Shown here: piece by piece, positions 1-64,000 of the stretch | Numbering within the stretch: the first letter of the stretch is position 1 | Layout of the letters: each line of letters starts with the position of its first letter | Assembly: GCF_900177325.1 (NCBI RefSeq) | Contig: NZ_FXBL01000004.1 | Coordinates: 3,410,001 to 3,474,000, forward strand | Direction: 5' to 3' | Source: Mesorhizobium australicum | GTDB taxonomy: Bacteria > Pseudomonadota > Alphaproteobacteria > Rhizobiales > Rhizobiaceae | Length of the DNA stretch: 64,000 bases | Translations under genes and position numbers: made by a program | The notes under the pieces: generated by a model | What the model was told of the DNA's origin: nothing | The model's input: the letters and a program-made list of their open reading frames with translations, nothing else | Databases searched by the model: none

Positions 1-1197
1 CTGTATGCCGGGCTGCTGCCGATCACGCCCGACCGCTTGGCGCGCACGACGGAATCGCGCCGCTACGCCAACGCGACGCTGCGCGAGCTGCCGGTACGCC
101 GCGGCAACCTCGACGAGCACGTGCTGATGAACGTCGACATGAACGGCAAGGGCACGGAATATCTCGTCCTCTCCGCCGCCATGCAGAATGCGGGCTGGAC
201 CGTGAGCGTGCTGACGGACACCGCCTCCGCCTATGCGCAGACCTATGTCAGCATCACCGTCGCCGTTCTCGTGCTCGGCCTCGCCGCCCTCCTCGCCGCG
301 ATCGTGCTGCAACGGCGTGCGCGGCTTGCCGAGCGCATGGAGTTGCAGCGCACCGCGCAGGCCGAGCTCGAACGGCGCGTCGCCGAAAGGACCGCCGATC
401 TCGCCCAGGTCAACCGCCAGCTCGAGACCGAGGTCGCCGAGCGCCGCGCCACCGAACAGCAGTTGCGCAAGACGCAGTCGGACCTGGTGCAGGCAGGCAA
501 GCTCGCCGCGCTCGGGCAGATGTCGGCCGCCCTCAGCCACGAGTTCAATCAACCGCTGGCGGCGGTGAAGACCTATGCCGACAACGCCGCCATCCTGATC
601 GAGCGCGACCGCATCGCCGAGGCACGGGACAATGTCACGCGCATCTCGGCCCTGACCGACCGGATGGCGTCGATCAGCCGCCACCTGCGCAACTTCGCCC
701 GCAAGCCGAACGAGAAGCTCGGCTCGGTCGATCTCGCCGAGGTGGTCGCCGACACGGCGGAAATCGTCGCCTGGCGCCTGAAAGCGGCTGACGCGACGCT
801 GAAGGTCGATCTGGGCCCCGTGCCCCTGTCCGTCCGCGGCGGCGCCGTCAGGTTGCAGCAGGTGCTCGTCAACATCATCTCCAACGCCGCCGACGCGGTG
901 GAAGGCCTGGACCAAAGGACGATCGAACTGACGGCGCGGAAGAAAGGCGGCCGGGTCACGATCAGCGTCCGGGATCACGGACCCGGCGTCGCGCCCGCCA
1001 TCGCCGAGCGCATCTTCGACCCGTTCTTCACCACCAAGGGCGTCGGCAAGGGTCTCGGCCTCGGCCTGTCGATCTCCTACAACATCGTCAAGGATTTCGG
1101 CGGCGCGGTCTCCGCCTCCAACCATCCCGACGGTGGCGCGGTCTTCGCCATCGAGCTCGATGCGGCCAGGCCATCCGTACGCGAGGCGGCGGAATGA
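1..1197 (+). CDS. DctB-like sensor histidine kinase (5' partial)
   Basis: The reading frame is open from base 1, so the N-terminus lies outside the window; 398 residues are visible. It starts inside the periplasmic sensor region. A single membrane helix (roughly bases 240-310) is followed by a coiled coil, then the H-box with the phosphoacceptor His in SHEFNQPL. An HATPase domain carries an N-box (NIISNAADAV), a G1 box (DHGPGV) and a G2 region (GKGLGLGLSI). This arrangement and the FNQPLAA context match the DctB/NtrB class that senses C4-dicarboxylates in rhizobia. The stop codon overlaps the start of the response regulator (ATGA at 1194), so the two are translationally coupled. The ligand cannot be told from what is visible; adjacency to tctCBA suggests a di- or tricarboxylate. 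Confidence 0.88.
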   Translation: MYAGLLPITPDRLARTTESRRYANATLRELPVRRGNLDEHVLMNVDMNGKGTEYLVLSAAMQNAGWTVSVLTDTASAYAQTYVSITVAVLVLGLAALLAAIVLQRRARLAERMELQRTAQAELERRVAERTADLAQVNRQLETEVAERRATEQQLRKTQSDLVQAGKLAALGQMSAALSHEFNQPLAAVKTYADNAAILIERDRIAEARDNVTRISALTDRMASISRHLRNFARKPNEKLGSVDLAEVVADTAEIVAWRLKAADATLKVDLGPVPLSVRGGAVRLQQVLVNIISNAADAVEGLDQRTIELTARKKGGRVTISVRDHGPGVAPAIAERIFDPFFTTKGVGKGLGLGLSISYNIVKDFGGAVSASNHPDGGAVFAIELDAARPSVREAAE

Positions 1198-2528
1198 GCG
1201 CGCCGGTCGTCCTGCTTGTCGACGACGAGGAAGAACTGCGGCGCTCCACCGCCCAGTCGCTCGACCTGTCGGGATTCGTCGTCCGCGACTTCGCCTCGGC
1301 GGAACGGGCGCTGGATTTCGTCAGCCCGGGCTTCAACGGCGTGCTCGTCAGCGACATCCGAATGCCCGGTATGGACGGCATGACGCTGATGGCGCACGTC
1401 CGCGACATCGACCCCGACATTCCGGTCATCCTCGTCACCGGGCATGGCGACGTGCAGCTCGCGGTCAAGGCCATGCGCGAGGGCGCCTACGACTTCATGG
1501 AAAAGCCGTTCACAACCCAGCAGCTTGCCGATATGGCGGCCCGCGCCACCGACCGCCGCCGGCTGGTGCTGGAAAACCGGCTCCTGCGCGCGGCCGCCGG
1601 CAAGCGCGACGACCTGGAGGCGCGCCTGCCCGGGCGCACGCAGGCGATGATCGACCTGCGCTACCGGCTGCGCGCCGTGGCGGCGACGGATGCCGACGTG
1701 CTCATCATCGGCGACACCGGCACCGGCAAGGAAGTGGCGGCGCGCGCGCTGCACGATCTCAGCGGGCGCGCCAGCAGCCCCTTCGTGGCGATCAACTGCG
1801 CCGCCCTTCCCGACACGCTCATCGAGAGCGAACTGTTCGGGCACGAAGCAGGCGCCTTTCCCGGCGCGCTGCGCGCCCGCTTCGGCAAGTTCGAGCATGC
1901 GCGCGGTGGCACCGTGTTGCTCGACGAGATCGGCTCCATGCCCATCGACCTGCAGGCCAAGCTGCTGCGCGTCATCCAGGACCGCGCCGTCACCCGCCTC
2001 GGCTCCAACGACGCCGTCCAGCTCGACGTGCGTTTCGTGGCCACCAGCAAGGCCGACCTGGAGGCCGAGGTCGCGGCCGGCCGCTTCCGCGCTGACCTGT
2101 TCTACCGTCTCAACGTCGTGACGCTGCGCATGCCCTCGCTGGCCGCGCGGCGGGACGACGTGCCGCTCCTCTTCCTCCAGCTCGTCACCGAGGCCGCGGG
2201 ACGCTATCGCCGCGAGGCTGTCGAGGTGCCGCCGTCGGTCGTCGCCGCTCTTGCCCGGCGCGACTGGCCCGGCAATGTGCGGGAATTGCGCAACGCAGCC
2301 GACCGCTACGTGCTCGGTCTGGGCGCGACGCCGGCGGGCGAAGCGATCGTCGGCCAGGGCGAGGAAAAGCTCGCCGAGCGGGTGGCGGAGTTTGAGCGCG
2401 GCGTGATCGCGAGCGCACTGCGCGCCCATCGCGGCAGTCTCAAGCCGGTCTATGAGTCGCTCGGCATCTCGCGCAAGACGCTCTACGAGAAGATGCAGAA
2501 ATACGGGCTGGACAAGGCTGACCTGTAG
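1194..2528 (+). CDS. DctD-like sigma-54-dependent response regulator
   Basis: A 444-residue NtrC-family activator. It has a receiver domain (phosphoacceptor Asp54 in VSDIRMPG, Lys in EKPF), a central AAA+ domain with Walker A GDTGTGKE (173-180) and Walker B around LLDEI, and a C-terminal Fis-type helix-turn-helix ending near SRKTLYEKMQKYGL. Partner of the upstream kinase, with overlapping start and stop codons. Oddity: the loop that contacts sigma-54, normally GAFTGA, reads GAFPGA here (residues 220-225, codon CCC at 1860-1862). In NtrC-type activators this Thr is important for coupling ATP hydrolysis to open-complex formation, so the protein may be impaired, may act differently, or may tolerate Pro. 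The obvious target is the tctCBA operon directly downstream. Confidence 0.88.
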   Translation: MSAPVVLLVDDEEELRRSTAQSLDLSGFVVRDFASAERALDFVSPGFNGVLVSDIRMPGMDGMTLMAHVRDIDPDIPVILVTGHGDVQLAVKAMREGAYDFMEKPFTTQQLADMAARATDRRRLVLENRLLRAAAGKRDDLEARLPGRTQAMIDLRYRLRAVAATDADVLIIGDTGTGKEVAARALHDLSGRASSPFVAINCAALPDTLIESELFGHEAGAFPGALRARFGKFEHARGGTVLLDEIGSMPIDLQAKLLRVIQDRAVTRLGSNDAVQLDVRFVATSKADLEAEVAAGRFRADLFYRLNVVTLRMPSLAARRDDVPLLFLQLVTEAAGRYRREAVEVPPSVVAALARRDWPGNVRELRNAADRYVLGLGATPAGEAIVGQGEEKLAERVAEFERGVIASALRAHRGSLKPVYESLGISRKTLYEKMQKYGLDKADL

Positions 2529-2566
2529 GCGCCCCGACATCGATCAATCCTGCTGACTCATCGTCT

Positions 2567-2584
2567 TGGGTGGTGATTCACCCA
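2567..2584. promoter_or_regulatory. Dyad upstream of tctC, possible activator site
   Basis: Perfect inverted repeat TGGGTG-N6-CACCCA in the 234-bp gap between the DctD-like gene and tctC. A GG-N10-GC spacing typical of sigma-54 -24/-12 elements occurs at 2622-2635 and again at 2714-2727. The dyad lies about 130 bp upstream of the second, a normal distance for an enhancer-type site. Neither candidate matches the full TGGCAC-N5-TTGC consensus well, so this is suggestive only. The dyad could instead be part of a terminator for the regulator gene, although no T-run follows it. Confidence 0.25.
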
Positions 2585-2762
2585 CGAGGTAGCCGCGATG
2601 TTACGATATCCACCCATCGTCGGCCGAAAATATGCGGAAACGTCGATCGCCGCCGACATGGGGTTGTTTCTTGGCCCGATCCGTCAGCTATTGCACTATT
2701 CATAGTCGGTGCCGGGAGGATCTGTGCACCGGAGGGCTTTCAGCACAATCGGGAGGAAATCC

Positions 2763-3737
2763 ATGCAGAAGATTCTTACCGCGCTCGGCGCGGCCGCCAT
2801 GTTGTCGGTGTCGACGCTCTCGGCGCTCGCCGACTACCCCGAGCGCCCGATCACGATCGTGGTTCCGTTCGCGGCCGGCGGGCCGACCGACACCGTGACG
2901 CGTCTCGTCGCCGAATCGATGTCGAAGGATCTCGGCCAGCAGGTCGTGGTCGAGAACGTCGGCGGCGCCGGCGGCACGCTGGGTGCCGGCCGCGTCGCGC
3001 AGTCCGATCCGGACGGCTACACGCTGCTGCTCCACCACATCGGCATGGCGACCAGCGCCACGCTCTATCGCAAGCTCGCCTACGATACGCTGGGCGCCTT
3101 CGAATATGTCGGCCTCGTCACCGAAGTGCCGATGACCATCGTTGCCCGCAAGGACCTCGAGCCCGCCGATCTCAAGGGCCTGGTGGACTACGCCAAGGCG
3201 AACAAGGACACGGTGACGGTGGCGAATGCCGGCATCGGTGCGGCCTCGCATCTCTGCGGCATGCTGTTCATGACCGCGATCGGCACTCCGCTGGTCACCG
3301 TCCCCTACAAGGGCACCGGTCCTGCCATGACCGATCTGCTCGGCGGCCAGGTCGACATCATGTGCGACCAGACCACCAACACGACCAAGCAGATCCAGGG
3401 CGGCACCATCAAGGCCTATGCGGTGACGACCGCCAAGCGCCTCGACGTGCTTCCCGATCTTCCGACCACCGACGAGGCCGGCCTGCCCGGCATGCAGGTC
3501 GGCATCTGGCACGGCATCTACGCGCCGAAGGGCACCCCCGCCGACGTCACCGAGAAGCTGTCGAAGGCGCTTCAGGTCGCGCTCAAGGACGAAAACGTCG
3601 TCGCCCGCTTCGCCGAGCTCGGCACCACGCCATCGCCCGAGGCCGACGCCACGCCGGCCGCGCTCAAGGCCAAGCTCGAAAGCGAGATCGCCCGCTGGAA
3701 GCCGATCATCGAGGCCGCCGGCCAGTACGCCGACTGA
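2763..3737 (+). CDS. tctC: TctC-type tricarboxylate-binding protein
   Basis: 324-residue periplasmic solute-binding protein of the Bug/TctC family, the receptor of a tripartite tricarboxylate transporter. A Sec signal peptide (about residues 1-23, ending ALA before DYPERPI) is followed by the family's typical ITIVVPFAAGGPTD opening, which forms the ligand-carboxylate loop. The start at 2763 is chosen because GGGAGGAAATCC gives a strong ribosome-binding site and the signal peptide begins there; an in-frame start 54 bp upstream would put a long hydrophilic leader in front. First gene of a tctC-tctB-tctA operon. The substrate (citrate, tartrate, other carboxylates) cannot be read from sequence. 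Confidence 0.92.
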   Translation: MQKILTALGAAAMLSVSTLSALADYPERPITIVVPFAAGGPTDTVTRLVAESMSKDLGQQVVVENVGGAGGTLGAGRVAQSDPDGYTLLLHHIGMATSATLYRKLAYDTLGAFEYVGLVTEVPMTIVARKDLEPADLKGLVDYAKANKDTVTVANAGIGAASHLCGMLFMTAIGTPLVTVPYKGTGPAMTDLLGGQVDIMCDQTTNTTKQIQGGTIKAYAVTTAKRLDVLPDLPTTDEAGLPGMQVGIWHGIYAPKGTPADVTEKLSKALQVALKDENVVARFAELGTTPSPEADATPAALKAKLESEIARWKPIIEAAGQYAD

Positions 3738-3746
3738 CGCTTCGCA

Positions 3747-3766
3747 GGGGCGGCTCCAGCCGCCCC
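3747..3766 (+). promoter_or_regulatory. Hairpin between tctC and tctB
   Basis: Perfect 8-bp stem GGGGCGGC/GCCGCCCC with a TCCA loop, 9 bp after the tctC stop codon. No T-run follows, so it is not a classical terminator. Stem-loops in this position in binding-protein operons often protect the upstream message from 3' exonucleases and so raise binding protein over membrane subunits; that role is inferred here. Confidence 0.5.
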
Positions 3767-3818
3767 TCCTCCACCTTCCTTCCATCCGGGGCGGCAATGA
3801 CCGCCGGGGACAACAGCG

Positions 3819-4280
3819 ATGGACACTCGTGGTATCGACCGCACGAACGTCGTCTGCGGCGCGTTCTTCATCCTTGCGGGCCTCGTTTTCGGCTACCAGT
3901 CGCTCGAGGTCGATCTCGGCACCTGGCTGAGGATCGGCCCCGGCGGCCTGCCGCTGGTGCTCTCCGCCTTGCTGATCCTGCTCGGCGCCATCATCCTCGC
4001 GCAGGCCCTGCGCGTTGAGGGCGAGCCGGTCGGCAGGATCGCCTGGCGCGGCATGGTCTTCATCCTGCTCGCGCCGCTGATCTTCGGCCTCACCGTGCGC
4101 GGCCTCGGCTTCGTGCCCGCCGTCTTCGTGACGTCGCTCTTCGCCTCCTTCGCCTCCTACCGGATGAACTGGTGGATGGCGCTCCTTCTCTCCTTCGCGC
4201 TGGCGGTCTTCTCGATGATCGTCTTCAGCTACGGGCTCGGCCTGCCCTTCCAGCGTTTCGGCCCCTGGCTGCGGTTCTAG
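3819..4280 (+). CDS. tctB: TctB small membrane subunit
   Basis: 153-residue membrane protein of the TctB family, the small poorly conserved membrane subunit of tripartite tricarboxylate transporters. Four hydrophobic segments are visible: near the N-terminus (CGAFFILAGLVFGYQSL), at residues 47-63, and two in the C-terminal half, consistent with the family's four helices. It sits between tctC and tctA, with only 11 bp before the tctA start, which settles the assignment despite weak family motifs. The start codon has only a weak ribosome-binding site. Confidence 0.88.
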   Translation: MDTRGIDRTNVVCGAFFILAGLVFGYQSLEVDLGTWLRIGPGGLPLVLSALLILLGAIILAQALRVEGEPVGRIAWRGMVFILLAPLIFGLTVRGLGFVPAVFVTSLFASFASYRMNWWMALLLSFALAVFSMIVFSYGLGLPFQRFGPWLRF

Positions 4281-4291
4281 GAGGCGCAAAG

Positions 4292-5800
4292 ATGGATCTC
4301 TTCTCCAACCTCGCGCTCGGCTTCGCCACCGCCTCCACCCTTTACAACATCGGCTTCTGCCTGATCGGCGTGCTTCTCGGCACCCTGATCGGCGTGCTGC
4401 CCGGCATCGGTGCCACGGCCACCATCGCCATGCTTCTGCCGATCACCTTCCAGATCGGCGACCCGGTCTCCTCGCTCATCATGCTCGCCGGCATCTACTA
4501 CGGCGCCCAGTACGGCGGCTCGACCACGGCGATCCTCATCAACATGCCGGGTGAATCCTCCTCCGCCGTCACGGCCATCGACGGCTACCAGATGGCGCGC
4601 AAGGGCCGCGCCGGCGTGGCGCTCGCCACGGCTGCCATCGGCTCCTTCGTCGCCGGCACGATCGCCACCGTGCTGATCGCCCTGTTCGCCCCGCCGCTCA
4701 CCACGATCGCGCTCAAGTTCGGCGCGGCCGAGTACTGCTCGCTGATGATCGTCGGCCTGATCATGTCCGTCGCGCTTGCCCACGGCTCGGTCGTCAAGGC
4801 GATCGCCATGGTGGTGCTCGGCCTGCTGCTGGGCCTGGTCGGCCAGGACGTCATCTCCGGCGCGCCGCGGCTCAACTTCGGCCTCACCCAGCTCGGCGAC
4901 CAGCTGAACTTCGTGGCCATCGCCGTCGGCCTGTTCGGCATCGCCGAGATCCTGCGCAACCTGGAAGACGAGCGCACCCGCGAGGTGCTGATGGCCAAGG
5001 TCACCGGCCTGATGCCGACGCGTGAGGATTTCCGCCGCATGGTGGCACCCATCCTGCGCGGCACGGCGCTCGGCTCCGCGCTCGGCATCCTGCCCGGCAA
5101 CGGCGCGGTGCTGGCGGCCTTCGCTTCCTACACGATCGAGAAGCGCGCCTCCGACCGCCCGGAGGAGTTCGGCAAGGGCGCGCTCGCCGGCGTCGCCGGA
5201 CCCGAATCGGCCAACAATGCCGGCGCGCAGACCTCCTTCATCCCGATGCTGACGCTGGGCATCCCCGCCAACCCGGTCATGGCGCTGATGATCGGCGCGA
5301 TGATCATCCAGGGCATCGTGCCCGGTCCGAACGTCGCCGCTGAAAGGCCCGAGCTGTTCTGGGGCCTGATAGCCTCGATGTGGATCGGCAACCTTCTGCT
5401 CGTCATCCTCAACCTGCCGCTCATCGGCCTGTGGGTGAAGCTGCTGAAAGTTCCCTATTTCGTGCTGTTCCCGACGATCATGGCCTTCTGCTCGATCGGC
5501 GTCTATTCGGTGAACTCCAACGTCTGGGACCTCTACGTCGTCGCCTTCTTCGGCCTGCTCGGCTATTTCCTGCTCAAGCTGCGCTGCGAGCCAGCGCCCC
5601 TCCTGCTCGGCTTCGTCCTTGGCCCGCTGCTTGAGGAGAACCTCCGCCGCGCCATGATTCTCTCGCGCGGCGACGTCTCCACCTTCGTCACCCGCCCGAT
5701 CAGTGCCGGCCTGCTTCTGCTCGCCGCCCTCGTCCTCGTTGTCGTCTTCCTGCCCTCCGTGCGCAAGAAGCGCGAAGAGGTCTTCGTCGAGGAAGAATGA
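4292..5800 (+). CDS. tctA: TctA large transporter subunit
   Basis: 502-residue polytopic membrane protein of the TctA family, the secondary-transport subunit that takes substrate from TctC. Family hallmarks: the N-terminal LLGTLIGVLPGIGATATIA segment, the YYGAQYGGSTTAILINMPGE segment, and a second related half (GILPGNGAVLAAFASY) reflecting internal duplication. The start at 4292 follows TAGGAGGCGCAAAG, a strong ribosome-binding site overlapping the tctB stop; the frame extends further upstream but without a convincing start. The C-terminus is short and acidic. The stop overlaps the next gene (ATGA at 5797). Confidence 0.94.
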   Translation: MDLFSNLALGFATASTLYNIGFCLIGVLLGTLIGVLPGIGATATIAMLLPITFQIGDPVSSLIMLAGIYYGAQYGGSTTAILINMPGESSSAVTAIDGYQMARKGRAGVALATAAIGSFVAGTIATVLIALFAPPLTTIALKFGAAEYCSLMIVGLIMSVALAHGSVVKAIAMVVLGLLLGLVGQDVISGAPRLNFGLTQLGDQLNFVAIAVGLFGIAEILRNLEDERTREVLMAKVTGLMPTREDFRRMVAPILRGTALGSALGILPGNGAVLAAFASYTIEKRASDRPEEFGKGALAGVAGPESANNAGAQTSFIPMLTLGIPANPVMALMIGAMIIQGIVPGPNVAAERPELFWGLIASMWIGNLLLVILNLPLIGLWVKLLKVPYFVLFPTIMAFCSIGVYSVNSNVWDLYVVAFFGLLGYFLLKLRCEPAPLLLGFVLGPLLEENLRRAMILSRGDVSTFVTRPISAGLLLLAALVLVVVFLPSVRKKREEVFVEEE

Positions 5801-6393
5801 GCGACACCCCGCCAGCCTGGCCGCCCTTCTATTTCTCAGGCGGCTGGTTCCGCATGGGCTCTGACGAACCGCAGTTCAAGCTGAAGGGCAAGTTCGAGTT
5901 CGAGTTCCTGAACTCCGACGAGGGCGACGACCCGGCCCTCGCCGCCGCCTTCTATGCCGCGGATTTCCCGACCCGCGTCGCCGGGGAACCCCGGTGGCTG
6001 GCGACCGGAGGCTGGGAGATCGTCCCCGGCGAAACCTCATCGAAGGGCAGGATCCACTCCGCGGCCTTCACCGCCCGCCGCGCCGACACCGAGGTGGCCG
6101 GCCGCGTCGTCTTCTCGCCCGATCCGTCGCACTGGGTGAAGGTCGAGGTCTTCCTCGGCGCCTTCCGCGTCCTCGTCGCTCACATGGACAAGGTCTGGGA
6201 GGAGTTCGAGCTCTGGCCGTCGGGCGCGACCGAGAAGACCATCGACCCGCCCGGCCGCATTGGAAAGCGGCTCGACTGGATCAACCTCGCGCCGTCCGCC
6301 TGGCCGGCGCTGGCCCGACTCGCCGGAGACCATACATTCTCCATTGAACTGCCCGGCCGCAACGTGGTCGAGATCTCTGCCCCAGGCGACTAG
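5797..6393 (+). CDS. Hypothetical protein downstream of tctA
   Basis: 198-residue protein not recognised. It overlaps the tctA stop codon by 4 bp (ATGA), so it is presumably co-transcribed and translationally coupled with the transporter. No signal peptide or membrane segment is apparent. It is rich in Trp, Phe, Pro and Gly with alternating hydrophobic patterns (FKLKGKFEFEFLNSDEG), suggesting a beta-rich soluble fold. The coupling suggests a role tied to the transported carboxylate or to transporter regulation, but nothing in the sequence names a reaction. Confidence 0.65.
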   Translation: MSDTPPAWPPFYFSGGWFRMGSDEPQFKLKGKFEFEFLNSDEGDDPALAAAFYAADFPTRVAGEPRWLATGGWEIVPGETSSKGRIHSAAFTARRADTEVAGRVVFSPDPSHWVKVEVFLGAFRVLVAHMDKVWEEFELWPSGATEKTIDPPGRIGKRLDWINLAPSAWPALARLAGDHTFSIELPGRNVVEISAPGD

Positions 6394-6448
6394 CCACGGT
6401 TTAAAGACGGATCGCGGAACACTTGCGGCGCCGGCGTGTTTCGTCCTC

Positions 6449-7225
6449 GTGCTCATCGCGACCTTCAACATTAACAACGTCAACCGCCGTCTGCCTAATC
6501 TACTTGCCTGGCTGGCGAAACGGCAGCCCGACGTAGTGGCGCTGCAGGAGCTGAAAGCGACGCAGGCGGACTTTCCAGCCAATGCGTTGCGGGACGCCGG
6601 CTACCGCGCGGTCTGGCGCGGGCAGAAGACGTGGAACGGCGTTGCCATGCTTGCCCGCGGCCGCGAGCCGGTGCTGACCCGCGATGCCCTGCCAGGCGAC
6701 TCATCCGACAGCCAGGCCCGCTACATCGAGGCGGCGTTCAACGGCGTTGTCGTCGCCTCGATTTACGCGCCCAACGGCAATCCCCAGCCCGGGCCGAAGT
6801 TCGACTACAAGCTCGCCTGGCTGGCGCGCCTGCACCGGCATGCCACCGCACTCCGCAAATCCGGCGCGCCGTTGGTGCTTGCCGGAGACTTCAACGTCGC
6901 GCCGACTGACATCGACATCTATCCGACGAGATCCTGGGACGACGACGCCCTGATCCAGCCCGAAAGCCGGGCCGCCTTCCGCAAGCTGCTGGGCCGTAGC
7001 TGGACCGACGCGGTGCGCACGATCCATCCGGGCGAGCGCATCTACTCCTTCTGGGACTATAAGCGGAACCGCTGGCCGCGCGACGCGGGCCTCCGGCTCG
7101 ACCACCTTCTGCTCAGCCCCAACCTGCGCGACCGCCTCCTCGATGCCAATGTGGACCGTAACACCCGCGGGGAAGACGGTGCGAGCGACCATGCGCCGGC
7201 ATGGATGAAGCTGCGCGATGAGTAA
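6449..7225 (+). CDS. xthA: Exodeoxyribonuclease III
   Basis: 258-residue ExoIII/AP endonuclease of the EEP superfamily, which cleaves DNA at abasic sites and degrades the 3' strand of duplex DNA. Motifs in order: ATFNINNV at the N-terminus, the metal-binding Glu in LQELK, WNGVAMLARG, AGDFNVAP (catalytic Asp/Asn), LRLDHLLL and the terminal SDHAPAW with the catalytic His. The GTG start at 6449 is chosen because family members begin directly with the first beta strand (MKIATWN-like); the open frame runs 189 bp further upstream but covers the previous gene. Length matches the family. Confidence 0.9.
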   Translation: MLIATFNINNVNRRLPNLLAWLAKRQPDVVALQELKATQADFPANALRDAGYRAVWRGQKTWNGVAMLARGREPVLTRDALPGDSSDSQARYIEAAFNGVVVASIYAPNGNPQPGPKFDYKLAWLARLHRHATALRKSGAPLVLAGDFNVAPTDIDIYPTRSWDDDALIQPESRAAFRKLLGRSWTDAVRTIHPGERIYSFWDYKRNRWPRDAGLRLDHLLLSPNLRDRLLDANVDRNTRGEDGASDHAPAWMKLRDE

Positions 7226-7354
7226 CAGCCCGTAGCGCCTGAGGCCGGCAAGCGACGTCGGCCCTTAAATCCGCGCGCCGGATGCGGCCAGACGCTCGCA
7301 AACCTGCGCAACGCGGCTTGCAATCCACTCAAACAACGACGAAAACCGCGCCAT

Positions 7355-7440
7355 GCGGGCGTGGCGGAACTGGTAGACGCAAGGGACTTAAAATCCCTCA
7401 GCCTCTGGCTATGCGGGTTCGATCCCCGCCGCCCGCACCA
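7355..7440 (+). tRNA. tRNA-Leu (anticodon UAA)
   Basis: 86 nt including an encoded CCA. Acceptor stem GCGGGCG/CGCCCGC with discriminator A, D-arm GGCGGAACTGGTAGACGC typical of leucine tRNAs, anticodon loop CTTAAAA (TAA anticodon), a long class II variable arm, and T-arm GGTTCGATCCC. The 3' end lies 1 bp from the stop codon of the converging hydrolase gene. No integrase or partial tRNA copy is visible nearby. Confidence 0.97.
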
Positions 7441-7441
7441 C

Positions 7442-8407
7442 TCACACCGCGAACGCCTTCTCCGCCACGCGCCTGATCAGCGCTATGACCTGTTCGCGCG
7501 CCCAGTATTGCGGGTGGTGGCCGATGCCCTCGACCGTCTCGAAATCGAGCCCCTTGATGCACGGCGCGAATGTCTCGCCGTGCTCGCGCCAATCCAGCAC
7601 CTTGTCCGCCGTGCCGAACACCATGCCCGCCGGCATGTCGATCTCCTCGAAGCGCTTCGCCAGCGCCGGCATGTCGTCGCCCACCGAGACGAGGTCGGCG
7701 ACCATGTTGTAGAAGTGGCCGGGCCTCAGCCCCAGTTCCCCGCCGCCCTCCGTCATGTAGTCCTGCGGCGTCTCCTGCGGCCCGAAGACGTAGGCGAGTG
7801 TCTGCGGCGCGACCTTCAGCGCGGCGGGGATCGCCACCGTATTGGCGACGAGCCAGCGCTTCAGCGGCGAGGTGATGTAGATCGGTGCCATTTCCGGCGG
7901 AATGCCCTCGCGCGGCCTGGTCAGCGCCGAGATCAGCACGATGCCGCAGATTTTCTCCGGATGGTTCAGCGCCACCGTCAGCGTGATCATGCCGCCCAGC
8001 GAATGACCGACCACCAGCGGCCTTTCCAGCCCGAGCTTGTCGATGAACTTGGCAATCAGCGCCGCCTGCGCCGGCAGGCCGGCACTCGCGCCGGGCGCGC
8101 GCGTCGAATAGCCCGCGCCGGGCCGGTCGATCGCGATCAGCCGGTAGCCGGGGATGCGGCCGCCGAACAGCGGATGACGGAAATGGTGCAGCGTGCCGCC
8201 GAAGCCATGCACGAACAGGATCGGCCTGCCCTCGCCTTCCTCGACATAATGGATTCGGTTGCCGTCGATCTCGACGAATTTGCCCTGTGCCGGCACCAGC
8301 CGCTCGGCCCGCCGCGCGATCGCCTGGGTCCGCCACACATACCAGCCCGCCACCGCCAGCACCGCGATCAGCACGAGAACGACAAGCCAGAGGAGTATGG
8401 AGGTCAA
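7442..8407 (-). CDS. Membrane-anchored alpha/beta hydrolase
   Basis: 321-residue alpha/beta-hydrolase-fold protein. An N-terminal hydrophobic helix (residues about 3-25) without a clear cleavage site probably anchors it to the inner membrane. Then come the oxyanion-hole strand LFVHGFGGT, the nucleophile elbow GHSLGG (Ser near residue 143), the acid region FGTADKV and the catalytic His in GIGHHPQ. The catalytic triad therefore looks complete. The substrate is unknown; relatives include esterases, lipases and haloperoxidase-like enzymes. It converges on tRNA-Leu with a 1-bp gap. Confidence 0.85.
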   Translation of the reverse strand: MTSILLWLVVLVLIAVLAVAGWYVWRTQAIARRAERLVPAQGKFVEIDGNRIHYVEEGEGRPILFVHGFGGTLHHFRHPLFGGRIPGYRLIAIDRPGAGYSTRAPGASAGLPAQAALIAKFIDKLGLERPLVVGHSLGGMITLTVALNHPEKICGIVLISALTRPREGIPPEMAPIYITSPLKRWLVANTVAIPAALKVAPQTLAYVFGPQETPQDYMTEGGGELGLRPGHFYNMVADLVSVGDDMPALAKRFEEIDMPAGMVFGTADKVLDWREHGETFAPCIKGLDFETVEGIGHHPQYWAREQVIALIRRVAEKAFAV

Positions 8408-8560
8408 GATGCCGCTCCGCGGATGGGACGCGGCATTGGTAATTCATCTTTCGCAGCTGCGAAACAGGCGCCGGAAACGAAAACGGGCGGCCGGAGCCGC
8501 CCGTTCCTCAAGCCCGCATGTGATGCAAGGCATGACCCCCGCCCGCCTGCTAGGCCTCGA

Positions 8561-8701
8561 AGACTGTTTCGAAATTCGCTCTGGCGAGTCAGCTGGTGGT
8601 GGTTTCGAGAACCGGAGCGGAGCGGACATTGGGGTCCGTGAGCACCGGAAGCGCAGAAAACGCCATCAGATGGCCGCTAGAGTAGAATTTCTAAACAGTC
8701 T
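8561..8701. repeat. Palindrome-ended intergenic repeat, copy A
   Basis: 141-bp element with 17-bp terminal inverted repeats (8561-8577 and 8685-8701, 16 of 17 matching). Its interior shares TTTCGAGAACCGGAGCG and GTGAGCACCGGAAGCG with copy B at 20169-20311. The right end enters the stop codon of wrbA. Size, palindromic ends and intergenic location resemble RIME/MITE-like elements known from rhizobia; no open frame inside. Confidence 0.75.
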
Positions 8702-9300
8702 CAGCCGTGCAGCTTGATCGCGATCTCGGCCAGCCGCTTGCCCTGGAACTTCGCGCCTTCCAGTTCCTGCGCCGAAGGCTGCCGCGAGCCGTCCGTGTCG
8801 GAAGTGGTGGTCATGCCGTAGGGCGAGCCGCCGCGCACGACATCGTTGCCCGACTGGCCCTGATAGGCATAGCTCAGCGGCACGATGATCATGCCGTGGT
8901 GCTGCAGCGACCACTGCGCCTGGACCAGCGACAGCTCGGCGCCGCCATGCTGCGTCGCGGTCGAGGCCATCACGGTCGCGACCTTGTTGAGCAGCGCGCC
9001 CTTGGCCCACAGCGGGCCGGTCTGGTCGAGGAAGTTCTTCATCTGCGCGGCCATCGCGCCGTAGCGGGTGGCAAACGCCAGCACGATGCCGTCGTACTGG
9101 TCGAGCTCCAGCGGCTCGGCGACCGGCGCCTCCTGGTCGAGCTTGTAGTAGGCGGCCTTCGCCACCGCTTCCGGAACCAGTTCCGGCACGCGCTTGATCG
9201 TCACAGTGGCGCCTGCTTCCTTCGCGCCCTCGGCGGCGGCCTTCGCCATCGCTTCCGTGTGGCCCCAGCTCGAATAGTAGAGCACCAGTACCTTAGCCAT
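8701..9300 (-). CDS. wrbA: NAD(P)H:quinone oxidoreductase WrbA
   Basis: 199-residue flavodoxin-like protein of the WrbA family (type IV quinone oxidoreductase), which binds FMN and reduces quinones by two electrons, limiting semiquinone formation. The N-terminus [14 protein letters not shown] is the FMN phosphate loop and nearly identical in style to E. coli WrbA, whose length (198) it matches. The start at 9300 is preferred over an in-frame ATG 6 bp upstream because AGGAG then lies 6 bases before it. Cytosolic tetramer by family. Divergent from the MoCF-domain gene. Confidence 0.94.
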
Positions 9301-9475
9301 CGTCATCTCCTGTGTGTCGTCGTCGCCGCTTGGGATCGGCGGTTCGGTGTGACTTAGCCCCTCGGCGCCTCTTGCGTAACAACGGTGTCGCCGACAGATC
9401 GTTCACCGTTTGCGACCCATTGCCGGCCGCGCGCATCGGCGCTACGAGACGCTGGCCGAGCGAAAGGATGCGACG

Positions 9476-10216
9476 TTGAGCGAAATCGTGACTGCCGCGA
9501 TGATGGTGATCGGGGACGAGATCCTCTCCGGCCGCACCAAGGACAAGAACATCGGCCACCTCGCCGACGTGATGACCGCCATCGGCATCGACCTCAAGGA
9601 AGTCCGCATCGTCCCGGACGAGGAGGACGAGATCGTCGCCGCGGTCAACGCGCTGAGGACAAAATACACCTACGTCTTCACCACCGGCGGCATCGGCCCG
9701 ACGCATGACGACATCACAGCCGATTCGATCGCCAAAGCCTTCGGCGTCCCCTGCGACTATGACGCGAAGGCGTATAAGATGCTCGAGGAAAGCTATGCCG
9801 CCCGCGGCCTCGAATACACCGAGGCGCGCAAGCGCATGGCGCGCATGCCCGTCGGCGCCGACCACATCGACAATCCCGTCTCGCTGGCGCCCGGCTTCCG
9901 CATTGGCAACGTGCATGTCATGGCCGGGGTGCCGGCGATCTTCCAGGCCATGCTCGACAACGTCGTCCCGACGCTGCATGGCGGCGCGGTGATGCTGTCC
10001 GAGACGGTCCACTGCCCCTATGGCGAGGGCACGATCGGCACCCAGCTCGGCGAGATCCAGAAGGCCAATCCGGACACGATCATCGGCTCCTATCCGAAAT
10101 ATCTCGACGGCAAGTTCTGGACCGAACTCGTCGTTCGCTCGCGCTCGGCGGAAAGCCTTGCAAAGGCCAAAGGCGAGGTCGAGGCCATGCTGGCAGCGAT
10201 CGCCACACCCGCCTGA
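9476..10216 (+). CDS. MoCF-domain (CinA-N-like) molybdopterin-binding protein
   Basis: 246-residue protein with one MoCF/MoaB-Mog domain: AMMVIGDEILSGRTKDKN at the N-terminus and TTGGIGPTHDDITADSIAKA, the pterin-binding signature. It corresponds to the N-terminal part of CinA and lacks the C-terminal nicotinamide-nucleotide amidase domain. The TTG start is chosen because AAAGGA lies 7 bases upstream; a longer frame begins at 9410. In rhizobia such stand-alone proteins are usually annotated competence/damage-inducible protein A homologues; by family a role in ADP-ribose or pterin metabolism is possible but unproven. Confidence 0.85.
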   Translation: MSEIVTAAMMVIGDEILSGRTKDKNIGHLADVMTAIGIDLKEVRIVPDEEDEIVAAVNALRTKYTYVFTTGGIGPTHDDITADSIAKAFGVPCDYDAKAYKMLEESYAARGLEYTEARKRMARMPVGADHIDNPVSLAPGFRIGNVHVMAGVPAIFQAMLDNVVPTLHGGAVMLSETVHCPYGEGTIGTQLGEIQKANPDTIIGSYPKYLDGKFWTELVVRSRSAESLAKAKGEVEAMLAAIATPA

Positions 10217-10321
10217 TCGCATTTCGCCCCGATTCTCGTTGGATATGGCGCGCAAACCCTTGCGAATCTCGGAAAGTTGCCGCTAATCCCGGCTGCATTC
10301 CAGCCAAGCGGAGTGCGTCCC

Positions 10322-10822
10322 ATGTCCCTGCCAGAAAAAGCCTTCCCGGTCTCGTGGGACCAGTTCCATCGCGACGCACGCGCGCTTGCCTGGCGGCTCG
10401 CCGGCCTCAATGGTGGCCAGTGGAAGGCGATCGTCTGCATCACGCGCGGCGGCCTGGTGCCCGCCGCCATCATCTCGCGCGAGCTGGGCATCCGCGTCAT
10501 CGAGACCGTCTCGGTGGCCTCGTACCACGACTACACCTCGCAGGGAGAACTGAACGTTCTGAAGGAGGTTACGCCTTCGCTCACCGAGAACGACGGCGAG
10601 AACGTCTTGATCGTCGACGACCTGACCGACACCGGCAAGACGGCCGCCGTCGTGCGCGCGATGCTGCCAAAGGCGCATTTCGCCGCCGTCTATGCCAAGC
10701 CGAAGGGAAAACCGATGGTCGATACCTATATAACGGAGGTCAGCCAGGACACCTGGATCTACTTCCCCTGGGATATGGGCTTCACATACCAGAAGCCGAT
10801 TTCGGAGGATCATCGCGGTTGA
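10322..10822 (+). CDS. gpt: Xanthine phosphoribosyltransferase
   Basis: 166-residue type I phosphoribosyltransferase of the Gpt (XGPRT) family, which makes XMP and GMP from xanthine or guanine plus PRPP for purine salvage. PRPP-binding loop [15 protein letters not shown] is present, as are the [10 protein letters not shown] pyrophosphate loop and the C-terminal base-binding [10 protein letters not shown] region typical of Gpt (WVVFPWE in E. coli). The start at 10322 ([18 protein letters not shown]) matches the family's N-terminus; an upstream in-frame start would add 15 unlikely residues. Confidence 0.93.
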
Positions 10823-10938
10823 ACCCCGGCCGCGACGCGAAAACCGTAAGGTTCGCGCAGGGTTTGCGCTTTATTATCAGCGCACTATCTGTATGTTTCG
10901 TGAGCTGGCAAACGAGAAGGCACCATCGAAGCACCGGA

Positions 10939-11430
10939 ATGTTGATCTCTTATTCGACCCGCAGGAGACTTTTGGAACGCGCCCGCCAGTTCTTTGGCGG
11001 CATGCCGTGCCGGGTCCAGGTCGCCGCTCTTCCCTGGCGGCTGTCCGGCGGCGAGGTCGAGATCCTGCTGGTCACGAGCCGGGGCACCGGCCGCTGGGTC
11101 CTGCCGAAGGGCTGGCCCGAAGCCTCCGAGAAGCTGTGCGAGGCGGCGGCGCGCGAGGCGGCCGAGGAAGCTGGTCTGTCCGGCGGCGTGTCGGAGCGCG
11201 AGGCCGGCACGTTTTACTACGACAAGGTACTGAATTCGGGCCTCGAATGGCATTGCGAGGTGCATGTCTTCCCGCTTGAGGTCGACGCGCTTGCCGACAG
11301 GTGGCCCGAGATGAAGAAACGCAAGCGCCGGTGGTTTCGCGCCGCGGATGCCGCAAGGCTTGTCGCCGAACCGGATCTCGGCGAGCTGATCCAGCGCTTC
11401 GGCGCCAATCCACGGCAAATCGCAGCCTGA
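10939..11430 (+). CDS. NUDIX hydrolase
   Basis: 163-residue NUDIX protein. The Nudix box is complete (Gly at GWPE, then REAAEEAG with the two metal-binding Glu residues), preceded by WVLPKGW, the strand common in the diphosphoinositol-polyphosphate/diadenosine-polyphosphate type. The Ap4A/DIPP-like N-terminus (QVAALPWRL) and the MKKRKRRWF motif with basic residues fit hydrolases of long polyphosphate-bearing nucleotides; the exact substrate is unknown. The start at 10939 gives a compact domain; upstream in-frame sequence overlaps gpt in another frame and is not coding. Confidence 0.86.
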   Translation: MLISYSTRRRLLERARQFFGGMPCRVQVAALPWRLSGGEVEILLVTSRGTGRWVLPKGWPEASEKLCEAAAREAAEEAGLSGGVSEREAGTFYYDKVLNSGLEWHCEVHVFPLEVDALADRWPEMKKRKRRWFRAADAARLVAEPDLGELIQRFGANPRQIAA

Positions 11431-11535
11431 CGCCGTGAGACGGAACGGCAGAGGTTGCCCCTCGGGGTGATCTGCCCTATCGCGCTTCCTGTCGCCGGCC
11501 GGATCCTCGACATCCGGTCCGAAGTCCGCTCTTCG

Positions 11536-13113
11536 ATGGATCAGCCCATGGCGCTTCCCGCCGAACTTACCCGTAAGGACACGCTCGACAAGGATCTCGA
11601 CAAGATCGCCTCCGTCGAGGAAGCCGCGAGCCTGCTGTCGCGCGGGCTGGTGGCGCCCGGCCTTGCGCTTCTGTTCATCGTGTTCGCGGCGGTCGCCGCG
11701 TCGATCTACGTGATGGGTCAGCCCGGTGCGGTGGTCATCGTCGCGGCGGCGGCGATTGGCGGTTACATGGCGCTGAACATCGGCGCCAACGACGTCGCCA
11801 ACAATGTGAGCGCGGCGGTGGGCGCCCGTGCGCTGACGCTGGGCAGCGCCCTCGTCATGGCGGCGATCTTCGAGACCGCCGGCGCCCTGATTGCCGGCGG
11901 CGACGTGGTCGAGACGATCTCCAAGGGAATCATCGATCCCCGCCTCGTGAGCGAGCCCAATGTCTTCATCAGGCTGATGCTCGCAGCGCTCGTCTCCTCG
12001 GCCCTTTGGGTCAATCTGGCCACCTGGATCGGAGCGCCGGTTTCGACCACGCATGCCGTCGTGGGCGGCGTTGTCGGCGCGGGCATCGCGGCTGTCGGCA
12101 TGGGAGCGGTCGACTGGAGCATCATGGGCGCGATCGCCGCGTCCTGGGTTGTCTCGCCGCTCGCGGGTGGCGTCGTCGCGGCGCTGTTCCTGTTCTTCAT
12201 CAAGTCGACCATCATCTACCAGGACGACAAGCTGACCGCCGCGCGGCGCTGGGTGCCGGTGCTCATCGCCGTCATGGCCGGCGCCTTTACCACCTATCTC
12301 TCCAGCAAGGGTCTCAATCACGTCGTGACCTTCGACGGCTGGACCCTGACGGCTCTCGGTGTGGGCTCCACGGCGATCTTCTGGGTGTTGTCCAGCAAGT
12401 TCGTGGCGTTCCAGTCGCGCGGCATGGAGAATCGAAACCAGTCGCTGCGCAAACTGTTCCGGCTGCCGCTGGTCATCTCGGCAGCCCTGCTCTCCTTCGC
12501 CCACGGCGCCAACGACGTGGCAAACGCCGTCGGCCCGCTGGCGGCGATCGTCTCGGCAGCCCAGGGCGGCGGCGTCGAGGCAAGGGTCGGAATTCCCTTC
12601 TGGGTCATGCTGATCGGCGCGGCGGGCATCTCGATCGGTCTGCTGCTGTTCGGGCCCAAGCTCGTGCGTATGGTCGGCGAGCAGATCACCAAGCTCAACC
12701 CGATGCGCGCCTTCTGCGTCGCGCTGTCGGCCGCGCTCACCGTCATCATCGCCTCGGCGATGGGCATGCCGGTCAGTTCCACGCATATCGCGGTGGGCGC
12801 CGTTTTCGGCGTCGGCTTCTTCCGCGAATGGTACACCGCCAATTCGCCGCGACGCCGGGCCTATCTCGAGCGCAAGATGGCGCGCCGGCGCGCCGAGCGC
12901 GAGGCCTCGGCGGAAACGATCGCGGAGGTGCTGGCCGATGAGGCCGATCTCGACAACCGCGGCGCCCCGCCGGTCTCCCGCGAAGAGATCTCCCGCCGCA
13001 ATCTGGTTCGCCGCGCCCATGTCCGCACGATCGTCACCGCTTGGGTGACCACCGTGCCCGCCTCGGCTCTTCTGGCAATGGGCGCTTTCCACCTCATCGG
13101 TCTGGCGTTCTAG
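11536..13113 (+). CDS. pit: PiT-family inorganic phosphate transporter
   Basis: 525-residue PiT family (TC 2.A.20) permease for low-affinity phosphate uptake with protons. Both copies of the family signature are visible: MALNIGANDVANNVSAAVG in the N-terminal half and FAHGANDVANAVGPLAA in the C-terminal half. About ten to twelve hydrophobic segments. It is longer than E. coli PitA owing to a hydrophilic N-terminal extension (about 50 residues) and a basic/acidic cytoplasmic insert near residues 440-495. No DUF47 partner gene precedes it, unlike many bacterial pit operons. The start at ATG 11536 is preferred over an in-frame TTG 81 bp upstream. Confidence 0.92.
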   Translation: MDQPMALPAELTRKDTLDKDLDKIASVEEAASLLSRGLVAPGLALLFIVFAAVAASIYVMGQPGAVVIVAAAAIGGYMALNIGANDVANNVSAAVGARALTLGSALVMAAIFETAGALIAGGDVVETISKGIIDPRLVSEPNVFIRLMLAALVSSALWVNLATWIGAPVSTTHAVVGGVVGAGIAAVGMGAVDWSIMGAIAASWVVSPLAGGVVAALFLFFIKSTIIYQDDKLTAARRWVPVLIAVMAGAFTTYLSSKGLNHVVTFDGWTLTALGVGSTAIFWVLSSKFVAFQSRGMENRNQSLRKLFRLPLVISAALLSFAHGANDVANAVGPLAAIVSAAQGGGVEARVGIPFWVMLIGAAGISIGLLLFGPKLVRMVGEQITKLNPMRAFCVALSAALTVIIASAMGMPVSSTHIAVGAVFGVGFFREWYTANSPRRRAYLERKMARRRAEREASAETIAEVLADEADLDNRGAPPVSREEISRRNLVRRAHVRTIVTAWVTTVPASALLAMGAFHLIGLAF

Positions 13114-13396
13114 AGCCGCTTCATCCCAACATCGGCCGGCTGACCTTCCCCATTATCCACACGCATCCCCCACAAGATGTTGTGGTCATAAATCTCGTAC
13201 AAACGAATCGTTGACCTCCCCTCGCGAGTCGTTTCATATCGGTTATGCGCTCGTGTTGAGGGCGCGGCGCGGGCTCCGGTCCAAGCCAGTTCTTCCCCGA
13301 TTTGATGCGTTTCCCGACGATCGAAGCCGCTTTGCCGCGGTGCGCTCGGCTGGGGATTCATGTGCCTTCCGGGCTCGGGAAAATGGACGAAATTGG
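13114..13396. other. Intergenic region upstream of nrdJ promoter
   Basis: No gene supported. The stretch holds a perfect DnaA-box nonamer TTATCCACA at 13153-13161 and is followed by the nrdJ promoter. A 121-codon open frame on the minus strand (13110-13475) reads through the promoter palindrome and has no coding signature. Confidence 0.5.
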
Positions 13397-13432
13397 TTGG
13401 CGTAAAGAGGTTGTTAACACTATATTTAGTGT
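13397..13432 (+). promoter_or_regulatory. nrdJ promoter with NrdR-box-like operator
   Basis: A plausible -35 TTGGCG (13397-13402) and -10 TATATT (13421-13426) are separated by 18 bp. The palindrome ACACTATATTTAGTGT (13417-13432) covers the -10 and fits the published NrdR-box consensus acaCwAtATaTwGtgt. NrdR is the ATP/dATP-sensing repressor of ribonucleotide reductase genes. A weaker match (ACGCTATATTTGGGGA, 13665-13680) lies just before the start codon. Confidence 0.6.
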
Positions 13433-13696
13433 TTGCGGGGGATAGTCGACACCAGATAAGGGATAAGTCTCGCAAGGCGAGACTCGCCTGAATCGGTGAC
13501 GGAAGAGGGCCGCAAGAAGGTTTCGACCGCCGCGCAGCCGCCTCGTGAAGGTGGAGAGCGACGGGGCGGAACAGGACGGCGGAGAGGGCGTTGCGGACCT
13601 TCGGGAACGTGACGGATGCAGCCAGGGCGGCATCGCGGAATCGTGAGGACGAATTCTGTGGATGACGCTATATTTGGGGACTGAAGGACGAAGACG
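13433..13696 (+). ncRNA. Candidate structured leader of nrdJ
   Basis: If transcription begins at the promoter above, the message has a leader of roughly 260 nt without a coding signature. It opens with a perfect hairpin AGTCTCGC-AAG-GCGAGACT and continues GA-rich with several GGCGG/CCGCC-type pairings. No cobalamin-riboswitch signature (B12 box or GCCACTG element) was found by eye. The length and early hairpin suggest a cis-acting element; a covariance search against Rfam would decide. Confidence 0.35.
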
Positions 13697-16600
13697 ATGC
13701 GGATCGAACGGCGCTTCACCAAGGACGGACAGTCTGCCTATGCGGAGATCGAATTCCGCAAGGCTCTTTCCGAGATCAAGAACCCCGACGGCTCGGTGGT
13801 CTTCCGCCTTGCCGACATCGACGTGCCGGCGCAGTTCAGCCAGGTCGCGACCGATGTTCTCGCCCAGAAGTATTTCCGCAAGGCGGGCGTCCCCGCGCGT
13901 CTGAAGAAGGTCGAGGAGAACGACGTTCCCTCCTTCCTGTGGCGTTCCGTGCCGGACGAAGCCGAGCTCGCCAAGCTGCCCGAGAACGAGCGCTACGGCT
14001 CCGAGACCGACGCCCGCCAGGTCTTCGATCGCCTCGCCGGCACCTGGACCTACTGGGGCTGGAAGGGCGGCTACTTCGCCTCCGAGGCCGATGCCGCCGC
14101 CTTCCGCGACGAGCTCGCCTACATGCTCGCCACCCAGCGCGTCGCCCCCAATTCGCCGCAGTGGTTCAACACCGGTCTGCACTGGGCCTATGGCATCGAC
14201 GGCCCCGGCCAGGGCCATTTCTACGTCGACCCGTTCACCGGCAAGCTGACCAAGTCCAAGTCGGCCTATGAGCATCCGCAGCCGCATGCCTGCTTCATCC
14301 AGTCCGTCGCCGACGACCTCGTCAACGAGGGCGGCATCATGGACCTGTGGGTGCGCGAGGCGCGCCTGTTCAAGTATGGTTCCGGCACCGGCTCCAACTT
14401 CTCCTTCCTGCGCGGCGAGGGCGAAAAGCTCTCCGGCGGCGGCCGCTCGTCCGGCCTGATGTCCTTCCTCAAGATCGGCGACCGCGCGGCCGGCGCCATC
14501 AAGTCGGGCGGCACCACCCGCCGCGCCGCCAAGATGGTTGTCGTCGACATCGACCATCCCGACATCGAGGACTACATCGACTGGAAGGTGAAGGAGGAGC
14601 AGAAGGTCGCTTCCCTCGTCACCGGCTCCAAGATCGTCAAGAAGCACATGACCGCCGTCATGAAGGCCTGCGTCAACTGCGACGGCCCCGACGGCGACTG
14701 CTACGACCCGAACAGGAACCCCGCCCTCAAGCGCGCCATCAAGGACGCCAAGAAGGACGGCGTGCCGGAGAACTACGTCCAGCGCGTCATCCAGTTCGCC
14801 AGACAGGGCTACACCTCGATCGAGTTCAAGACCTACGACACCGACTGGGATTCGGAGGCCTATCTCACGGTCTCGGGCCAGAACTCCAACAACTCCGTCT
14901 CGCTGAAGGACGACTTCCTGCGCGCCGTCGAGACCGACGGATCGTGGAACCTCACCGCCCGTAAGGACGGCAAGGTGGTCAAGACGCTGAAGGCCCGCGA
15001 CCTGTGGGAGAAGATCGGCTACGCCGCCTGGGCGTCCGCCGATCCGGGCCTCCACTTCAACACGACGATGAACGACTGGCACACCTGCGCCTCGGCCGGC
15101 GCGATCCGGGCGTCCAACCCGTGCTCGGAATACATGTTCCTCGACGACACGGCCTGCAACCTCGCCTCGATCAACCTCCTGCCCTACCGGCAGAAGAACG
15201 GCGACATCGATATCGCCGCCTACGAGCACACCGTCCGTCTGTGGACGATCGTGCTCGAGATCTCGGTGATGATGGCGCAGTTCCCGTCGAAGGAGATCGC
15301 AAAACTCTCCTACGAATACCGCACGCTCGGCCTCGGCTACGCCAATATCGGCGGCCTGCTGATGACCTCCGGCATCCCCTACGATTCCGCCGAGGGCCGC
15401 GCCATCTGCGCCGGCCTCACCTCGATCATGACCGGCGTCGCCTACGCCACCTCGGCCGAGATGGCCGGCGAGCTCGGCCCCTTCCCGGACTATGAGCGCA
15501 ACGCCGCCAACATGCTGCGCGTCATGCGCAACCATCGCCGCGCCGCCTATGGCGAGGCCGCCGGCTACGAGGCGCTCTCGGTCAATCCGGTGCCGCTGGT
15601 CCATGCCGACCTGAAGCAGGCCGCACTCGGCGAGCACGCCAGGACCGCCTGGGACCGGGCGATTTCGCTCGGCGAGAAGAACGGCTACCGCAACGCCCAG
15701 GCCACCGTGATTGCGCCCACCGGCACGATCGGCCTCGTCATGGACTGCGACACCACCGGCATCGAACCCGACTTCGCGCTGGTGAAGTTCAAGAAGCTCG
15801 CCGGCGGCGGCTACTTCAAGATCATCAACCGCGCCGTTCCCGAAGCGCTGCGCACCCTCGGCTATTCCGAGGCCCAGATCGCCGAGATCGAGGCCTATGC
15901 CGTCGGCCACGGCAACCTGAACCAGGCGCCCGGCGTCAACCCGTCGTCGCTGCGCGCCAAGGGCTTCACCGAGGAGAAGATCGCCGCGGTCAACGCTGCG
16001 CTGGGCTCCGCCTTCGACATCAAGTTCGTCTTCAACAAGTGGACGCTCGGCGAGGACTTCTGCAAGTCCGTGCTCAAGCTCACCGACGAGCAGCTCGACG
16101 ACTTCTCCTTCGAGATGCTGCCGGCGCTCGGCTTCACCAGGAAGGAGATCGAGGCCGCCAATATCCACGTCTGCGGCGCGATGACCCTGGAAGGCGCCCC
16201 TTTCCTGAAGAACGAGCACCTGCCGGTGTTCGATTGCGCCAATCCCTGCGGCAAGATCGGCAAGCGCTATCTCTCCGTCGAGAGCCACATCCGCATGATG
16301 GCAGCCGCGCAGCCCTTCATCTCGGGCGCCATCTCCAAGACGATCAACATGCCGAACGAGGCGAGCGTCGAGGACTGCAAGAACGCCTACATGCTGTCCT
16401 GGAAGCTGGCGCTGAAGGCCAACGCGCTTTACCGCGACGGCTCGAAGCTCTCCCAGCCGCTCAACGCCTCGCTGATCTCCGACGACAGCGATGACGAGGA
16501 CGATGCGGTCGAGGCTCTCGTCGCCGCCCCGGCGGCCGCGCGTGCGACGCAGATCACCGAACGCATCGTCGAGCGCGTGGTCGAGCGGCTCTACCGCGAC

Positions 16601-17545
16601 CGCGAGAAGCTGCCGAACCGCCGCCAGGGCTACACCCAGAAGGCCGTCGTCGGCGGCCACAAGGTCTACCTGCGCACCGGCGAGTTCGGCGACGGCCGCC
16701 TCGGCGAGATCTTCATCGACATGCACAAGGAAGGTGCCGCCTTCCGCGCGATGATGAACAACTTCGCCATCGCCATCTCGCTCGGCCTGCAATACGGCGT
16801 GCCGCTCGAGGAATATGTCGAGGCGTTCACCTTCACCAAGTTCGAGCCGGCCGGCATGGTCGTCGGCAACGACGCGATCAAGAACGCCACCTCGATCCTC
16901 GACTACGTCTTCCGCGAGCTCGCCGTCTCCTATCTCGGCCGCCACGACCTTGCCCATGTCGACCAGTCCGACTTCGGCAACACCTCGCTCGGCCGCGGCA
17001 TCCAGGAGGGCAAGACCAACCTCGTCTCCACCGGCTGGACGCGCGGCTACAAGCCGACGCTGGTGTCGAAGTCGGCCGAACCGAAGGGCTTCGCCGACGG
17101 CGCCGCCTCGTCCTCGCCGGCCCCCTCGCCCGCCTCGTCTCCGGCCCGCGCCGCGACGACCGCGCTCGGCGGCTCAAACGTCCGCGCCTTCTCCGCCACC
17201 ACGGTGACCGCGCTCAAGACCGTCTCGTCGGAGCGCATCGAGGAGACCGTGGCCTTCAAGCGCGACTACGAGGAGCGCGCGAAAGAACTTGCCGAGGAGA
17301 TCGCGGAGGAAAACCACCCCGACCTGTTCGAGGACGACGCCCCGGCCGCGACCACCGCGCTGTTCTCCGACAAGGCCCAGGCCGACGCCGCCAGCGCCAA
17401 GGCGCTCGCCAACGACCGCCGCGTCAAATCGATGATGCAAGGCTACACCGGCAACTCCTGCTCCGAATGCCAGAACTTCACCATGGTGCGGAACGGCACC
17501 TGCGAGAAGTGCGACACGTGTGGCGCGACGTCAGGGTGTAGCTGA
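13697..17545 (+). CDS. nrdJ: Vitamin B12-dependent ribonucleotide reductase (class II)
   Basis: 1282-residue class II RNR that reduces ribonucleotides to deoxyribonucleotides using adenosylcobalamin, with no need for oxygen. Visible features: an N-terminal ATP-cone-like region; [28 protein letters not shown]; the active-site region [21 protein letters not shown] broken by the conserved Cys; [21 protein letters not shown]; and a long low-complexity Ala/Ser/Pro linker near residues 1130-1160. The C-terminus is Cys-rich ([21 protein letters not shown]), presumably the redox shuttle that accepts electrons from thioredoxin. Full length for alphaproteobacterial NrdJ. Regulated probably by NrdR (palindrome over the promoter). 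A 1199-codon open frame lies on the opposite strand but is a composition artefact. Confidence 0.97.
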
Positions 17546-17646
17546 GGAAAAGTCTGGTTAATTGTCTAGCCGGCTGCAAAGGTGACTATCCTGCGAGTGA
17601 TAGGAACGAGTTTTCTGTCTCGCGACATTTGACGCAAATAAAGGCG

Positions 17647-18291
17647 ATGATGAAGCGGGTTGAGCGCAGGCAGAGTCATCTAGAACGTAACGTAGGTTCT
17701 GTTTCTATAGAGGCCGAGCGCCTGCTAGATCTTATTGAGAGAGTATTTCCGGATATGCCGGTCCAAGCAGAATCCGGGGACTATTCGTTCGAGAGTGGAA
17801 GAGATATAAGAAATAATATCGCAACCTTTGCGGGAAATCCCACTGTTAGGTGCGGCGCTGTTCAGATAATATTTAAAGACGGAAAGTGCAAAATAACCAA
17901 CAATTGGCGAGGAACCGAAGGGCAGGCGGAGATTGATACAATATACAATGAGCTACAAAGCCACAAGTCACTCATCGACCACTTAAGGGATTGGCGAAGA
18001 ATATTCACAACGATTGCCGGAATAGTTGTTGGATTAATAGTATTTGCTAAATTTCCATCTTATTTTTCCTTAACTCAATATGATATTGTCAATATACTTC
18101 TCGTTTTAATTGTTGCACAAGCTTCATTTTCAGTTTTCCAAGATATAGTATATTTAAGAAAGCGTCGCGCTGTGTATTATTTGCCATCGCAGCCCTTTTG
18201 GTCAAGGCACTTCGAGACTATTATAGTTGGAATCGTGGGTCCGATCCTTGGGGCATTCATAACTTATCTTCTCACCAGAAGCGGCTCCTAA
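17647..18291 (+). CDS. AT-rich hypothetical membrane protein
   Basis: 214-residue protein not recognised. The N-terminal ~90 residues are hydrophilic with a possible coiled coil (KRVERRQSHLERN); three hydrophobic segments follow, near IFTTIAGIVVGLIVF, DIVNILLVLIVAQ and IIVGIVGPILGAFITYLL. The gene is strikingly AT-rich with A/T-ending codons, unlike every neighbour, which suggests recent acquisition. Two adjacent ATGs (17647, 17650) follow AAAGG; a TTG at 17629 is also possible. It stands alone between nrdJ and a repeat-containing gap. Small coiled-coil membrane proteins of this shape occur as orphan defence or toxin-like genes, but no domain here supports that. Confidence 0.6.
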   Translation: MMKRVERRQSHLERNVGSVSIEAERLLDLIERVFPDMPVQAESGDYSFESGRDIRNNIATFAGNPTVRCGAVQIIFKDGKCKITNNWRGTEGQAEIDTIYNELQSHKSLIDHLRDWRRIFTTIAGIVVGLIVFAKFPSYFSLTQYDIVNILLVLIVAQASFSVFQDIVYLRKRRAVYYLPSQPFWSRHFETIIVGIVGPILGAFITYLLTRSGS

Positions 18292-18621
18292 AGACAAACT
18301 AGATCTCCTTGAATGCGCGCTGTTTGGGACATCGGTATATCCTGGTAGGCTGCCTTGACCTCCGCAGGTAGGTCCACCCACCAGGCAGCGATGCGGGGTG
18401 CTGGACGGAGTCAGCCGGCGCAGATATGCGCGGCAAGCGCATCCTGCACACGCGAGTTCCATCCAACACCCTCGACCGCCCCTTCGGGGCGCCTTCTCCC
18501 ACAAGGGGAGAAGGACCAGCACTCCTCACCCTAAACCAATCCCCAACCACGTCCCGAGCCGCCGCTTGCCACGCCGCCGCTGCGCGGGCATGCAGGTTCC
18601 GCATCGTCACCGGGGGAAATC
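18292..18621. other. Intergenic region with palindrome
   Basis: 330 bp with no supported gene. GC content returns to that of the chromosome after about 18350. It contains the inverted pair CCTTCTCCC...GGGGAGAAGG at 18492-18514, the same short palindrome type as at 21757-21782, and a GGGGGAAAT ribosome-binding site directly before the cupin gene. Confidence 0.5.
18492..18514. repeat. CCTTCTCCC palindrome, copy 1
   Basis: Imperfect palindrome CCTTCTCCC-ACAAG-GGGAGAAGG; arms of 9-10 bp. Same family as 21757-21782. Palindromes of this type recur in intergenic DNA of Rhizobiales genomes. Confidence 0.6.
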
Positions 18622-19062
18622 ATGACACGTCACACACCGCGCGCCGCATGCCGCGCCTTCGTCCTGCTTCTGGCCGCCACGGCGCCCGCCGCAGCACTTG
18701 ACCCCGCGCCGCAGGCGGCGGTCGTCACGCCGCTCGCCTCGACGGACAAGACCGATGCCGGCCAGCCGCTCGTCCTGCCGCGCGACAAGCCGCGTGTCAT
18801 CGCCTCGATCTTCGAGATCCCGCCGGGCGCGACACTGCCGGTGCACAAGCCCCCCTCCGCCCGCTACGCCTACGTGCTCGCCGGCAACCTGCGCGTCACC
18901 AATGCCGACAGCGGCCAGACCACCGACTACAAGACCGGCGACTTCATCGTCGAGATGATCGACACCTGGCACCAGGGCGCCAACACCGGCCCGGACACCG
19001 TCCGCCTCCTCGTCATCGACCAGGTCGAAGGCGACGCCCCGCACACGGTGCTGAAGCAGTAG
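18622..19062 (+). CDS. Secreted cupin-domain protein
   Basis: 146-residue small protein with a Sec signal peptide (residues 1-25, ending PAAALD) and one cupin domain: [19 protein letters not shown] (motif 1) and [15 protein letters not shown] (motif 2). The classic metal ligands are partly kept (His in PVHKP, His in TWHQG), while the second His of motif 1 is replaced, so metal binding is uncertain. Probably a periplasmic small-ligand-binding or sensor protein; no specific function can be given. GGGGGAAATC precedes the ATG. Confidence 0.82.
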
Positions 19063-19233
19063 TCATCCGCTTCGCCGCGGGCGAATTGGAAGGACCGGCG
19101 GACCTTTCAAAGGGATGCGAACGCCCGCAGCCACAGCGCAGGGCCGGGAGAACAGGCTTCTGAAGACCGGCACCCTCGCGCTCCTCCACCGCCTTCGGCG
19201 TCCCCCTCCCGCGCCAAAGCCAACGAGACCGAG

Positions 19234-19293
<60 letters not shown>

Positions 19294-19367
19294 CTCCCCT
19301 ACTCCCTCCCCACGCACCGTCCCTTAACCGTTCATGCCTCATCCTGCGGGCCACGATGGAGGCGCGG

Positions 19368-20162
19368 ATGGCGGCGAATCGCAAGCGCTCGGGCGCGAAA
19401 CCGGCACGACGGAAGAATTCGGGGCGCAGCGGCGGTCGCGCCGCAACCTCGCTCGGTCTCGTGGCGCTGGGGGCCGTGCTGGCCTTCGCCGCCACGGCCT
19501 GGTTCGGCATGCCCGACCTCGACCGGCTGAAGCGCAGCATCGCCGGCGTCGCCCCGCCGGCCAAGGTCGAGCGCACGGCCAAGCCCGAGCGCGCACGCCT
19601 GCCCGCCCAAAAACCCGACCGGTCGATCGAGACCGCCGCCCTGCCCGTCCCGCGCCCGTCGAAGCCGGTGCCGCAGACGAAGCGCGATACCAGCCCCCTG
19701 CCCGTTGTTGCCCGCCCGCCGGCCGAGGTCGCGCCGACGCCGAAGGCGGACGTTCCCAACGCGCCAGTAAAGGCTGCCCTGCCCACGGCGCCGAAAAGCG
19801 CCACGCGCCTCGCCGGCCTCGCCTTCCCGATCTGCGGCGAGCGCGCCGCGCGCGGCTGCGTCGTCGACGGCGACACCTTCGTCCTCGACGGCAAGGCGAT
19901 CCGCGTCGCCGACATCGAGGTGCCGGCCGCCGGCGACCCGAAATGCCGGCGCGAGGCGATGCTGGCGGCTAAGGCCAAGAGCCGCTTGCGCGAGCTCCTG
20001 AGCGCCGGCCCCCTGGAGCTGGTCGCCGCCTCGGACGACAAGGACATCTACGGCCGCAAGCTGCGCACCGTCATGCGCGACGGCCGCTCGATCGGCGATG
20101 CGATGATCGCCGAAGGCCTCGCCCGCCGCCCGACCGGATCGCGGCAGACCTGGTGCGGGTGA
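19368..20162 (+). CDS. Membrane-anchored thermonuclease-fold protein
   Basis: 264-residue protein. A basic N-terminus (NRKRSGAKPARRKN) precedes one membrane helix (about residues 28-48), then a Pro/Ala/Lys-rich linker of about 90 residues, then a C-terminal SNase-like domain: VVDGDTFVLDGKAIRVADIEVP, with later D-IYGRKLRTV and GLARRP. The Ca-binding Asp/Thr and the YGR Arg of staphylococcal nuclease are present; the DIEVP stretch replaces the usual GIDAPE, so the catalytic Glu may be lost. Probably an inner-membrane protein with the domain in the periplasm. The start at 19368 has GGAGG five bases upstream, better than the ATG at 19356. Confidence 0.8.
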   Translation: MAANRKRSGAKPARRKNSGRSGGRAATSLGLVALGAVLAFAATAWFGMPDLDRLKRSIAGVAPPAKVERTAKPERARLPAQKPDRSIETAALPVPRPSKPVPQTKRDTSPLPVVARPPAEVAPTPKADVPNAPVKAALPTAPKSATRLAGLAFPICGERAARGCVVDGDTFVLDGKAIRVADIEVPAAGDPKCRREAMLAAKAKSRLRELLSAGPLELVAASDDKDIYGRKLRTVMRDGRSIGDAMIAEGLARRPTGSRQTWCG

Positions 20163-20168
20163 TATCTA

Positions 20169-20311
20169 AGAGCCTGTTTGAAAATGCGTCAGGGCGAGGC
20201 GAAAACGGTGATTTCGAGAACCGGAGCGCAGCGAACATTCAGGCTCGTGAGCACCGGAAGCGGAGAAATCGCCGTCTGCAGCCCACCATCACGCATTTGG
20301 AAACAGGCTCT
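20169..20311. repeat. Palindrome-ended intergenic repeat, copy B
   Basis: 143-bp element with 21-bp terminal inverted repeats (20169-20189 and 20291-20311, 19 of 21 matching). The interior is related to copy A at 8561-8701. It begins 7 bp after the nuclease gene, and its right end supplies part of the TAG stop of the converging GFA gene. Confidence 0.78.
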
Positions 20312-20771
20312 AGCGCCCCTGCCAGGCGGCGAAGTCCCTGACCAGCCCTTCCATCGCCTCCATAGGCGGAAAGCGCTCGAACGAATGCACCGCCCCCGTC
20401 TCGGCGAAGTGCAGTTTTTCCGACGTATAGGTCTCGATGAAGGGGGCGATGCCGCTCGTGTCGTCCAGCATGGTCGGGCGCAGGTTGACGAACCAGTCCA
20501 TGCCCCGCGGCCTGGTGAACATCCAGCTCATGCACCAGCCGCAGAAATGATGATGGCTGTCGGCTCCGTGCAGGCCGCCGATCACCGTCTCGCCCTCGGT
20601 CACCTCGAAACCGTCGGCGGGGATCGCGGCGGAGAGCGAAAAGGCCGACGAGCTCATCCTCTGGCAGCCGGTGCAATGGCAGGCCATCGTCACCAGCGGC
20701 GCCTTCGTCACCTTCAGCCGCACGCGCCCGCAACGGCATCCGCCCTCGCGCGGCAAAGTCCAGTCCGTCAT
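20310..20771 (-). CDS. GFA-family zinc protein
   Basis: 153-residue protein of the GFA (glutathione-dependent formaldehyde-activating, CENP-V-like) family. Cys motifs in order: GGCRCGRVRL, CHCTGCQRMSS and FCGWCMSWMF, which bind two zinc ions. Family members are mostly of unknown function; the formaldehyde-glutathione activity was shown for Gfa of Paracoccus but is doubtful for distant members. The start at 20771 has GGAGGTGGCGAG upstream. The open frame continues another 490 bp upstream without coding character. The stop codon coincides with the end of a palindromic repeat. Confidence 0.88.
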   Translation of the reverse strand: MTDWTLPREGGCRCGRVRLKVTKAPLVTMACHCTGCQRMSSSAFSLSAAIPADGFEVTEGETVIGGLHGADSHHHFCGWCMSWMFTRPRGMDWFVNLRPTMLDDTSGIAPFIETYTSEKLHFAETGAVHSFERFPPMEAMEGLVRDFAAWQGR

Positions 20772-21204
20772 CTCGCCACCTCCTTGATGCGCAAACCATT
20801 GCCCCGCCCGGCGCGTCACGGCAAGCACCAGGATCGCTCCCGCCTGCCAACCCCTTGCGCTGACCGCTTCATGCCACCCCGCGCCCCCGTCATCCCGGGC
20901 ACCGGAGGCGACCCATTCCTCTCTCCGGTTACACGCTGAAAGTGTCCCACGGTCGCAGAAAGGGTCAGCGCCAACCCGCCAAGGCCAATCGATCCCGGCT
21001 GACCTCCGGTCGCCGGGATGACGATCGCGGACAGTGTGCGCTGTATTGAGAAGAGCCCGAGCGATCAGTTCTGGCCCATCCATCCGATGGATCGTTTTCC
21101 ATCCGTTTTCTGCTAACTCCTTGTTCCTGTTGGCGCCCGAAATATTTCCATCCCCACCCCTGCCGGCATGCCCGAAACTATGTCCGGTCAAACGGGAGCC
21201 GGAG
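20772..21204. other. Intergenic region with long inverted repeat
   Basis: 433 bp without a supported gene. It contains the inverted-repeat element at 20888-21023 described separately; the remainder shows no clear promoter or RNA. Confidence 0.5.
20888..21023. repeat. 136-bp element bounded by 21-bp inverted repeats
   Basis: The left arm (20888-20908) starts CGTCATCCCGG and ends ACCGGAGG; the right arm (21003-21023) is its reverse complement except for a GC/CG swap (19 of 21). It would fold into a long stem closing a ~94-nt loop. CGTCATCCCGG motifs are common in rhizobial intergenic repeats, so this is probably another MITE/RIME-like element, unrelated in sequence to copies A and B. Confidence 0.65.
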
Positions 21205-21654
21205 ATGGGCTGGAGGGCAAAGGCGGGGAGGGAACAGGCGGAGATGGCGAGGATCGTCATGCGCCTGTTCTCGATCGCCGATATGGCCGAACAGGCCGCC
21301 GGCCGCTCGTTCTGGGTCCGCTGGTGCGTGCTGTGGGCAGCGTGGCAGGCGAATGCGCTGCTGAGCGCCTACGTCGAAGGCACGCTCCGGAGCTTCGCAC
21401 GCAGACCCTGGACGCCGGTCCCGATGCCGGCCGGCTTCGGCAGCAGTCCTTTCGATGCGGAGGACATCGCCGATTCGCTCAGGGCATTCGGGCTCTACAT
21501 GCAGGCCATCGCGGCGCATCTGTGCCGTCTGTCGTTCCTGCATCGTGGCCAGGCGTCCGACGAGGCCGGGAATGAGGGCGGGCTACACTGCGCCGGCCTT
21601 CAGCGCTTGGCCGATACGATCGCCTCGGCGGTCGAGCTGCGCGATACGTCCTGA
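21205..21654 (+). CDS. Small hypothetical protein
   Basis: 149-residue protein, not recognised. The core (MRLFSIADMAEQAAGRSFWVRWCVLWAA) is amphipathic and the C-terminal half contains a further helical region, with no convincing membrane helix or signal peptide. The start at 21205 is chosen because GGGAGCCGG precedes it; an ATG at 21244 (MARIVMRLF) is equally possible. It is isolated between two repeat-bearing gaps, which lowers confidence, but the codon pattern is that of a GC-rich coding gene. Confidence 0.5.
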   Translation: MGWRAKAGREQAEMARIVMRLFSIADMAEQAAGRSFWVRWCVLWAAWQANALLSAYVEGTLRSFARRPWTPVPMPAGFGSSPFDAEDIADSLRAFGLYMQAIAAHLCRLSFLHRGQASDEAGNEGGLHCAGLQRLADTIASAVELRDTS

Positions 21655-21756
21655 AAGGCGCTTGTCCTGCCCTCATGCAGGACAAGTGAATGCTCCAGAA
21701 CGATACTGCTTGCTTCCGCAAAAAATCCGCTGCGGTTGACGATCCCGCGCGGGCAC

Positions 21757-21782
21757 CCTTCTCCCCGTGAACGGGGAGAAGG
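21757..21782. repeat. CCTTCTCCCC palindrome, copy 2
   Basis: Perfect 12-bp arms CCTTCTCCCCGT and ACGGGGAGAAGG around a GA loop, 11 bp beyond the stop codon of the yghU-like gene on the minus strand. It could act as a stem-loop for that message, and matches the repeat at 18492-18514. Confidence 0.7.
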
Positions 21783-21792
21783 AGAAAACACC

Positions 21793-22659
21793 CTACTTCG
21801 CCAATTTGTCCTGCGTCTTCGTGTCGAAATCGGACGCATCGTGGCGCTCGTGCAGCTGGCCGGAGAGGTCTCCCGAGACGCGGTTGACCATGCGCCCGCG
21901 CACCACCGCGGGGCGCGCCAGGATCTGGTCGGCCCAGCGGATGACGTTCGTGTATTCGTGCACCGACAAAAACTCGCCGGCATTGTAGTTCCAGCCCTTC
22001 GCCATGCCGCCATACCAGGGCCAGATCGCCATGTCGGCGATCGTGTATTCGCTGCCGGCAATGTATTCGACCTCGGCCAGCCGCCGGTCCAGCACGTCGA
22101 GCTGGCGCTTGGTCTCCATCGCGTAGCGGTCGATGGCGTATTTGATCTTTTCCGGCGCGTAGGCATAGAAATGCCCGAAGCCGCCGCCGAGGAACGGCGC
22201 CGAGCCCATCTGCCAGAACAGCCACGACAGCGTCTCCGCGCGCGCCGCCGCCTCCGTCGGCAGGAAGGCGCCGAACTTCTCGGCGAGATAGACGAGGATC
22301 GCGCCGGATTCGAACACGCGGATCGGCTTGGGACCCGACCGGTCCATCAGCGCCGGAATCTTGGAGTTCGGATTGACCTCGACGAAGCCGGAGCCAAACT
22401 GGTCGCCCTCGTTGATCTTGATCAGCCAGGCGTCATACTCCGCGCCCGTATGGCCGGCCGCCAGCAGTTCCTCCAGCATGATCGTCACCTTCACGCCGTT
22501 GGGCGTGGCGAGCGAATAGAGCTGCAGCGGGTGCTTTCCCACCGGCAGCTCCTTGTCATGCGTCGGCCCGGCGATCGGACGGTTGATCGAGGCAAACGCC
22601 CCGCCATTCCCCTTTTCCCAGGTCCAGACCTTCGGCGGCGTATAGGGCGTATCGGACAT
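21793..22659 (-). CDS. yghU: YghU-type glutathione S-transferase
   Basis: 288-residue GST of the YghU/nu class (disulfide-bond oxidoreductase with glutathione). The N-terminus (YTPPKVWTWEKGNGGAFA), LPVGKHPLQLYSL, NSKIPALMDRSG and YTIADMAIWPWYGG are very close to E. coli YghU, and the length is identical when translation starts at 22659, which also has GGAGA five bases upstream. YghU lacks the usual catalytic Tyr/Ser thiolate activation and binds two GSH molecules. Probably a cytosolic reductase for organic peroxides or disulfides. Confidence 0.92.
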   Translation of the reverse strand: MSDTPYTPPKVWTWEKGNGGAFASINRPIAGPTHDKELPVGKHPLQLYSLATPNGVKVTIMLEELLAAGHTGAEYDAWLIKINEGDQFGSGFVEVNPNSKIPALMDRSGPKPIRVFESGAILVYLAEKFGAFLPTEAAARAETLSWLFWQMGSAPFLGGGFGHFYAYAPEKIKYAIDRYAMETKRQLDVLDRRLAEVEYIAGSEYTIADMAIWPWYGGMAKGWNYNAGEFLSVHEYTNVIRWADQILARPAVVRGRMVNRVSGDLSGQLHERHDASDFDTKTQDKLAK

Positions 22660-22761
22660 CTGCGTCTCCGGCATATGAAGGATGAGAACGGACGGACGTC
22701 CGCGTCTTCGAAAGATAGGTCCAGCCCGCCCTTTGCGCCAGAGCCGGCCGATTGGTCCAGT

Positions 22762-23301
22762 TCATTCCATTTCCCACAGCTCCGGATAGAGCCGCACGAA
22801 GCCGGACGCCGCCATCTCCAGCGTCGCCGCATAGGAGAACCCCCGATAGGCGTAGCGGCTTTCGTCCAGCCGGCGATAGGATTGCGGCAGCTCGACCAGC
22901 CGCTCCGCGCCGACATCGAACCAGGCGACCCGGATCTCCGCCGCCTCGCCGACCCCGATCCGCACCCGGCGCAGCTGCTGCAGGTTGGTCGCCGGCGTAA
23001 AGCCGAGGTCGAGGTCCACGAGATGCGCCAGCTCCGGCTGTGCCACGCCGTCGAGCGCCCAGCCGTCGGCATCGCGGACGATCTCGTGGTCGAAGGATTT
23101 CTCTCCGGCGAAGCCGCGCACCCGCCCGCGCCGCGTCGACCAGTCCGGCGCGATATCGAGCTGGTAGGACACGCAGGCCGGCCCGTCCTCGTGGCGGAAG
23201 ACCGCCGTGCCGTGGAGAAGATGGCCGCCCGGCACCGTCTCGATCCGCGCCGCGTCGTGGCCCGCCACGTCGAGCCGTTTCCACAAGGCGGTTTCGATCA
23301 T
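22762..23301 (-). CDS. Putative glycolipid-binding protein (DUF1089-like)
   Basis: 179-residue protein resembling the putative glycolipid-binding family (PF06475, formerly DUF1089): it is Trp/Arg-rich with TALWKRLDVAGHDAARI at the start, TAVFRHEDGPACVSYQLD, DWSTRRGRV and a closing YRRLDESRYAYRGFS stretch. No signal peptide, membrane helix or catalytic motif. The open frame extends 420 bp further upstream over the DUF992 gene on the other strand; the start at 23301 is where family similarity begins. Function is unproven. Confidence 0.7.
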   Translation of the reverse strand: MIETALWKRLDVAGHDAARIETVPGGHLLHGTAVFRHEDGPACVSYQLDIAPDWSTRRGRVRGFAGEKSFDHEIVRDADGWALDGVAQPELAHLVDLDLGFTPATNLQQLRRVRIGVGEAAEIRVAWFDVGAERLVELPQSYRRLDESRYAYRGFSYAATLEMAASGFVRLYPELWEME

Positions 23302-23403
23302 TGCCGTACTCCTGTTTGCCGCCACCATCCCGCCACGCTTGCGCCTTGATACCGGTTCATCAGCATCGCGGGACGGAGCTGCACTATCGAACGGAGACCT
23401 CGC

Positions 23404-23910
23404 ATGAACAAGTTCCTCGCCTTCGCGTTTGCGGCCCCGGTGGCAGTCGCCGCCACGATGGCCGTCGCGGCCGACCGGCAGAGCTATCAGGAGGACGACC
23501 GCTATGGCGGCGTCAAGATCGGCACGCTCTCCTGCGATGTCGGCGGCGGCATCGGCTACGTGCTGGGCTCGGCCAAGACGCTCGACTGCAGCTTCCGCCC
23601 GACCGGCGGCCGGCGCGGCGAGGATTATTCCGGCGCGATCCGCAAGCTCGGCGTCGACGTCGGCTTCACGACGCGCGGCAAGCTCGTCTGGGCGGTGTTT
23701 GCGCCGACGGCCGGCTATCATCGCGGCTCGCTCGGCGGCGTCTATGAAGGTGCCTCGGTCGAGGCGACCTTGGGTGCGGGCATCGGCGCCAACGTCCTCG
23801 TCGGCGGCACCTCCGGCTCGATCAGCCTGCAGCTCCTCAGCGTCACCGGCCAGATCGGCCTCAACGTTGCGGCCACCGGCACCTCGATGACGCTGAACCC
23901 AGTGAACTGA
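23404..23910 (+). CDS. DUF992 secreted protein
   Basis: 168-residue exported protein: signal peptide 1-23 (MNKFLAFAFAAPVAVAATM, ending AVAAD) and a DUF992 domain with KIGTLSCDVGGGIGYVLGS, CSFRPT and a Gly-rich C-terminal half. The family is nearly confined to Rhizobiales and has no known function. GGAGACCTCGC precedes the start. Its TGA stop abuts the stop of the converging GNAT gene to give the palindrome TGATCA at 23908-23913. Confidence 0.9.
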   Translation: MNKFLAFAFAAPVAVAATMAVAADRQSYQEDDRYGGVKIGTLSCDVGGGIGYVLGSAKTLDCSFRPTGGRRGEDYSGAIRKLGVDVGFTTRGKLVWAVFAPTAGYHRGSLGGVYEGASVEATLGAGIGANVLVGGTSGSISLQLLSVTGQIGLNVAATGTSMTLNPVN

Positions 23911-24417
23911 TCAGGCGCGCGAGATCGCCTTGCGCATGACCAGCGTCGGCACCCCGCCGATGCCGCCGCAAGCGTCGCGCTCCTCGGTCGTCACGAAACC
24001 CTCGCGCTCGTAGAAGCGGATCGCGCGGTCGTTGCCCTTGATGACTTCGATCGAGATCGAGGGCTCGCCGACATAGTTGACGATCACGGCATGCAGCAGG
24101 CCGGCGGCGAGCCCGCTGCCCTGCTCGGCCGGCGCGACATGCAGCCGGTCGAGCCACAGCACGCCCTTCTCCACCTTGGCATAGGCATAGCCGACGATCC
24201 GCCCGTCCGGCGCTGCGCCGACGAAGCTCTCCGAATGCATCCGCTTCAGGTCGGCGGCAATCATCGCCGGCTGGTGCTTCATCGCCGATTCCTGCTCGGC
24301 CTTCGCCTCGCCCATCAGCGGCCCGTAGGTCCTGACCCAGGAGGCGTGGATCAGCGCCGAAACCTGCTCCGTGTCGGCCTCGGTCATGTGACGGATGCGT
24401 GCTGCTGTGTCCGGCAT
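23911..24417 (-). CDS. GNAT N-acetyltransferase
   Basis: 168-residue GNAT protein using acetyl-CoA. Beta-strand 4 and the pyrophosphate loop read LDRLHVAPAEQGSGLAAGLLHAV, followed by the characteristic RFYEREGF near the C-terminus. The N-terminal RHMTEADTEQVSALIHASWV resembles the YhbS/Rhizobial tabtoxin-resistance type, but no substrate can be named. Downstream in the same direction as a second GNAT and gatB, with 43 bp between them. Confidence 0.86.
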   Translation of the reverse strand: MPDTAARIRHMTEADTEQVSALIHASWVRTYGPLMGEAKAEQESAMKHQPAMIAADLKRMHSESFVGAAPDGRIVGYAYAKVEKGVLWLDRLHVAPAEQGSGLAAGLLHAVIVNYVGEPSISIEVIKGNDRAIRFYEREGFVTTEERDACGGIGGVPTLVMRKAISRA

Positions 24418-24460
24418 GTCTTGTCTCCTCCCGCTGCTACTCTAGGCGGCAGGGTCGAAA

Positions 24461-24946
24461 TCACACCAGCGATTTGTCGAGCGTGACGAGCGTCGCCTGC
24501 AGCACCTCCTCGCGCCGCTCTCCCTTCCGCTCGTATCCCTCGCCTTCGAGGAACCCCAGCGCCCGCAGATTGCGTGCGTCGACCTCCAGCCGGATGCGCT
24601 CGGTCTCGAAGAACGACTCCTCCAACTCCTGCAGCAGCATCCCGCCGATCCCGCGCCCCTGAAGCGCCGGCAGGACATAAAGACCGAGCACGTCGACCAC
24701 CCGGTCATTGTCGTCCGGGGCGGCTGCGAAGGCGACGCCAGCGATCGCCACGCCGTCATCCGCGACCAGAAATTCCGACAGCGGTCGGCCTATCGCGGTC
24801 TTCAGCGCCGCGCGGGAATAGAGTGCCCGAGCGATGCCGTCGACCATGTCCGCGCCGTAGATCGCATCGTAGGCGGCATGCAGGCTCTCGCCGATCAGCC
24901 GGCTGGCCTCCGGCAGGTCGCGCTCGCTGGCGGTGCGGACGAACAA
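24461..24946 (-). CDS. GNAT N-acetyltransferase
   Basis: 161-residue GNAT protein. Motif A is VVDVLGLYVLPALQGRGIGGMLLQEL (Q-x-x-G-x-G/A CoA-loop), followed by NLRALGFLEGEGYERKG in place of the common FYEKLGF. It begins 4 bp after the gatB stop, so both are probably one transcription unit. Substrate unknown. Confidence 0.84.
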   Translation of the reverse strand: MFVRTASERDLPEASRLIGESLHAAYDAIYGADMVDGIARALYSRAALKTAIGRPLSEFLVADDGVAIAGVAFAAAPDDNDRVVDVLGLYVLPALQGRGIGGMLLQELEESFFETERIRLEVDARNLRALGFLEGEGYERKGERREEVLQATLVTLDKSLV

Positions 24947-24949
24947 GGC

Positions 24950-26449
24950 CTACTCAATCCCGAGCTTCGCCTTGACGAGGTCGTTGACCGCCTGCGGGTT
25001 GGCCTTGCCGCCGGTCGCCTTCATCACCTGGCCGACGAACCAGCCGGCGAGCGTCGGCTTGGCCTTGGCCTGCTCGACCTTGTCGGGGTTTGCCGCGATG
25101 ATCTCGTCCACCGCCTTCTCGATCGCGCCGGTGTCGGTCACCTGCTTCATGCCGCGGGCCTCGACGATCTGCTTCGGATCGCCGCCCTCGTTCCAGACGA
25201 TCTCGAACAGATCCTTGGCGATCTTGCCCGAGATCGTGCCTTCCTTGATCAGGTCGATGATGCCGCCAAGCTGGGCGGGCGACACCGGCGTCTCCTCGAT
25301 ACCCTTGCCGTTCTTGTTCAACAGGCCGAGCAGGTCGTTGATCACCCAGTTCGCCGCCGTCTTGCCATCACGGCCTTCGGCAACCTGCTCGAAATAGTCG
25401 GCGATCGCCTTTTCGGAGACGAGGATCGACGCGTCGTAGACCGACAGGCCAAGCTTGGAGACCAGCCGGTCGCGCTTGGCGTCGGGCAGTTCGGGCAGGT
25501 CGACGGCGAGCGCGTCGACATAGGCCTGGTCGAATTCGAGCGGCAGGAGATCCGGATCGGGGAAGTAGCGGTAGTCGTGCGCCTCTTCCTTCGACCGCAT
25601 CGAGCGCGTCTCGCCCTTGCCGGGATCGAACAGCCGCGTCTCCTGATCGATCGAGCCGCCGTCCTCCAGGATCGCGATCTGGCGCCGCGCCTCGGAGTCG
25701 ATCGCCTGGCCGATGAAGCGGATCGAATTGACGTTCTTGATCTCGCAGCGCGTGCCGAATTCGCCGCCGGGCTTGCGCACAGAGACGTTGACGTCGGCGC
25801 GCAACGATCCCTCGTCCATGTTGCCGTCGCAGGTGCCGAGATAGCGCAGGATGGTGCGCAGCTTGGTGACATAGGCCTTCGCCTCGTCGGCCGAGCGCAT
25901 GTCGGGCTTCGAGACGATCTCCATCAGCGCCACGCCCGAGCGGTTGAGGTCGACATAGGACATCGTCGGATGCTGGTCATGCATCGACTTGCCGGCGTCC
26001 TGCTCCAGATGCAGCCGCTCGATGCCGACCTCGATGTCCTCGAACTTGCCCTCGCGATCCGGGCCGACCGAGATCATGATCTTGCCCTCGCCGACGATCG
26101 GCTGCTTGTACTGCGAGATCTGGTAGCCCTGCGGCAGGTCGGGATAGAAGTAGTTCTTCCGGTCGAAGACCGATTTCAGGTTGATCTGCGCCTTGAGGCC
26201 GAGGCCCGATCGGATCGCCTGCTTGACGCATTCCTCATTGATCACCGGCAGCATGCCCGGCATGGCCGCATCGACCAAGCTGACATTGGCGTTGGGGGCG
26301 GCGCCGAACGCCGTCGAAGCGCCGGAAAAGAGCTTCGAGTTGGACAGGACCTGGGCGTGCACTTCGAGGCCGATGATCACCTCCCAGTCGCCGGTGGCGC
26401 CGGGGATCAGCCGCTTGGCGTCGGGAGTGCGTGTATCGATGATGGACAT
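24950..26449 (-). CDS. gatB: Asp/Glu-tRNA amidotransferase subunit B
   Basis: 499-residue GatB, the kinase subunit of the GatCAB amidotransferase that converts Glu-tRNA(Gln) and Asp-tRNA(Asn) to the amide forms. Motifs: [22 protein letters not shown] at the start, [20 protein letters not shown], and [18 protein letters not shown]; the C-terminal YqeY-like tail domain ([15 protein letters not shown]) is present. Full length for the family. gatC and gatA are not in the window, so the operon is split here. Confidence 0.96.
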
Positions 26450-26515
26450 TTGCGTCTTGCGATCCGGGTGGCGGGAGCCCGCTTCCTAGACCGGGAAAGG
26501 CGCGGATGGAAGCCT

Positions 26516-27373
26516 CTACGACGTCGGGCGGAACATCACGTCGAGTGGATCGAACTTCAGCCCGACCTCGCGGCCGTTGACGAAGACGAGGTCGGACAGT
26601 TTCTGGAAGCGCTGCCCGGTCGAGATCACCGTGAACGGGTCGCGCTTGCCGGTCAGCCACTGCCCGAGATTGGCGATGTCGTCGCTCTCCTCGCAGAAAT
26701 TGACCAGCCGCCGGAACAGTTTCGGCAGGATCACCGCTTCCTCTAGGATCGTGCGCGGTCCCCAGAACTGGAAGCCGGGACTGCGGTCGAAGGCCCAGAT
26801 GCCGCGCTTGTCCTGGATCGCGGCCGCCGCGGCCCGCGAGATCGCGGCGAGACCGGTCTCGTTGGTGGTCGTGTAGAAGGTCGGATAGACGAGCCCTTCC
26901 GCGGCGAGCTTGTAGTTGATGGTCATCTCGACGATCGCGTCTGTCAGCGCCGGCAGTTCCGCGCCGTCAGCCAGCCCGTGGTCGCCCAGCAGTGCATAGG
27001 CGATCGGGCGGTCGTAGCCGTCGACATCCGCCGCGACGATCGCGCCCTCGACCGAATCCCCCGCCGTAACGATCTTGGTGAAGTTGAGATTGTAGGTCAG
27101 CACCGGAATCCCGAAGGCCCGCAGCAGTGCATCCGTGGCGGACTTCGCGATGGCAAGCGGCTGGGCGAAGCCCTCGTAGTGCGTCTCGAGTGAATCTATC
27201 CCCTCGATGCGCAGCTGTATCGGTCGATTCTTCTCCGGCGTCGGCTTGCGGAAGTCGCGGCTCCAGTCGAAGAAATCCCAGTTCGCCGTGTTATTCGCCT
27301 GGAAGGCGATCGAATCGCCGTCGGGCGAGCGGTTCTTGACGTGGTACGTCCCCTTGATCACCTTGCTCGGCAT
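26516..27373 (-). CDS. Divergent thermonuclease-fold protein
   Basis: 285-residue protein with an SNase-like core: NRSPDGDSIAF, then PIQLRIEGIDSLETHY, where DGDS and RIEGIDSLE align with the DGDT and R-GIDAPE elements of staphylococcal nuclease, so the key Asp, Arg and Glu positions are kept. No signal peptide, so it is probably cytosolic, unlike the anchored protein at 19.4 kb. The C-terminal ~120 residues are extra and unrecognised. GGAGAGGGCCG precedes the ATG at 27373; an in-frame ATG 18 bp upstream has no better site. Nuclease activity is inferred only. Confidence 0.72.
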   Translation of the reverse strand: MPSKVIKGTYHVKNRSPDGDSIAFQANNTANWDFFDWSRDFRKPTPEKNRPIQLRIEGIDSLETHYEGFAQPLAIAKSATDALLRAFGIPVLTYNLNFTKIVTAGDSVEGAIVAADVDGYDRPIAYALLGDHGLADGAELPALTDAIVEMTINYKLAAEGLVYPTFYTTTNETGLAAISRAAAAAIQDKRGIWAFDRSPGFQFWGPRTILEEAVILPKLFRRLVNFCEESDDIANLGQWLTGKRDPFTVISTGQRFQKLSDLVFVNGREVGLKFDPLDVMFRPTS

Positions 27374-27400
27374 CGGCCCTCTCCCGTCCACGCACCCTGC

Positions 27401-27421
27401 GCCAGCCTGCTTAAGGCTGGC
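27401..27421. other. Stem-loop upstream of the nuclease-fold gene
   Basis: Perfect 8-bp stem GCCAGCCT/AGGCTGGC around a GCTTA loop, 110 bp beyond the end of the CBS gene and 28 bp upstream of the nuclease-fold gene start. No T-run on either side, so neither terminator nor operator can be asserted. Confidence 0.35.
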
Positions 27422-27530
27422 CCCGGATCATGACGGGAGAACTACATCTCGCCAGCGGCGCGCGGTCTGTCGGAGATTTCACTTTCGGGGCGAGTTTTCC
27501 GCTGAACCGCAGGCACGGTGCTGAGGGGGT

Positions 27531-27962
27531 TCAGACCGTCGCGATATACTGCTTGATCTCCTCGGCTTCCCTTTCGATATCCTGGATGCGCCGCTTGACC
27601 ACGTCGCCGATCGAGATGATGCCCGCCAGAACGCCATTCTTCTCCACCGGCAGGTGGCGGAACCGGCTGCGCGTCATGATCTCCATCACCTCGTTGACGG
27701 TCGCGGATTCGCTGCAGGTCTTTACCTTGGCGGTCATGGCGGTCGACAGAGGTTTCTTCAGCGCCGCGGCGCCGTGCTCCGCAATAACGCGGACGATGTC
27801 GCGCTCGGACAGGATGCCCTCGATCCGGCCGTTGCCGGATGTGACGACGAGCGCACCGATCCTGTACTGGGCAAGCGTATTCACGGCGCTTTCGATCGTC
27901 TCGGCCGAAGTGAGCGTCACCACGTTGCGGCCCTTTTCCTCGAGAATAGCCTTCACCGTCAT
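27531..27962 (-). CDS. Tandem CBS-domain protein
   Basis: 143-residue protein made of two CBS motifs (residues about 8-65 and 75-130). Phrases typical of the family: IGALVVTSGNGRIEGILSERDIVRVI and RFRHLPVEKNGVLAGIISIGDVVKRR. CBS pairs bind adenine nucleotides and sense energy or NAD state. As a free-standing pair without an enzyme domain it probably acts as an adaptor or sensor; partner unknown. Confidence 0.88.
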   Translation of the reverse strand: MTVKAILEEKGRNVVTLTSAETIESAVNTLAQYRIGALVVTSGNGRIEGILSERDIVRVIAEHGAAALKKPLSTAMTAKVKTCSESATVNEVMEIMTRSRFRHLPVEKNGVLAGIISIGDVVKRRIQDIEREAEEIKQYIATV

Positions 27963-28048
27963 CGTCTTCCTCCTTCAACGACGGCCGACACCATTCCCCC
28001 AACTTGATAGGCGCTGGCCGGATGATGGATGGTGCGCCCGGATTCGGG

Positions 28049-28810
28049 TCAATGCAAGGCCGTTGAGCCCGAGGCGTGCGACGGCGACCTGTCGAACAGG
28101 CCGATGCCGAAGAGCCCGGCCAGCATGCCGCCGATATGTGCCTCCCAGGCGATGGATCCCTCGCTGCCGGAGAGGTCGAGGCCGGCGCCCGCCGCGAAGT
28201 TGATGACCAGCCAGACGCCGAGGAAGATGAGCACCGCCCGCGATCGCAAAGTCTCGCCGAGGCTGAGCCGCGGCCCGGCGAAGATCGGCAGCCTATGCGA
28301 GCGGTCGGCACGGAAGCCGAACCGCGCCGCCGCTCCCATCATGCCGGAAATCGCGCCCGACGCGCCGATGACCGAGATCATGTCGTCCGGCCGCGCGACG
28401 AAATGGAGAAGCAGCGAACCGGCAGTGGCAAAGCACCAGAACAATACGAAACGCACCACGCCGATGCGGGTCGCCAACGGCGAGGCGAAAGCGGCCATCC
28501 AGACCATGTTCAGGATGAGGTGCATCCAACCGGCATGGAGCAGCGACGAGGTGAGCGGACTGGTGAAGGCGTAGATGTCGAGGTCATAGCCGCCCGTGTA
28601 GCGGGCCGGGAAGAAGGCGCCGTTCAGGATCAGTTCGTAATCCTGCTGCGGCGTCAGCACATAGACCCGAGCCAGATGGATGCCGACGCAGAGGACGATG
28701 AAGACGGTCACGATACCCGGCAGGTTGAACAATGGCTCCCTGCCGCCGCGACCGTGTGGCATCGCGTCGGGCGTCTCGCCAGGCTGTTCGGTGCGGTCGG
28801 AATCGGTCAT
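28049..28810 (-). CDS. Rhomboid-family intramembrane serine protease
   Basis: 253-residue polytopic membrane protein with a complete rhomboid catalytic dyad: Ser151 in GASGAISG and His225 in AHIGG. A conserved HLILNMVW (helix 2 with the HxxxN-type His/Asn) supports the oxyanion site. About six hydrophobic segments, with a short Gly/Arg-rich cytoplasmic N-terminus. The start at 28810 was chosen as the first ATG giving a compact domain; the frame extends 141 bp upstream. Substrate unknown. Confidence 0.88.
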   Translation of the reverse strand: MTDSDRTEQPGETPDAMPHGRGGREPLFNLPGIVTVFIVLCVGIHLARVYVLTPQQDYELILNGAFFPARYTGGYDLDIYAFTSPLTSSLLHAGWMHLILNMVWMAAFASPLATRIGVVRFVLFWCFATAGSLLLHFVARPDDMISVIGASGAISGMMGAAARFGFRADRSHRLPIFAGPRLSLGETLRSRAVLIFLGVWLVINFAAGAGLDLSGSEGSIAWEAHIGGMLAGLFGIGLFDRSPSHASGSTALH

Positions 28811-29026
28811 CGGAGGTGAGTCGCCTCGTTGCGGCGACTCATATAGCAATGGTGCCAGCCGATTGCTCTGGATGGTTAAAGAAAAAGCCGTCCGAGGTCG
28901 CCCTCGAACGGCTTGGTCGAGCCCCCAGCCCACCCAAACGATTGCGGCCATCGCCGCGAAAAGTGCTGCAAAGCCAATGGCTTCGTGAAGTGGTCATTGT
29001 TTCGCAGCTTTTGCGGCCGCTGGCAA

Positions 29027-29058
29027 TGGTAACCCAAAATTAACCTTAACGGCCCGGC
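29027..29058. promoter_or_regulatory. Cluster of TTAAC half-sites before the PAS gene
   Basis: TTAACC, TTAACG and TTAACA occur within about 30 bp upstream of the PAS_5 gene, and TTAACC recurs at 29870-29875 before the PilZ gene. CtrA of alphaproteobacteria binds TTAA-N7-TTAA or TTAACCAT half-sites; spacing here is irregular, so this is only a hint. Confidence 0.25.
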
Positions 29059-29180
29059 GCTGTTAACAATCTTGCCCCTGTGCTGGCACGGAACCTGCAA
29101 CGTCCGGCATGAAGGTCACCGGTGGGCGCGACGCTGTTCCCCGTTGGCACATTCGGGAACTGTCCGAGCGGAGCAGGTGC

Positions 29181-29822
29181 ATGAGACTCAAGGGATCGAT
29201 CGAGCTGTTCCAGTATTGGGACAGACTCCGCGGTGGGCGCCCTGCCCCCACGCGCACCGAGATCGAGCCGGCCGACATCAAGTCGCTGCTCGCCGACACG
29301 TTCATCTTGGAGAAGGACGCGCGTGGCGAGGCCGTGTTCCGTCTTGCCGGCACCCGACTGTGCGCCACCTTCGGACGCGAGCTGAAGGGATTCACATTCT
29401 CCTCGCTCTGGCTGCAGAAGGACGAGCGCGTGGTCGCTCGCCTCGCGCATGGCGCGTTCCTGGCCAAATCCGTGGTGGTGATCAGCTTCGACGGCGTCAG
29501 CCGGAACGGGCGCTCCAACAGCTTCGAGCTCCTTCTCCTTCCGCTCGACGGCGGTGTGCAGCATCCCCGTTCGCTCGGCGCGATCACGCCCGTCGAAAGG
29601 CCTTACTGGCTGGGAACGGATCCCGTCGTCGAATGCCGGATCACCTCGCTGCGCGTTGTCGACCCTGAGCGCGAGCCGCTCTTCCTGGCCAACCGGCCGG
29701 CGGTTCCGGTTCCCTCGCTGTCTCCTTCGCTGGAAGCGGCCGATACCGGTATCCGGCCCGGCGCGCGAGGCCGCAGAATCCGGCATCTTCTGGTGCTCGA
29801 CGGCGGCCGCGAGGGACACTGA
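29181..29822 (+). CDS. PAS_5 domain protein
   Basis: 213-residue single-domain protein of the PAS_5 family (PF07310), found mainly in alphaproteobacteria: IELFQYWDRLRGGRPAPTR and DTFILEKDARGEAVFRLAGTRLC are the family's signature stretches. It carries no output domain, so it probably works through a partner. The start at 29181 (MRLKGSIELF) matches the usual N-terminus; an in-frame ATG at 29109 would add 24 residues. The C-terminal ~35 residues are Pro/Arg-rich and variable. Confidence 0.82.
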   Translation: MRLKGSIELFQYWDRLRGGRPAPTRTEIEPADIKSLLADTFILEKDARGEAVFRLAGTRLCATFGRELKGFTFSSLWLQKDERVVARLAHGAFLAKSVVVISFDGVSRNGRSNSFELLLLPLDGGVQHPRSLGAITPVERPYWLGTDPVVECRITSLRVVDPEREPLFLANRPAVPVPSLSPSLEAADTGIRPGARGRRIRHLLVLDGGREGH

Positions 29823-29950
29823 ACACGCCTCATTTGCCGGGCATTCGGGGCTTCCGACTTACGCGCTATTAACCTATTTCGACCTAAAGTCTTGGCAGAA
29901 AGTGCGCGCGGGCGCACCGTCTCCCAACGTGGTCGAGGCCAGTGACAGCA

Positions 29951-30571
29951 ATGACGTCTGCCGCCATGGATTTTTCCCAAGCCAAGGCTGAAAGGCGGAA
30001 CTTCCAGCGCGTGCGCGTCAAGATCTATGGCCGCTTCATGCTGGAGGACCGCTCAGAGCATCCTTGTCAGGTTCTCGACATGTCGCCGGGCAACGTGCTC
30101 CTGCGCGCCGACCGCATCGGCCAGCCTGGCGAGAAGGTCATCGCCTATATCGACCACATCGGCCGCATCGAGGGTGTCGTCACCCGCACCCAGGCCGACG
30201 GCTTCGCCATGACCATCGTCGCCTCCGACCGCAAGAAGGACAAGCTGGCCGCCCAGCTGACCTGGCTCGCGAACAAGCATGAGCTCGATCTGCCGGAGGA
30301 TCGCCGTCACGAACGCATCGCGCCGCGCAATCCGATCAGCATCATGCAGCTCGCGGACGGCCGCCAGTACCAGTGCCGTATCATCGACCTGTCGCTCTCG
30401 GGCGCCGCGATCGAGATCGACGTCAGGCCGGCGCTCGGCACGCAGGTCGTTCTCGGTACGATGCGCGGACAGGTCGTGCGCCACTTCGAGGACGGCGTCG
30501 CCGTCGAGTTCGCCGTGATCCAGCGGCCGGAATCCCTTGAAGCCGAGTTCAGCGCCGGGCGCGACCTCTAG
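29951..30571 (+). CDS. Tandem PilZ-domain protein
   Basis: 206-residue protein with two PilZ domains. The C-terminal one (about residues 110-195) has both c-di-GMP motifs: R-R-H-E-R (RxxxR) and DLSLSG (DxSxxG). The N-terminal one (about 12-95) has RNFQR but DMSPGN in place of DxSxxG, so it is probably a degenerate, non-binding domain. Likely a cytoplasmic c-di-GMP effector affecting motility or envelope. GTG at 29942 is an alternative start, with GAGG only 3 bases upstream; the spacing for ATG 29951 is long. A rho-independent terminator follows. Confidence 0.86.
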   Translation: MTSAAMDFSQAKAERRNFQRVRVKIYGRFMLEDRSEHPCQVLDMSPGNVLLRADRIGQPGEKVIAYIDHIGRIEGVVTRTQADGFAMTIVASDRKKDKLAAQLTWLANKHELDLPEDRRHERIAPRNPISIMQLADGRQYQCRIIDLSLSGAAIEIDVRPALGTQVVLGTMRGQVVRHFEDGVAVEFAVIQRPESLEAEFSAGRDL

Positions 30572-30598
30572 CTCACCGTAACATTCACCTTCCAGTCA

Positions 30599-30622
30599 GG
30601 CCGGGCTTGTCCCGGCCTTTTT
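30599..30622 (+). terminator. Rho-independent terminator after the PilZ gene
   Basis: Perfect 7-bp GC stem GGCCGGG-CTTGT-CCCGGCC followed by five T residues, 28 bp after the stop codon. Confidence 0.85.
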
Positions 30623-30689
30623 CGTTCGTGGCGCTTCGTCCGGGAGCATTCCGCGCGGGCCTGCATGTCAACAAGTAGCAACCTCGAAG

Positions 30690-30821
30690 CATCAAATTTT
30701 ACATAAATTCTATTCTTATTTTATATTTGTTCTATTCTATTTCACTTCAATCTGTACTTCGAACTTTTGCGTCGAATAAATCCGGACCTGTCATTGTCAC
30801 CTCGAACGGGGAGACAGGGAC
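30690..30821 (+). promoter_or_regulatory. AT-rich upstream region of the BTLCP gene
   Basis: About 90 bp of strongly AT-rich DNA (for example TTTTATATTTGTTC near 30718-30731), in contrast to the GC-rich surroundings, precedes the secreted protease gene. It probably carries its promoter and is a likely H-NS/MucR-type silencing target; the -10/-35 elements cannot be fixed by eye. Confidence 0.4.
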
Positions 30822-31427
30822 ATGGGGACAATCAAGACTTTCCTGCTGCTTGCCGCGACGACCGCAGCCGCTCTAGGCTTTGCAGGTTCCGCAAGTGCTG
30901 CGCCGAATTTCATGCCGGGCGGCGAACGGACCACTCAGCCGATCGGGCACTATGAATTCTGCCAGCGCGTGCCGCAGGAATGCGCCCAGAAGACACCCAA
31001 GACTAATCCGGTCGAGCTGAGCCGCAAGCTCTGGGCCAAGATGGTCGACATCAACAACACCGTCAACACGGTGATCGCTCCGCGCACCGACGTGGAGATG
31101 TGGGGTCAGGAGGAATACTGGTCCTATCCGGACAGCGAGGGTGACTGCGAGGACTATGTCCTGGAAAAACGCCGCCAGTTGATGGCCCTCGGCGTGCCCG
31201 CCGGCAACCTGCTCATCACCGTGGTGCGGCAGCCCAACGGCGACGGCCATGCCGTCCTGACAGTGCGCACCAGCCTGGGCGACTTCGTGCTCGACAATCT
31301 CGAGCCAAGGATCCTGGCCTGGACCGACACCGACTACACGTTCCTGAAGCGCCAGTCCGAGCGGAACTCGGGCATCTGGATCGCCGTCAACGATGACCGT
31401 CCCGTCGCCGTCGGCAGCGTGAAGTAG
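30822..31427 (+). CDS. Secreted transglutaminase-like cysteine peptidase (BTLCP)
   Basis: 201-residue protein of the bacterial transglutaminase-like cysteine proteinase family (PF06035). Signal peptide 1-26 (ending GSASA before APNF). Catalytic triad candidates: Cys109 in EGDCEDYV, His143 in DGHAV and Asp158 in VLDN. The family includes the c-di-GMP-controlled periplasmic protease LapG, but short rhizobial members like this often lack a known LapD partner; none is in the window. It follows a PilZ gene but is separated by a terminator. Probably cleaves an envelope protein; target unknown. Confidence 0.88.
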   Translation: MGTIKTFLLLAATTAAALGFAGSASAAPNFMPGGERTTQPIGHYEFCQRVPQECAQKTPKTNPVELSRKLWAKMVDINNTVNTVIAPRTDVEMWGQEEYWSYPDSEGDCEDYVLEKRRQLMALGVPAGNLLITVVRQPNGDGHAVLTVRTSLGDFVLDNLEPRILAWTDTDYTFLKRQSERNSGIWIAVNDDRPVAVGSVK

Positions 31428-31438
31428 GGAGCAGAGAC

Positions 31439-31521
31439 AACCCGGTCGAGTCCCCACCCTCCCCGTCCCCAACGACCGGGTTCAGGAGCCGGCCCATGTC
31501 CCCGGGCCGGCTCCGCCTTTT
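31439..31521 (+). terminator. Terminator after the BTLCP gene
   Basis: A first stem (AACCCGGTCG, 31439-31448, with CGACCGGGTT, 31473-31482) is followed by a perfect 10-bp stem GAGCCGGCCC/GGGCCGGCTC at 31486-31513 and CGCCTTTT. The second hairpin plus T-run is a good rho-independent terminator. Confidence 0.75.
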
Positions 31522-31568
31522 CTGGAGCCTGCCCAGGCCGGGCTAGCCGCCGTCACACGACGGTCGAG

Positions 31569-32099
31569 TCAGTCGATCTTCTTCAGGCCCTTCGCGAAAC
31601 GCTTGCCGTTGTCGACATAGTGCTGAGCCGATGTCCTCAGCCGGTCCGCGGCAGCATCGTCGAGCGCGCGCACGGCCTTGGCGGGAGAGCCGACGATCAG
31701 CGAATTGTCTGGAAACTCCTTGCCCTCGGTCACCAGTGCGCCGGCGCCGACGAGGCAGTTCCTGCCGATCTTCGCGCCGTTGAGGATGATCGCGCCCATG
31801 CCGACCAGCGAGTTGTCGCCGATAGTGCAGCCGTGCAGCATCGCTCGGTGGCCGATTGTGCAGCCTTCGCCGATCGTCAGCGGATAGCCGGGGTCGGAGT
31901 GCATGATCGCGTGTTCCTGCACATTGGAGCGCGCGCCGATCCTGATCTTCTCGTTGTCGCCGCGGATGGCAGTGCCGAACCAGACCGAGACGTCGCGTCC
32001 GATGGTGATGTTGCCGATCAGGGTGACGTCGGGGGCGATGAAATTGCTGTCGCGCTCCTCAAATTCCGGGCTCTTTCCGTCGATCGCGTAGATTGGCAT
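31569..32099 (-). CDS. Gamma-class carbonic anhydrase-like protein
   Basis: 176-residue left-handed beta-helix protein with hexapeptide repeats (IGRDVS, IGARSN, IGEGCT, IGDNSL, IGRNCL). Three candidate metal ligands, His67, His84 and His89, are in the positions used by gamma-carbonic anhydrases (IMH, IGH, LHG). Often annotated gamma-CA or YrdA/PaaY-like. Enzymatic activity of these short forms is not assured, since the acidic loop of the Methanosarcina Cam enzyme is missing. Confidence 0.88.
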   Translation of the reverse strand: MPIYAIDGKSPEFEERDSNFIAPDVTLIGNITIGRDVSVWFGTAIRGDNEKIRIGARSNVQEHAIMHSDPGYPLTIGEGCTIGHRAMLHGCTIGDNSLVGMGAIILNGAKIGRNCLVGAGALVTEGKEFPDNSLIVGSPAKAVRALDDAAADRLRTSAQHYVDNGKRFAKGLKKID

Positions 32100-32129
32100 G
32101 CAGTCCTCCGTTCGCTGTCGCCGAGCGAC

Positions 32130-32450
32130 CTATCCGCCCGCAAGCAGGATCGCAAGCTCCGTCGCCAAAATGCCGGTCGCCAGCGTCCATCCCGCCCCGA
32201 TGGCGAGGCAGATCGAAAGGGCGGGAAGTCCGATCCGCCCATGCCGGCGCGCCTCCAGCGTGTCGTTGAACAGCATGAACGGCCCCGCCGCGAGGCTCGC
32301 GGCAAGCGACAGCGCGATGCGCCGGCGGTCGACGAAGGGCGGCGCCAGCCGAAGCGGAGCGCCGGTCGCGATCTCCATCACCGAACCGGCAAAGCCGGCG
32401 ACCGTAAGCCCCACCGCAAAGGCGAAAGAGAAGGCCCAGAAATGGTCCAT
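32130..32450 (-). CDS. Small membrane protein
   Basis: 106-residue protein with three likely membrane helices (FWAFSFAFAVGLTVAGFAG, ALSLAASLAAGPFMLF and the C-terminal LSICLAIGAGWTLATGIL). GGGAGGTGAAC precedes the ATG at 32450. Not recognised; small proteins of this shape are widespread in Rhizobiales. It is on the same strand as the gamma-CA gene 31 bp downstream, so the two could be one unit. Confidence 0.6.
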   Translation of the reverse strand: MDHFWAFSFAFAVGLTVAGFAGSVMEIATGAPLRLAPPFVDRRRIALSLAASLAAGPFMLFNDTLEARRHGRIGLPALSICLAIGAGWTLATGILATELAILLAGG

Positions 32451-32557
32451 GTTCACCTCCCGTTTACCATGTTGGCCCAGTTTGGCCATCGGGCGCGGTG
32501 CAACGGCCGTGCCGTTCAGCTTGTGCCGGCAAGGCACATCGCGATGCGGAGAAAGAC

Positions 32558-33289
32558 GTGGTGACGGATACGGCGGCAGACCCGATATCACGGCCCCTGC
32601 TCGATTCGCGTTTCGCCTGGCGGGTCTTTTATGTGTTTGCAGCACTTGCGCTGCTGTCGGTGGCGATCAGCGTGGCCGGGCGGTATGCCGGCCGCAGCAT
32701 TTCCATGGCCGGCCACACGGACGACACGTCGGTGGCCGAGGTCGTGATCGGCAACAACGTCATCGCCGCGCCGAGAAACATGATCCGTTTCGAGACGGCG
32801 CGCCGCAACGGCGTCGCCTCCAGGCTTGACCTCTACATGCGCTGGCCGCAGCTCGACGGGTATTCGGACGCAGCGCGCGACGACTTCAATCATGCCGGCG
32901 GCGAGCCGAACATCCTGTTCGCCTCGCTCTCGCCGCGGATGATGTCGCGCGACATGAGTGGCCGCTACGAGCCAATCTACGCGCAGCTGACCGAACCGAC
33001 GGGAGAGACACTCCCCGGCGGGCTCCGGGTCCGGAACTTCAGCGTCAAATCGGGTTATCTGAACGAAGTGCTCGTCCTGGCCGAACGTTCCGGCGAGCCG
33101 CCCTATGTCGCGCGCTGCCTTGACGACACGTCCGCATCAGGCTCGCTGGCACCTTGCGAGCGCGACATCCATATCGGCGACGACCTCAGCCTCACTTATC
33201 GTTTCCCGCGCCAGCTGCTGTCCGATTGGAAGGCGCTGGATCAGGCCATGCTGACGAGGGTCTCCGGGCTGTTGAAGACCGGGAACTGA
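32558..33289 (+). CDS. Conserved-looking hypothetical with one membrane helix
   Basis: 243-residue protein. One N-terminal membrane helix (VFYVFAALALLSVAISVAG, about residues 20-40) is followed by a periplasmic domain of about 200 residues with two Cys (CLDDTSASG and LAPCERD) that could form a disulfide. Not recognised. The GTG start has GGAGA six bases upstream; a second GTG directly follows. Divergent from the small membrane protein. Confidence 0.6.
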   Translation: MVTDTAADPISRPLLDSRFAWRVFYVFAALALLSVAISVAGRYAGRSISMAGHTDDTSVAEVVIGNNVIAAPRNMIRFETARRNGVASRLDLYMRWPQLDGYSDAARDDFNHAGGEPNILFASLSPRMMSRDMSGRYEPIYAQLTEPTGETLPGGLRVRNFSVKSGYLNEVLVLAERSGEPPYVARCLDDTSASGSLAPCERDIHIGDDLSLTYRFPRQLLSDWKALDQAMLTRVSGLLKTGN

Positions 33290-33313
33290 CGCCGACCGAC
33301 AAGCTCAGTCGTC

Positions 33314-33703
33314 TCAGGTGTTGACGCCTAGCTCGGCAAGGCGCTCGACGCAGGATTCCTCGGCCTGGTCGAGCTCGGCCAGCGTTTCCTCGAGGTCCCG
33401 GCGCTTCTGGCGCAGGTCGCCCCGCTTCTCCTCGATGCGCTTGATCAGGAGCTTGAGCTGGCCCGCCTCGCCCGGCGGCTCCTTGTACATCTGGATGATC
33501 TCGCGGATCTCGTTGATCGAGAAACCGAGCCGCTTGCCGCGCATGATCTGCTTGACCAGATGGCGGTCGGACGGCCGGAACAGCCGAGTCCGGCCGCGGC
33601 GCAACGGCTGGACCAAACCCTCATCCTCGTAGAACCGCAAGGTGCGCGTCGAGATGTCGAACTCGCGCGTCAGCTCGGTGATCGTATAGTATTCACGCGC
33701 CAT
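33314..33703 (-). CDS. MerR-family transcriptional regulator
   Basis: 129-residue MerR protein. A winged helix-turn-helix (YTITELTREFDISTRTLRFYEDEGLV, residues about 4-30), PLRRGRTRLF and a KRLGFSINEI second helix pair are followed by a dimerisation coiled coil. The only Cys near the C-terminus (ESCVERL) does not form a metal site. It resembles the LiuR subgroup that controls leucine/isovalerate catabolism, but no such genes are present, so the regulon is unknown. The ATG at 33703 is chosen; the frame extends 45 bp upstream. Confidence 0.84.
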   Translation of the reverse strand: MAREYYTITELTREFDISTRTLRFYEDEGLVQPLRRGRTRLFRPSDRHLVKQIMRGKRLGFSINEIREIIQMYKEPPGEAGQLKLLIKRIEEKRGDLRQKRRDLEETLAELDQAEESCVERLAELGVNT

Positions 33704-33781
33704 CGATACGGCCAAGCTCCGGATTCCGTTCCGGAAAAAGCTTGGCACGGCATTTACGTAAAAGTCAATCGCAGCAGCGCG

Positions 33782-35194
33782 TCACCCGACGCCGAACCAC
33801 CACGCAGCGAGGCCGAGGAAGGCGAAGAAGCCGACGACATCGGTCACCGCCGTCACGAAGACGGCCGAGGCGACCGCGGGGTCGGCGCCGAACCGGTCGA
33901 GCAGCAGCGGGATCAGGATGCCGGCGAGCGCGGCCACGAACAGGTTGATGATCATCGCCGCGGCGATGATGAAGCCGATGTGGACCTCGAACCAGAGGCC
34001 CGCGACCGTACCGACGAGCAAGGCGAAAATGATACCGTTGATGAAGCCGACGCCCATCTCGCGCCGGATGATGCGACCGGCATTGTAGATGTCGAGATCC
34101 TTGGTCGCGAGCGCACGCACCGTGACCGTCATCGTCTGCGAGCCGGCATTGCCGCCCATGCCCGCCACGATCGGCATCAACACCGCCAGCGCCACGATCT
34201 GCTCGATCGTCGCGTCGAACAGGCCGATCACCGATGCGGCGAGAAAGGCAGTCACGAGGTTCACCAGCAGCCAGGGCACGCGGGAGCGCGACGTGGCCAG
34301 TACGCTGTCCGACAGCTCTTCGTCGCCGACGCCGCCGAGGCGCATGATGTCCTCCTCGGCCTCCTGCTGGATGACGTCGACCACGTCGTCGATGGTGAGC
34401 ACGCCGACGAGGCGGTCGTTCTCGTCGACGACGGCGGCCGACAGCAGGTCGTACTGCTCGAATTCCTGCGCGGCCTCTTCCTGGTCCATCGTCGCCGGGA
34501 TCGCGTGCCGCGTCTCGTGCATGATGTCCTCGATCTTCTCCGCGCGCTTCGTGCGCAGGATCATGTCGAGGTCGATGGCGCCGAGCAGGCGAAAGGTCGG
34601 ATCAATGACGAAAATCTGGGCGAACCTGTCGGGCAGGTTCTGGTCCTCACGCAGATAATCGATCGTCTGGCCGACGGTCCAGAAAGGCGGCACCGCGACG
34701 AACTCCGTCTGCATGCGCCGGCCGGCAGTCTCTTCCGGATAGTCGAGCGCGCGGCGCAGCCTGATCCGCTCGGTGAACGGCAGTTGCGAGAGGATTTCTT
34801 CCTGATCGTCCTCATCGAGGTCTTCCAGGATGTAGACCGCGTCGTCGGAATCGAGCTCCTGAACGGCCTGCGCGATCTGCGCGTTGGGTAGCTGGTCGAC
34901 GATCTCCTGACGGATCGAATCATCGACCTCTGTCAGCGCCGCGAAGTCGAAATCCTCGCCGAGCAGGTGGACCAGCGCGCGCCGCTGGTCCGGCAGCAGC
35001 GCCTCCAGAAGGTCGCCCAGTTCGGATTGGTGAAGATCCGCCAGATCCTTCTTGAGCGCCAGCACATCGCGGTCGGCGATCGCCGCGCCGATATGGGCGA
35101 GGAAGGACGCGCGGATCACGCCGTCCTCGTCGTAGATATCGGCGTTGCCCTCATGTTGACGGGAAGCCGAGGCGCGATCTTCGGGCTGTTGCAA
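33782..35194 (-). CDS. mgtE: Magnesium transporter MgtE
   Basis: 470-residue MgtE-family magnesium channel. Order: N domain (about 25-150, acidic, Leu/Asp-rich), CBS pair (residues about 155-275, ending VLTIDDVVDVIQQ), a plug/connecting helix, then five membrane helices with the pore segment MPIVAGMGGNAGSQT. The GNAGSQT motif is the selectivity filter. Cytoplasmic domains gate the pore by Mg2+ level. The ATG at 35194 lies about 60 bp from the divergent intergenic sequence; no M-box or other riboswitch was recognised upstream. Confidence 0.95.
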   Translation of the reverse strand: MQQPEDRASASRQHEGNADIYDEDGVIRASFLAHIGAAIADRDVLALKKDLADLHQSELGDLLEALLPDQRRALVHLLGEDFDFAALTEVDDSIRQEIVDQLPNAQIAQAVQELDSDDAVYILEDLDEDDQEEILSQLPFTERIRLRRALDYPEETAGRRMQTEFVAVPPFWTVGQTIDYLREDQNLPDRFAQIFVIDPTFRLLGAIDLDMILRTKRAEKIEDIMHETRHAIPATMDQEEAAQEFEQYDLLSAAVVDENDRLVGVLTIDDVVDVIQQEAEEDIMRLGGVGDEELSDSVLATSRSRVPWLLVNLVTAFLAASVIGLFDATIEQIVALAVLMPIVAGMGGNAGSQTMTVTVRALATKDLDIYNAGRIIRREMGVGFINGIIFALLVGTVAGLWFEVHIGFIIAAAMIINLFVAALAGILIPLLLDRFGADPAVASAVFVTAVTDVVGFFAFLGLAAWWFGVG

Positions 35195-35330
35195 TGGCGC
35201 CTCCGTGGCTGCGGCTGCTTCGCCGCATCCTTACCTTTGCAACAGCCGTAACATCAATCGATTTACGACGCTGGCTGAGCGCAATCTGAGGAAGGCAGTT
35301 TGTCCGAGATCAGCGGCGCGACAGGAACCG

Positions 35331-35735
35331 TCAGGCCGCTCGCCCCGAAAACACCCAGAGCTGAAAGATCACAAAGTTCAGCGCCGGGATCAGCACACTG
35401 ATGAGCGCGAACGAAACCCAGCCCGGAATCAGCCCGCTTTCCGCAAACGCCGTCGCCACGCCGACGATCGCCAGGTTCACTGCCTGGATCACGCAGAATT
35501 TCAGCCATTCCCTGGCGATGGCGCCGTTTGACGAGAACGTAATGCGCCGGTGACCGAAGAAGGAGACCGGCACCAGGACTGCGTAGGCGATGTAGCCGCA
35601 GGCAGTGGCAGACAGTCCCGCCCACTGGAACAGTGCCGTGGAAATCAGGAAAAAGGCGATCGTGTTGAACGCGCCTATTCCGACGAATGCCGTAAGGCGC
35701 CGTGCGTACCGCCTCAGATCGTCGGCGCCGGCCAT
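35331..35735 (-). CDS. GtrA-family membrane protein
   Basis: 134-residue protein with four membrane helices, GtrA family (PF04138), small flippases for undecaprenyl-phosphate-linked sugars. AFVGIGAFNTIAFFLISTALFQW and the closing FQLWVFSGR match the family ends (RFLLVGG... and RFWVF). It starts immediately after the methyltransferase stop (35735/35736), so it is translationally linked to it. Its usual partner, a GtrB-like GT2, is the divergent gene at 36642. Confidence 0.86.
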   Translation of the reverse strand: MAGADDLRRYARRLTAFVGIGAFNTIAFFLISTALFQWAGLSATACGYIAYAVLVPVSFFGHRRITFSSNGAIAREWLKFCVIQAVNLAIVGVATAFAESGLIPGWVSFALISVLIPALNFVIFQLWVFSGRAA

Positions 35736-36431
35736 CTAGCGTCGGGCCACCACATAATACTGCGCCCCAGTCGGCATGGCGCCGAGCGCATCGTCCACAC
35801 GTCGCGCAAAGCCGTCGATCGACGGCACGTTGAGGATGTATCGCCCCTCGATCATGGTCATGCCCACCTGCCGTAGGTGCTCCTTGGCGGTCTTCATCGA
35901 AAGCAACACGGCGTCCGCATCGAACGGGCAGTTCGAAACCGCCCGCTGCGTCAGCGGATTGTAAGGATTATGCTCGAACAACAGCACCGCGCCGCCCGGC
36001 CTTACCACGCGCCGCAATTCCGAGGCGAAGCGCGGCCACAAGGGCACAGGCACATGGTGCATCACGCAGATAGCGAAGCAGGCGTCGAACGTACCGTCGT
36101 CATAGGGGATCGTCTCACCGTCATAAGCCTTATACTCGACGCCGGGATTATTGATACGCGCCTCGGCAACGCACTCCGTGGAAGGATCGACCCCCGTGAT
36201 TCGTCCGACCGAACCGGCGAGCAGCGGATGATACGTCCCCACCCCGCATCCGACGTCCAGGATCGAAAGCTCTCGCGTGGGCCCGACTTTCTCGGCCAGA
36301 ATATCGAGAAGCCTCCTGGCCTTCGCGCGGATGAAGAAATCGACCTTCAGCCCCGAGAAAGCGATTGAACCGTTCACCGCGTCCGAATAGCTGTTTCGGT
36401 ACGCGTCGAACTCGCTGGAAATCTTGGTCAT
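35736..36431 (-). CDS. SAM-dependent class I methyltransferase
   Basis: 231-residue methyltransferase with the SAM-binding sequence ILDVGCGVGTYHPLL (motif I), GVDPSTECV and DACFAICVMHHV (motif IV region). The substrate is unknown, but the gene overlaps with GtrA and is opposite a GT2, so it may modify a lipid-linked sugar or envelope glycan. The ATG at 36431 is chosen; the frame extends 75 bp upstream. Confidence 0.82.
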   Translation of the reverse strand: MTKISSEFDAYRNSYSDAVNGSIAFSGLKVDFFIRAKARRLLDILAEKVGPTRELSILDVGCGVGTYHPLLAGSVGRITGVDPSTECVAEARINNPGVEYKAYDGETIPYDDGTFDACFAICVMHHVPVPLWPRFASELRRVVRPGGAVLLFEHNPYNPLTQRAVSNCPFDADAVLLSMKTAKEHLRQVGMTMIEGRYILNVPSIDGFARRVDDALGAMPTGAQYYVVARR

Positions 36432-36641
36432 TCCACGTTTCCCTCGAATGATCCTTGGTGTCGGCATACGACTAGCATCGGGGTTATGCCCTGCGCGGAG
36501 CCGCAAGTTGTGCAGCTCTATACTATCGCATTACCGCCGACTATCTCGCAAATTTAAAGCGGCGGTCTCGCCCTACGACGAACAGCTTGACAGCGCGTCG
36601 GCAACGTTCTCGTTTCAACGAGACAAAACATGGTGCCTTGA

Positions 36642-37625
36642 GTGTCTGATCCTATCGTCTCCATCGTCGTCCCCGTCTATCGCAGCATGACCGTGCTGCC
36701 CGAGTTGGTGAAGCAGGTGGAGGGTGCGCTCGCCGGTAGTGCCTATGCATCAAGTTTCGAGCTTGTACTGACCAATGACTGCAGTCCGGACGGCAGTTGG
36801 TCGGTCATCGAGGAACTGGCGGCAAAATATCCATTTGTTCGCGGCGTTTCGTTGCGCAAGAATGTGGGGCAGCACAATGCGACCATGGCTGGGCTGCGGT
36901 TCTCGCGCGGCGAGATCGTTGTCATCATGGACGACGACCTGCAGCACCCGCCCTCGGCCATATTGCAGCTTGCCGAGCGGATCGAGCGTGGGGTGGATGT
37001 TTGCTACACCAGATATGCGGAGCGGAAGCACGCGCTGTGGAAACAGTGGGGAAGTCGGATCAACGACATCGCGGCCACCTGGCTGATGAAGAAGCCGAAA
37101 GGCCTCTATCTCTCGTCCTTCAAGGCGCTCAACCGGGATATCGTCAACGCGGTGCTGCGCTACGACGGCCCGTATACCTATCTCGACGCCCTTATCTTCG
37201 CGACGACCAACTCGATCGATTCGGTCGAGATCAAGCACCAGCGACGGTGGGAGGGCGAAAGCACCTACAATTTCCGCCGCCTGTTCTCGCTCTGGCTGAA
37301 GATGGCGACGGGCTCATCGATCTATCCGCTGCGCGCGGCAACCGTCGCCGGCTTCGCGCTCGCTCTTCTGAGCCTGATCGTCTTCATCCTGGTAATCGGC
37401 GAGCGGATGCTGAACCCGCAGGTGCCGCCCGGGTGGGCCTCGGTGATTGCCACGGTGCTCTTTATCGGCGGGATACAGACCTTCTGCATTGGCGTGATCG
37501 GCGAATATGTCGGCAGGATCTACACGCGCGTGAACAACGCGCCGCAATTCGTCGTCGGAAAGACGACGTTCAAGCGCGGCTCGGCTGACCAAGGTGACGA
37601 CGCGGCTGTGCCTAAAGAAAGCTGA
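36642..37625 (+). CDS. GT2 glycosyltransferase (GtrB/DPM1-like)
   Basis: 327-residue family 2 glycosyltransferase. GT-A domain: SIVVPVYRSMTVLPELV, VLTNDCSPDGSW, and the metal-binding IVIMDDDLQHPPSAI (DxD-type DDD) motif; two C-terminal membrane helices (AGFALALLSLIVFILVI, VIATVLFIGGIQTFCIGVIGEYVGR). This is the GtrB/dolichyl-phosphate-glucose synthase type, which loads a sugar onto undecaprenyl phosphate. GTG start at 36642 with a poor ribosome-binding site. Divergent from the methyltransferase-GtrA pair over a 210-bp gap. Confidence 0.86.
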   Translation: MSDPIVSIVVPVYRSMTVLPELVKQVEGALAGSAYASSFELVLTNDCSPDGSWSVIEELAAKYPFVRGVSLRKNVGQHNATMAGLRFSRGEIVVIMDDDLQHPPSAILQLAERIERGVDVCYTRYAERKHALWKQWGSRINDIAATWLMKKPKGLYLSSFKALNRDIVNAVLRYDGPYTYLDALIFATTNSIDSVEIKHQRRWEGESTYNFRRLFSLWLKMATGSSIYPLRAATVAGFALALLSLIVFILVIGERMLNPQVPPGWASVIATVLFIGGIQTFCIGVIGEYVGRIYTRVNNAPQFVVGKTTFKRGSADQGDDAAVPKES

Positions 37626-37710
37626 GCGGCGAAGAGGACACGCCATTGGCAGCCCGCGGGTCCCTTTCGGGCCACCGCTTGGACTGCCACCGGTGTAGCT
37701 TGGAAAGAAA

Positions 37711-37795
37711 TGGTGCGGTCGAGAAGACTCGAACTTCCACGGGTTGCCCCACAGCGACCTCAACGCTGCGCGTCTACCAATTCCGCCACGACCGC
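37711..37795 (-). tRNA. tRNA-Leu (anticodon GAG)
   Basis: 85 nt including CCA. Acceptor stem GCGGTCG/CGACCGC with discriminator A, D-arm GGCGGAATTGGTAGACGC, anticodon loop TTGAGGT (GAG), long variable arm and T-arm AGTTCGAGTCT. The 3' end faces the GT2 gene (85 bp away); the stem-loop GCCCG...CGGGC near 37653-37676 may end that message. Confidence 0.95.
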
Positions 37796-37981
37796 ACGTG
37801 GTAGGAGCCGGTCGTGACCGGCCCGGCGCATGTAGCAAATCACCTTTCGTGAAACAAGTGCGCCGGCAGGTGAATTTCCCGCCTTTTCCATTCGCGTCCC
37901 ACCGCCTGTCCGGGCAGGCTTCCAGCGACTGGACGTCCGTGCCGCGAAGGTCCATATCTTGTTCGAAACTGAGCGCATCTC

Positions 37982-38689
37982 GTGAACATCCGCCAGGACA
38001 TCGTCACCACCTTCTGGCCACGTGAAGAGGGCCTGCCCGTCGAATGGCGGATCGAGCCGGGCCTGGTCGCCTATCCGGACGCGCTGGCGGCTATGGAGGC
38101 GCGTGCGGAGGCGATTCGTGCAGGCACCGCGCCAGAGATGGTCTGGCTTCTCGAACATCCGCCGCTCTACACGGCCGGTACCAGCGCTCGGATCGAGGAT
38201 CTCGTCCAGCCTGACCGCTTTCCGGTCCATGCGGCCGGCCGCGGCGGCGAATATACCTATCACGGCCCCGGCCAGCGCGTGGCCTATGTGATGCTCGATC
38301 TCAAGCGTCGGCGCGAAGACGTGCGCCTGTTCGTGGCGAGTCTCGAAGAGTGGATCATTCGCACCCTGGCGCGTTTCAACGTGAAGGGCGAACGGCGAGA
38401 GGATCGTGTCGGCGTGTGGGTAGTTCGGCCGGACAAGCCGCCTGTCCTCGGCCATGCCGCCGAGGACAAGGTTGCCGCGATCGGCATCCGACTTCGCAAG
38501 TGGGTGAGCTTCCACGGCATCTCGATGAACGTTGAGCCGAACCTCGACCATTTCGGCGGGATCGTGCCCTGCGGCATCTCCGAATATGGCGTGACGAGCC
38601 TTGTCGACCTCGGCGTGCCGGTAACGATGGCCGATGTCGACGTCGCGCTGAAGGCGGCTTTCGAAGAGGTGTTCGGCCCGCTATCCTGA
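37982..38689 (+). CDS. lipB: Lipoyl(octanoyl) transferase LipB
   Basis: 235-residue LipB, which moves octanoyl from ACP to the lipoyl domains of 2-oxoacid dehydrogenases. [25 protein letters not shown] (acyl site), the catalytic Lys in [15 protein letters not shown] and the catalytic Cys in [11 protein letters not shown] are all present. The GTG start at 37982 begins with the VNIRQD-type N-terminus common in alphaproteobacteria. Confidence 0.94.
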
Positions 38690-38717
38690 CCCGATGATCG
38701 GGTTCAGGAGGCATCCC

Positions 38718-40478
38718 ATGACCGTGCTCGCAAAGCCGCTTCGCATCGCATCGGTGGCCCTGTCGCTCGCCCTGCCCTTGCCCGCGTTCGCCCAGCAGGC
38801 AGCCGACACGATCGCGCCCGAGGCGGCCACCACCACGGCGCCGAAGGCCGTTGTACATGCGCAGCGTCATATGGTGGCAGCCGCCAATCCGGCCGCCGCC
38901 CAAGCCGGACTGGACGTGCTGCGCGCCGGCGGCTCGGCCGCGGATGCGGTGGTGGCGGTGCAGACCGTCCTAGGTCTGGTCGAGCCGCAATCGTCCGGCC
39001 TGGGCGGCGGCGCATTCCTCGTCTGGTACGACGCGGCGTCGGGCAAGGTCACGACGTTCGACGGACGGGAAACAGCACCGAAGGCGGCCACGGGCGACCT
39101 GTTCCTCGGCACTGACGGCAAGCCGCTGAAGTTCTTCGAAGCGGTCGTGGGCGGTCGCTCCGTCGGCACGCCGGGCGCCATTCGGCTGCTCGAGGCGGTG
39201 CATGGCCGATACGGCAAATTGGACTGGACAAACCTTCTCGACCCGGCAATCGATCTCGCGACGAACGGCTTCACCGTATCACCCCGGCTGGCCGCGTTGG
39301 TTGCCGACGACGCCGACAAGCTCGGCACGCAAGCCTCGACGCGCGATTATTTCTTCCCGACCGGCAAGCCGATCGCGGCAGGACAGACGCTCAGGAACCC
39401 CGCCTATGCCGAAACGCTCGCCGCAATCGCCAAGGACGGCCCGGACGCCTTCTACAAGGGGCCGGTCGCCGACAGTATAGTAGAGGCCGTCAGGAGCCAT
39501 CCGATCAATCCCGGCCTCCTCTCCGGAGAGGACCTTGCCGACTACAAGGCGATAGAACGTCCGGCGGTTTGCGCGCCTTATCGCGGCCTTCAGGTCTGCG
39601 GCATGGGACCCCCCTCCTCTGGGGCGCTAGCCATCGGCCAGATACTGGGCATGGTCGAGCCCTTCGATCTCGCGACGCTCGGGCCGGAAGATCCGGAAAG
39701 CTGGCGCATCCTCGGCGATGCGACCCGCCTCGCCTTCGCCGACCGCGAACGCTACGTCGCCGACGCGGACTTTGTCTCGATCCCGAAGGGACTGCTCAAC
39801 GCAGACTACCTGAGCATCCGCTCCACACTGTTGCGCCGTCCGACCGCCTTGCCGCAGGAGGGCGTTACGGCAGGCGATCCCCCATGGGACAAGGCGGAAT
39901 TGCGCCGTGACGGCGCCTCGTTCGACATGCCGTCGACCACCCATTTCGTCATCGTCGACGATGAGGGCAATGTCGCTTCGATGACGAGTTCGATCGAGAA
40001 CGGCTTCGGCTCGAGGCTAATGACAGGCGGCTTCCTGCTCAACAACCAGCTTACCGACTTCTCCTTCGCACCGGAGGAGGATGGGCGCGCCGTCGCGAAC
40101 CGCGTCGAGCCGGGCAAGCGGCCCCGTTCCTCGATGTCGCCGACGATCATCCTCAGGGATGGCAAGCCGATCTTCGCGCTCGGCTCGCCCGGCGGATCGA
40201 GCATCATTCCCTATGTCGCGAAGACCATCGTCGCTCTGGTCGACTGGAAGATGGACATCAGCCAGGCCATTGCCCTGCCGCATCTGACGAACCGCTTCGG
40301 CACCTACGATGTGGAGGCCGGGACATCGGCGGTGTCGCTTGTGAAAGACCTGGAGGCGCTGGGCTACAAGACCGCGGTGAAAGAGCAGAATTCGGGTCTG
40401 CAGGGCATCGCCATCACGGCGAACGGCATCGACGGCGGCGCCGATCCGCGCCGCGAGGGCATCGCGGTCGGCGACTGA
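38718..40478 (+). CDS. ggt: Gamma-glutamyltransferase
   Basis: 586-residue Ntn-hydrolase that cleaves gamma-glutamyl bonds such as glutathione in the periplasm. Signal peptide 1-26 (ending PAFA before QQAAD). The autoprocessing site and nucleophile is Thr407 in PSTTHF (two Thr in a row, as in other GGTs). Also conserved: GLGGGAFLV near residue 95 and GSPGGSSIIP near the C-terminus. AGGAGGCATCCC precedes the ATG; an upstream in-frame ATG at 38694 is disregarded. It converges on the cytochrome peroxidase gene. Confidence 0.93.
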   Translation: MTVLAKPLRIASVALSLALPLPAFAQQAADTIAPEAATTTAPKAVVHAQRHMVAAANPAAAQAGLDVLRAGGSAADAVVAVQTVLGLVEPQSSGLGGGAFLVWYDAASGKVTTFDGRETAPKAATGDLFLGTDGKPLKFFEAVVGGRSVGTPGAIRLLEAVHGRYGKLDWTNLLDPAIDLATNGFTVSPRLAALVADDADKLGTQASTRDYFFPTGKPIAAGQTLRNPAYAETLAAIAKDGPDAFYKGPVADSIVEAVRSHPINPGLLSGEDLADYKAIERPAVCAPYRGLQVCGMGPPSSGALAIGQILGMVEPFDLATLGPEDPESWRILGDATRLAFADRERYVADADFVSIPKGLLNADYLSIRSTLLRRPTALPQEGVTAGDPPWDKAELRRDGASFDMPSTTHFVIVDDEGNVASMTSSIENGFGSRLMTGGFLLNNQLTDFSFAPEEDGRAVANRVEPGKRPRSSMSPTIILRDGKPIFALGSPGGSSIIPYVAKTIVALVDWKMDISQAIALPHLTNRFGTYDVEAGTSAVSLVKDLEALGYKTAVKEQNSGLQGIAITANGIDGGADPRREGIAVGD

Positions 40479-40481
40479 GTG

Positions 40482-41729
40482 TCAGTTCGACGGCGAAGCC
40501 CCGACGTCGAGGGTCTTCAGAAACGCCGCCAGCGCGTTCTTCTCTCGTTCGGACAGCGTCAGGGGCTGCAATTCGCTCTCCCCCTTCGGCGGACGGGGCG
40601 CGGTCGCATAGTGCTCGATCACGTCTCCGATCGTCGCGATCTGGCCCGAATGCATGTATGGCGGGCGCGACACGGCCCCACGCAGCGACGGCGTCTTGAA
40701 GGCCCGGACCATGAGCGGGTCGTCCTTCGCCACGAAGCGCAGTTCGCCGCATTGCTCCGGCCTCGCATCGCTGTAGCGCCCGAGACAGTTGAACGGATCC
40801 GCGAGCGCCTTGGCGATACCGGCCGCACGCCCCACATCCTCCGGCAGGTCCGGCGGCTGAGGCACGCCGGTGTTGTGGAAATGGTCATCGGTGAAGCGCG
40901 GGCCGGCATGGCAAGTCACGCAGTTGGCGCGGCCGATGAAGAGCTTCAGGCCGAGCTTCTCGGTCTCGTCGAACGCGGCATCGCCTTGCGGCGTCTCGCC
41001 TGCCGCGAACGCCTTCGCAAACCGGTCGAAGCGCGTCTCTTCGTGGCGGATAGAGCGCTCGAAGGCAGCGAGCGACTTGCCGATATTGGCGAAGACGGCG
41101 TCGATCTCCGCACGTTTCGGTTCGGAAATCGCCTCCCATGCCGTCCGCTCCGCGGCAGAGCCAAGCGGGCCGGCATTGGGTGGAACATCCGAGAGATCGG
41201 GCAGTGGCCCGAAGATGCGTTCGTAACGTTCGTTCAGCGATGCCGAAATGAAATGCGCATAGGCCGTGCGGTTGCCGGCATGTTCACGAGCATCCTCCAG
41301 CGGTCCGAGCGCCTGCGCCCAGAGACTGTCCTTGCGGCCATCCCAGAACTGCCACGGGCTCCAGGCAACGCCTGCCAGCGGCATGGTCCGGCGATCCGTC
41401 ACTCCCACGCCGCGGGCGAGCGGCAGGTCATCCTGGAACTGCCGGTCGACCTGGTGGCAGGTCGAGCACGACACGTCACCGTGACCGGACAAGCGCGGCT
41501 CGAAGAACAGCGTCGCGCCGAAGGCGGCGGCGAGCCGATCGTCGGCGAAACGGTTCGACGGATCGGCAGGCAGCGGCGGCAAGGCGTCGAGCGACAGCGA
41601 GGCGATCGTCGCTCTCTCCGTTTCCGAGAACTCCTCGCCGGAGCACCCGGCAATGATGCCGAGCCCAGCGATCGCAATGCCGGAAAGCGCACCCCGGAAG
41701 GCGCTAGAGGCTGAGATTGAACGTGACAT
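40482..41729 (-). CDS. Diheme cytochrome c peroxidase/MauG-type lipoprotein
   Basis: 415-residue protein with a lipoprotein signal (lipobox IAGC, Cys29) and two c-type heme sites: CSTCH (88-92) and CVTCH (270-274). This is the bacterial cytochrome c peroxidase/MauG family, with each heme in its own domain. It may reduce H2O2 or oxidise a protein substrate. The start at 41729 overlaps the end of the upstream small gene by 26 bp, so both are co-expressed. Anchored to a membrane facing the periplasm. Confidence 0.88.
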   Translation of the reverse strand: MSRSISASSAFRGALSGIAIAGLGIIAGCSGEEFSETERATIASLSLDALPPLPADPSNRFADDRLAAAFGATLFFEPRLSGHGDVSCSTCHQVDRQFQDDLPLARGVGVTDRRTMPLAGVAWSPWQFWDGRKDSLWAQALGPLEDAREHAGNRTAYAHFISASLNERYERIFGPLPDLSDVPPNAGPLGSAAERTAWEAISEPKRAEIDAVFANIGKSLAAFERSIRHEETRFDRFAKAFAAGETPQGDAAFDETEKLGLKLFIGRANCVTCHAGPRFTDDHFHNTGVPQPPDLPEDVGRAAGIAKALADPFNCLGRYSDARPEQCGELRFVAKDDPLMVRAFKTPSLRGAVSRPPYMHSGQIATIGDVIEHYATAPRPPKGESELQPLTLSEREKNALAAFLKTLDVGASPSN

Positions 41730-42144
41730 CGTCCTCTCCGGCCGCCGCCTTGACGTGAAGCCTGAACTCCCACCAGCCGGACATGTTGAAGCGCACGCCC
41801 TCGATCCGGTAGCGCCCCTCGCCCAGCGAAGCCGTGACCCGCGGCGCCGTCGGCAGGCCGTGTCCATGCTGCGGCATGCCACCGTCGACCGACATCTGCG
41901 CGTCCTCGACCGGTTCTCCGCCCGGTGTCTTTACCGTCACGATCCAGCTGTGCAGCGAATTCCGCTCGAAGGCCGGATTCTCCGGCGCGATCTCGACCGC
42001 AAAAAGGCCTTTGACGGTCGTCCTGCTCCGCGAGAGGTCGAGATCCGACGGCGGTGCCATGGCGATCATCATATAGGCGATCACCGCCAGCACGATAGCC
42101 AGCAGAACTGCGGAAATGACGATGACCTTGCGGCTGCGCAGCAT
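41704..42144 (-). CDS. FixH/YtkA-like membrane-anchored protein
   Basis: 146-residue protein: one N-terminal membrane helix (residues 7-30), then a periplasmic Ig-like domain with the phrase DGGMPQHGHGLPTAPRV, whose MPxHxHG pattern is typical of YtkA/FixH-like copper-related domains, and GEGRYRIEGVRFNMSGWWEFRL. The Met/His motif may bind copper. Upstream partner of the diheme peroxidase; their overlap suggests a combined envelope redox or maturation role, which is an inference. Confidence 0.75.
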   Translation of the reverse strand: MLRSRKVIVISAVLLAIVLAVIAYMMIAMAPPSDLDLSRSRTTVKGLFAVEIAPENPAFERNSLHSWIVTVKTPGGEPVEDAQMSVDGGMPQHGHGLPTAPRVTASLGEGRYRIEGVRFNMSGWWEFRLHVKAAAGEDDVTFNLSL

Positions 42145-42276
42145 CAGATGTTCTCCTCTTCATCACTGCCCAAACAGGTTGGGGCTTCCGGTTACTGGAA
42201 GGTCAAGCGCCTTTTTGCGGACCTTGTCGCCGGACCTTCGGAACCCTTATAGACGTCGCGACGAAGGGAGAAGCGA

Positions 42277-43197
42277 ATGGATCGCAAGGGCGTCGCCTCG
42301 GTGGGAGAATGCATGCTGGAACTGTCCGCGCGCCCGGACGGCGCGTGGACACTCGGCTATGCCGGCGACACGTTCAACACGCTGTGGGCGATCCGGGCGC
42401 TGACGCAGTTGCCGTGCGATTATGTCTCCGCCTTCGGCGACGACCCGTTTTCGGCCAAGCAGACTTCGTTCTTCGCCGAGGCCGGGATCGGCGTGGCGGC
42501 AAGCCCGGTGATCCCAGGCGCGCGGCCCGGTCTTTACGCCATTACGCTGACGGGCGCGGAGCGATCCTTCACCTACTGGCGCAGCGACGCAGCGGCGCGG
42601 CAGCTGGCATCCGATGGCGGAAAGCTGGCGAAAAGCCTTGAAGATCGAGCGCTTGTCTACTTTTCCGGAATCACCCTGGCAATTCTGGAACCCGGCGCGC
42701 GATCGGTCCTGCTCGCCGCGATCCGCGCTGCGCGCGCGGCCGGCAGCCTCGTCGCCTTCGACCCCAACTACAGGCCCCGCATGTGGCTGTCGTCGGATGA
42801 GGCCCGGGCGACGATCGCGGAGGCGATCTCCATCACCGACATCGCCCTACCGACCTTTCCCGATGAGCAGGCCCTCTTCGGCGACGTTGATCCCGAAGCC
42901 ACGGCGGAGCGCCTGAGACGCGCCGGCGTGAGGGAGATCGTGGTGAAGAACGGAGCCGATCCGGCCCTGGTGGTGGACAGGTCGGATTCCTATCTGGTCC
43001 CCGCGCTTCGCGTCGATGCGGTGGATACGACCGGCGCCGGCGACAGCTTCAACGGCGGCTACCTCGCGGCGGTGCTGGACGGGCGGTCGCCGCTGGACTC
43101 GGCCGCGCTGGCGCATCGCGTCGCCGCCACCACCGTGCAGGTTCGCGGCGCGCTGGCGCCCTACCAAACCTTGCGTATTGCGGCTGGTCTTGGTTGA
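42277..43197 (+). CDS. kdgK: 2-dehydro-3-deoxygluconate kinase
   Basis: 306-residue PfkB-family kinase phosphorylating KDG to KDPG in the Entner-Doudoroff route for uronates and aldonates. The GECMLEL opening, GYAGDTFNT, PGLYAIT and SFTYWRSDAAAR are near-diagnostic for KdgK; the PfkB signature DTTGAGDSFNGG holds the catalytic Asp. GGGAG six bases before the ATG supports the start. It converges on galM, separated by one small ORF. Confidence 0.9.
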   Translation: MDRKGVASVGECMLELSARPDGAWTLGYAGDTFNTLWAIRALTQLPCDYVSAFGDDPFSAKQTSFFAEAGIGVAASPVIPGARPGLYAITLTGAERSFTYWRSDAAARQLASDGGKLAKSLEDRALVYFSGITLAILEPGARSVLLAAIRAARAAGSLVAFDPNYRPRMWLSSDEARATIAEAISITDIALPTFPDEQALFGDVDPEATAERLRRAGVREIVVKNGADPALVVDRSDSYLVPALRVDAVDTTGAGDSFNGGYLAAVLDGRSPLDSAALAHRVAATTVQVRGALAPYQTLRIAAGLG

Positions 43198-43214
43198 TAC
43201 CATCTGAGTTTGAC

Positions 43215-43535
43215 ATGCGGATCGATACCGGGCGCGATAGTCTACTCAACACGGCACTCATCGGCTCACTGGCGATAGCGGGTGTGGTCGGGCTTCTGGC
43301 GGCGGTGACGCCCTTCATTGATCATGGCAGCGTTGTCTCGTCGCAGACTGAGCCAGTGACAGTGATCTCCGTCGCCAGCAGAAAAGGAGGCGCTTCATAT
43401 TTCGTCAGATTCGATGACGGTAGAACGGTGGTGCTGCGTGGACCGACTCTGCCACTCTACCCTGCGGGCAGTTCGATCACGGTCACGATCGACCGGTACG
43501 CCGACGGAACGATCAGACACACGTTACCGAGATAG
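43215..43535 (+). CDS. Small hypothetical membrane protein
   Basis: 106-residue protein with one N-terminal helix (LIGSLAIAGVVGLLAAVTPFI) and a short C-terminal beta-rich domain that may face the periplasm. Not recognised. The ATG at 43215 is preferred over a TTG 21 bp upstream. Its stop codon abuts that of the converging galM gene. Confidence 0.5.
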   Translation: MRIDTGRDSLLNTALIGSLAIAGVVGLLAAVTPFIDHGSVVSSQTEPVTVISVASRKGGASYFVRFDDGRTVVLRGPTLPLYPAGSSITVTIDRYADGTIRHTLPR

Positions 43536-44552
43536 TCACGCCAGCCTGAACCGGTACTCCGTCACATGCCGGTAGCGGTCGCCGGGCCAGAGGATCGCCT
43601 GGGGGAAATACGGACGGTTGGGCGAATCCGGCCAAGCCTGTGCCTCTAGGCAGAACCCTGCCCAGGCCTTGTATTTCCGCCCCTGCAGCCCGGACACCTC
43701 GCGCGCGACCTTGTGGCCGGCATAGAATTGCACGCCGGGCTCCGTGGTCCACATCTCCATCTCGACGCCCGAAGACGAGCCCTGCGCCCAGGCCGCCTGT
43801 CTGAGCGGTCCACGGTGAGAGGAGAGGCAGAAATTGTGGTCGTAGACTACCTGCTCGCCAGCCTTCTCCAATCGGATGGGACGGGAGAGCTGGAAGTCGA
43901 AATCGGTGCCTTCGACGGGCTCCACGATGCCCGTAGGGATGAGTTCCGCGTCGACAGGCAGGTAGGCGCCGGCGTTGATGACAAGGCGATGGTCGAGGAT
44001 CGAATCCCAGCCGCCGTCGTCCAGGTTGAAATAGGAATGGTTCGTGAGGTTGCACAGCGTCGGCTGGTCGGTCGTCGCCGACAGTTCGATCGACAACGTG
44101 CCGGGCAGCTTGAGCCGGTAGGTGCAGATGATGTCGAGATTGCCCGGAAAACCCATGAACCCGTCGGGGTCGAGCAGCCTCAGCGTGATGAAGTCACTGC
44201 CGCGCATTTCAAGCGACCAGACGCGCTTGCCGGTGCTCTTCGACCCGCCATGCAATGTATGCTTGCCGAGAAAATTCGTGTCGGCCTGGAAGCGCTGGCC
44301 GTCAATGATGAATTTGCCGTTGGCGATGCGGTTCGCGTAACGCCCTGCGATCGCGCCGAAATAGGGCGACGAGACCGGATAGTCGTCGAAGCGGTCGAAG
44401 CCCAGCACCAGAGGCGCCGTATGCCCCTCGAGGCGCAGATCCTGCAGGACCGCGCCCCATTCCATGACGGTGGCGGTCAGCCCGCCACCGGAAATGTGGT
44501 AGCGATGGACGGTCTCGCCTTCCGCGGTTGTCCCGAAGACCTCGCCTTCCAT
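43536..44552 (-). CDS. galM: Aldose 1-epimerase
   Basis: 338-residue GalM-type mutarotase that interconverts alpha and beta aldoses. YFGAIAGRYANRIANGKF, LHGGSKSTGKRVW (catalytic His), LTNHSYFNLD (catalytic His) and the terminal substrate Glu region (AGFCLEAQAWPDSPN) are present. Last gene of a minus-strand run AEC permease, Ldh-family enzyme, SSADH, GalM. Confidence 0.91.
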   Translation of the reverse strand: MEGEVFGTTAEGETVHRYHISGGGLTATVMEWGAVLQDLRLEGHTAPLVLGFDRFDDYPVSSPYFGAIAGRYANRIANGKFIIDGQRFQADTNFLGKHTLHGGSKSTGKRVWSLEMRGSDFITLRLLDPDGFMGFPGNLDIICTYRLKLPGTLSIELSATTDQPTLCNLTNHSYFNLDDGGWDSILDHRLVINAGAYLPVDAELIPTGIVEPVEGTDFDFQLSRPIRLEKAGEQVVYDHNFCLSSHRGPLRQAAWAQGSSSGVEMEMWTTEPGVQFYAGHKVAREVSGLQGRKYKAWAGFCLEAQAWPDSPNRPYFPQAILWPGDRYRHVTEYRFRLA

Positions 44553-44563
44553 CGCTCTCCCCG

Positions 44564-46018
44564 CTACTTCAGGCCGCCGATGCAGACATATTTGGTATCG
44601 AGATAGTCCTCGATGCCCTGGTGCCCGCCTTCCTTGCCGAGGCCGGATTCCTTGACGCCGCCGAACGGCGCCTCAACCGTGGTGATCAGGCCTTCGTTGA
44701 TGCCGACCATGCCGTATTTCAGCCCCTCCATCACCCGGAAAGCGCGGTTGAGCGAGCCGGTATAGGCGTAGGACGCAAGGCCGAACTGGGTGTCGTTTGC
44801 AAGCTGGATCGCCTCCTCCTCGGTCTTGAAGCGGAAGACGGGGGCCAGCGGGCCGAAGATCTCTTCCTTCATGAACATCATGTCGGGCTTCGCCTCGGCG
44901 ATCACCGTCGGCTGGAAGAAGGAGCCGCCGAGCTCGTGGCGCTTGCCGCCGGCCACGACCTTGCCGCCCTTGGCAGTCGCGTCCTGGATGAATTCTTCGA
45001 CCTTCTCGACCGCCTTCTCGTCGATCAGCGGTCCCTGCTGCGTGCCCGCGTCGAGCCCGTTGCCGACCTTGAGTGTGTTCGAGGCGGCCGCCAGCTTCTC
45101 GACGAAGGCGTCGTAGACGCCCTCCTGCACGAAGAAGCGGTTGGTGCAGACGCAGGTCTGGCCCGAATTGCGATACTTGGCGACCATAGCCCCCTCGACG
45201 GCACGGTCGATGTCGGCATCGTCGAAGACGAGGAACGGCGCATTGCCGCCAAGCTCCATCGACACCTTTTTCACGGTCGCTGCACACTTCTCCATCAGGA
45301 TCTTGCCGACTTCGGTCGAGCCGGTGAAGGTCAGCTTGCGCACCAGCGGATTGGCGCAGATCTCGTCGCCGATCTCGCCGGCCGAACCGGTGACGATGTT
45401 AACTACGCCCTTCGGAAAGCCGGCCTCCTCGCAGAGCGCGCCCCAGGCGAGGCCCGAATAAGGCGTCTGCGAGGCGGGCTTCACCACGACCGTGCAGCCG
45501 GCGGCGAGCGCCGGGCCGATCTTGCGCGCGAGCATGGAGGACGGAAAGTTCCACGGCGTGATTGCCGCCACGACGCCCACCGGCTCCTTGGTCACAAGGA
45601 TGCGGCGCTCGGCCCACGGGCTCGGCACCGTGTCGCCATAGGTGCGACGGCCTTCCTCGGCGAACCACAGGATATAGGCGGCCGAAATGGCTATCTCGCC
45701 TTTGGCCTCGGTAAGCGACTTGCCCTGCTCCATCGTCAGCAGTTCGGCCAGAGCATCCTGGTTCTCCAGGATCAGGTCGTGCAGCTTCCGCAGGAGTTTG
45801 GACCGGTCGTTGGCGGTCGTCTTCCTCCAGCTCTCGAAGGCGGTCTGCGCCGCCTCGATGGCGCGGCGCGTCTCGGCCTTGCCGGATTTCGGCACGGTGC
45901 CGATCTTCAGCGTCGTCGCAGGATTGGTGACGTCGATCGTCGCTCCTGAATCCGCCTGGATCCATTCACCGCCGATTAGATTGGCCTGGCGCATGTAGTG
46001 GCTGGTCTTCTGGAGCAT
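44564..46018 (-). CDS. gabD: NAD(P)-dependent succinate-semialdehyde dehydrogenase
   Basis: 484-residue class I aldehyde dehydrogenase of the GabD type. ELGGNAPFLVFDDADID, the catalytic Cys in SGQTCVC (the CxC pair is the redox-sensitive lid motif of E. coli GabD), the catalytic Glu in MELGGN and EEIFGPLAPV are visible. It oxidises succinate semialdehyde to succinate; alpha-ketoglutarate semialdehyde dehydrogenase is a close alternative, which would fit the sugar-catabolic neighbours better. Located 11 bp upstream of galM. Confidence 0.88.
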   Translation of the reverse strand: MLQKTSHYMRQANLIGGEWIQADSGATIDVTNPATTLKIGTVPKSGKAETRRAIEAAQTAFESWRKTTANDRSKLLRKLHDLILENQDALAELLTMEQGKSLTEAKGEIAISAAYILWFAEEGRRTYGDTVPSPWAERRILVTKEPVGVVAAITPWNFPSSMLARKIGPALAAGCTVVVKPASQTPYSGLAWGALCEEAGFPKGVVNIVTGSAGEIGDEICANPLVRKLTFTGSTEVGKILMEKCAATVKKVSMELGGNAPFLVFDDADIDRAVEGAMVAKYRNSGQTCVCTNRFFVQEGVYDAFVEKLAAASNTLKVGNGLDAGTQQGPLIDEKAVEKVEEFIQDATAKGGKVVAGGKRHELGGSFFQPTVIAEAKPDMMFMKEEIFGPLAPVFRFKTEEEAIQLANDTQFGLASYAYTGSLNRAFRVMEGLKYGMVGINEGLITTVEAPFGGVKESGLGKEGGHQGIEDYLDTKYVCIGGLK

Positions 46019-46039
46019 TTCGTGGCCTCCTGCCGCCGC

Positions 46040-47047
46040 TCAGAGGGCAGCAATCTGTTTGATTTCGTTCAGCAATACGCTGTCGACGGAAATGCCGTCG
46101 CGCCTCAGCCGCGCACGCATCTCATGCCGTCTCGCACCAGGTACGCGCGCGCCGTCGACCTGCATGATGGCCTCGGCCATCTCCGCAAACCGGCCCAAGG
46201 CTCTTACCCCACCGAAGGCTTGAGGATCAATCGCAATGATCGTCTGGCCGCTACCCGGAGGTCCGCCCACGGCGTTGAAGAACGAGGTCTGCTCATAGGC
46301 ATAGTTGGCGCCTGTAAGCCCTGCGGCAAGCAGTTCCACCATAAGAGCAAGCGCGGTCCCTTTGGCGTCGCCGACCGGCACCATCGTGCCGGCCATGGCG
46401 GCCGAGGCGTCGGTCGTTGGCCTGCCGTCCCGGTCGAACGCCCAGCCTTCCGGGATTGGCTCCCCCTTCTGTTCGGCCGCCATGATCTTGCCGCGGGCGA
46501 CCTTGGACAGGGACAGATCGATAACAATCGGAAAAGTGCCCTCCACCGGGCAAGCGAACGCGATCGGGTCTGTCCCGTAGAGGGGCGTCCGCCCGCCCCA
46601 TGGCGATATGGAAGCTGGCGCATTCGCGAACATCAGCGCGATGAGACCGGCCTCGGCAAGCGCCTCGACGGCCAGTCCGGTAACGCCGGCGTGGTGGGAG
46701 CGAAAGATGCCGGCCACTGCGATGCCCTGGGACGTTGCCATGTCTCGCAGTTCCCTCGTCGCCAGATCGAACGCCGGGTAGGCGAAACCGCTGCCGGCAT
46801 CGACATGAACTGCCGATGGTCTGGTCCGGACCAACTTCGGCACGGCATGGCCATCGACCTTCCCGGCACGCACCTGCGCGGCATAGGCGACGACGCGGCG
46901 CAGGCCGTGCCCGACCTGACCCACCAGCTCGGCCCCGACGAGCGCGTCCGCCACCAGGCCGGCATTCTCGATCGAGGTGTTGGACGCGGTCAGCGCCGAG
47001 GCGACGAGCGCGTGCGCGGCGTCGACCGGAACGATTTCCTGGGTCAC
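46040..47047 (-). CDS. Ldh/malate-family oxidoreductase (YlbC-like)
   Basis: 335-residue NAD(P)-dependent dehydrogenase of the type II malate/L-lactate dehydrogenase family (also ureidoglycolate dehydrogenase, DpkA and YiaK). HHAGVTGLAVEALAEAGLIALMFANAPA and GGRTPLYGTDPIAFACP are the family signatures. GTG start at 47047 with GGAG 9 bases upstream. The substrate cannot be told; between an AEC carrier and an SSADH it probably oxidises or reduces a 2-keto or 2-hydroxy acid. Confidence 0.84.
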   Translation of the reverse strand: MTQEIVPVDAAHALVASALTASNTSIENAGLVADALVGAELVGQVGHGLRRVVAYAAQVRAGKVDGHAVPKLVRTRPSAVHVDAGSGFAYPAFDLATRELRDMATSQGIAVAGIFRSHHAGVTGLAVEALAEAGLIALMFANAPASISPWGGRTPLYGTDPIAFACPVEGTFPIVIDLSLSKVARGKIMAAEQKGEPIPEGWAFDRDGRPTTDASAAMAGTMVPVGDAKGTALALMVELLAAGLTGANYAYEQTSFFNAVGGPPGSGQTIIAIDPQAFGGVRALGRFAEMAEAIMQVDGARVPGARRHEMRARLRRDGISVDSVLLNEIKQIAAL

Positions 47048-47085
47048 GAATGGGGTCTCCGTTTGCGCGCGGCCAAGGTTGCGTC

Positions 47086-48036
47086 CTAACCGAACACGGC
47101 TTGCGCGATGGCAAGCCACATGGTCGTCGTGATGACCGCCATGGCCGTGCCGATCGTCATGCCGTTGGAGGCAAGCGCCTGGCCGGTGCCGAACTGTGTG
47201 GCGATCAGGTAGGAATTGACGCCGGCCGGCAGCGATGCGGCAGCGACCGCGACCTTGGCGGTCAAGGGCGGCAGGCCGAAGAGCCAGGCCGTGCCAAGCA
47301 CGAGCGCCGGCATCAGGAAAAGCTTGATCAGCGCCAGCGCCGTACCGGCCTTCACGTTACGGGCGATGCCGTATTTGCGCAGGCTCAAGCCCAGCGCGAA
47401 CAGCGCGACCGGGGCGGCGACGTCGGCGACCGCGTCCACCAGCCGGTTTACGAGGCCGGGCAGTTGAAGGCCCGACATACGGATCAGAAGCCCGGCAAGG
47501 ACGCCGATGATCAGCGGGTTCGTGAACATCCGCCTGAGAAACGCGCGCAAGAGCAGGCCGAGCCTGAACTTCTCGCCATCCTCACGCCCCACGATCTCGA
47601 ACAAGAGGATGGAGGCGGCGATCATGATCGGGAGATGGACCGAGAGCAGCAGCGACAGGGTCTCGAATCCTTCCTGGCCATAGACGCCGAGCATGAAGGG
47701 GATGCCCAGCAGAGCGATATTCGAGAAGGCTGCGGTGACGCCGCCGACCACCCCCGCCCTGGCGTCGCGCCCGAATCCCTTGACGATCAGGATCTGACCG
47801 GCCGCCCAGGTCACGACCGCGGCCGAGAAATAGGCGCCCCAGAAGGCCCAAGGGGCAGCACCGTGGAAATCAGCCCCCAGCATGGTGCGGAACAGGAGCA
47901 GTGGTAGCGCCACGCCAACGGCGAACTCGGCCACGGCGTCTCCGACCTCGACCCTCAGATAGTTCGTCACGCCGGCCAGGTAACCGGCCGCGACGAGGCC
48001 GAAGACGAACAGGACGGTTTCCACGACGGAGGACAT
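47086..48036 (-). CDS. AEC-family transporter
   Basis: 316-residue membrane protein of the auxin efflux carrier (AEC) family with about ten helices in a 5+5 repeat; GYLAGVTNYLRVE near the N-terminus and ASLPAGVNSYLIATQFG near the C-terminus are typical. In bacteria such carriers move dicarboxylates (malate, malonate) or other organic acids. First gene of the four-gene run; the gap to the Ldh-family gene is 38 bp. Confidence 0.85.
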   Translation of the reverse strand: MSSVVETVLFVFGLVAAGYLAGVTNYLRVEVGDAVAEFAVGVALPLLLFRTMLGADFHGAAPWAFWGAYFSAAVVTWAAGQILIVKGFGRDARAGVVGGVTAAFSNIALLGIPFMLGVYGQEGFETLSLLLSVHLPIMIAASILLFEIVGREDGEKFRLGLLLRAFLRRMFTNPLIIGVLAGLLIRMSGLQLPGLVNRLVDAVADVAAPVALFALGLSLRKYGIARNVKAGTALALIKLFLMPALVLGTAWLFGLPPLTAKVAVAAASLPAGVNSYLIATQFGTGQALASNGMTIGTAMAVITTTMWLAIAQAVFG

Positions 48037-48189
48037 GGGCCGGGTTTAGGCGAGCCGCCCGCCGGGCGCAATCGGCGCAAGCCGGCCGTGTCGGCTGGTC
48101 CAGCGAGCCGGGCGCAGGTCGGCGGTGAGCCGATTGTCTTTGATTCCGGCCGTCCGACCCTATATCGATGCGGACCGACAGGGGGTTGC

Positions 48190-48741
48190 ATGCTGAGATG
48201 TCTGATACTTGCGCTGGCTCTGTTCGCAGCGACCGCGGCCGGCGCGACGGAGGCGGGGTGGGCGCTTCTGCGGGATGGAGGGCATGTGGTGCTGCTGCGC
48301 CATGCCTTCGCTCCCGGCTCCGGTGAGCCGGCCAACTTCGACATCGAGAAGTGCAACACCCAGCGCAATCTCTCCGATGCCGGGCGGCAGCAGGCGCGCA
48401 AGCTGGGCGCGCTCTTCGCAGCACGAGCCGCTCCCGTCGAGCGCGTGCTGACCAGCCGCTGGTGCCGCACCAAGGAAACGGCGCGACTGGCCTTCGGCAC
48501 GGACGATGTGGAGGCATTCCACGCTCTCGACCCGTTCGCCCCGGATTCTCCGGAAAAGGACGCTCAGTCGAGGGAGGTTCTCGACGAGGTCCGCGCCTGG
48601 AGCGGCTCCGGCAACATGGTGATGGTCACCCATCTGGAGAACATCGCGGCGTTGACCGGGGAAAACGCGCGCGAAGGCGAGGCCGTCATCGTCCAGTTGC
48701 GTGACGAAGGCCTGCACGTGCTCGGCCGCATCAGGTTCTGA
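48190..48741 (+). CDS. Secreted histidine phosphatase
   Basis: 183-residue histidine-phosphatase-superfamily protein (branch 1) with a signal peptide (residues 1-19, ending GATEA). Catalytic residues: RHA in VVLLRHAF (nucleophile His), Arg in TSRWCRT, and the second His in VTHLENIA. Periplasmic; substrate unknown, related to SixA/phosphoglycerate-mutase-like proteins. The ATG at 48190 directly opens the signal peptide. Confidence 0.85.
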   Translation: MLRCLILALALFAATAAGATEAGWALLRDGGHVVLLRHAFAPGSGEPANFDIEKCNTQRNLSDAGRQQARKLGALFAARAAPVERVLTSRWCRTKETARLAFGTDDVEAFHALDPFAPDSPEKDAQSREVLDEVRAWSGSGNMVMVTHLENIAALTGENAREGEAVIVQLRDEGLHVLGRIRF

Positions 48742-48750
48742 CCGCCTCGC

Positions 48751-49641
48751 TCAGCCCGACAGGAGAGCGTCGACGTCCGCCCGCCTCGGATAGCTGGCGC
48801 GGCCTCCACTGCCGGCGCATTTGAGCGCGGCGGCGGCATTGGCATAATGGATCGCGGCCTCTTCGCTTTCGCCCTCGGCGAGCTTCAGCGTGAAGGCGCC
48901 GTGCCAGACGTCGCCCGCGCCGAGCGTCTCTACTGCGGCTACGGCAACCGTCGGGACGCTACGCACCTCGCCTCCGTCGAGCCACAACACACCCTTCGCA
49001 CCGTCCGTCGCGCAAACCCAGGCTCCGGTGGCACGCGCGGCCTCGCGTAGTCCCTTCGCAAGGTCGGAATGACCTGCATAGTCGCGCAAGCCTTGTGCCG
49101 AGAAGGCGATGTGCGAGGCAAGCAACAGCGCTTCCTCTGCCAGCGCGATCGGCGCCTCGGCGTCCAGCACGCCCGGGACGCCGCGTTCCCTCGCGCGGCC
49201 GAGCACTGCGGCGCCGCATTGCGGCCAGCGTGTGTCCGACAGGGCGGCATCGAATAGGCCGAGGTCGGCAGCTGCCAGCCATTCCGCGCCGAAGGAGATA
49301 TCCATGTCGCGATAATTGACGATCTGCCTCTCGCCCGCCGCGTCGATGAAGACCGCCGAGAAAGACGACTTCCGTCCCGCAAAGCGGCGCACCAGCGCGC
49401 AGTCTACCCCCTCGACTTCCAGCCCGGACACGATCATGTCGGCGACGGCGTCGTCGCCGAGACGCGCGGCAAGGCGGGCGTGGCCGCCGAGCCGCGAGAT
49501 CGCGACCGAAGCGTTGGCCGCGTTGCCGCCGCCCGTCATCCAGGCGTCCTTCGCCCGGTATTTCTCGGCGCGGCGCGGCATCTCGTCGAGTTGGTAGACG
49601 AAATCGATGACCGCGACGCCCGCGCACAGGATTGTCGTCAT
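48751..49641 (-). CDS. PfkB-family sugar kinase (YihV-like)
   Basis: 296-residue ribokinase-family kinase. N-terminal GVAVIDFVYQLDEMP, the glycine-rich GGGNAANASVAISRLGG, and C-terminal ETLGAGDVWHG with the catalytic Asp. The central part (KSSFSAVFIDAAGERQIVNY and SDTRWPQCGA) is closer to YihV, the 6-deoxy-6-sulfofructose kinase of E. coli, than to ribokinase. No other sulfoquinovose genes are near, so the substrate is open. Confidence 0.82.
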   Translation of the reverse strand: MTTILCAGVAVIDFVYQLDEMPRRAEKYRAKDAWMTGGGNAANASVAISRLGGHARLAARLGDDAVADMIVSGLEVEGVDCALVRRFAGRKSSFSAVFIDAAGERQIVNYRDMDISFGAEWLAAADLGLFDAALSDTRWPQCGAAVLGRARERGVPGVLDAEAPIALAEEALLLASHIAFSAQGLRDYAGHSDLAKGLREAARATGAWVCATDGAKGVLWLDGGEVRSVPTVAVAAVETLGAGDVWHGAFTLKLAEGESEEAAIHYANAAAALKCAGSGGRASYPRRADVDALLSG

Positions 49642-49803
49642 TGAGAAACCGCCAGCTTGATCGTCCGCCTCGTCGCGGACCGGTCCAGACTATCTTCTTT
49701 GGCGCCGGCCGGCGAAGCGATTTCCTCCCGCTGCGGAACAGGGTCGGCGGGTTCCGCCGTCGCCCGTGCTCCGGTAAGAGGCAAGGGCAAGGGGCAGCCG
49801 GAC

Positions 49804-50637
49804 ATGAAACTCGTTCACATCTCCGACATTCACATCAATGCCGACCCGATCGCGGGACAGAACTCGGTCGCCGCCTTCGAAGCCTGTCTCGCCCACGTAG
49901 CGAAGCGGCATGCCGATGCCGAGGCGGTGGTAATCTCGGGCGACCTCACCCATCACGGCAGGCGCGAGGCGTATCTGAAGCTGCGCGAGATTCTTGACGC
50001 GTCTCCGCTCGAGCCGATCCTGATGATCGGCAATCACGACCACCGGGAGACCTTCAAGGAGATTTTCCCCGACGCGCCAGTGGACGCTGACGGCTACATC
50101 CAGCACGTCCGAGAGATTGGCGGCCATCGTCTGATCTTCCTCGACACGAACCTTGCCGGCAACCACAGCGGCCGCCTCGGGCCGAAGCGCCTCGCCTGGC
50201 TGTCGGCCCGACTCGGGGAAGCCGAACGGGAGCGCAAGCCGGCGCTCGTCTTCCTGCACCATCATCCGGTGCAAATCGGTGTGCTCGCCACCGATATCCT
50301 GGCGCTGGTTCAGAAGAAGGAGTTCGCCGCGGTCCTGCGCCGCCACCGCGACACGATCCGCCACGTCTTCTTCGGCCACTGCCACATGTCGCTATCGGGC
50401 TCGATCGAGGGCGTCCCCTTCTCCGCCCCGCGCTCGACCAGCCATCCTGGCTGGCCGGAATTCGAGGGACGCCTCGCCTACGGGCATGGCCCGATCGAGC
50501 CGAGCTACAACCTCGCCTTGATCGGCGACACGTCCGTGGTGATCCACACGATCGAATACCGGCTGGACGACCGGATCGAATGGGAACCGCTCACGGGCGG
50601 AGAAGCCGGAACCGTTACGGTGCCGCCGGGACCGTGA
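49804..50637 (+). CDS. Metallophosphoesterase (CpdA-like)
   Basis: 277-residue calcineurin-like phosphoesterase: metal ligands in HISDIHI, SGDLTHHG, GNHDH, FLHHHPVQIG and FGHCHMSLSG, all five motifs in order. The layout is that of CpdA-type class III 3',5'-cyclic nucleotide phosphodiesterases, so cAMP is a plausible substrate. The ATG at 49804 gives the family's N-terminus; the frame is open further upstream but overlaps no other evidence. Two small stem-loops (for example GCCTGACGACAGGC near 50669-50682) follow the stop. Confidence 0.85.
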   Translation: MKLVHISDIHINADPIAGQNSVAAFEACLAHVAKRHADAEAVVISGDLTHHGRREAYLKLREILDASPLEPILMIGNHDHRETFKEIFPDAPVDADGYIQHVREIGGHRLIFLDTNLAGNHSGRLGPKRLAWLSARLGEAERERKPALVFLHHHPVQIGVLATDILALVQKKEFAAVLRRHRDTIRHVFFGHCHMSLSGSIEGVPFSAPRSTSHPGWPEFEGRLAYGHGPIEPSYNLALIGDTSVVIHTIEYRLDDRIEWEPLTGGEAGTVTVPPGP

Positions 50638-50833
50638 AAGGACGAACCTCGTCCGGCTGAGTGACGCCTGACGACAGGCGGGAGGGGGTTCCCGAAGTCC
50701 CATCCGGCGGCCTTTTCCAACAGGTGTCGGCCCGTACGTTCCCAAGGCGCGGCGATTTCGCCCTTCCACTTTGGGGCGAAAACGACTAGAGCCTGCAAAG
50801 CTATCGCCATCGACCGACCCAAAGAGGTACAGC

Positions 50834-51118
50834 TTGACGACGACATTCGAAAAGGTCGCGGACCTGATCGCGGAAACGACCGAGATCGATCGCGACAAGA
50901 TCACGCCGGAAAGCCACACGATCGATGATCTCGGCATCGACAGCCTCGATTTTCTCGACACGGTCTTTGCGATCGACAAGGAATTCGGGATCAAGATTCC
51001 GCTCGAGAAGTGGACGCAGGATGTGAACGAAGGCCGCGTGTCGACGGAAGAATATTTCGTTCTCAAGAATCTGTGCGCGAAGATCGACGCCCTGGTTGCG
51101 GCCAAGAAGGCGGCCTGA
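50834..51118 (+). CDS. acpXL: Acyl carrier protein AcpXL (lipid A VLCFA)
   Basis: 94-residue acyl carrier protein specialised for the 27-hydroxyoctacosanoic acid (or related very-long-chain) group of rhizobial lipid A. Phosphopantetheine attaches to Ser37 in GIDSLDF; the flanks ([29 protein letters not shown]) are near-identical in rhizobial AcpXL. TTG start, preceded by AGAGGT five bases upstream; it aligns with the normal N-terminus. A rare start codon may limit its level. First gene of the VLCFA module. Confidence 0.95.
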
Positions 51119-51167
51119 CCTCACAAAGCTTGACGGTGCCGCATCCATTGCCGCACATGAGCGCACA

Positions 51168-52337
51168 ATGAGCGCTCGCGACGTCGTCATCACCGGCATT
51201 GGCCTGGTCTCCTGCCTCGGCGAAGGCGCCGAGGTGCACTGGAAGGCCTTCGAGACCCCTTCCCTGCCGCCGCCGATCGATTCGGAGCGATTCGCTCCCT
51301 ACACGGTGCACGCCCTCCCCGAAATCGACTGGACGCTGCAGATCCCCAAGAAGGGCGACCAGCGGCAGATGGAACTGTGGCAGAGGCTCGGCGTCTATGC
51401 GGCGGGACTGGCCCTCGACGATGCCGGGCTCAAGTCCAACGAGACACTTTGCACGACGATGGACATGATCGTGGCCGCCGGCAGCGGCGAACGCGACAAG
51501 GAAGTCGACGAGAACATCCTTGAGGCAACGCTAACGCGAAACGACGCCGAGGCGTTGATCAACGAGAAGCTGACCAACGATCTGAGGCCAACGCTCTTTC
51601 TCGCCCAGCTGTCGAACCTGCTCGCCGGCAACATCTCGATCGTCCACAAGATCACCGGTTCGTCCCGTACCTTCATGGGAGAGGAAGGCGCAGGCGTATC
51701 CGCCCTGCAGACCGCAGTTGCCCGGCTGGCATCGGGCCAGTCGACGCACACGCTCGTCGGCGGTGCGTTCCAGACGGAGCACCCCGACAAGCTCCTCGCT
51801 TACGAGTTGGGCGGATACCTCCACCGCGGCCCATGGCAGCCGCTGTGGGACCGGCATGCTGCGGGCGGCGGTGTGATTACGGGCTCCGGCGGAGCATTTC
51901 TGGTGCTGGAGACGCGCGAGCAGGCGCAGGCGCGCGGCGCGCGCATCTATGCGGTCGTCGACAAAGTCGCCTCGTCGCTTTCGTCCCGCGCCGACGGAAA
52001 GCTGGCGCGGGACATAGCGGCCCTTGTGGAGGCGCTTGGCGCAGAGCCCGGCCGCCTGATCATTTCGGGCGCTTCCGGTGCCCCGAGACCGACGCTTGCC
52101 GAGCAACAAGCGCTGGCGGCCCATGCCCTGCGCGGCTTCTCTGGCTTGACCGGTCATCTCAAGGAGGCCCAGCTTCCATTCGCCGTCGCGCTCGCGGCAC
52201 TGTCGCTCTCCAACGGCCGCGCCCCGGGAGCGATATCCGATACCGAAACATCGTATGACGGGACGCCGGACGTCGTGCTTGCCACGGCCATCGGCCATCA
52301 TCGCGGGGAAGGTGCTGCCCTCCTACGAAAGGCTTGA
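51168..52337 (+). CDS. fabF2XL: Degenerate beta-ketoacyl-ACP synthase FabF2XL (KS-beta/CLF-like)
   Basis: 389-residue thiolase-fold KAS protein. The N-terminal VVITGIGLVSCLGEG and the GSGGAFLVLE region are kept, but the active-site Cys (TACASG in the sister gene) is replaced: the aligned stretch reads TGSSRTFMG, with Thr168 at the Cys position. The NAHGTST His is also missing (SGASGAPRP instead); the second His, in LTGHLKEAQ, remains. It therefore cannot be a normal condensing enzyme and resembles the chain-length-factor (KS-beta) half of type II polyketide synthases. Probably a non-catalytic partner of FabF1XL that sets chain length. Located 49 bp after acpXL, where other rhizobia have fabZXL. 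Confidence 0.85.
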   Translation: MSARDVVITGIGLVSCLGEGAEVHWKAFETPSLPPPIDSERFAPYTVHALPEIDWTLQIPKKGDQRQMELWQRLGVYAAGLALDDAGLKSNETLCTTMDMIVAAGSGERDKEVDENILEATLTRNDAEALINEKLTNDLRPTLFLAQLSNLLAGNISIVHKITGSSRTFMGEEGAGVSALQTAVARLASGQSTHTLVGGAFQTEHPDKLLAYELGGYLHRGPWQPLWDRHAAGGGVITGSGGAFLVLETREQAQARGARIYAVVDKVASSLSSRADGKLARDIAALVEALGAEPGRLIISGASGAPRPTLAEQQALAAHALRGFSGLTGHLKEAQLPFAVALAALSLSNGRAPGAISDTETSYDGTPDVVLATAIGHHRGEGAALLRKA

Positions 52338-52345
52338 GGACCACA

Positions 52346-53614
52346 ATGAGCCGATACAAGGATCATCTCGGGCGCCCGCTCATCGCCGTCACCGGCATGG
52401 GTGTTGTCACGTCGCTTGGAGCCGGCAAGACGGAAAACTGGTTGAAGCTGACCGCCGGCGCGTCGGGCATCCATGCGATCACGCGGTTTCCGGTCGATCA
52501 TCTGAAGACCACGATCGCCGGCACGGTGGATTTCCTGCCCGGCAGCGACAAGGGCATGTATGCCCTCACCTACGAATTGGCGGCGAGCGCCGGCCAAGAG
52601 GCGATCTCCGAGGCGGGTATCGGCTCGGACTTCGGCGGCCCGCTGTTCCTGGCCTCGCCGCCCGTCGAGCTGGTGTGGGCCGACCGACTCGCCATGTACC
52701 GAAGCGTGAACGAGGGCAGCGGCTACCAGCGCCTGCTCGAAGCCGCGCGGGCCGGCAATGGCGCCTCAATCTTCGACGAGGCGCTGTTCGGCACCGTCGC
52801 CGACCGCCTCGCGGTCCTGTTCGGCACGCGCGGCCTCCCCATCACCACCTCGACGGCCTGCGCATCCGGCGCGACCGCGATCCAGCTCGGTGTCGAGGCG
52901 ATCCGGCGCGGCGAATGCGACCGGGCGCTGGCAATCGGCGCTGATGGCTCCGCGAGCGCGGAATCGATGGTGCGCTTCTCGCTTCTGTCGGCCTTGTCGA
53001 TGCAGAACGAGACACCGGAGCGCGCCTCCAAGCCTTTCTCGCGCGATCGCGACGGCTTCGTGCTCGCCGAGGGCGGCGCGGCCCTGGTGCTCGAGTCGCT
53101 GGAAAGCGCCGTCGCGCGCGGCGCCACCGTGTTGGGCATCATGCGTGGATGCGGCGAGAAGGCGGACGACTTCCACCGCACACGCTCGAAGCCCGACGGC
53201 TCGCCCGCCATCGCGGCGGTGAAGCTCGCCCTCGACGACGCCGGCGTTTCCGAGGACGAGATCGGCTACGTGAACGCGCACGGCACGTCGACACCGGAAA
53301 ACGACAAGATGGAGCATCTGTCACTGTCGACCGTGTTCGGGCCCAGGATCAGGTCTGTTCCGGTCTCGTCGAACAAGTCGATGATCGGCCACACCCTCTC
53401 CGCCGCCGGCGCGATCGAAGCGGTGTTCTCGCTCATGACCATGCGCGAAGGCGTGCTTCCGCCGACAATCAACTACGACCATCCCGATCCGGCGATCGAT
53501 CTCGACGTCGTGCCGAACGTCAAGCGCGAGGCCGATGTCTCGACGGTGCTGTCGAACTCGTTCGGTTTCGGTGGCCAGAACGCTTGCCTTGTCATGGCGC
53601 GCGAACCCGTCTAA
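52346..53614 (+). CDS. fabF1XL: Beta-ketoacyl-ACP synthase FabF1XL
   Basis: 422-residue KAS II-type condensing enzyme with a full Cys-His-His triad: Cys172 in STACASG, His312 in NAHGTST and His349 in NKSMIGH. It elongates AcpXL-bound chains. The ATG at 52346 has GAGG upstream; an in-frame TTG 12 bp earlier is less likely. It starts 8 bp after fabF2XL, so the two subunits are made together, as expected for a heterodimer. Confidence 0.93.
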   Translation: MSRYKDHLGRPLIAVTGMGVVTSLGAGKTENWLKLTAGASGIHAITRFPVDHLKTTIAGTVDFLPGSDKGMYALTYELAASAGQEAISEAGIGSDFGGPLFLASPPVELVWADRLAMYRSVNEGSGYQRLLEAARAGNGASIFDEALFGTVADRLAVLFGTRGLPITTSTACASGATAIQLGVEAIRRGECDRALAIGADGSASAESMVRFSLLSALSMQNETPERASKPFSRDRDGFVLAEGGAALVLESLESAVARGATVLGIMRGCGEKADDFHRTRSKPDGSPAIAAVKLALDDAGVSEDEIGYVNAHGTSTPENDKMEHLSLSTVFGPRIRSVPVSSNKSMIGHTLSAAGAIEAVFSLMTMREGVLPPTINYDHPDPAIDLDVVPNVKREADVSTVLSNSFGFGGQNACLVMAREPV

Positions 53615-53660
53615 GCGGCGCGGTCAAGTCCCGAACCGTCGCAGGAAACCGCACGAAGAC

Positions 53661-54689
53661 ATGCGCGCATTGCAGCTCGTCGCCGACCGCCGCATCGAGG
53701 CCGTCGACATCGCCCCGCCCCCGCCGCCCGCCCCCGGCGAGGCGACCGTTGCGATCAAGGCCGTCGCGCTGAACCATATCGACGTCTGGGGCTGGCGCGG
53801 CATGGCCTTCGCCAAGCGCAAGATGCCGCTGGTGGTCGGTGCCGAAGCCTGCGGGGTTGTCGAGGCGATCGGCGAAGGCGTGACAGGCTTGGCGCCCGGT
53901 CAGCTCGTCGCGATCTACGGCGCGCGCACCTGTGGCCATTGCAAAGCCTGCCGCGAGAAGCGCGACAATCTCTGCGAGAACGTCGAGGGCGTGCACGGCT
54001 TCCACCTCGACGGCTTTGCGCAGGAGCGCATGAACATCGCCGCGCGCCAGCTGATTCCTGCTCCGGCGGAAGTAGACGTAACAGCTGCCGCCGTGACACC
54101 GATCACCTTCGGCACGGTCGAGCACATGCTGTTCGACAACGCGAAGTTGGAGGCCGGCGAGACCATACTCGTGCATGCCGGAGGCTCGGGCATCGGCACG
54201 GCCGCGATCCAGCTCGCCAAGCTTGCCGGCGCGACCGTGATCACGACGGTCGGCTCCGATGCCAAGATGGAAAAGGCCAGGGCGCTCGGCGCCGACCACG
54301 TCATCAACTACCGCGAGGACAGGTTCGAGGGCGTCGTGCGCAAGCTGACCGGAAAGAAGGGCGTCGACGTCGTCTTCGAACATGTCGGCGCCGACACCTG
54401 GGCCGGATCGATGCTGTCGATGAAGAAGGGCGGCCGGCTCGTCACGTGCGGCTCGACTTCAGGCGTCTCGACCACGATCAACCTGATGCAGCTCTTCCAG
54501 CAGCAATTGCGCATCATCGGATCGTTCGGCTGCCGGATCGAGAACATGGCGACCGTCATGGCGAAGCAAGCCACCGGCAAGGTGCATCCGGTCATCGATT
54601 CCGAGGTGGATTTCGATCATCTCGACGACGCGCTGGCGCGTATGGAGAGCCGCGACGTCTTCGGCAAGATCCTGCTGCGGAACGCCTGA
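53661..54689 (+). CDS. adh2XL: Zinc-binding MDR dehydrogenase of the VLCFA module
   Basis: 342-residue medium-chain dehydrogenase/reductase. Structural-zinc loop CGHCKACREKRDNLC; NAD(P)-binding HAGGSGIGTAAIQLAKLAGA. The catalytic-zinc position (usually GHE) reads GAEACG, so the catalytic metal site is partly altered, as in enoyl or quinone-type reductases. In rhizobia the equivalent gene (adh2XL) lies between fabF1XL and lpxXL; a reducing step of chain elongation (for example the enoyl reductase step) is plausible but unproven. Confidence 0.86.
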   Translation: MRALQLVADRRIEAVDIAPPPPPAPGEATVAIKAVALNHIDVWGWRGMAFAKRKMPLVVGAEACGVVEAIGEGVTGLAPGQLVAIYGARTCGHCKACREKRDNLCENVEGVHGFHLDGFAQERMNIAARQLIPAPAEVDVTAAAVTPITFGTVEHMLFDNAKLEAGETILVHAGGSGIGTAAIQLAKLAGATVITTVGSDAKMEKARALGADHVINYREDRFEGVVRKLTGKKGVDVVFEHVGADTWAGSMLSMKKGGRLVTCGSTSGVSTTINLMQLFQQQLRIIGSFGCRIENMATVMAKQATGKVHPVIDSEVDFDHLDDALARMESRDVFGKILLRNA

Positions 54690-54693
54690 GCCC

Positions 54694-55626
54694 ATGAAGC
54701 TCTCCGCCCTGCCCGGCCGCATCGCCCGCTCGCTTGCCTTTCGTACTCGCCGCGCCAACCACTGGTTGGTCGCCAAGATCGTATTCACGACATTCGCACT
54801 GCTACAGAAACTACCGGCCGACAGAGCGCTTAACGTGTCAGACCGCCTCGCGCGCCGCGTCGGGCCCTGGACCAGCCGCCACCGCATTGCGATGGACAAT
54901 CTTCGTCGGGCCTATCCGGAGAAGAGCGAGGCCGAATGCCGGGAAATCGCGCTCGACATGTGGGGCAACATGGCCCGGCTTGGGGTCGAATATGTCTTCC
55001 TCGACAAGCTCTACGACTTCGACGCGGAACAGCAGACGCCCGGCCGTGTCGAATTCAAGGGCGGCGAGGTTTTCACGGAGATGCGCAAGCGACGCAGACC
55101 GCGCATCTTCTTCACCGCACATACCGGGAACTTCGAGATGTTCCCGATCGCGGCCTCGTCGCTGGGCATGACGGTCGCGTCGCTCTTTCGCGCCCCCAAC
55201 AACCCGTTCATCGCCCAGGAGATCAGCCAGAGGCGCAAGATCTCCGGCAACCGCATGGTTCGTTCGAAGGCGGGCGCGGCGTATGTGCTTGCGCGCATTC
55301 TCCACAACAAGGGCAACGTCGGCGCGCTCGTCGATCAGAAGTTCAGCAAGGGCATCCCGACGACCTTCTTCGGCCGCAGCTGCGAGACGAGCCCGCTCGT
55401 GCCGCGGCTCGCACGGCAGTACGATGCCGAGATCTATCCAGTCCGCTGCATACGCCTGCCGGACAACCGCTACCGTCTCGAACTGTGCGACAAGATCGAG
55501 CCGCCGCGCGACGCCCGCGGGCAGATAGACGCCGACGCCTTATGCCAGATGATCAACGACATCGTCGAAGGCTGGGTGCGGGAATATCCGGGGCAGTGGA
55601 TGTGGTTCCACCGCCGGTGGGGCTGA
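54694..55626 (+). CDS. lpxXL: Lipid A VLCFA acyltransferase LpxXL
   Basis: 310-residue acyltransferase of the LpxL/HtrB family that adds the very-long-chain group from AcpXL to lipid A as a secondary acyl chain. Catalytic dyad HX4E: His143-Glu148 in HTGNFE. An N-terminal amphipathic/hydrophobic region (KIVFTTFALLQKLP) binds the inner membrane. Starts 4 bp after the dehydrogenase. End of the VLCFA module; the next gene converges. Confidence 0.93.
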   Translation: MKLSALPGRIARSLAFRTRRANHWLVAKIVFTTFALLQKLPADRALNVSDRLARRVGPWTSRHRIAMDNLRRAYPEKSEAECREIALDMWGNMARLGVEYVFLDKLYDFDAEQQTPGRVEFKGGEVFTEMRKRRRPRIFFTAHTGNFEMFPIAASSLGMTVASLFRAPNNPFIAQEISQRRKISGNRMVRSKAGAAYVLARILHNKGNVGALVDQKFSKGIPTTFFGRSCETSPLVPRLARQYDAEIYPVRCIRLPDNRYRLELCDKIEPPRDARGQIDADALCQMINDIVEGWVREYPGQWMWFHRRWG

Positions 55627-55648
55627 CGGGCTCGACGTCGCCGGCCGA

Positions 55649-56572
55649 TCAGCTTCCGTAATAGTTCATCACGGCGTGCCGGGCCTCTGCGAAGAACAGC
55701 CAGCGTTCGGTCAGCGTTCCCGCGAAGAAGGCCAGCGCCGCGATGGCCGAAAGGATCGCGGCGACCCCCGGCGGCGTGCCTGCAATCGCCGTGAGCAACA
55801 GAAGCACCGCCGGCACCGCGCCGCCGACGATCAGCGCGACCCGGCGCAGCTTGGCCGCATGCTTGCGCGCCACCCGGAATCCCATCTCGTTGGTCAGGTA
55901 GTTGCCGTTCATGTGCGGGCGCTCAAGCAGGCGCACCTTGCCGATCGGACCGAGGCCCGTCGCCGTTTCCGGCGTGGACAGTTGCTCAAGTGCGCCCAGG
56001 CGCGACCACCAGCGCAGCTTTACGCCCCACGCTCCGACCAGTGCGGCAACGGCGAGGAGAGTTAGCCAGGCTGCCTCGCCTCCCCCGAATGTGGAGAACA
56101 AGCCCGCCAGCGTAAGCCCGCCGGCCAGTGCGAAGGCGAGGTAGCAGGTGGGCGTCCATGCCGTGTTCCAGGCCTGCACCGAGCGCAGGGAGGCATAGAT
56201 CATTGCCGTGCAGTAGACAGTGATGCCGCACAGGAGCGCTCCGAGAATGCCTGGCAGAAGCAAGTAGCGCCCGCTCCAGAGCGAGGCGATCGCGTTGACG
56301 GCGAGCGGGATGAAGGTCAGCACCGCCATCACGCCCTCGCGAGACAGCCAGCTCGACCGCCATTGCGAGAAGGCGCGCCAGGCGCGCTGCGGATTGCCGA
56401 GATGGAGCGTCGACGAGGACAGCCCGCCCGCGATCAGCAGCAGCGCCACGATATGCGCGGCCTTCGTCGCGGTAGCCGACGGATCGAGCAGCCCGAGGCC
56501 GAGCATGGCCGCGAGGCCATAGCCCAGCCCTGACAATGTGGTGAAGAGAATGATCGACGGCGCGGGATGCAT
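55649..56572 (-). CDS. soeC: SoeC-like membrane anchor (DmsC family)
   Basis: 307-residue polytopic membrane protein of the DmsC family with about eight helices. PSIILFTTLSGLGYGLA at the start and STLHLGNPQRAWRAFSQWRSSWLSREG, with the LHLG-R-WRAF-SWLSRE pattern shared by DmsC/SoeC anchors. It passes electrons between the iron-sulfur subunit and the quinone pool. Third gene of soeA-soeB-soeC on the minus strand, with a 2-bp gap after soeB. Confidence 0.82.
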   Translation of the reverse strand: MHPAPSIILFTTLSGLGYGLAAMLGLGLLDPSATATKAAHIVALLLIAGGLSSSTLHLGNPQRAWRAFSQWRSSWLSREGVMAVLTFIPLAVNAIASLWSGRYLLLPGILGALLCGITVYCTAMIYASLRSVQAWNTAWTPTCYLAFALAGGLTLAGLFSTFGGGEAAWLTLLAVAALVGAWGVKLRWWSRLGALEQLSTPETATGLGPIGKVRLLERPHMNGNYLTNEMGFRVARKHAAKLRRVALIVGGAVPAVLLLLTAIAGTPPGVAAILSAIAALAFFAGTLTERWLFFAEARHAVMNYYGS

Positions 56573-56574
56573 GT

Positions 56575-57333
56575 TCAGATGCGGTCCAGCATGCCGTCGA
56601 GCCAGGCGAAGAAACCCCGCGCGCCATCGGTGTTCTCGGCAAGCGGGATCGCGCTTGCGAGCGATTTTCGCGGTCTGGGCGGCAGATATTTGTTCACGGG
56701 CCGCGTGCCCTGCTCTGGCATTAGGTCGGTGCCGCCGCGTTCTGAGACCATGATCGAGACATTGGACTGCGGATCGGCGAAATCGCCGTAGTGCCGGGCA
56801 TTTGCCGGACAGGTCCGCACGCAGGACGGCACGCGGTCGATCTCCTGCAGCGTCTCATTGTAGATGCGGTCGACGCACAGGGTGCATTTCTTCATCACGC
56901 CGGCAGCCAGGTCCATCTCGCGCGCGCCGTAGGGGCAGGCCCAGGCACAGAGACCGCAGCCGATGCACTTGTCCTCGTCGACCAGCACGATCCCGTCGGC
57001 GGAGCGCTTGTAGGAGGCGCCCGTCGGGCAGACCGTGACGCAGGGCGCGTCCTCGCAGTGCAGGCAGCTCTTTGGGAAATGGACGATACGCGCATCGCCC
57101 GCCTCTCCGACGATCTCGCCCCCCTCCGGCACGACCTCGAAGGTATGGATCCGGTTCAGGAATGTGCCGGAGACCGCGGATCCGTAAGGCTCCTGGTCTG
57201 ACAGCGCAGCGCCGTAGCCGCCGGTGTTCCATTCCTTGCAGGAGATCACGCAGGCATGGCAGCCCACGCACACGTCGAGGTCGATCACGAGCCCGAGCTT
57301 CTTCGGCGTCGGCAGCGCGGGGAGCGAAGTCAT
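56575..57333 (-). CDS. soeB: SoeB-like four-cluster iron-sulfur subunit
   Basis: 252-residue electron-transfer subunit of the DmsB/NrfC type with four [4Fe-4S] sites: CVGCHACVISC, CLHCEDAPCVTVC, CIGCGLCAWACPYG and the pair CTLC...CVRTC. Its ATG overlaps the soeA stop (TCAT on the plus strand), so the subunits are translated in order. Links the molybdenum subunit to the membrane anchor. Confidence 0.9.
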   Translation of the reverse strand: MTSLPALPTPKKLGLVIDLDVCVGCHACVISCKEWNTGGYGAALSDQEPYGSAVSGTFLNRIHTFEVVPEGGEIVGEAGDARIVHFPKSCLHCEDAPCVTVCPTGASYKRSADGIVLVDEDKCIGCGLCAWACPYGAREMDLAAGVMKKCTLCVDRIYNETLQEIDRVPSCVRTCPANARHYGDFADPQSNVSIMVSERGGTDLMPEQGTRPVNKYLPPRPRKSLASAIPLAENTDGARGFFAWLDGMLDRI

Positions 57334-60179
57334 CAATCCCACTCCTGTCCGTAGCGCAGTTCGGCCGGGCTGTCGTTGGCCGCACCGGCTCGTCCGACAG
57401 ACGCGAAGGCCGGCCTCGACACTTGATCCGGTTCCGCCTTCTCGATCCTGACCCTGAGATCGTACCAGGCAGCCTGGCCGGTCACCGGATCCGAATTCGA
57501 CCAGCGCATGCCGTCGCCCTTGGGAGGCAGAAGCTCGTGTATCAAATGGTTGAGCAGGAAGCCGCGATTGCTTTCGGGCGCATCCTTCGCCAGCCCCCAC
57601 GCGCCCTTGCGCTTGCCGATCGCGTTCCAGGTCCACATGGTGTCGCGGTTGACTGCGTCCGAGCGTGCGATCTCCACCTTGATCCGCCCGTGATGCGAGA
57701 TGATCCAGGCCCAGTCGCCCGTGGCGAGCCCGACCTCGTCGCAGATCGCGCCAGGCACATACATCACGTTGCGCGTGTGGATCTGGCGCAGCCAGGCGTT
57801 CATCGATCCCCACGAATGATACATCGACATCGGCCGCTGCGTGATCGCATGGTAGGGATAAGCCTCGCGGTCGACACCCGCCTCTTCCAGCGGCCGGTAC
57901 CAGGCGGGCAGCGGGTCGAACGCCATGTCCAGCCGCTCACGATGCGTCTCGGGCGCGAACGGCTCGCGCAGGCCCTGCGCCGAGAGCCGGAACTTCTGGC
58001 AGATCTCGCTGTAGAGCTGGAAGGTGACAGGCTGCGGCGTGTCGAAGAACCCCATCTTCACCGCGAAATCCTGATAGGCGCGGTTGGCGTGCTTGTAGAA
58101 CTGCGCCTCCAGCGGGATGTGGGCCGAAAAGAACGCGCCGTTCTCGATGTAGCGCTTCAGTTGGTCCGGGTTCGAGGCTCCTCGCCCCACGCGGTCGCCG
58201 CCTGCCCCGCGAAATCCCGCCAGCGGCCCAATGCCCGGCCGGCGCTCGTGCCGGACGATGTAGTCGGCAAAATCCTTGTAGAGCGGCACGCCGCGATGGT
58301 CGACAAACCCCGGCAGCTTCAGCCGGCCGGCAAGGTCGATCAGCACCGACTGGAAGCCGCGCACGTCGCGATCGGGCTCCACCACTGGCCAGCGGATCGC
58401 GTCGTTAACCGCGTCAGGCTCAGAGATCGGCCGGTCGAGCAGCGAAATGCAGTCGTGCCGTTCGAGATAGGTCGTGTCCGGCAGGACGAGATCGGCATAG
58501 GCGACCATCTCCGACGCATAGGCGTCGCTGTAGATGATCCTGGGAATGACGTATTCGCCGGTCGCCTCGTCTCTGTCCTCCAGCATCTTGATGACGCCAG
58601 CCGTGTTCATGGACGAGTTCCAGGCCATGTTGGCCATGTAGAGGAACAGGAGATCGATCTTGTACGGGTCGCCGGCATGCGCATTGGCGATCACCATATG
58701 CATCAGCCCGTGAGCGGAGATCGGCGCGTCCCAGGAAAAGGCCTTGTCGATGCGGGCCGGATCGCCGTCCGGGCCGATAAGCAGGTCTTCGGGGCCTCGC
58801 GGGAAGCCGAGATGCGGGCCGGACAGCGGCTTGTTGGAGCCGAAATGTTCCGCTCTTCCGTGTGGCGTCGGATGCGCCTCGACCGGCTTGGGATAGGGCG
58901 GCTCGAAGCGGAAGGCGCCAGGACAGTCGACCGCACCGATCAGCGCCTGCAGCACGTGGATCGCCCGCGCGGTCTGGAAACCGTTCGAGTGCGCCGAGAT
59001 CCCGCGCATGGCGTGGAAGGACACCGGCCGGCCGATGAAGGACGGATGCCGCTCGCCGTTCATGTCGGTCCAGGGCTGCGCAATCTCGATCGCCTCCTCG
59101 AAGGCGACGTGTGCGATCTCCGAGGCCAGCCCCCTGATCACGTCCGCCGAAACGCCCGTCTCGCCCGCCACGTTCTCGGGCGCGTAGCGCTGGTCGAGAT
59201 ACCTTTCGGCAAGCAATTGGAACGACGGCACCGCAACGCGACCGTCCTCGAGCTCGAACCGACCCGACAAGGCCACCCGGGCTCCCTTGGTACCGGCAGC
59301 GACCACCCGCTCCGTCACGCTTTCCCACACGAGCGGCTTGCCCTCGCCGTCGCGAGCGAACAACCCGTGGTCCGCCGTTCCCGGCGCATCGACGACCAGC
59401 CATGGCGCGTTGGTGTAGCGCACGAGGAAATCGACATCGATCCTGCGCGCCTTTAGCAGTTCGTGGATCACCGACATGACCAAGAGACCGTCAGTGCCCG
59501 GCCGGATGCCGATCCAGCTGTCTGCCACTGAGGAATAGCCGGTGCGCACCGGGTTCACTGAGACGAAGCGCGCCCCGCGCGACTTGAGCTTCGACAGGCC
59601 GATCTTGATCGGATTGGAATCGTGGTCTTCCGCCACGCCGAACATGACGAACAGCTTGGTCCGCTCCCAGTCGGGCGAGCCGAACTCCCAGAACCCGCCG
59701 CCGAGCGTCATGATACCGGCGGCCGCCATGTTGACCGAGCAGAAGCCGCCGTGCGCGGCGTAGTTGGGCGTGCCGAACTGCTGCGCGAAGAAACCGGTCA
59801 GCGATTGCGATTGGTCGCGGCCGGTGAAGAAGGCGAATTTCTTCGGGTCGCGCGCCCTCACCTCGCCCATCCAGTCGACGGCGAGCGACAGCGCCTCGTC
59901 CCAGGAGATCGGCTTGAACTCGCCCGAGCCACGCGGCCCGGTCCGGAGCAGCGGCGAGGAGAGGCGCGCCGGGGCGTAGTGCTGCATGATGCCGGCCGAA
60001 CCCTTGGCGCAGAGCACGCCCTTGTTCACCGGATGGTCTCGATTGCCCTCGATGTAGCGCACCTTGCCGTCCTTGATGTGGACGTCGATGCCACACCGGC
60101 AGGCACACATGTAGCAGGTCGTCTTGCGCACCTCGTCGGAGACGGGCTTGGAGAGCGCAAGGCGTGGTTCAGGACTCAT
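57333..60179 (-). CDS. soeA: SoeA-like molybdopterin oxidoreductase subunit
   Basis: 948-residue molybdo-bis-PGD enzyme of the DMSO-reductase superfamily. An N-terminal [4Fe-4S] site (Cys22, 25, 29, 57), then GTPN...HGGFCS with Cys147 as likely molybdenum ligand, as in PhsA/PsrA-type enzymes, and a C-terminal molydopterin-dinucleotide-binding domain. There is no twin-arginine signal, so it should face the cytoplasm. That and the A-B-C order fit SoeABC, the quinone-linked cytoplasmic sulfite dehydrogenase of Allochromatium and marine alphaproteobacteria, better than DmsABC or PhsABC. Substrate is inferred from architecture only. The start at 60179 matches the family; the frame extends 51 bp upstream. 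Confidence 0.85.
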   Translation of the reverse strand: MSPEPRLALSKPVSDEVRKTTCYMCACRCGIDVHIKDGKVRYIEGNRDHPVNKGVLCAKGSAGIMQHYAPARLSSPLLRTGPRGSGEFKPISWDEALSLAVDWMGEVRARDPKKFAFFTGRDQSQSLTGFFAQQFGTPNYAAHGGFCSVNMAAAGIMTLGGGFWEFGSPDWERTKLFVMFGVAEDHDSNPIKIGLSKLKSRGARFVSVNPVRTGYSSVADSWIGIRPGTDGLLVMSVIHELLKARRIDVDFLVRYTNAPWLVVDAPGTADHGLFARDGEGKPLVWESVTERVVAAGTKGARVALSGRFELEDGRVAVPSFQLLAERYLDQRYAPENVAGETGVSADVIRGLASEIAHVAFEEAIEIAQPWTDMNGERHPSFIGRPVSFHAMRGISAHSNGFQTARAIHVLQALIGAVDCPGAFRFEPPYPKPVEAHPTPHGRAEHFGSNKPLSGPHLGFPRGPEDLLIGPDGDPARIDKAFSWDAPISAHGLMHMVIANAHAGDPYKIDLLFLYMANMAWNSSMNTAGVIKMLEDRDEATGEYVIPRIIYSDAYASEMVAYADLVLPDTTYLERHDCISLLDRPISEPDAVNDAIRWPVVEPDRDVRGFQSVLIDLAGRLKLPGFVDHRGVPLYKDFADYIVRHERRPGIGPLAGFRGAGGDRVGRGASNPDQLKRYIENGAFFSAHIPLEAQFYKHANRAYQDFAVKMGFFDTPQPVTFQLYSEICQKFRLSAQGLREPFAPETHRERLDMAFDPLPAWYRPLEEAGVDREAYPYHAITQRPMSMYHSWGSMNAWLRQIHTRNVMYVPGAICDEVGLATGDWAWIISHHGRIKVEIARSDAVNRDTMWTWNAIGKRKGAWGLAKDAPESNRGFLLNHLIHELLPPKGDGMRWSNSDPVTGQAAWYDLRVRIEKAEPDQVSRPAFASVGRAGAANDSPAELRYGQEWD

Positions 60180-60271
60180 CAGGCATTGCTCCCACGGCCG
60201 ACTCTTATAGTCGAGCCGCAGTCGCGGCAAAGCCGTCCGGACGGCAAATCGTCGCGTTCGCTCCGAAGATC

Positions 60272-60709
60272 CTATTTCGAAACGATGATGCGGGTGTTGC
60301 CGGGCCCGATCTCGCGCACCAGCGAGTAGAACGTCTCAGCGTTCGCTGTGGCCAGCCGGACGCAGCCATGCGAGGCGGGCGTGCCGAGTCGGCTCACGGC
60401 CGTTGTACCGTGCACCGCATAGCCGCCGTGGTAGAACACCGCGAACGGCATCGGCGCCATGTCGTATTTGCGCGAATGCCACATGCGGTGCATGCGGTAA
60501 GGCCTCCACTGCCCGGCAGGCGTCACGTAGCCGCCGCGCGCGGTCGACACCTTCCAGGTGTAGATCAGCTTGCCGTGCTTCCTGACCGTCATGGTCTGCG
60601 TTGCGACATCGACATTGGCAACAAGCGTCGCCGCCTGAGCGACCGCCGGCAGACCGATTGTCACGGCAGCTGCCAGGAAAGCGCCGAATATGGTCGTTCT
60701 CATCATCAT
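60272..60709 (-). CDS. L,D-transpeptidase (YkuD), copy 1
   Basis: 145-residue exported YkuD-domain protein. Signal peptide (MMMRTT..., cleaved about AQA before ATLVANV). Catalytic motif HGTTAVSRLGTPASHGCVRL with nucleophile Cys, at residue 116 counted from ATG 60709 (114 from 60703). Such enzymes make 3-3 peptidoglycan cross-links or attach proteins to peptidoglycan. Three consecutive ATGs (60709, 60706, 60703) follow GGGGGA. Divergent from the M20 gene. Confidence 0.88.
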   Translation of the reverse strand: MMMRTTIFGAFLAAAVTIGLPAVAQAATLVANVDVATQTMTVRKHGKLIYTWKVSTARGGYVTPAGQWRPYRMHRMWHSRKYDMAPMPFAVFYHGGYAVHGTTAVSRLGTPASHGCVRLATANAETFYSLVREIGPGNTRIIVSK

Positions 60710-60900
60710 GAAATCCCCCATCCGAATGCCCACTCCAGGATTTCTAGTCGTCCGCGACTGAAGAGTGTATGAACAAGCGCACACAAACAGGTGAACGCAC
60801 CGCGCGGTCAGGTTTTTCGCGGTTCTGGTCCAATCGCATTTCGCGCCTGAAACGAAACGCACCGCTTGCGCCGCGTTCGCCATCCCGCTCAAATCGCGTC

Positions 60901-62181
60901 ATGAACGAAAAGACCTTCGACACCATCGATTCCCGCGCGGACGAGCTTGCGGCGCTGACGGCCGACCTGATCCGCTTCCCGACGATCAACCCACCCGGAG
61001 AGGCGTACACGCCCTGCGCCGAATATATCGGCGAACGCCTGCGCAAGCGCGGCTTCACGGTCGAATATGTCCGCGGAGTCGGCACGCCCGGCGACAACGA
61101 CCGCTACCCGCGCACCAACGTCATCGCGCGTTTCGATGGACGCACCCCCGGCAAGACCGTGCATTTCAACTCGCACATCGATGTGGTGGAGGCAGGCGAA
61201 GGCTGGACGCTCGACCCGTTCGGCGGCGTGATCAAGGACGGCCGTGTCTATGGCCGCGGCGCCTGCGACATGAAGGGCGGGCTCGCCGCGTCGATCATCG
61301 CGGCCGAAGCCTATATAGACATGAACCCGGACTTCGCCGGCGCTATCGAGATTTCGGGATCGGTGGACGAAGAATCAGGCGGTTTCGGCGGCGTCGCCTA
61401 TCTTGCCGAGAAAGGATATTTCTCGCCTCCCCGCGTGCACCACGTCATCATCCCGGAGCCGCTGAACAAGGATCGCATCTGCCTCGGACATCGCGGAGTC
61501 TGGTGGGCGGAGATCGAGACCAAGGGCCAGATCGCGCACGGCTCGATGCCGTTCCTCGGCGACAGTGCTGTTCGCCACATGGGCGCCGTGCTCGGCGCGT
61601 TCGAGGACGAACTCTTCCCTGCGCTCGACCGCAAGCAGACGCGCATGCCCGTGGTGCCTGAAGGAGCGCGGCGCTCCACCATGAACATCAATTCGATCCA
61701 TGGCGGCCAGACCGACGACTATTTCCCCGGCTTGCCGTCGCCCAACGTTCCCGATTCCTGCAAGATCGTCATCGACCGCCGTTTCCTGCTGGAAGAGAGC
61801 CTCGAAGAGGTGAAAACCGAGGTGACGTCGATCCTGGACCGCCTGAAATGGGAGCGCCCGAGATTCGATTATCGCATGCGCGACCTGATGATCGTGCATC
61901 CGGGGATGACCGAGGAAGACGCGCCGGTGCCGCGGGCGATCGCCAGCGGGATCCGCCGAGTCTTCGGCCGCGATCCGCAATATGTCATCTCGCCCGGCAC
62001 CTACGACCAGAAGCACATCGCCCGGATCGGCAAGCTGCACGACTGCGTCGCCTACGGCCCCGGCATCCTCGACCTTGCCCACCGACCGGACGAATGGGTC
62101 GGCATCGACGACATGGTCGAAAGCGCGAAGGTCATGGCGTACGGGCTGGATATCCTGCTGCATGGCGAGCCACGCGCCTAG
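60901..62181 (+). CDS. ArgE/DapE-family M20 deacylase
   Basis: 426-residue zinc amidohydrolase of the M20 (ArgE/DapE/ACY1) family. First metal His-Asp in FNSHIDVVEAG, bridging Asp in GRGACDMKGGLAA, catalytic Glu pair in SVDEESGG, and the terminal His in YDQKHIAR. The length and this ArgE/DapE-like form are common as stand-alone rhizobial genes with unknown N-acyl-amino acid or dipeptide substrates; it is not the biosynthetic DapE (which would be near dapD). The ATG at 60901 is preferred; the frame extends 132 bp upstream. Confidence 0.87.
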   Translation: MNEKTFDTIDSRADELAALTADLIRFPTINPPGEAYTPCAEYIGERLRKRGFTVEYVRGVGTPGDNDRYPRTNVIARFDGRTPGKTVHFNSHIDVVEAGEGWTLDPFGGVIKDGRVYGRGACDMKGGLAASIIAAEAYIDMNPDFAGAIEISGSVDEESGGFGGVAYLAEKGYFSPPRVHHVIIPEPLNKDRICLGHRGVWWAEIETKGQIAHGSMPFLGDSAVRHMGAVLGAFEDELFPALDRKQTRMPVVPEGARRSTMNINSIHGGQTDDYFPGLPSPNVPDSCKIVIDRRFLLEESLEEVKTEVTSILDRLKWERPRFDYRMRDLMIVHPGMTEEDAPVPRAIASGIRRVFGRDPQYVISPGTYDQKHIARIGKLHDCVAYGPGILDLAHRPDEWVGIDDMVESAKVMAYGLDILLHGEPRA

Positions 62182-62311
62182 GTTCCGCGAAGCGAGACCA
62201 AGTTCTTCCCCATAAACCATGAAATGAAATCTTCGTGCTTTTGTGCGAGGATCGGTTGCACGTGATTATTGCCGCAATTAGTTTGCCTTGGGGCGTAACA
62301 GGGGTTTCGAT

Positions 62312-62746
62312 ATGTTGGGCAAGCTCATAGCAAGTCTTTCGCTCGCGGCCATGGTCGCCGCTTTCCAGCCATCGGCCGCGGCCGCGGCCAAGGTGGTGGC
62401 GACGGTCAATCTGTCCTCGCAGACGATGACGGTCACGCATGGTGGGGTGGTGAAGTATCGCTGGCCGGTGTCCACCGCACGCAAGGGCAAGGTGACGCCG
62501 ACGGGAAGCTGGTCGGCCAAGTGGCTGTCGAGGAACCACCGCTCGAGCCGCTACAACAACGCGCCGATGCCCTATTCGATCTTCTATTCCGGCAATTACG
62601 CGGTCCACGGCACCAACCAGGTGAGCCGCCTCGGCCGCCCGGCATCCTCGGGCTGCATTCGGCTGCACCCAGCCAACGCGGCAGTGCTGTTCTCGATGGC
62701 GCAGCGCGAAGGGCTGCGCAACATGAAGATCGTGGTGAGACGCTGA
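62312..62746 (+). CDS. L,D-transpeptidase (YkuD), copy 2
   Basis: 144-residue exported YkuD protein, paralogous to copy 1: VNLSSQTMTV, PMPYSIFYSGNYAVHGTNQVSRLG and the catalytic SSGCIRL with Cys115 all align with the first copy. Signal peptide to about residue 26 (AAAA before KVVATV). The two copies flank the M20 gene and point away from each other. The ATG at 62312 opens the signal peptide. Confidence 0.88.
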   Translation: MLGKLIASLSLAAMVAAFQPSAAAAAKVVATVNLSSQTMTVTHGGVVKYRWPVSTARKGKVTPTGSWSAKWLSRNHRSSRYNNAPMPYSIFYSGNYAVHGTNQVSRLGRPASSGCIRLHPANAAVLFSMAQREGLRNMKIVVRR

Positions 62747-62927
62747 CCGCCACAGCAGGCTTGCGCCCGCACGGTAGCGGCCCTGCGAAACTGCAATAAA
62801 TCGCCGCCGCAACCCGTTGCGACGGCAAAAAATTCCGTTCCGGATCGGCGGCTTGGCACAAAGCCGATTTACTCGCGGCGTTTTTCGGGCTTCAATCCCG
62901 CGTCACACCATTCCGGAGCTTGCTTCC

Positions 62928-64000
62928 ATGAAATCCTGGTCTTCCATTCTCGCAGCTGCCGCGATCGCACTCGCATCGTCGACGGCGGCCTTCGCCGCCC
63001 GGACGGATATCGTCGTGGGCCTGCCGCTGGAGCCGCCGCATCTCGACCCGACCGCGGGCGCGGCCGCCGCGATCGACGAGGTCGGCTATGCCAACATCTT
63101 CGAGGGGCTGACGCGCATCGGCTCGAAGGGCGAGGTGCTTCCGGATTTGGCCGAGAGCTGGACGATCAGCGACGACGGCAAGGTGTACACGTTCAAGCTC
63201 CACACCGGCGTGAAGTTCCACGACGGCACCACGTTCGACGCCGAGGACGTGAAGTTCTCGCTCGACCGCGCTCGCGCGGAGAATTCCACCAACGCGCAGA
63301 AGGCGCTGTTCGCGCAGATCGATACAGTCGAGGTCGTTGATCCGGCGACGGTCAAGATCACGCTCAAGCAGCCGCAGGGCGCGTTCCTCTACAATATGGG
63401 CTGGGGCGACGCGGTGATCGTGGCGCCGGAGAGCGCCGAGACCAACAAGGACAAGCCGATCGGCACCGGTCCGTTCAAGTTCGTCAACTGGGCCAAGGGC
63501 TCCTCGATCACGATCGAGAAGAATCCCGACTACTGGGGTGAGCCGGTCTATCTGGACAAGGCGGAGTTCCGCATAATCCCCGACGCCGCCGCGGCCGTCC
63601 CGGCGCTGCTTTCCGGCGACGTGCAGGCCTTTGCAAACGCGCAGCTCGGCGACGCCCTGCCGCAGATCGAATCCGATCCCCGCTTCAAGGTGGTGATCGG
63701 CTCGACGGAGGGCGAGACGATCCTTGCCATCAACAACAAGAAGGCGCCGTTCGACAAGCTGCAGGTTCGCCAGGCGATCTCCTATGCACTGGACCGCGAC
63801 GAGATCATCAAGGGCGCCTCGTCCGGCCTCGGCACCCCGATCGGCTCGCACTTCTCGCCGGGCAACGCCGCCTATGTCGACCTGACCGGCACCTATCCGC
63901 ACGACGTGGCGAAAGCGAAGGAACTGCTGAAGGAAGCCGGGCTCGAGAACGGCTTCAAGGCCACCATCAAGCTGCCGCCCCCGGCCTATGCCCGCGACGG
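62928..64000 (+). CDS. ABC transporter substrate-binding protein, family 5 (3' partial)
   Basis: 357 residues visible, truncated by the window end. Signal peptide 1-23 (ending TAAFA before ARTDIVVG). Family 5 (oligopeptide/nickel/opine) binding protein: LPLEPPHLDPTAGAAAAIDEV at the ligand-binding start, LAESWTISDDGKVYTFKL (the family phrase), FKFVNWAKGSSI, LDRDEIIKGASSG. Likely followed by permease and ATPase genes outside the window. The ligand could be peptides or other amines. No stop codon is seen. Confidence 0.9.
   Translation, partial: MKSWSSILAAAAIALASSTAAFAARTDIVVGLPLEPPHLDPTAGAAAAIDEVGYANIFEGLTRIGSKGEVLPDLAESWTISDDGKVYTFKLHTGVKFHDGTTFDAEDVKFSLDRARAENSTNAQKALFAQIDTVEVVDPATVKITLKQPQGAFLYNMGWGDAVIVAPESAETNKDKPIGTGPFKFVNWAKGSSITIEKNPDYWGEPVYLDKAEFRIIPDAAAAVPALLSGDVQAFANAQLGDALPQIESDPRFKVVIGSTEGETILAINNKKAPFDKLQVRQAISYALDRDEIIKGASSGLGTPIGSHFSPGNAAYVDLTGTYPHDVAKAKELLKEAGLENGFKATIKLPPPAYARD

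Follow-up and report, generated by a model that had tools for sequence, protein, structure and literature searches.

We suggest that FabF2XL, a ketosynthase-fold protein encoded in the VLCFA cluster of lipid A, is probably a non-catalytic partner subunit such as those of polyketide synthases. The best explanation for the gene pair, and one that we consider likely, is a KS/CLF-like heterodimer of FabF1XL and FabF2XL. Alphaproteobacterial lipid A carries a C26-C30 acyl chain that contributes to stress tolerance and symbiosis; to our knowledge, how this chain is made is not understood at the enzyme level. The pair was studied in a 64,000 nucleotide stretch of the Mesorhizobium australicum genome, here called the window, and in related genomes.

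The genes of the window are ordered acpXL-fabF2XL-fabF1XL-dehydrogenase-acyltransferase, all on the forward strand. In brief, acpXL (50834..51118) encodes the acyl carrier protein of the VLCFA pathway (NF005079, 178.5 bits, cut-off 83; with an inferred TTG start), fabF2XL (51168..52337) encodes a ketosynthase-fold subunit of 389 aa without the catalytic Cys, and fabF1XL (52346..53614) encodes an intact elongating ketosynthase of 422 aa. The latter two assignments draw on alignments and AF2 monomer models. They are followed by an adh2XL-type zinc-binding dehydrogenase of the VLCFA cluster (53661..54689) and by lpxXL, a lipid A acyltransferase (54694..55626). Both were named by position, from the genes annotated at the same place in S. 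meliloti, which for lpxXL is a lipid A lauroyl acyltransferase. The original prediction had put the two ketosynthase genes at these coordinates and 8 bp apart, and the open reading frames agree, with 8 bp between the fabF2XL stop and the fabF1XL ATG. FabF2XL is a member of the NCBIfam family NF005084/PRK06519 (562.2 bits, cut-off 320) and FabF1XL of NF005076/PRK06501 (722 bits, cut-off 629). The closest named relatives of FabF2XL are proteins of Mesorhizobium, Aminobacter and Aquamicrobium.

The S. meliloti cluster encodes, in this order, an acyl carrier protein, a dehydratase, FabF2XL, FabF1XL, a dehydrogenase and an acyltransferase, and its FabF2XL has the same GEE motif. In the window, the 51119-51167 interval between acpXL and fabF2XL does not hold fabZXL. 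Between acpXL and the open frame of fabF2XL there are less than about 170 bp in loci from Mesorhizobium, Aminobacter and Phyllobacterium, and about 280-780 bp in around half of the whole set of loci compared; these distances are rough, as they were taken from the fabF2XL open frame and not from the start codon. According to a table footnote in PMC7663294, M. loti has no fabZXL and uses the housekeeping FabZ instead.

FabF1XL retains Cys172, His312 and His349, as had been predicted, and the MAFFT alignment adds Lys344 to these. For FabF2XL the predicted loss of the catalytic Cys holds, but Thr168 is not the residue in its place. Phmmer alignment to solved FabF chains pairs GEEGAG with STACTTG, with no gap there, so that Glu173 (codon at 51684..51686, forward strand) faces the catalytic Cys. 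The same pairing was obtained in a MAFFT alignment of 123 unique pairs and 13 ordinary FabF. Thr168 is found five residues before Glu173, on the strand preceding the active site. One of the two catalytic His had also been said to be missing, and this is the first: Ser303 is opposite FabF1XL His312, while the second is kept as His330 opposite His349. In addition the conserved Lys is lost, with Ser325 opposite FabF1XL Lys344.

The 342 loci collected gave 331 FabF2XL ORFs, some loci overlapping the same place, and 296 unique pairs were left once identical or short pairs had been removed. An alignment of FabF2XL across rhizobial relatives, proposed as a check with the original prediction, extended the loss to the whole set, as Cys is absent from all 296 unique sequences. 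Its position is taken by Glu in 293 and by Asp in three, all from Chelativorans (L150, L152 and L164); the first alignment set had Glu in 123/123 FabF2XL and Cys in 13/13 ordinary FabF. Residue 172 is Glu in 294/296. The first His is found in none of the 296, having given way to Ser, Thr, Cys, Asn, Val, Ala or Pro, the second His is kept in 260/296, and the Lys is present in 0/123 of the first alignment set. The partner FabF1XL has Cys, both His and Lys in 296/296. As judged from these alignments, the loss of catalytic residues in FabF2XL is real, family-wide among the relatives examined and under strong constraint. Compensating changes in FabF1XL were sought for the three Glu-to-Asp sequences and for the two variants of Glu172 (L329 and L341); these showed several lineage-specific changes and no clear pattern.

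Databases and papers name both proteins 3-oxoacyl-ACP or beta-ketoacyl-ACP synthase, which would suit two independent homodimeric KAS II enzymes serving different elongation steps. However, a protein whose nucleophile is missing throughout the unique pairs cannot be a Cys-type condensing enzyme, and we hold this reading to be very improbable. FabF2XL might instead be a separate homodimeric malonyl-AcpXL decarboxylase of the KSQ or Cys-to-Gln ketosynthase type that supplies primer or drives the condensation. KSQ has Gln for Cys with the His residues kept; the Glu of FabF2XL is close to this Gln, and the active-site His330 is mostly retained. Against this, FabF2XL has Glu or Asp rather than Gln, and lacks the HGT-type His in all unique pairs and the Lys in all of the first set, residues that decarboxylation needs. 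The VLCFA pathway moreover starts from long acyl chains and not from acetate. We regard the decarboxylase as quite unlikely.

At or close to its former active site, FabF2XL has several near-invariant charged residues: E108, R109, D110, D114, E172, E173, R274, E312 and E381. These could speak for a chemistry of its own that uses Glu172/Glu173, but charged networks can also be structural in origin and a Glu nucleophile is not known to us from any enzyme of the ketosynthase fold; we give such a chemistry very little probability. In the heterodimer that we favor, conserved charged residues, Glu172-Glu173 included, would fill the former active site.

The two genes keep close company. FabF2XL and FabF1XL were found in the identical 112 of 397 genomes of the order, and no genome had only one of them, at thresholds of E<=1e-90 for FabF1XL and E<=1e-30 for FabF2XL. 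Part of this co-occurrence is explained by operon linkage. At E < 1e-60, FabF2XL is present in 234/248 genomes of one family and 24/28 of another, and two small orders of the same class have it in 10/11 and 5/7 genomes. Among 385 genomes drawn from the class, 18 encode FabF2XL at this threshold, and the next matches are well separated from these, at 1e-14. In the phylum it was found in 35 of 398 genomes, 35/35 of these within the same class. In genome G508, which is 88% complete, FabF1XL was matched twice and FabF2XL once.

Eight genomes of the order (G395, G428, G441, G477, G536, G669, G683 and G697) gave two matches for each of the two genes. The second FabF2XL match covers part of the query in G441, G477 and G536, and the second FabF1XL match of G536 is likewise partial. 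Two full fabF2XL-fabF1XL pairs each are found at loci L073, L078 and L080.

The gene next downstream of fabF2XL is fabF1XL for 324 of the 331 ORFs. Among the seven fabF2XL without a fabF1XL ORF, fabF1XL is cut by the contig end at three (L185, L197 and L272) and frameshifted at one (L201), and fabF2XL itself is cut at L014. At L087 and L301 there is no fabF1XL in the stretch examined, and the genomes carry FabF1XL on other contigs. The gene lpxXL is found in full at 79 loci and adh in full at 106.

Phyllobacterium sp. 628 (L201, at about 5197-6469 of the locus) has a frameshifted fabF1XL behind an intact fabF2XL, and this may be a sequencing error. In genome G956, fabF2XL and fabF1XL are located on separate contigs (L301 on C7 and L348 on C57), possibly a natural separation of the pair.

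The two proteins differ in where they are conserved. FabF2XL has 50 columns that are at least 98.5% identical, and 26 of these fall within residues 107-173. In FabF1XL the count is 96, with eight columns in residues 106-172 and the others protein-wide, many at catalytic motifs; its residues 112-146 are largely variable. The corresponding stretch of ketosynthases contains the helices of the cap together with the strand at the two-fold interface, and the acyl pocket is lined by the partner. Given the variable residues 112-146, the pocket wall would be variable in a FabF1XL homodimer and constant in a heterodimer. If a heterodimer has one functional channel, its dead subunit should be constant in this segment and its live subunit variable, as is seen here; we offer this as an argument from the sequences and not as proof. 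In the sections of PMC8358021 consulted, the cavity of ApeO-ApeC is described as lined by both proteins, and the corresponding sections of PMC12664062 describe a pocket of act KS/CLF that extends to the interface.

The C-terminal half of FabF1XL also carries an HRTR motif (His277-Arg278-Thr279-Arg280), each residue of which is at least 98.5% conserved. Candidate roles are a gating loop or the docking of AcpXL.

The AF2 monomer models are of high confidence, with a pLDDT of 94.6 for FabF2XL and 93.5 for FabF1XL. A fold search with the FabF2XL model returned FabF chains first, then Iga11 and act CLF (Z 45.5, 44.4 and 43.6); these values are close, and thus the fold does not separate the families. 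In Pfam (E<=0.001), FabF2XL is matched by the N-terminal ketosynthase domain only.

Mean-field DCA on the 296 pairs gave no signal for a FabF1XL-FabF2XL interface, and a covariation block test over presumed interface regions gave 17 against 14.8 (p 0.32); with Neff 108, both have low power. Of the likeness to a KS-alpha/KS-beta pair that was originally predicted, one dead and one intact subunit, co-occurring and nearly always adjacent, stand, and the heterodimer itself is not supported by covariation. FabF1XL has Arg210 and FabF2XL has Asp114 in 296/296. By hand alignment, we take Arg210 to be at the position of E. coli FabB Glu200, which touches Gln113 of the other subunit, and Asp114 presumably lies near the Gln113 position. 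Also by hand alignment, Asp113 of Iga11 (PMC8358021) would fall in the FabF Ile108 column, that of FabF2XL Glu108.

The missing covariation signal at a direct interface would fit a non-catalytic AcpXL-binding scaffold, for example a FabF2XL homodimer bringing AcpXL, FabZ or LpxXL to homodimeric FabF1XL, and so would the contact between ACP and CLF in Iga11-Iga12 that is described in part of PMC8358021. However, the conservation of FabF2XL is strongest in residues 107-173, a stretch that includes the strand as well as the former active site, and we judge a scaffold to be unlikely.

For the KS/CLF-like heterodimer, we propose the following. FabF1XL would perform all chemistry, which is acyl transfer to Cys172 and then decarboxylative condensation with malonyl-AcpXL. 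The dead ketosynthase fold of FabF2XL would take the place of the second protomer, and its residues 107-173 would form the partner-side wall of the FabF1XL acyl channel and may be part of the docking face for AcpXL. Control of chain length by FabF2XL is a proposal that we infer from this arrangement. In its full form, an alphaproteobacterial KS/length-factor heterodimer would serve an outer-membrane lipid, with the acidic residue and the charged network locking the dead subunit and the constant cap segment setting the channel depth that gives C26-C30. We speculate that this may be so, and hold it tentatively.

The genetic results cited here come from excerpts of two papers. In A. fabrum C58, insertion in fabF2XL gives lipid A without VLCFA, and plasmid-borne fabF2XL restores it in part (PMC11901934). 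The VLCFA of A. fabrum is mostly C28 with minor C30 (PMC11901934), indicating that chain length is not rigidly fixed. In Bradyrhizobium ORS278, acpXL, fabZXL, fabF1XL and fabF2XL were not mutable (PMC5613085). The excerpts treat fabF2XL as a synthase or an elongation protein (PMC11901934, PMC5613085), and databases and papers, as far as consulted, likewise regard it as a second active synthase. In the portions of the open-licence literature searched, we found no earlier report of the lost Cys of FabF2XL or of a FabF1XL-FabF2XL heterodimer. If FabF2XL is a non-catalytic partner, both proteins together would be required for reconstitution in vitro, mutants would have to be read differently and chain length would become testable by swapping one subunit. 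Heterodimers of the KS/CLF type would then serve envelope lipids as well as secondary metabolites.

Phylogenetic trees of 67 and 45 rows, both built without the short aryl polyene CLF as were all our trees, placed FabF1XL and FabF2XL in separate clades, each supported at 100/100. In the 67-row tree, a branch with 99/98 support sets FabF2XL and six CLF rows apart from the other rows; the program warned that long branches meet there. The 45-row tree, where L371 and the aryl polyene rows were left out and 9/18 FabF1XL and 9/18 FabF2XL rows were kept, grouped FabF2XL with the CLFs at 76/62. When the catalytic-site columns were dropped as well, this group was absent from the free quick tree, and a tree constrained to contain it was not rejected (p-AU 0.646). 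A clade of FabF1XL and FabF2XL was likewise not rejected, with a p-AU of 0.388 for the 45-row set and 0.44 with the catalytic-site columns dropped. Based on the sequences, FabF2XL and the CLFs possibly have one origin, or possibly converged.

FabF (KAS II) has the same fold and gives the best sequence and structure matches. Its catalytic set, Cys-His-His-Lys, is complete in FabF1XL throughout the unique pairs and incomplete in FabF2XL. FabF itself forms homodimers in which each of the two sites is active. FabF2XL belongs to PRK06519/NF005084, 'beta-ketoacyl-ACP synthase', a name claiming an activity that is impossible by the usual mechanism.

Like the KS/CLF of type II PKS, the pair comprises two adjacent ketosynthase-fold genes, one intact and one without the nucleophile. 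The aromatic CLFs have Gln at the place of Cys (5/5 Streptomyces CLFs), whereas FabF2XL has an acidic residue. The motif of the five Streptomyces CLFs is [DE]QAGG and that of FabF2XL in the window EEGAG, so the acidic neighbor is common to both and the Gln is not. The Lys is retained in these CLFs and Arg replaces the second His; FabF2XL, conversely, has lost the Lys and mostly kept this His. The gene order is dead-then-active for fabF2XL-fabF1XL, and active-then-dead in the five Streptomyces KS/CLF, a system exemplified by actinorhodin (1TQY). The aromatic type II PKS genes are part of a polyketide gene cluster, the fabF2XL-fabF1XL genes of a lipid A operon.

The highly reducing KS/CLF, ishigamide Iga11/Iga12 (6KXD) and ApeO/ApeC, act on intermediates that are modified by reductase and dehydratase, according to the sections of PMC8358021 consulted, as each VLCFA round needs. 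By MAFFT, the residue opposite the Cys is His in an Iga12-like dead subunit (L371) and Arg in the short E. coli aryl polyene CLF, the latter with an uncertain alignment; dead partners thus differ in the residue at this place. As in FabF2XL, the dead subunit of the highly reducing KS/CLF has diverged. The Pfam match of FabF2XL at the N-terminal domain only recalls ApeC, the aryl polyene CLF, which in the same sections of PMC8358021 is described as keeping mostly the first thiolase domain. ApeC has lost most of its second half, whereas FabF2XL is full length, and Iga11/Iga12 and ApeO/ApeC differ from FabF1XL/FabF2XL in product and operon.
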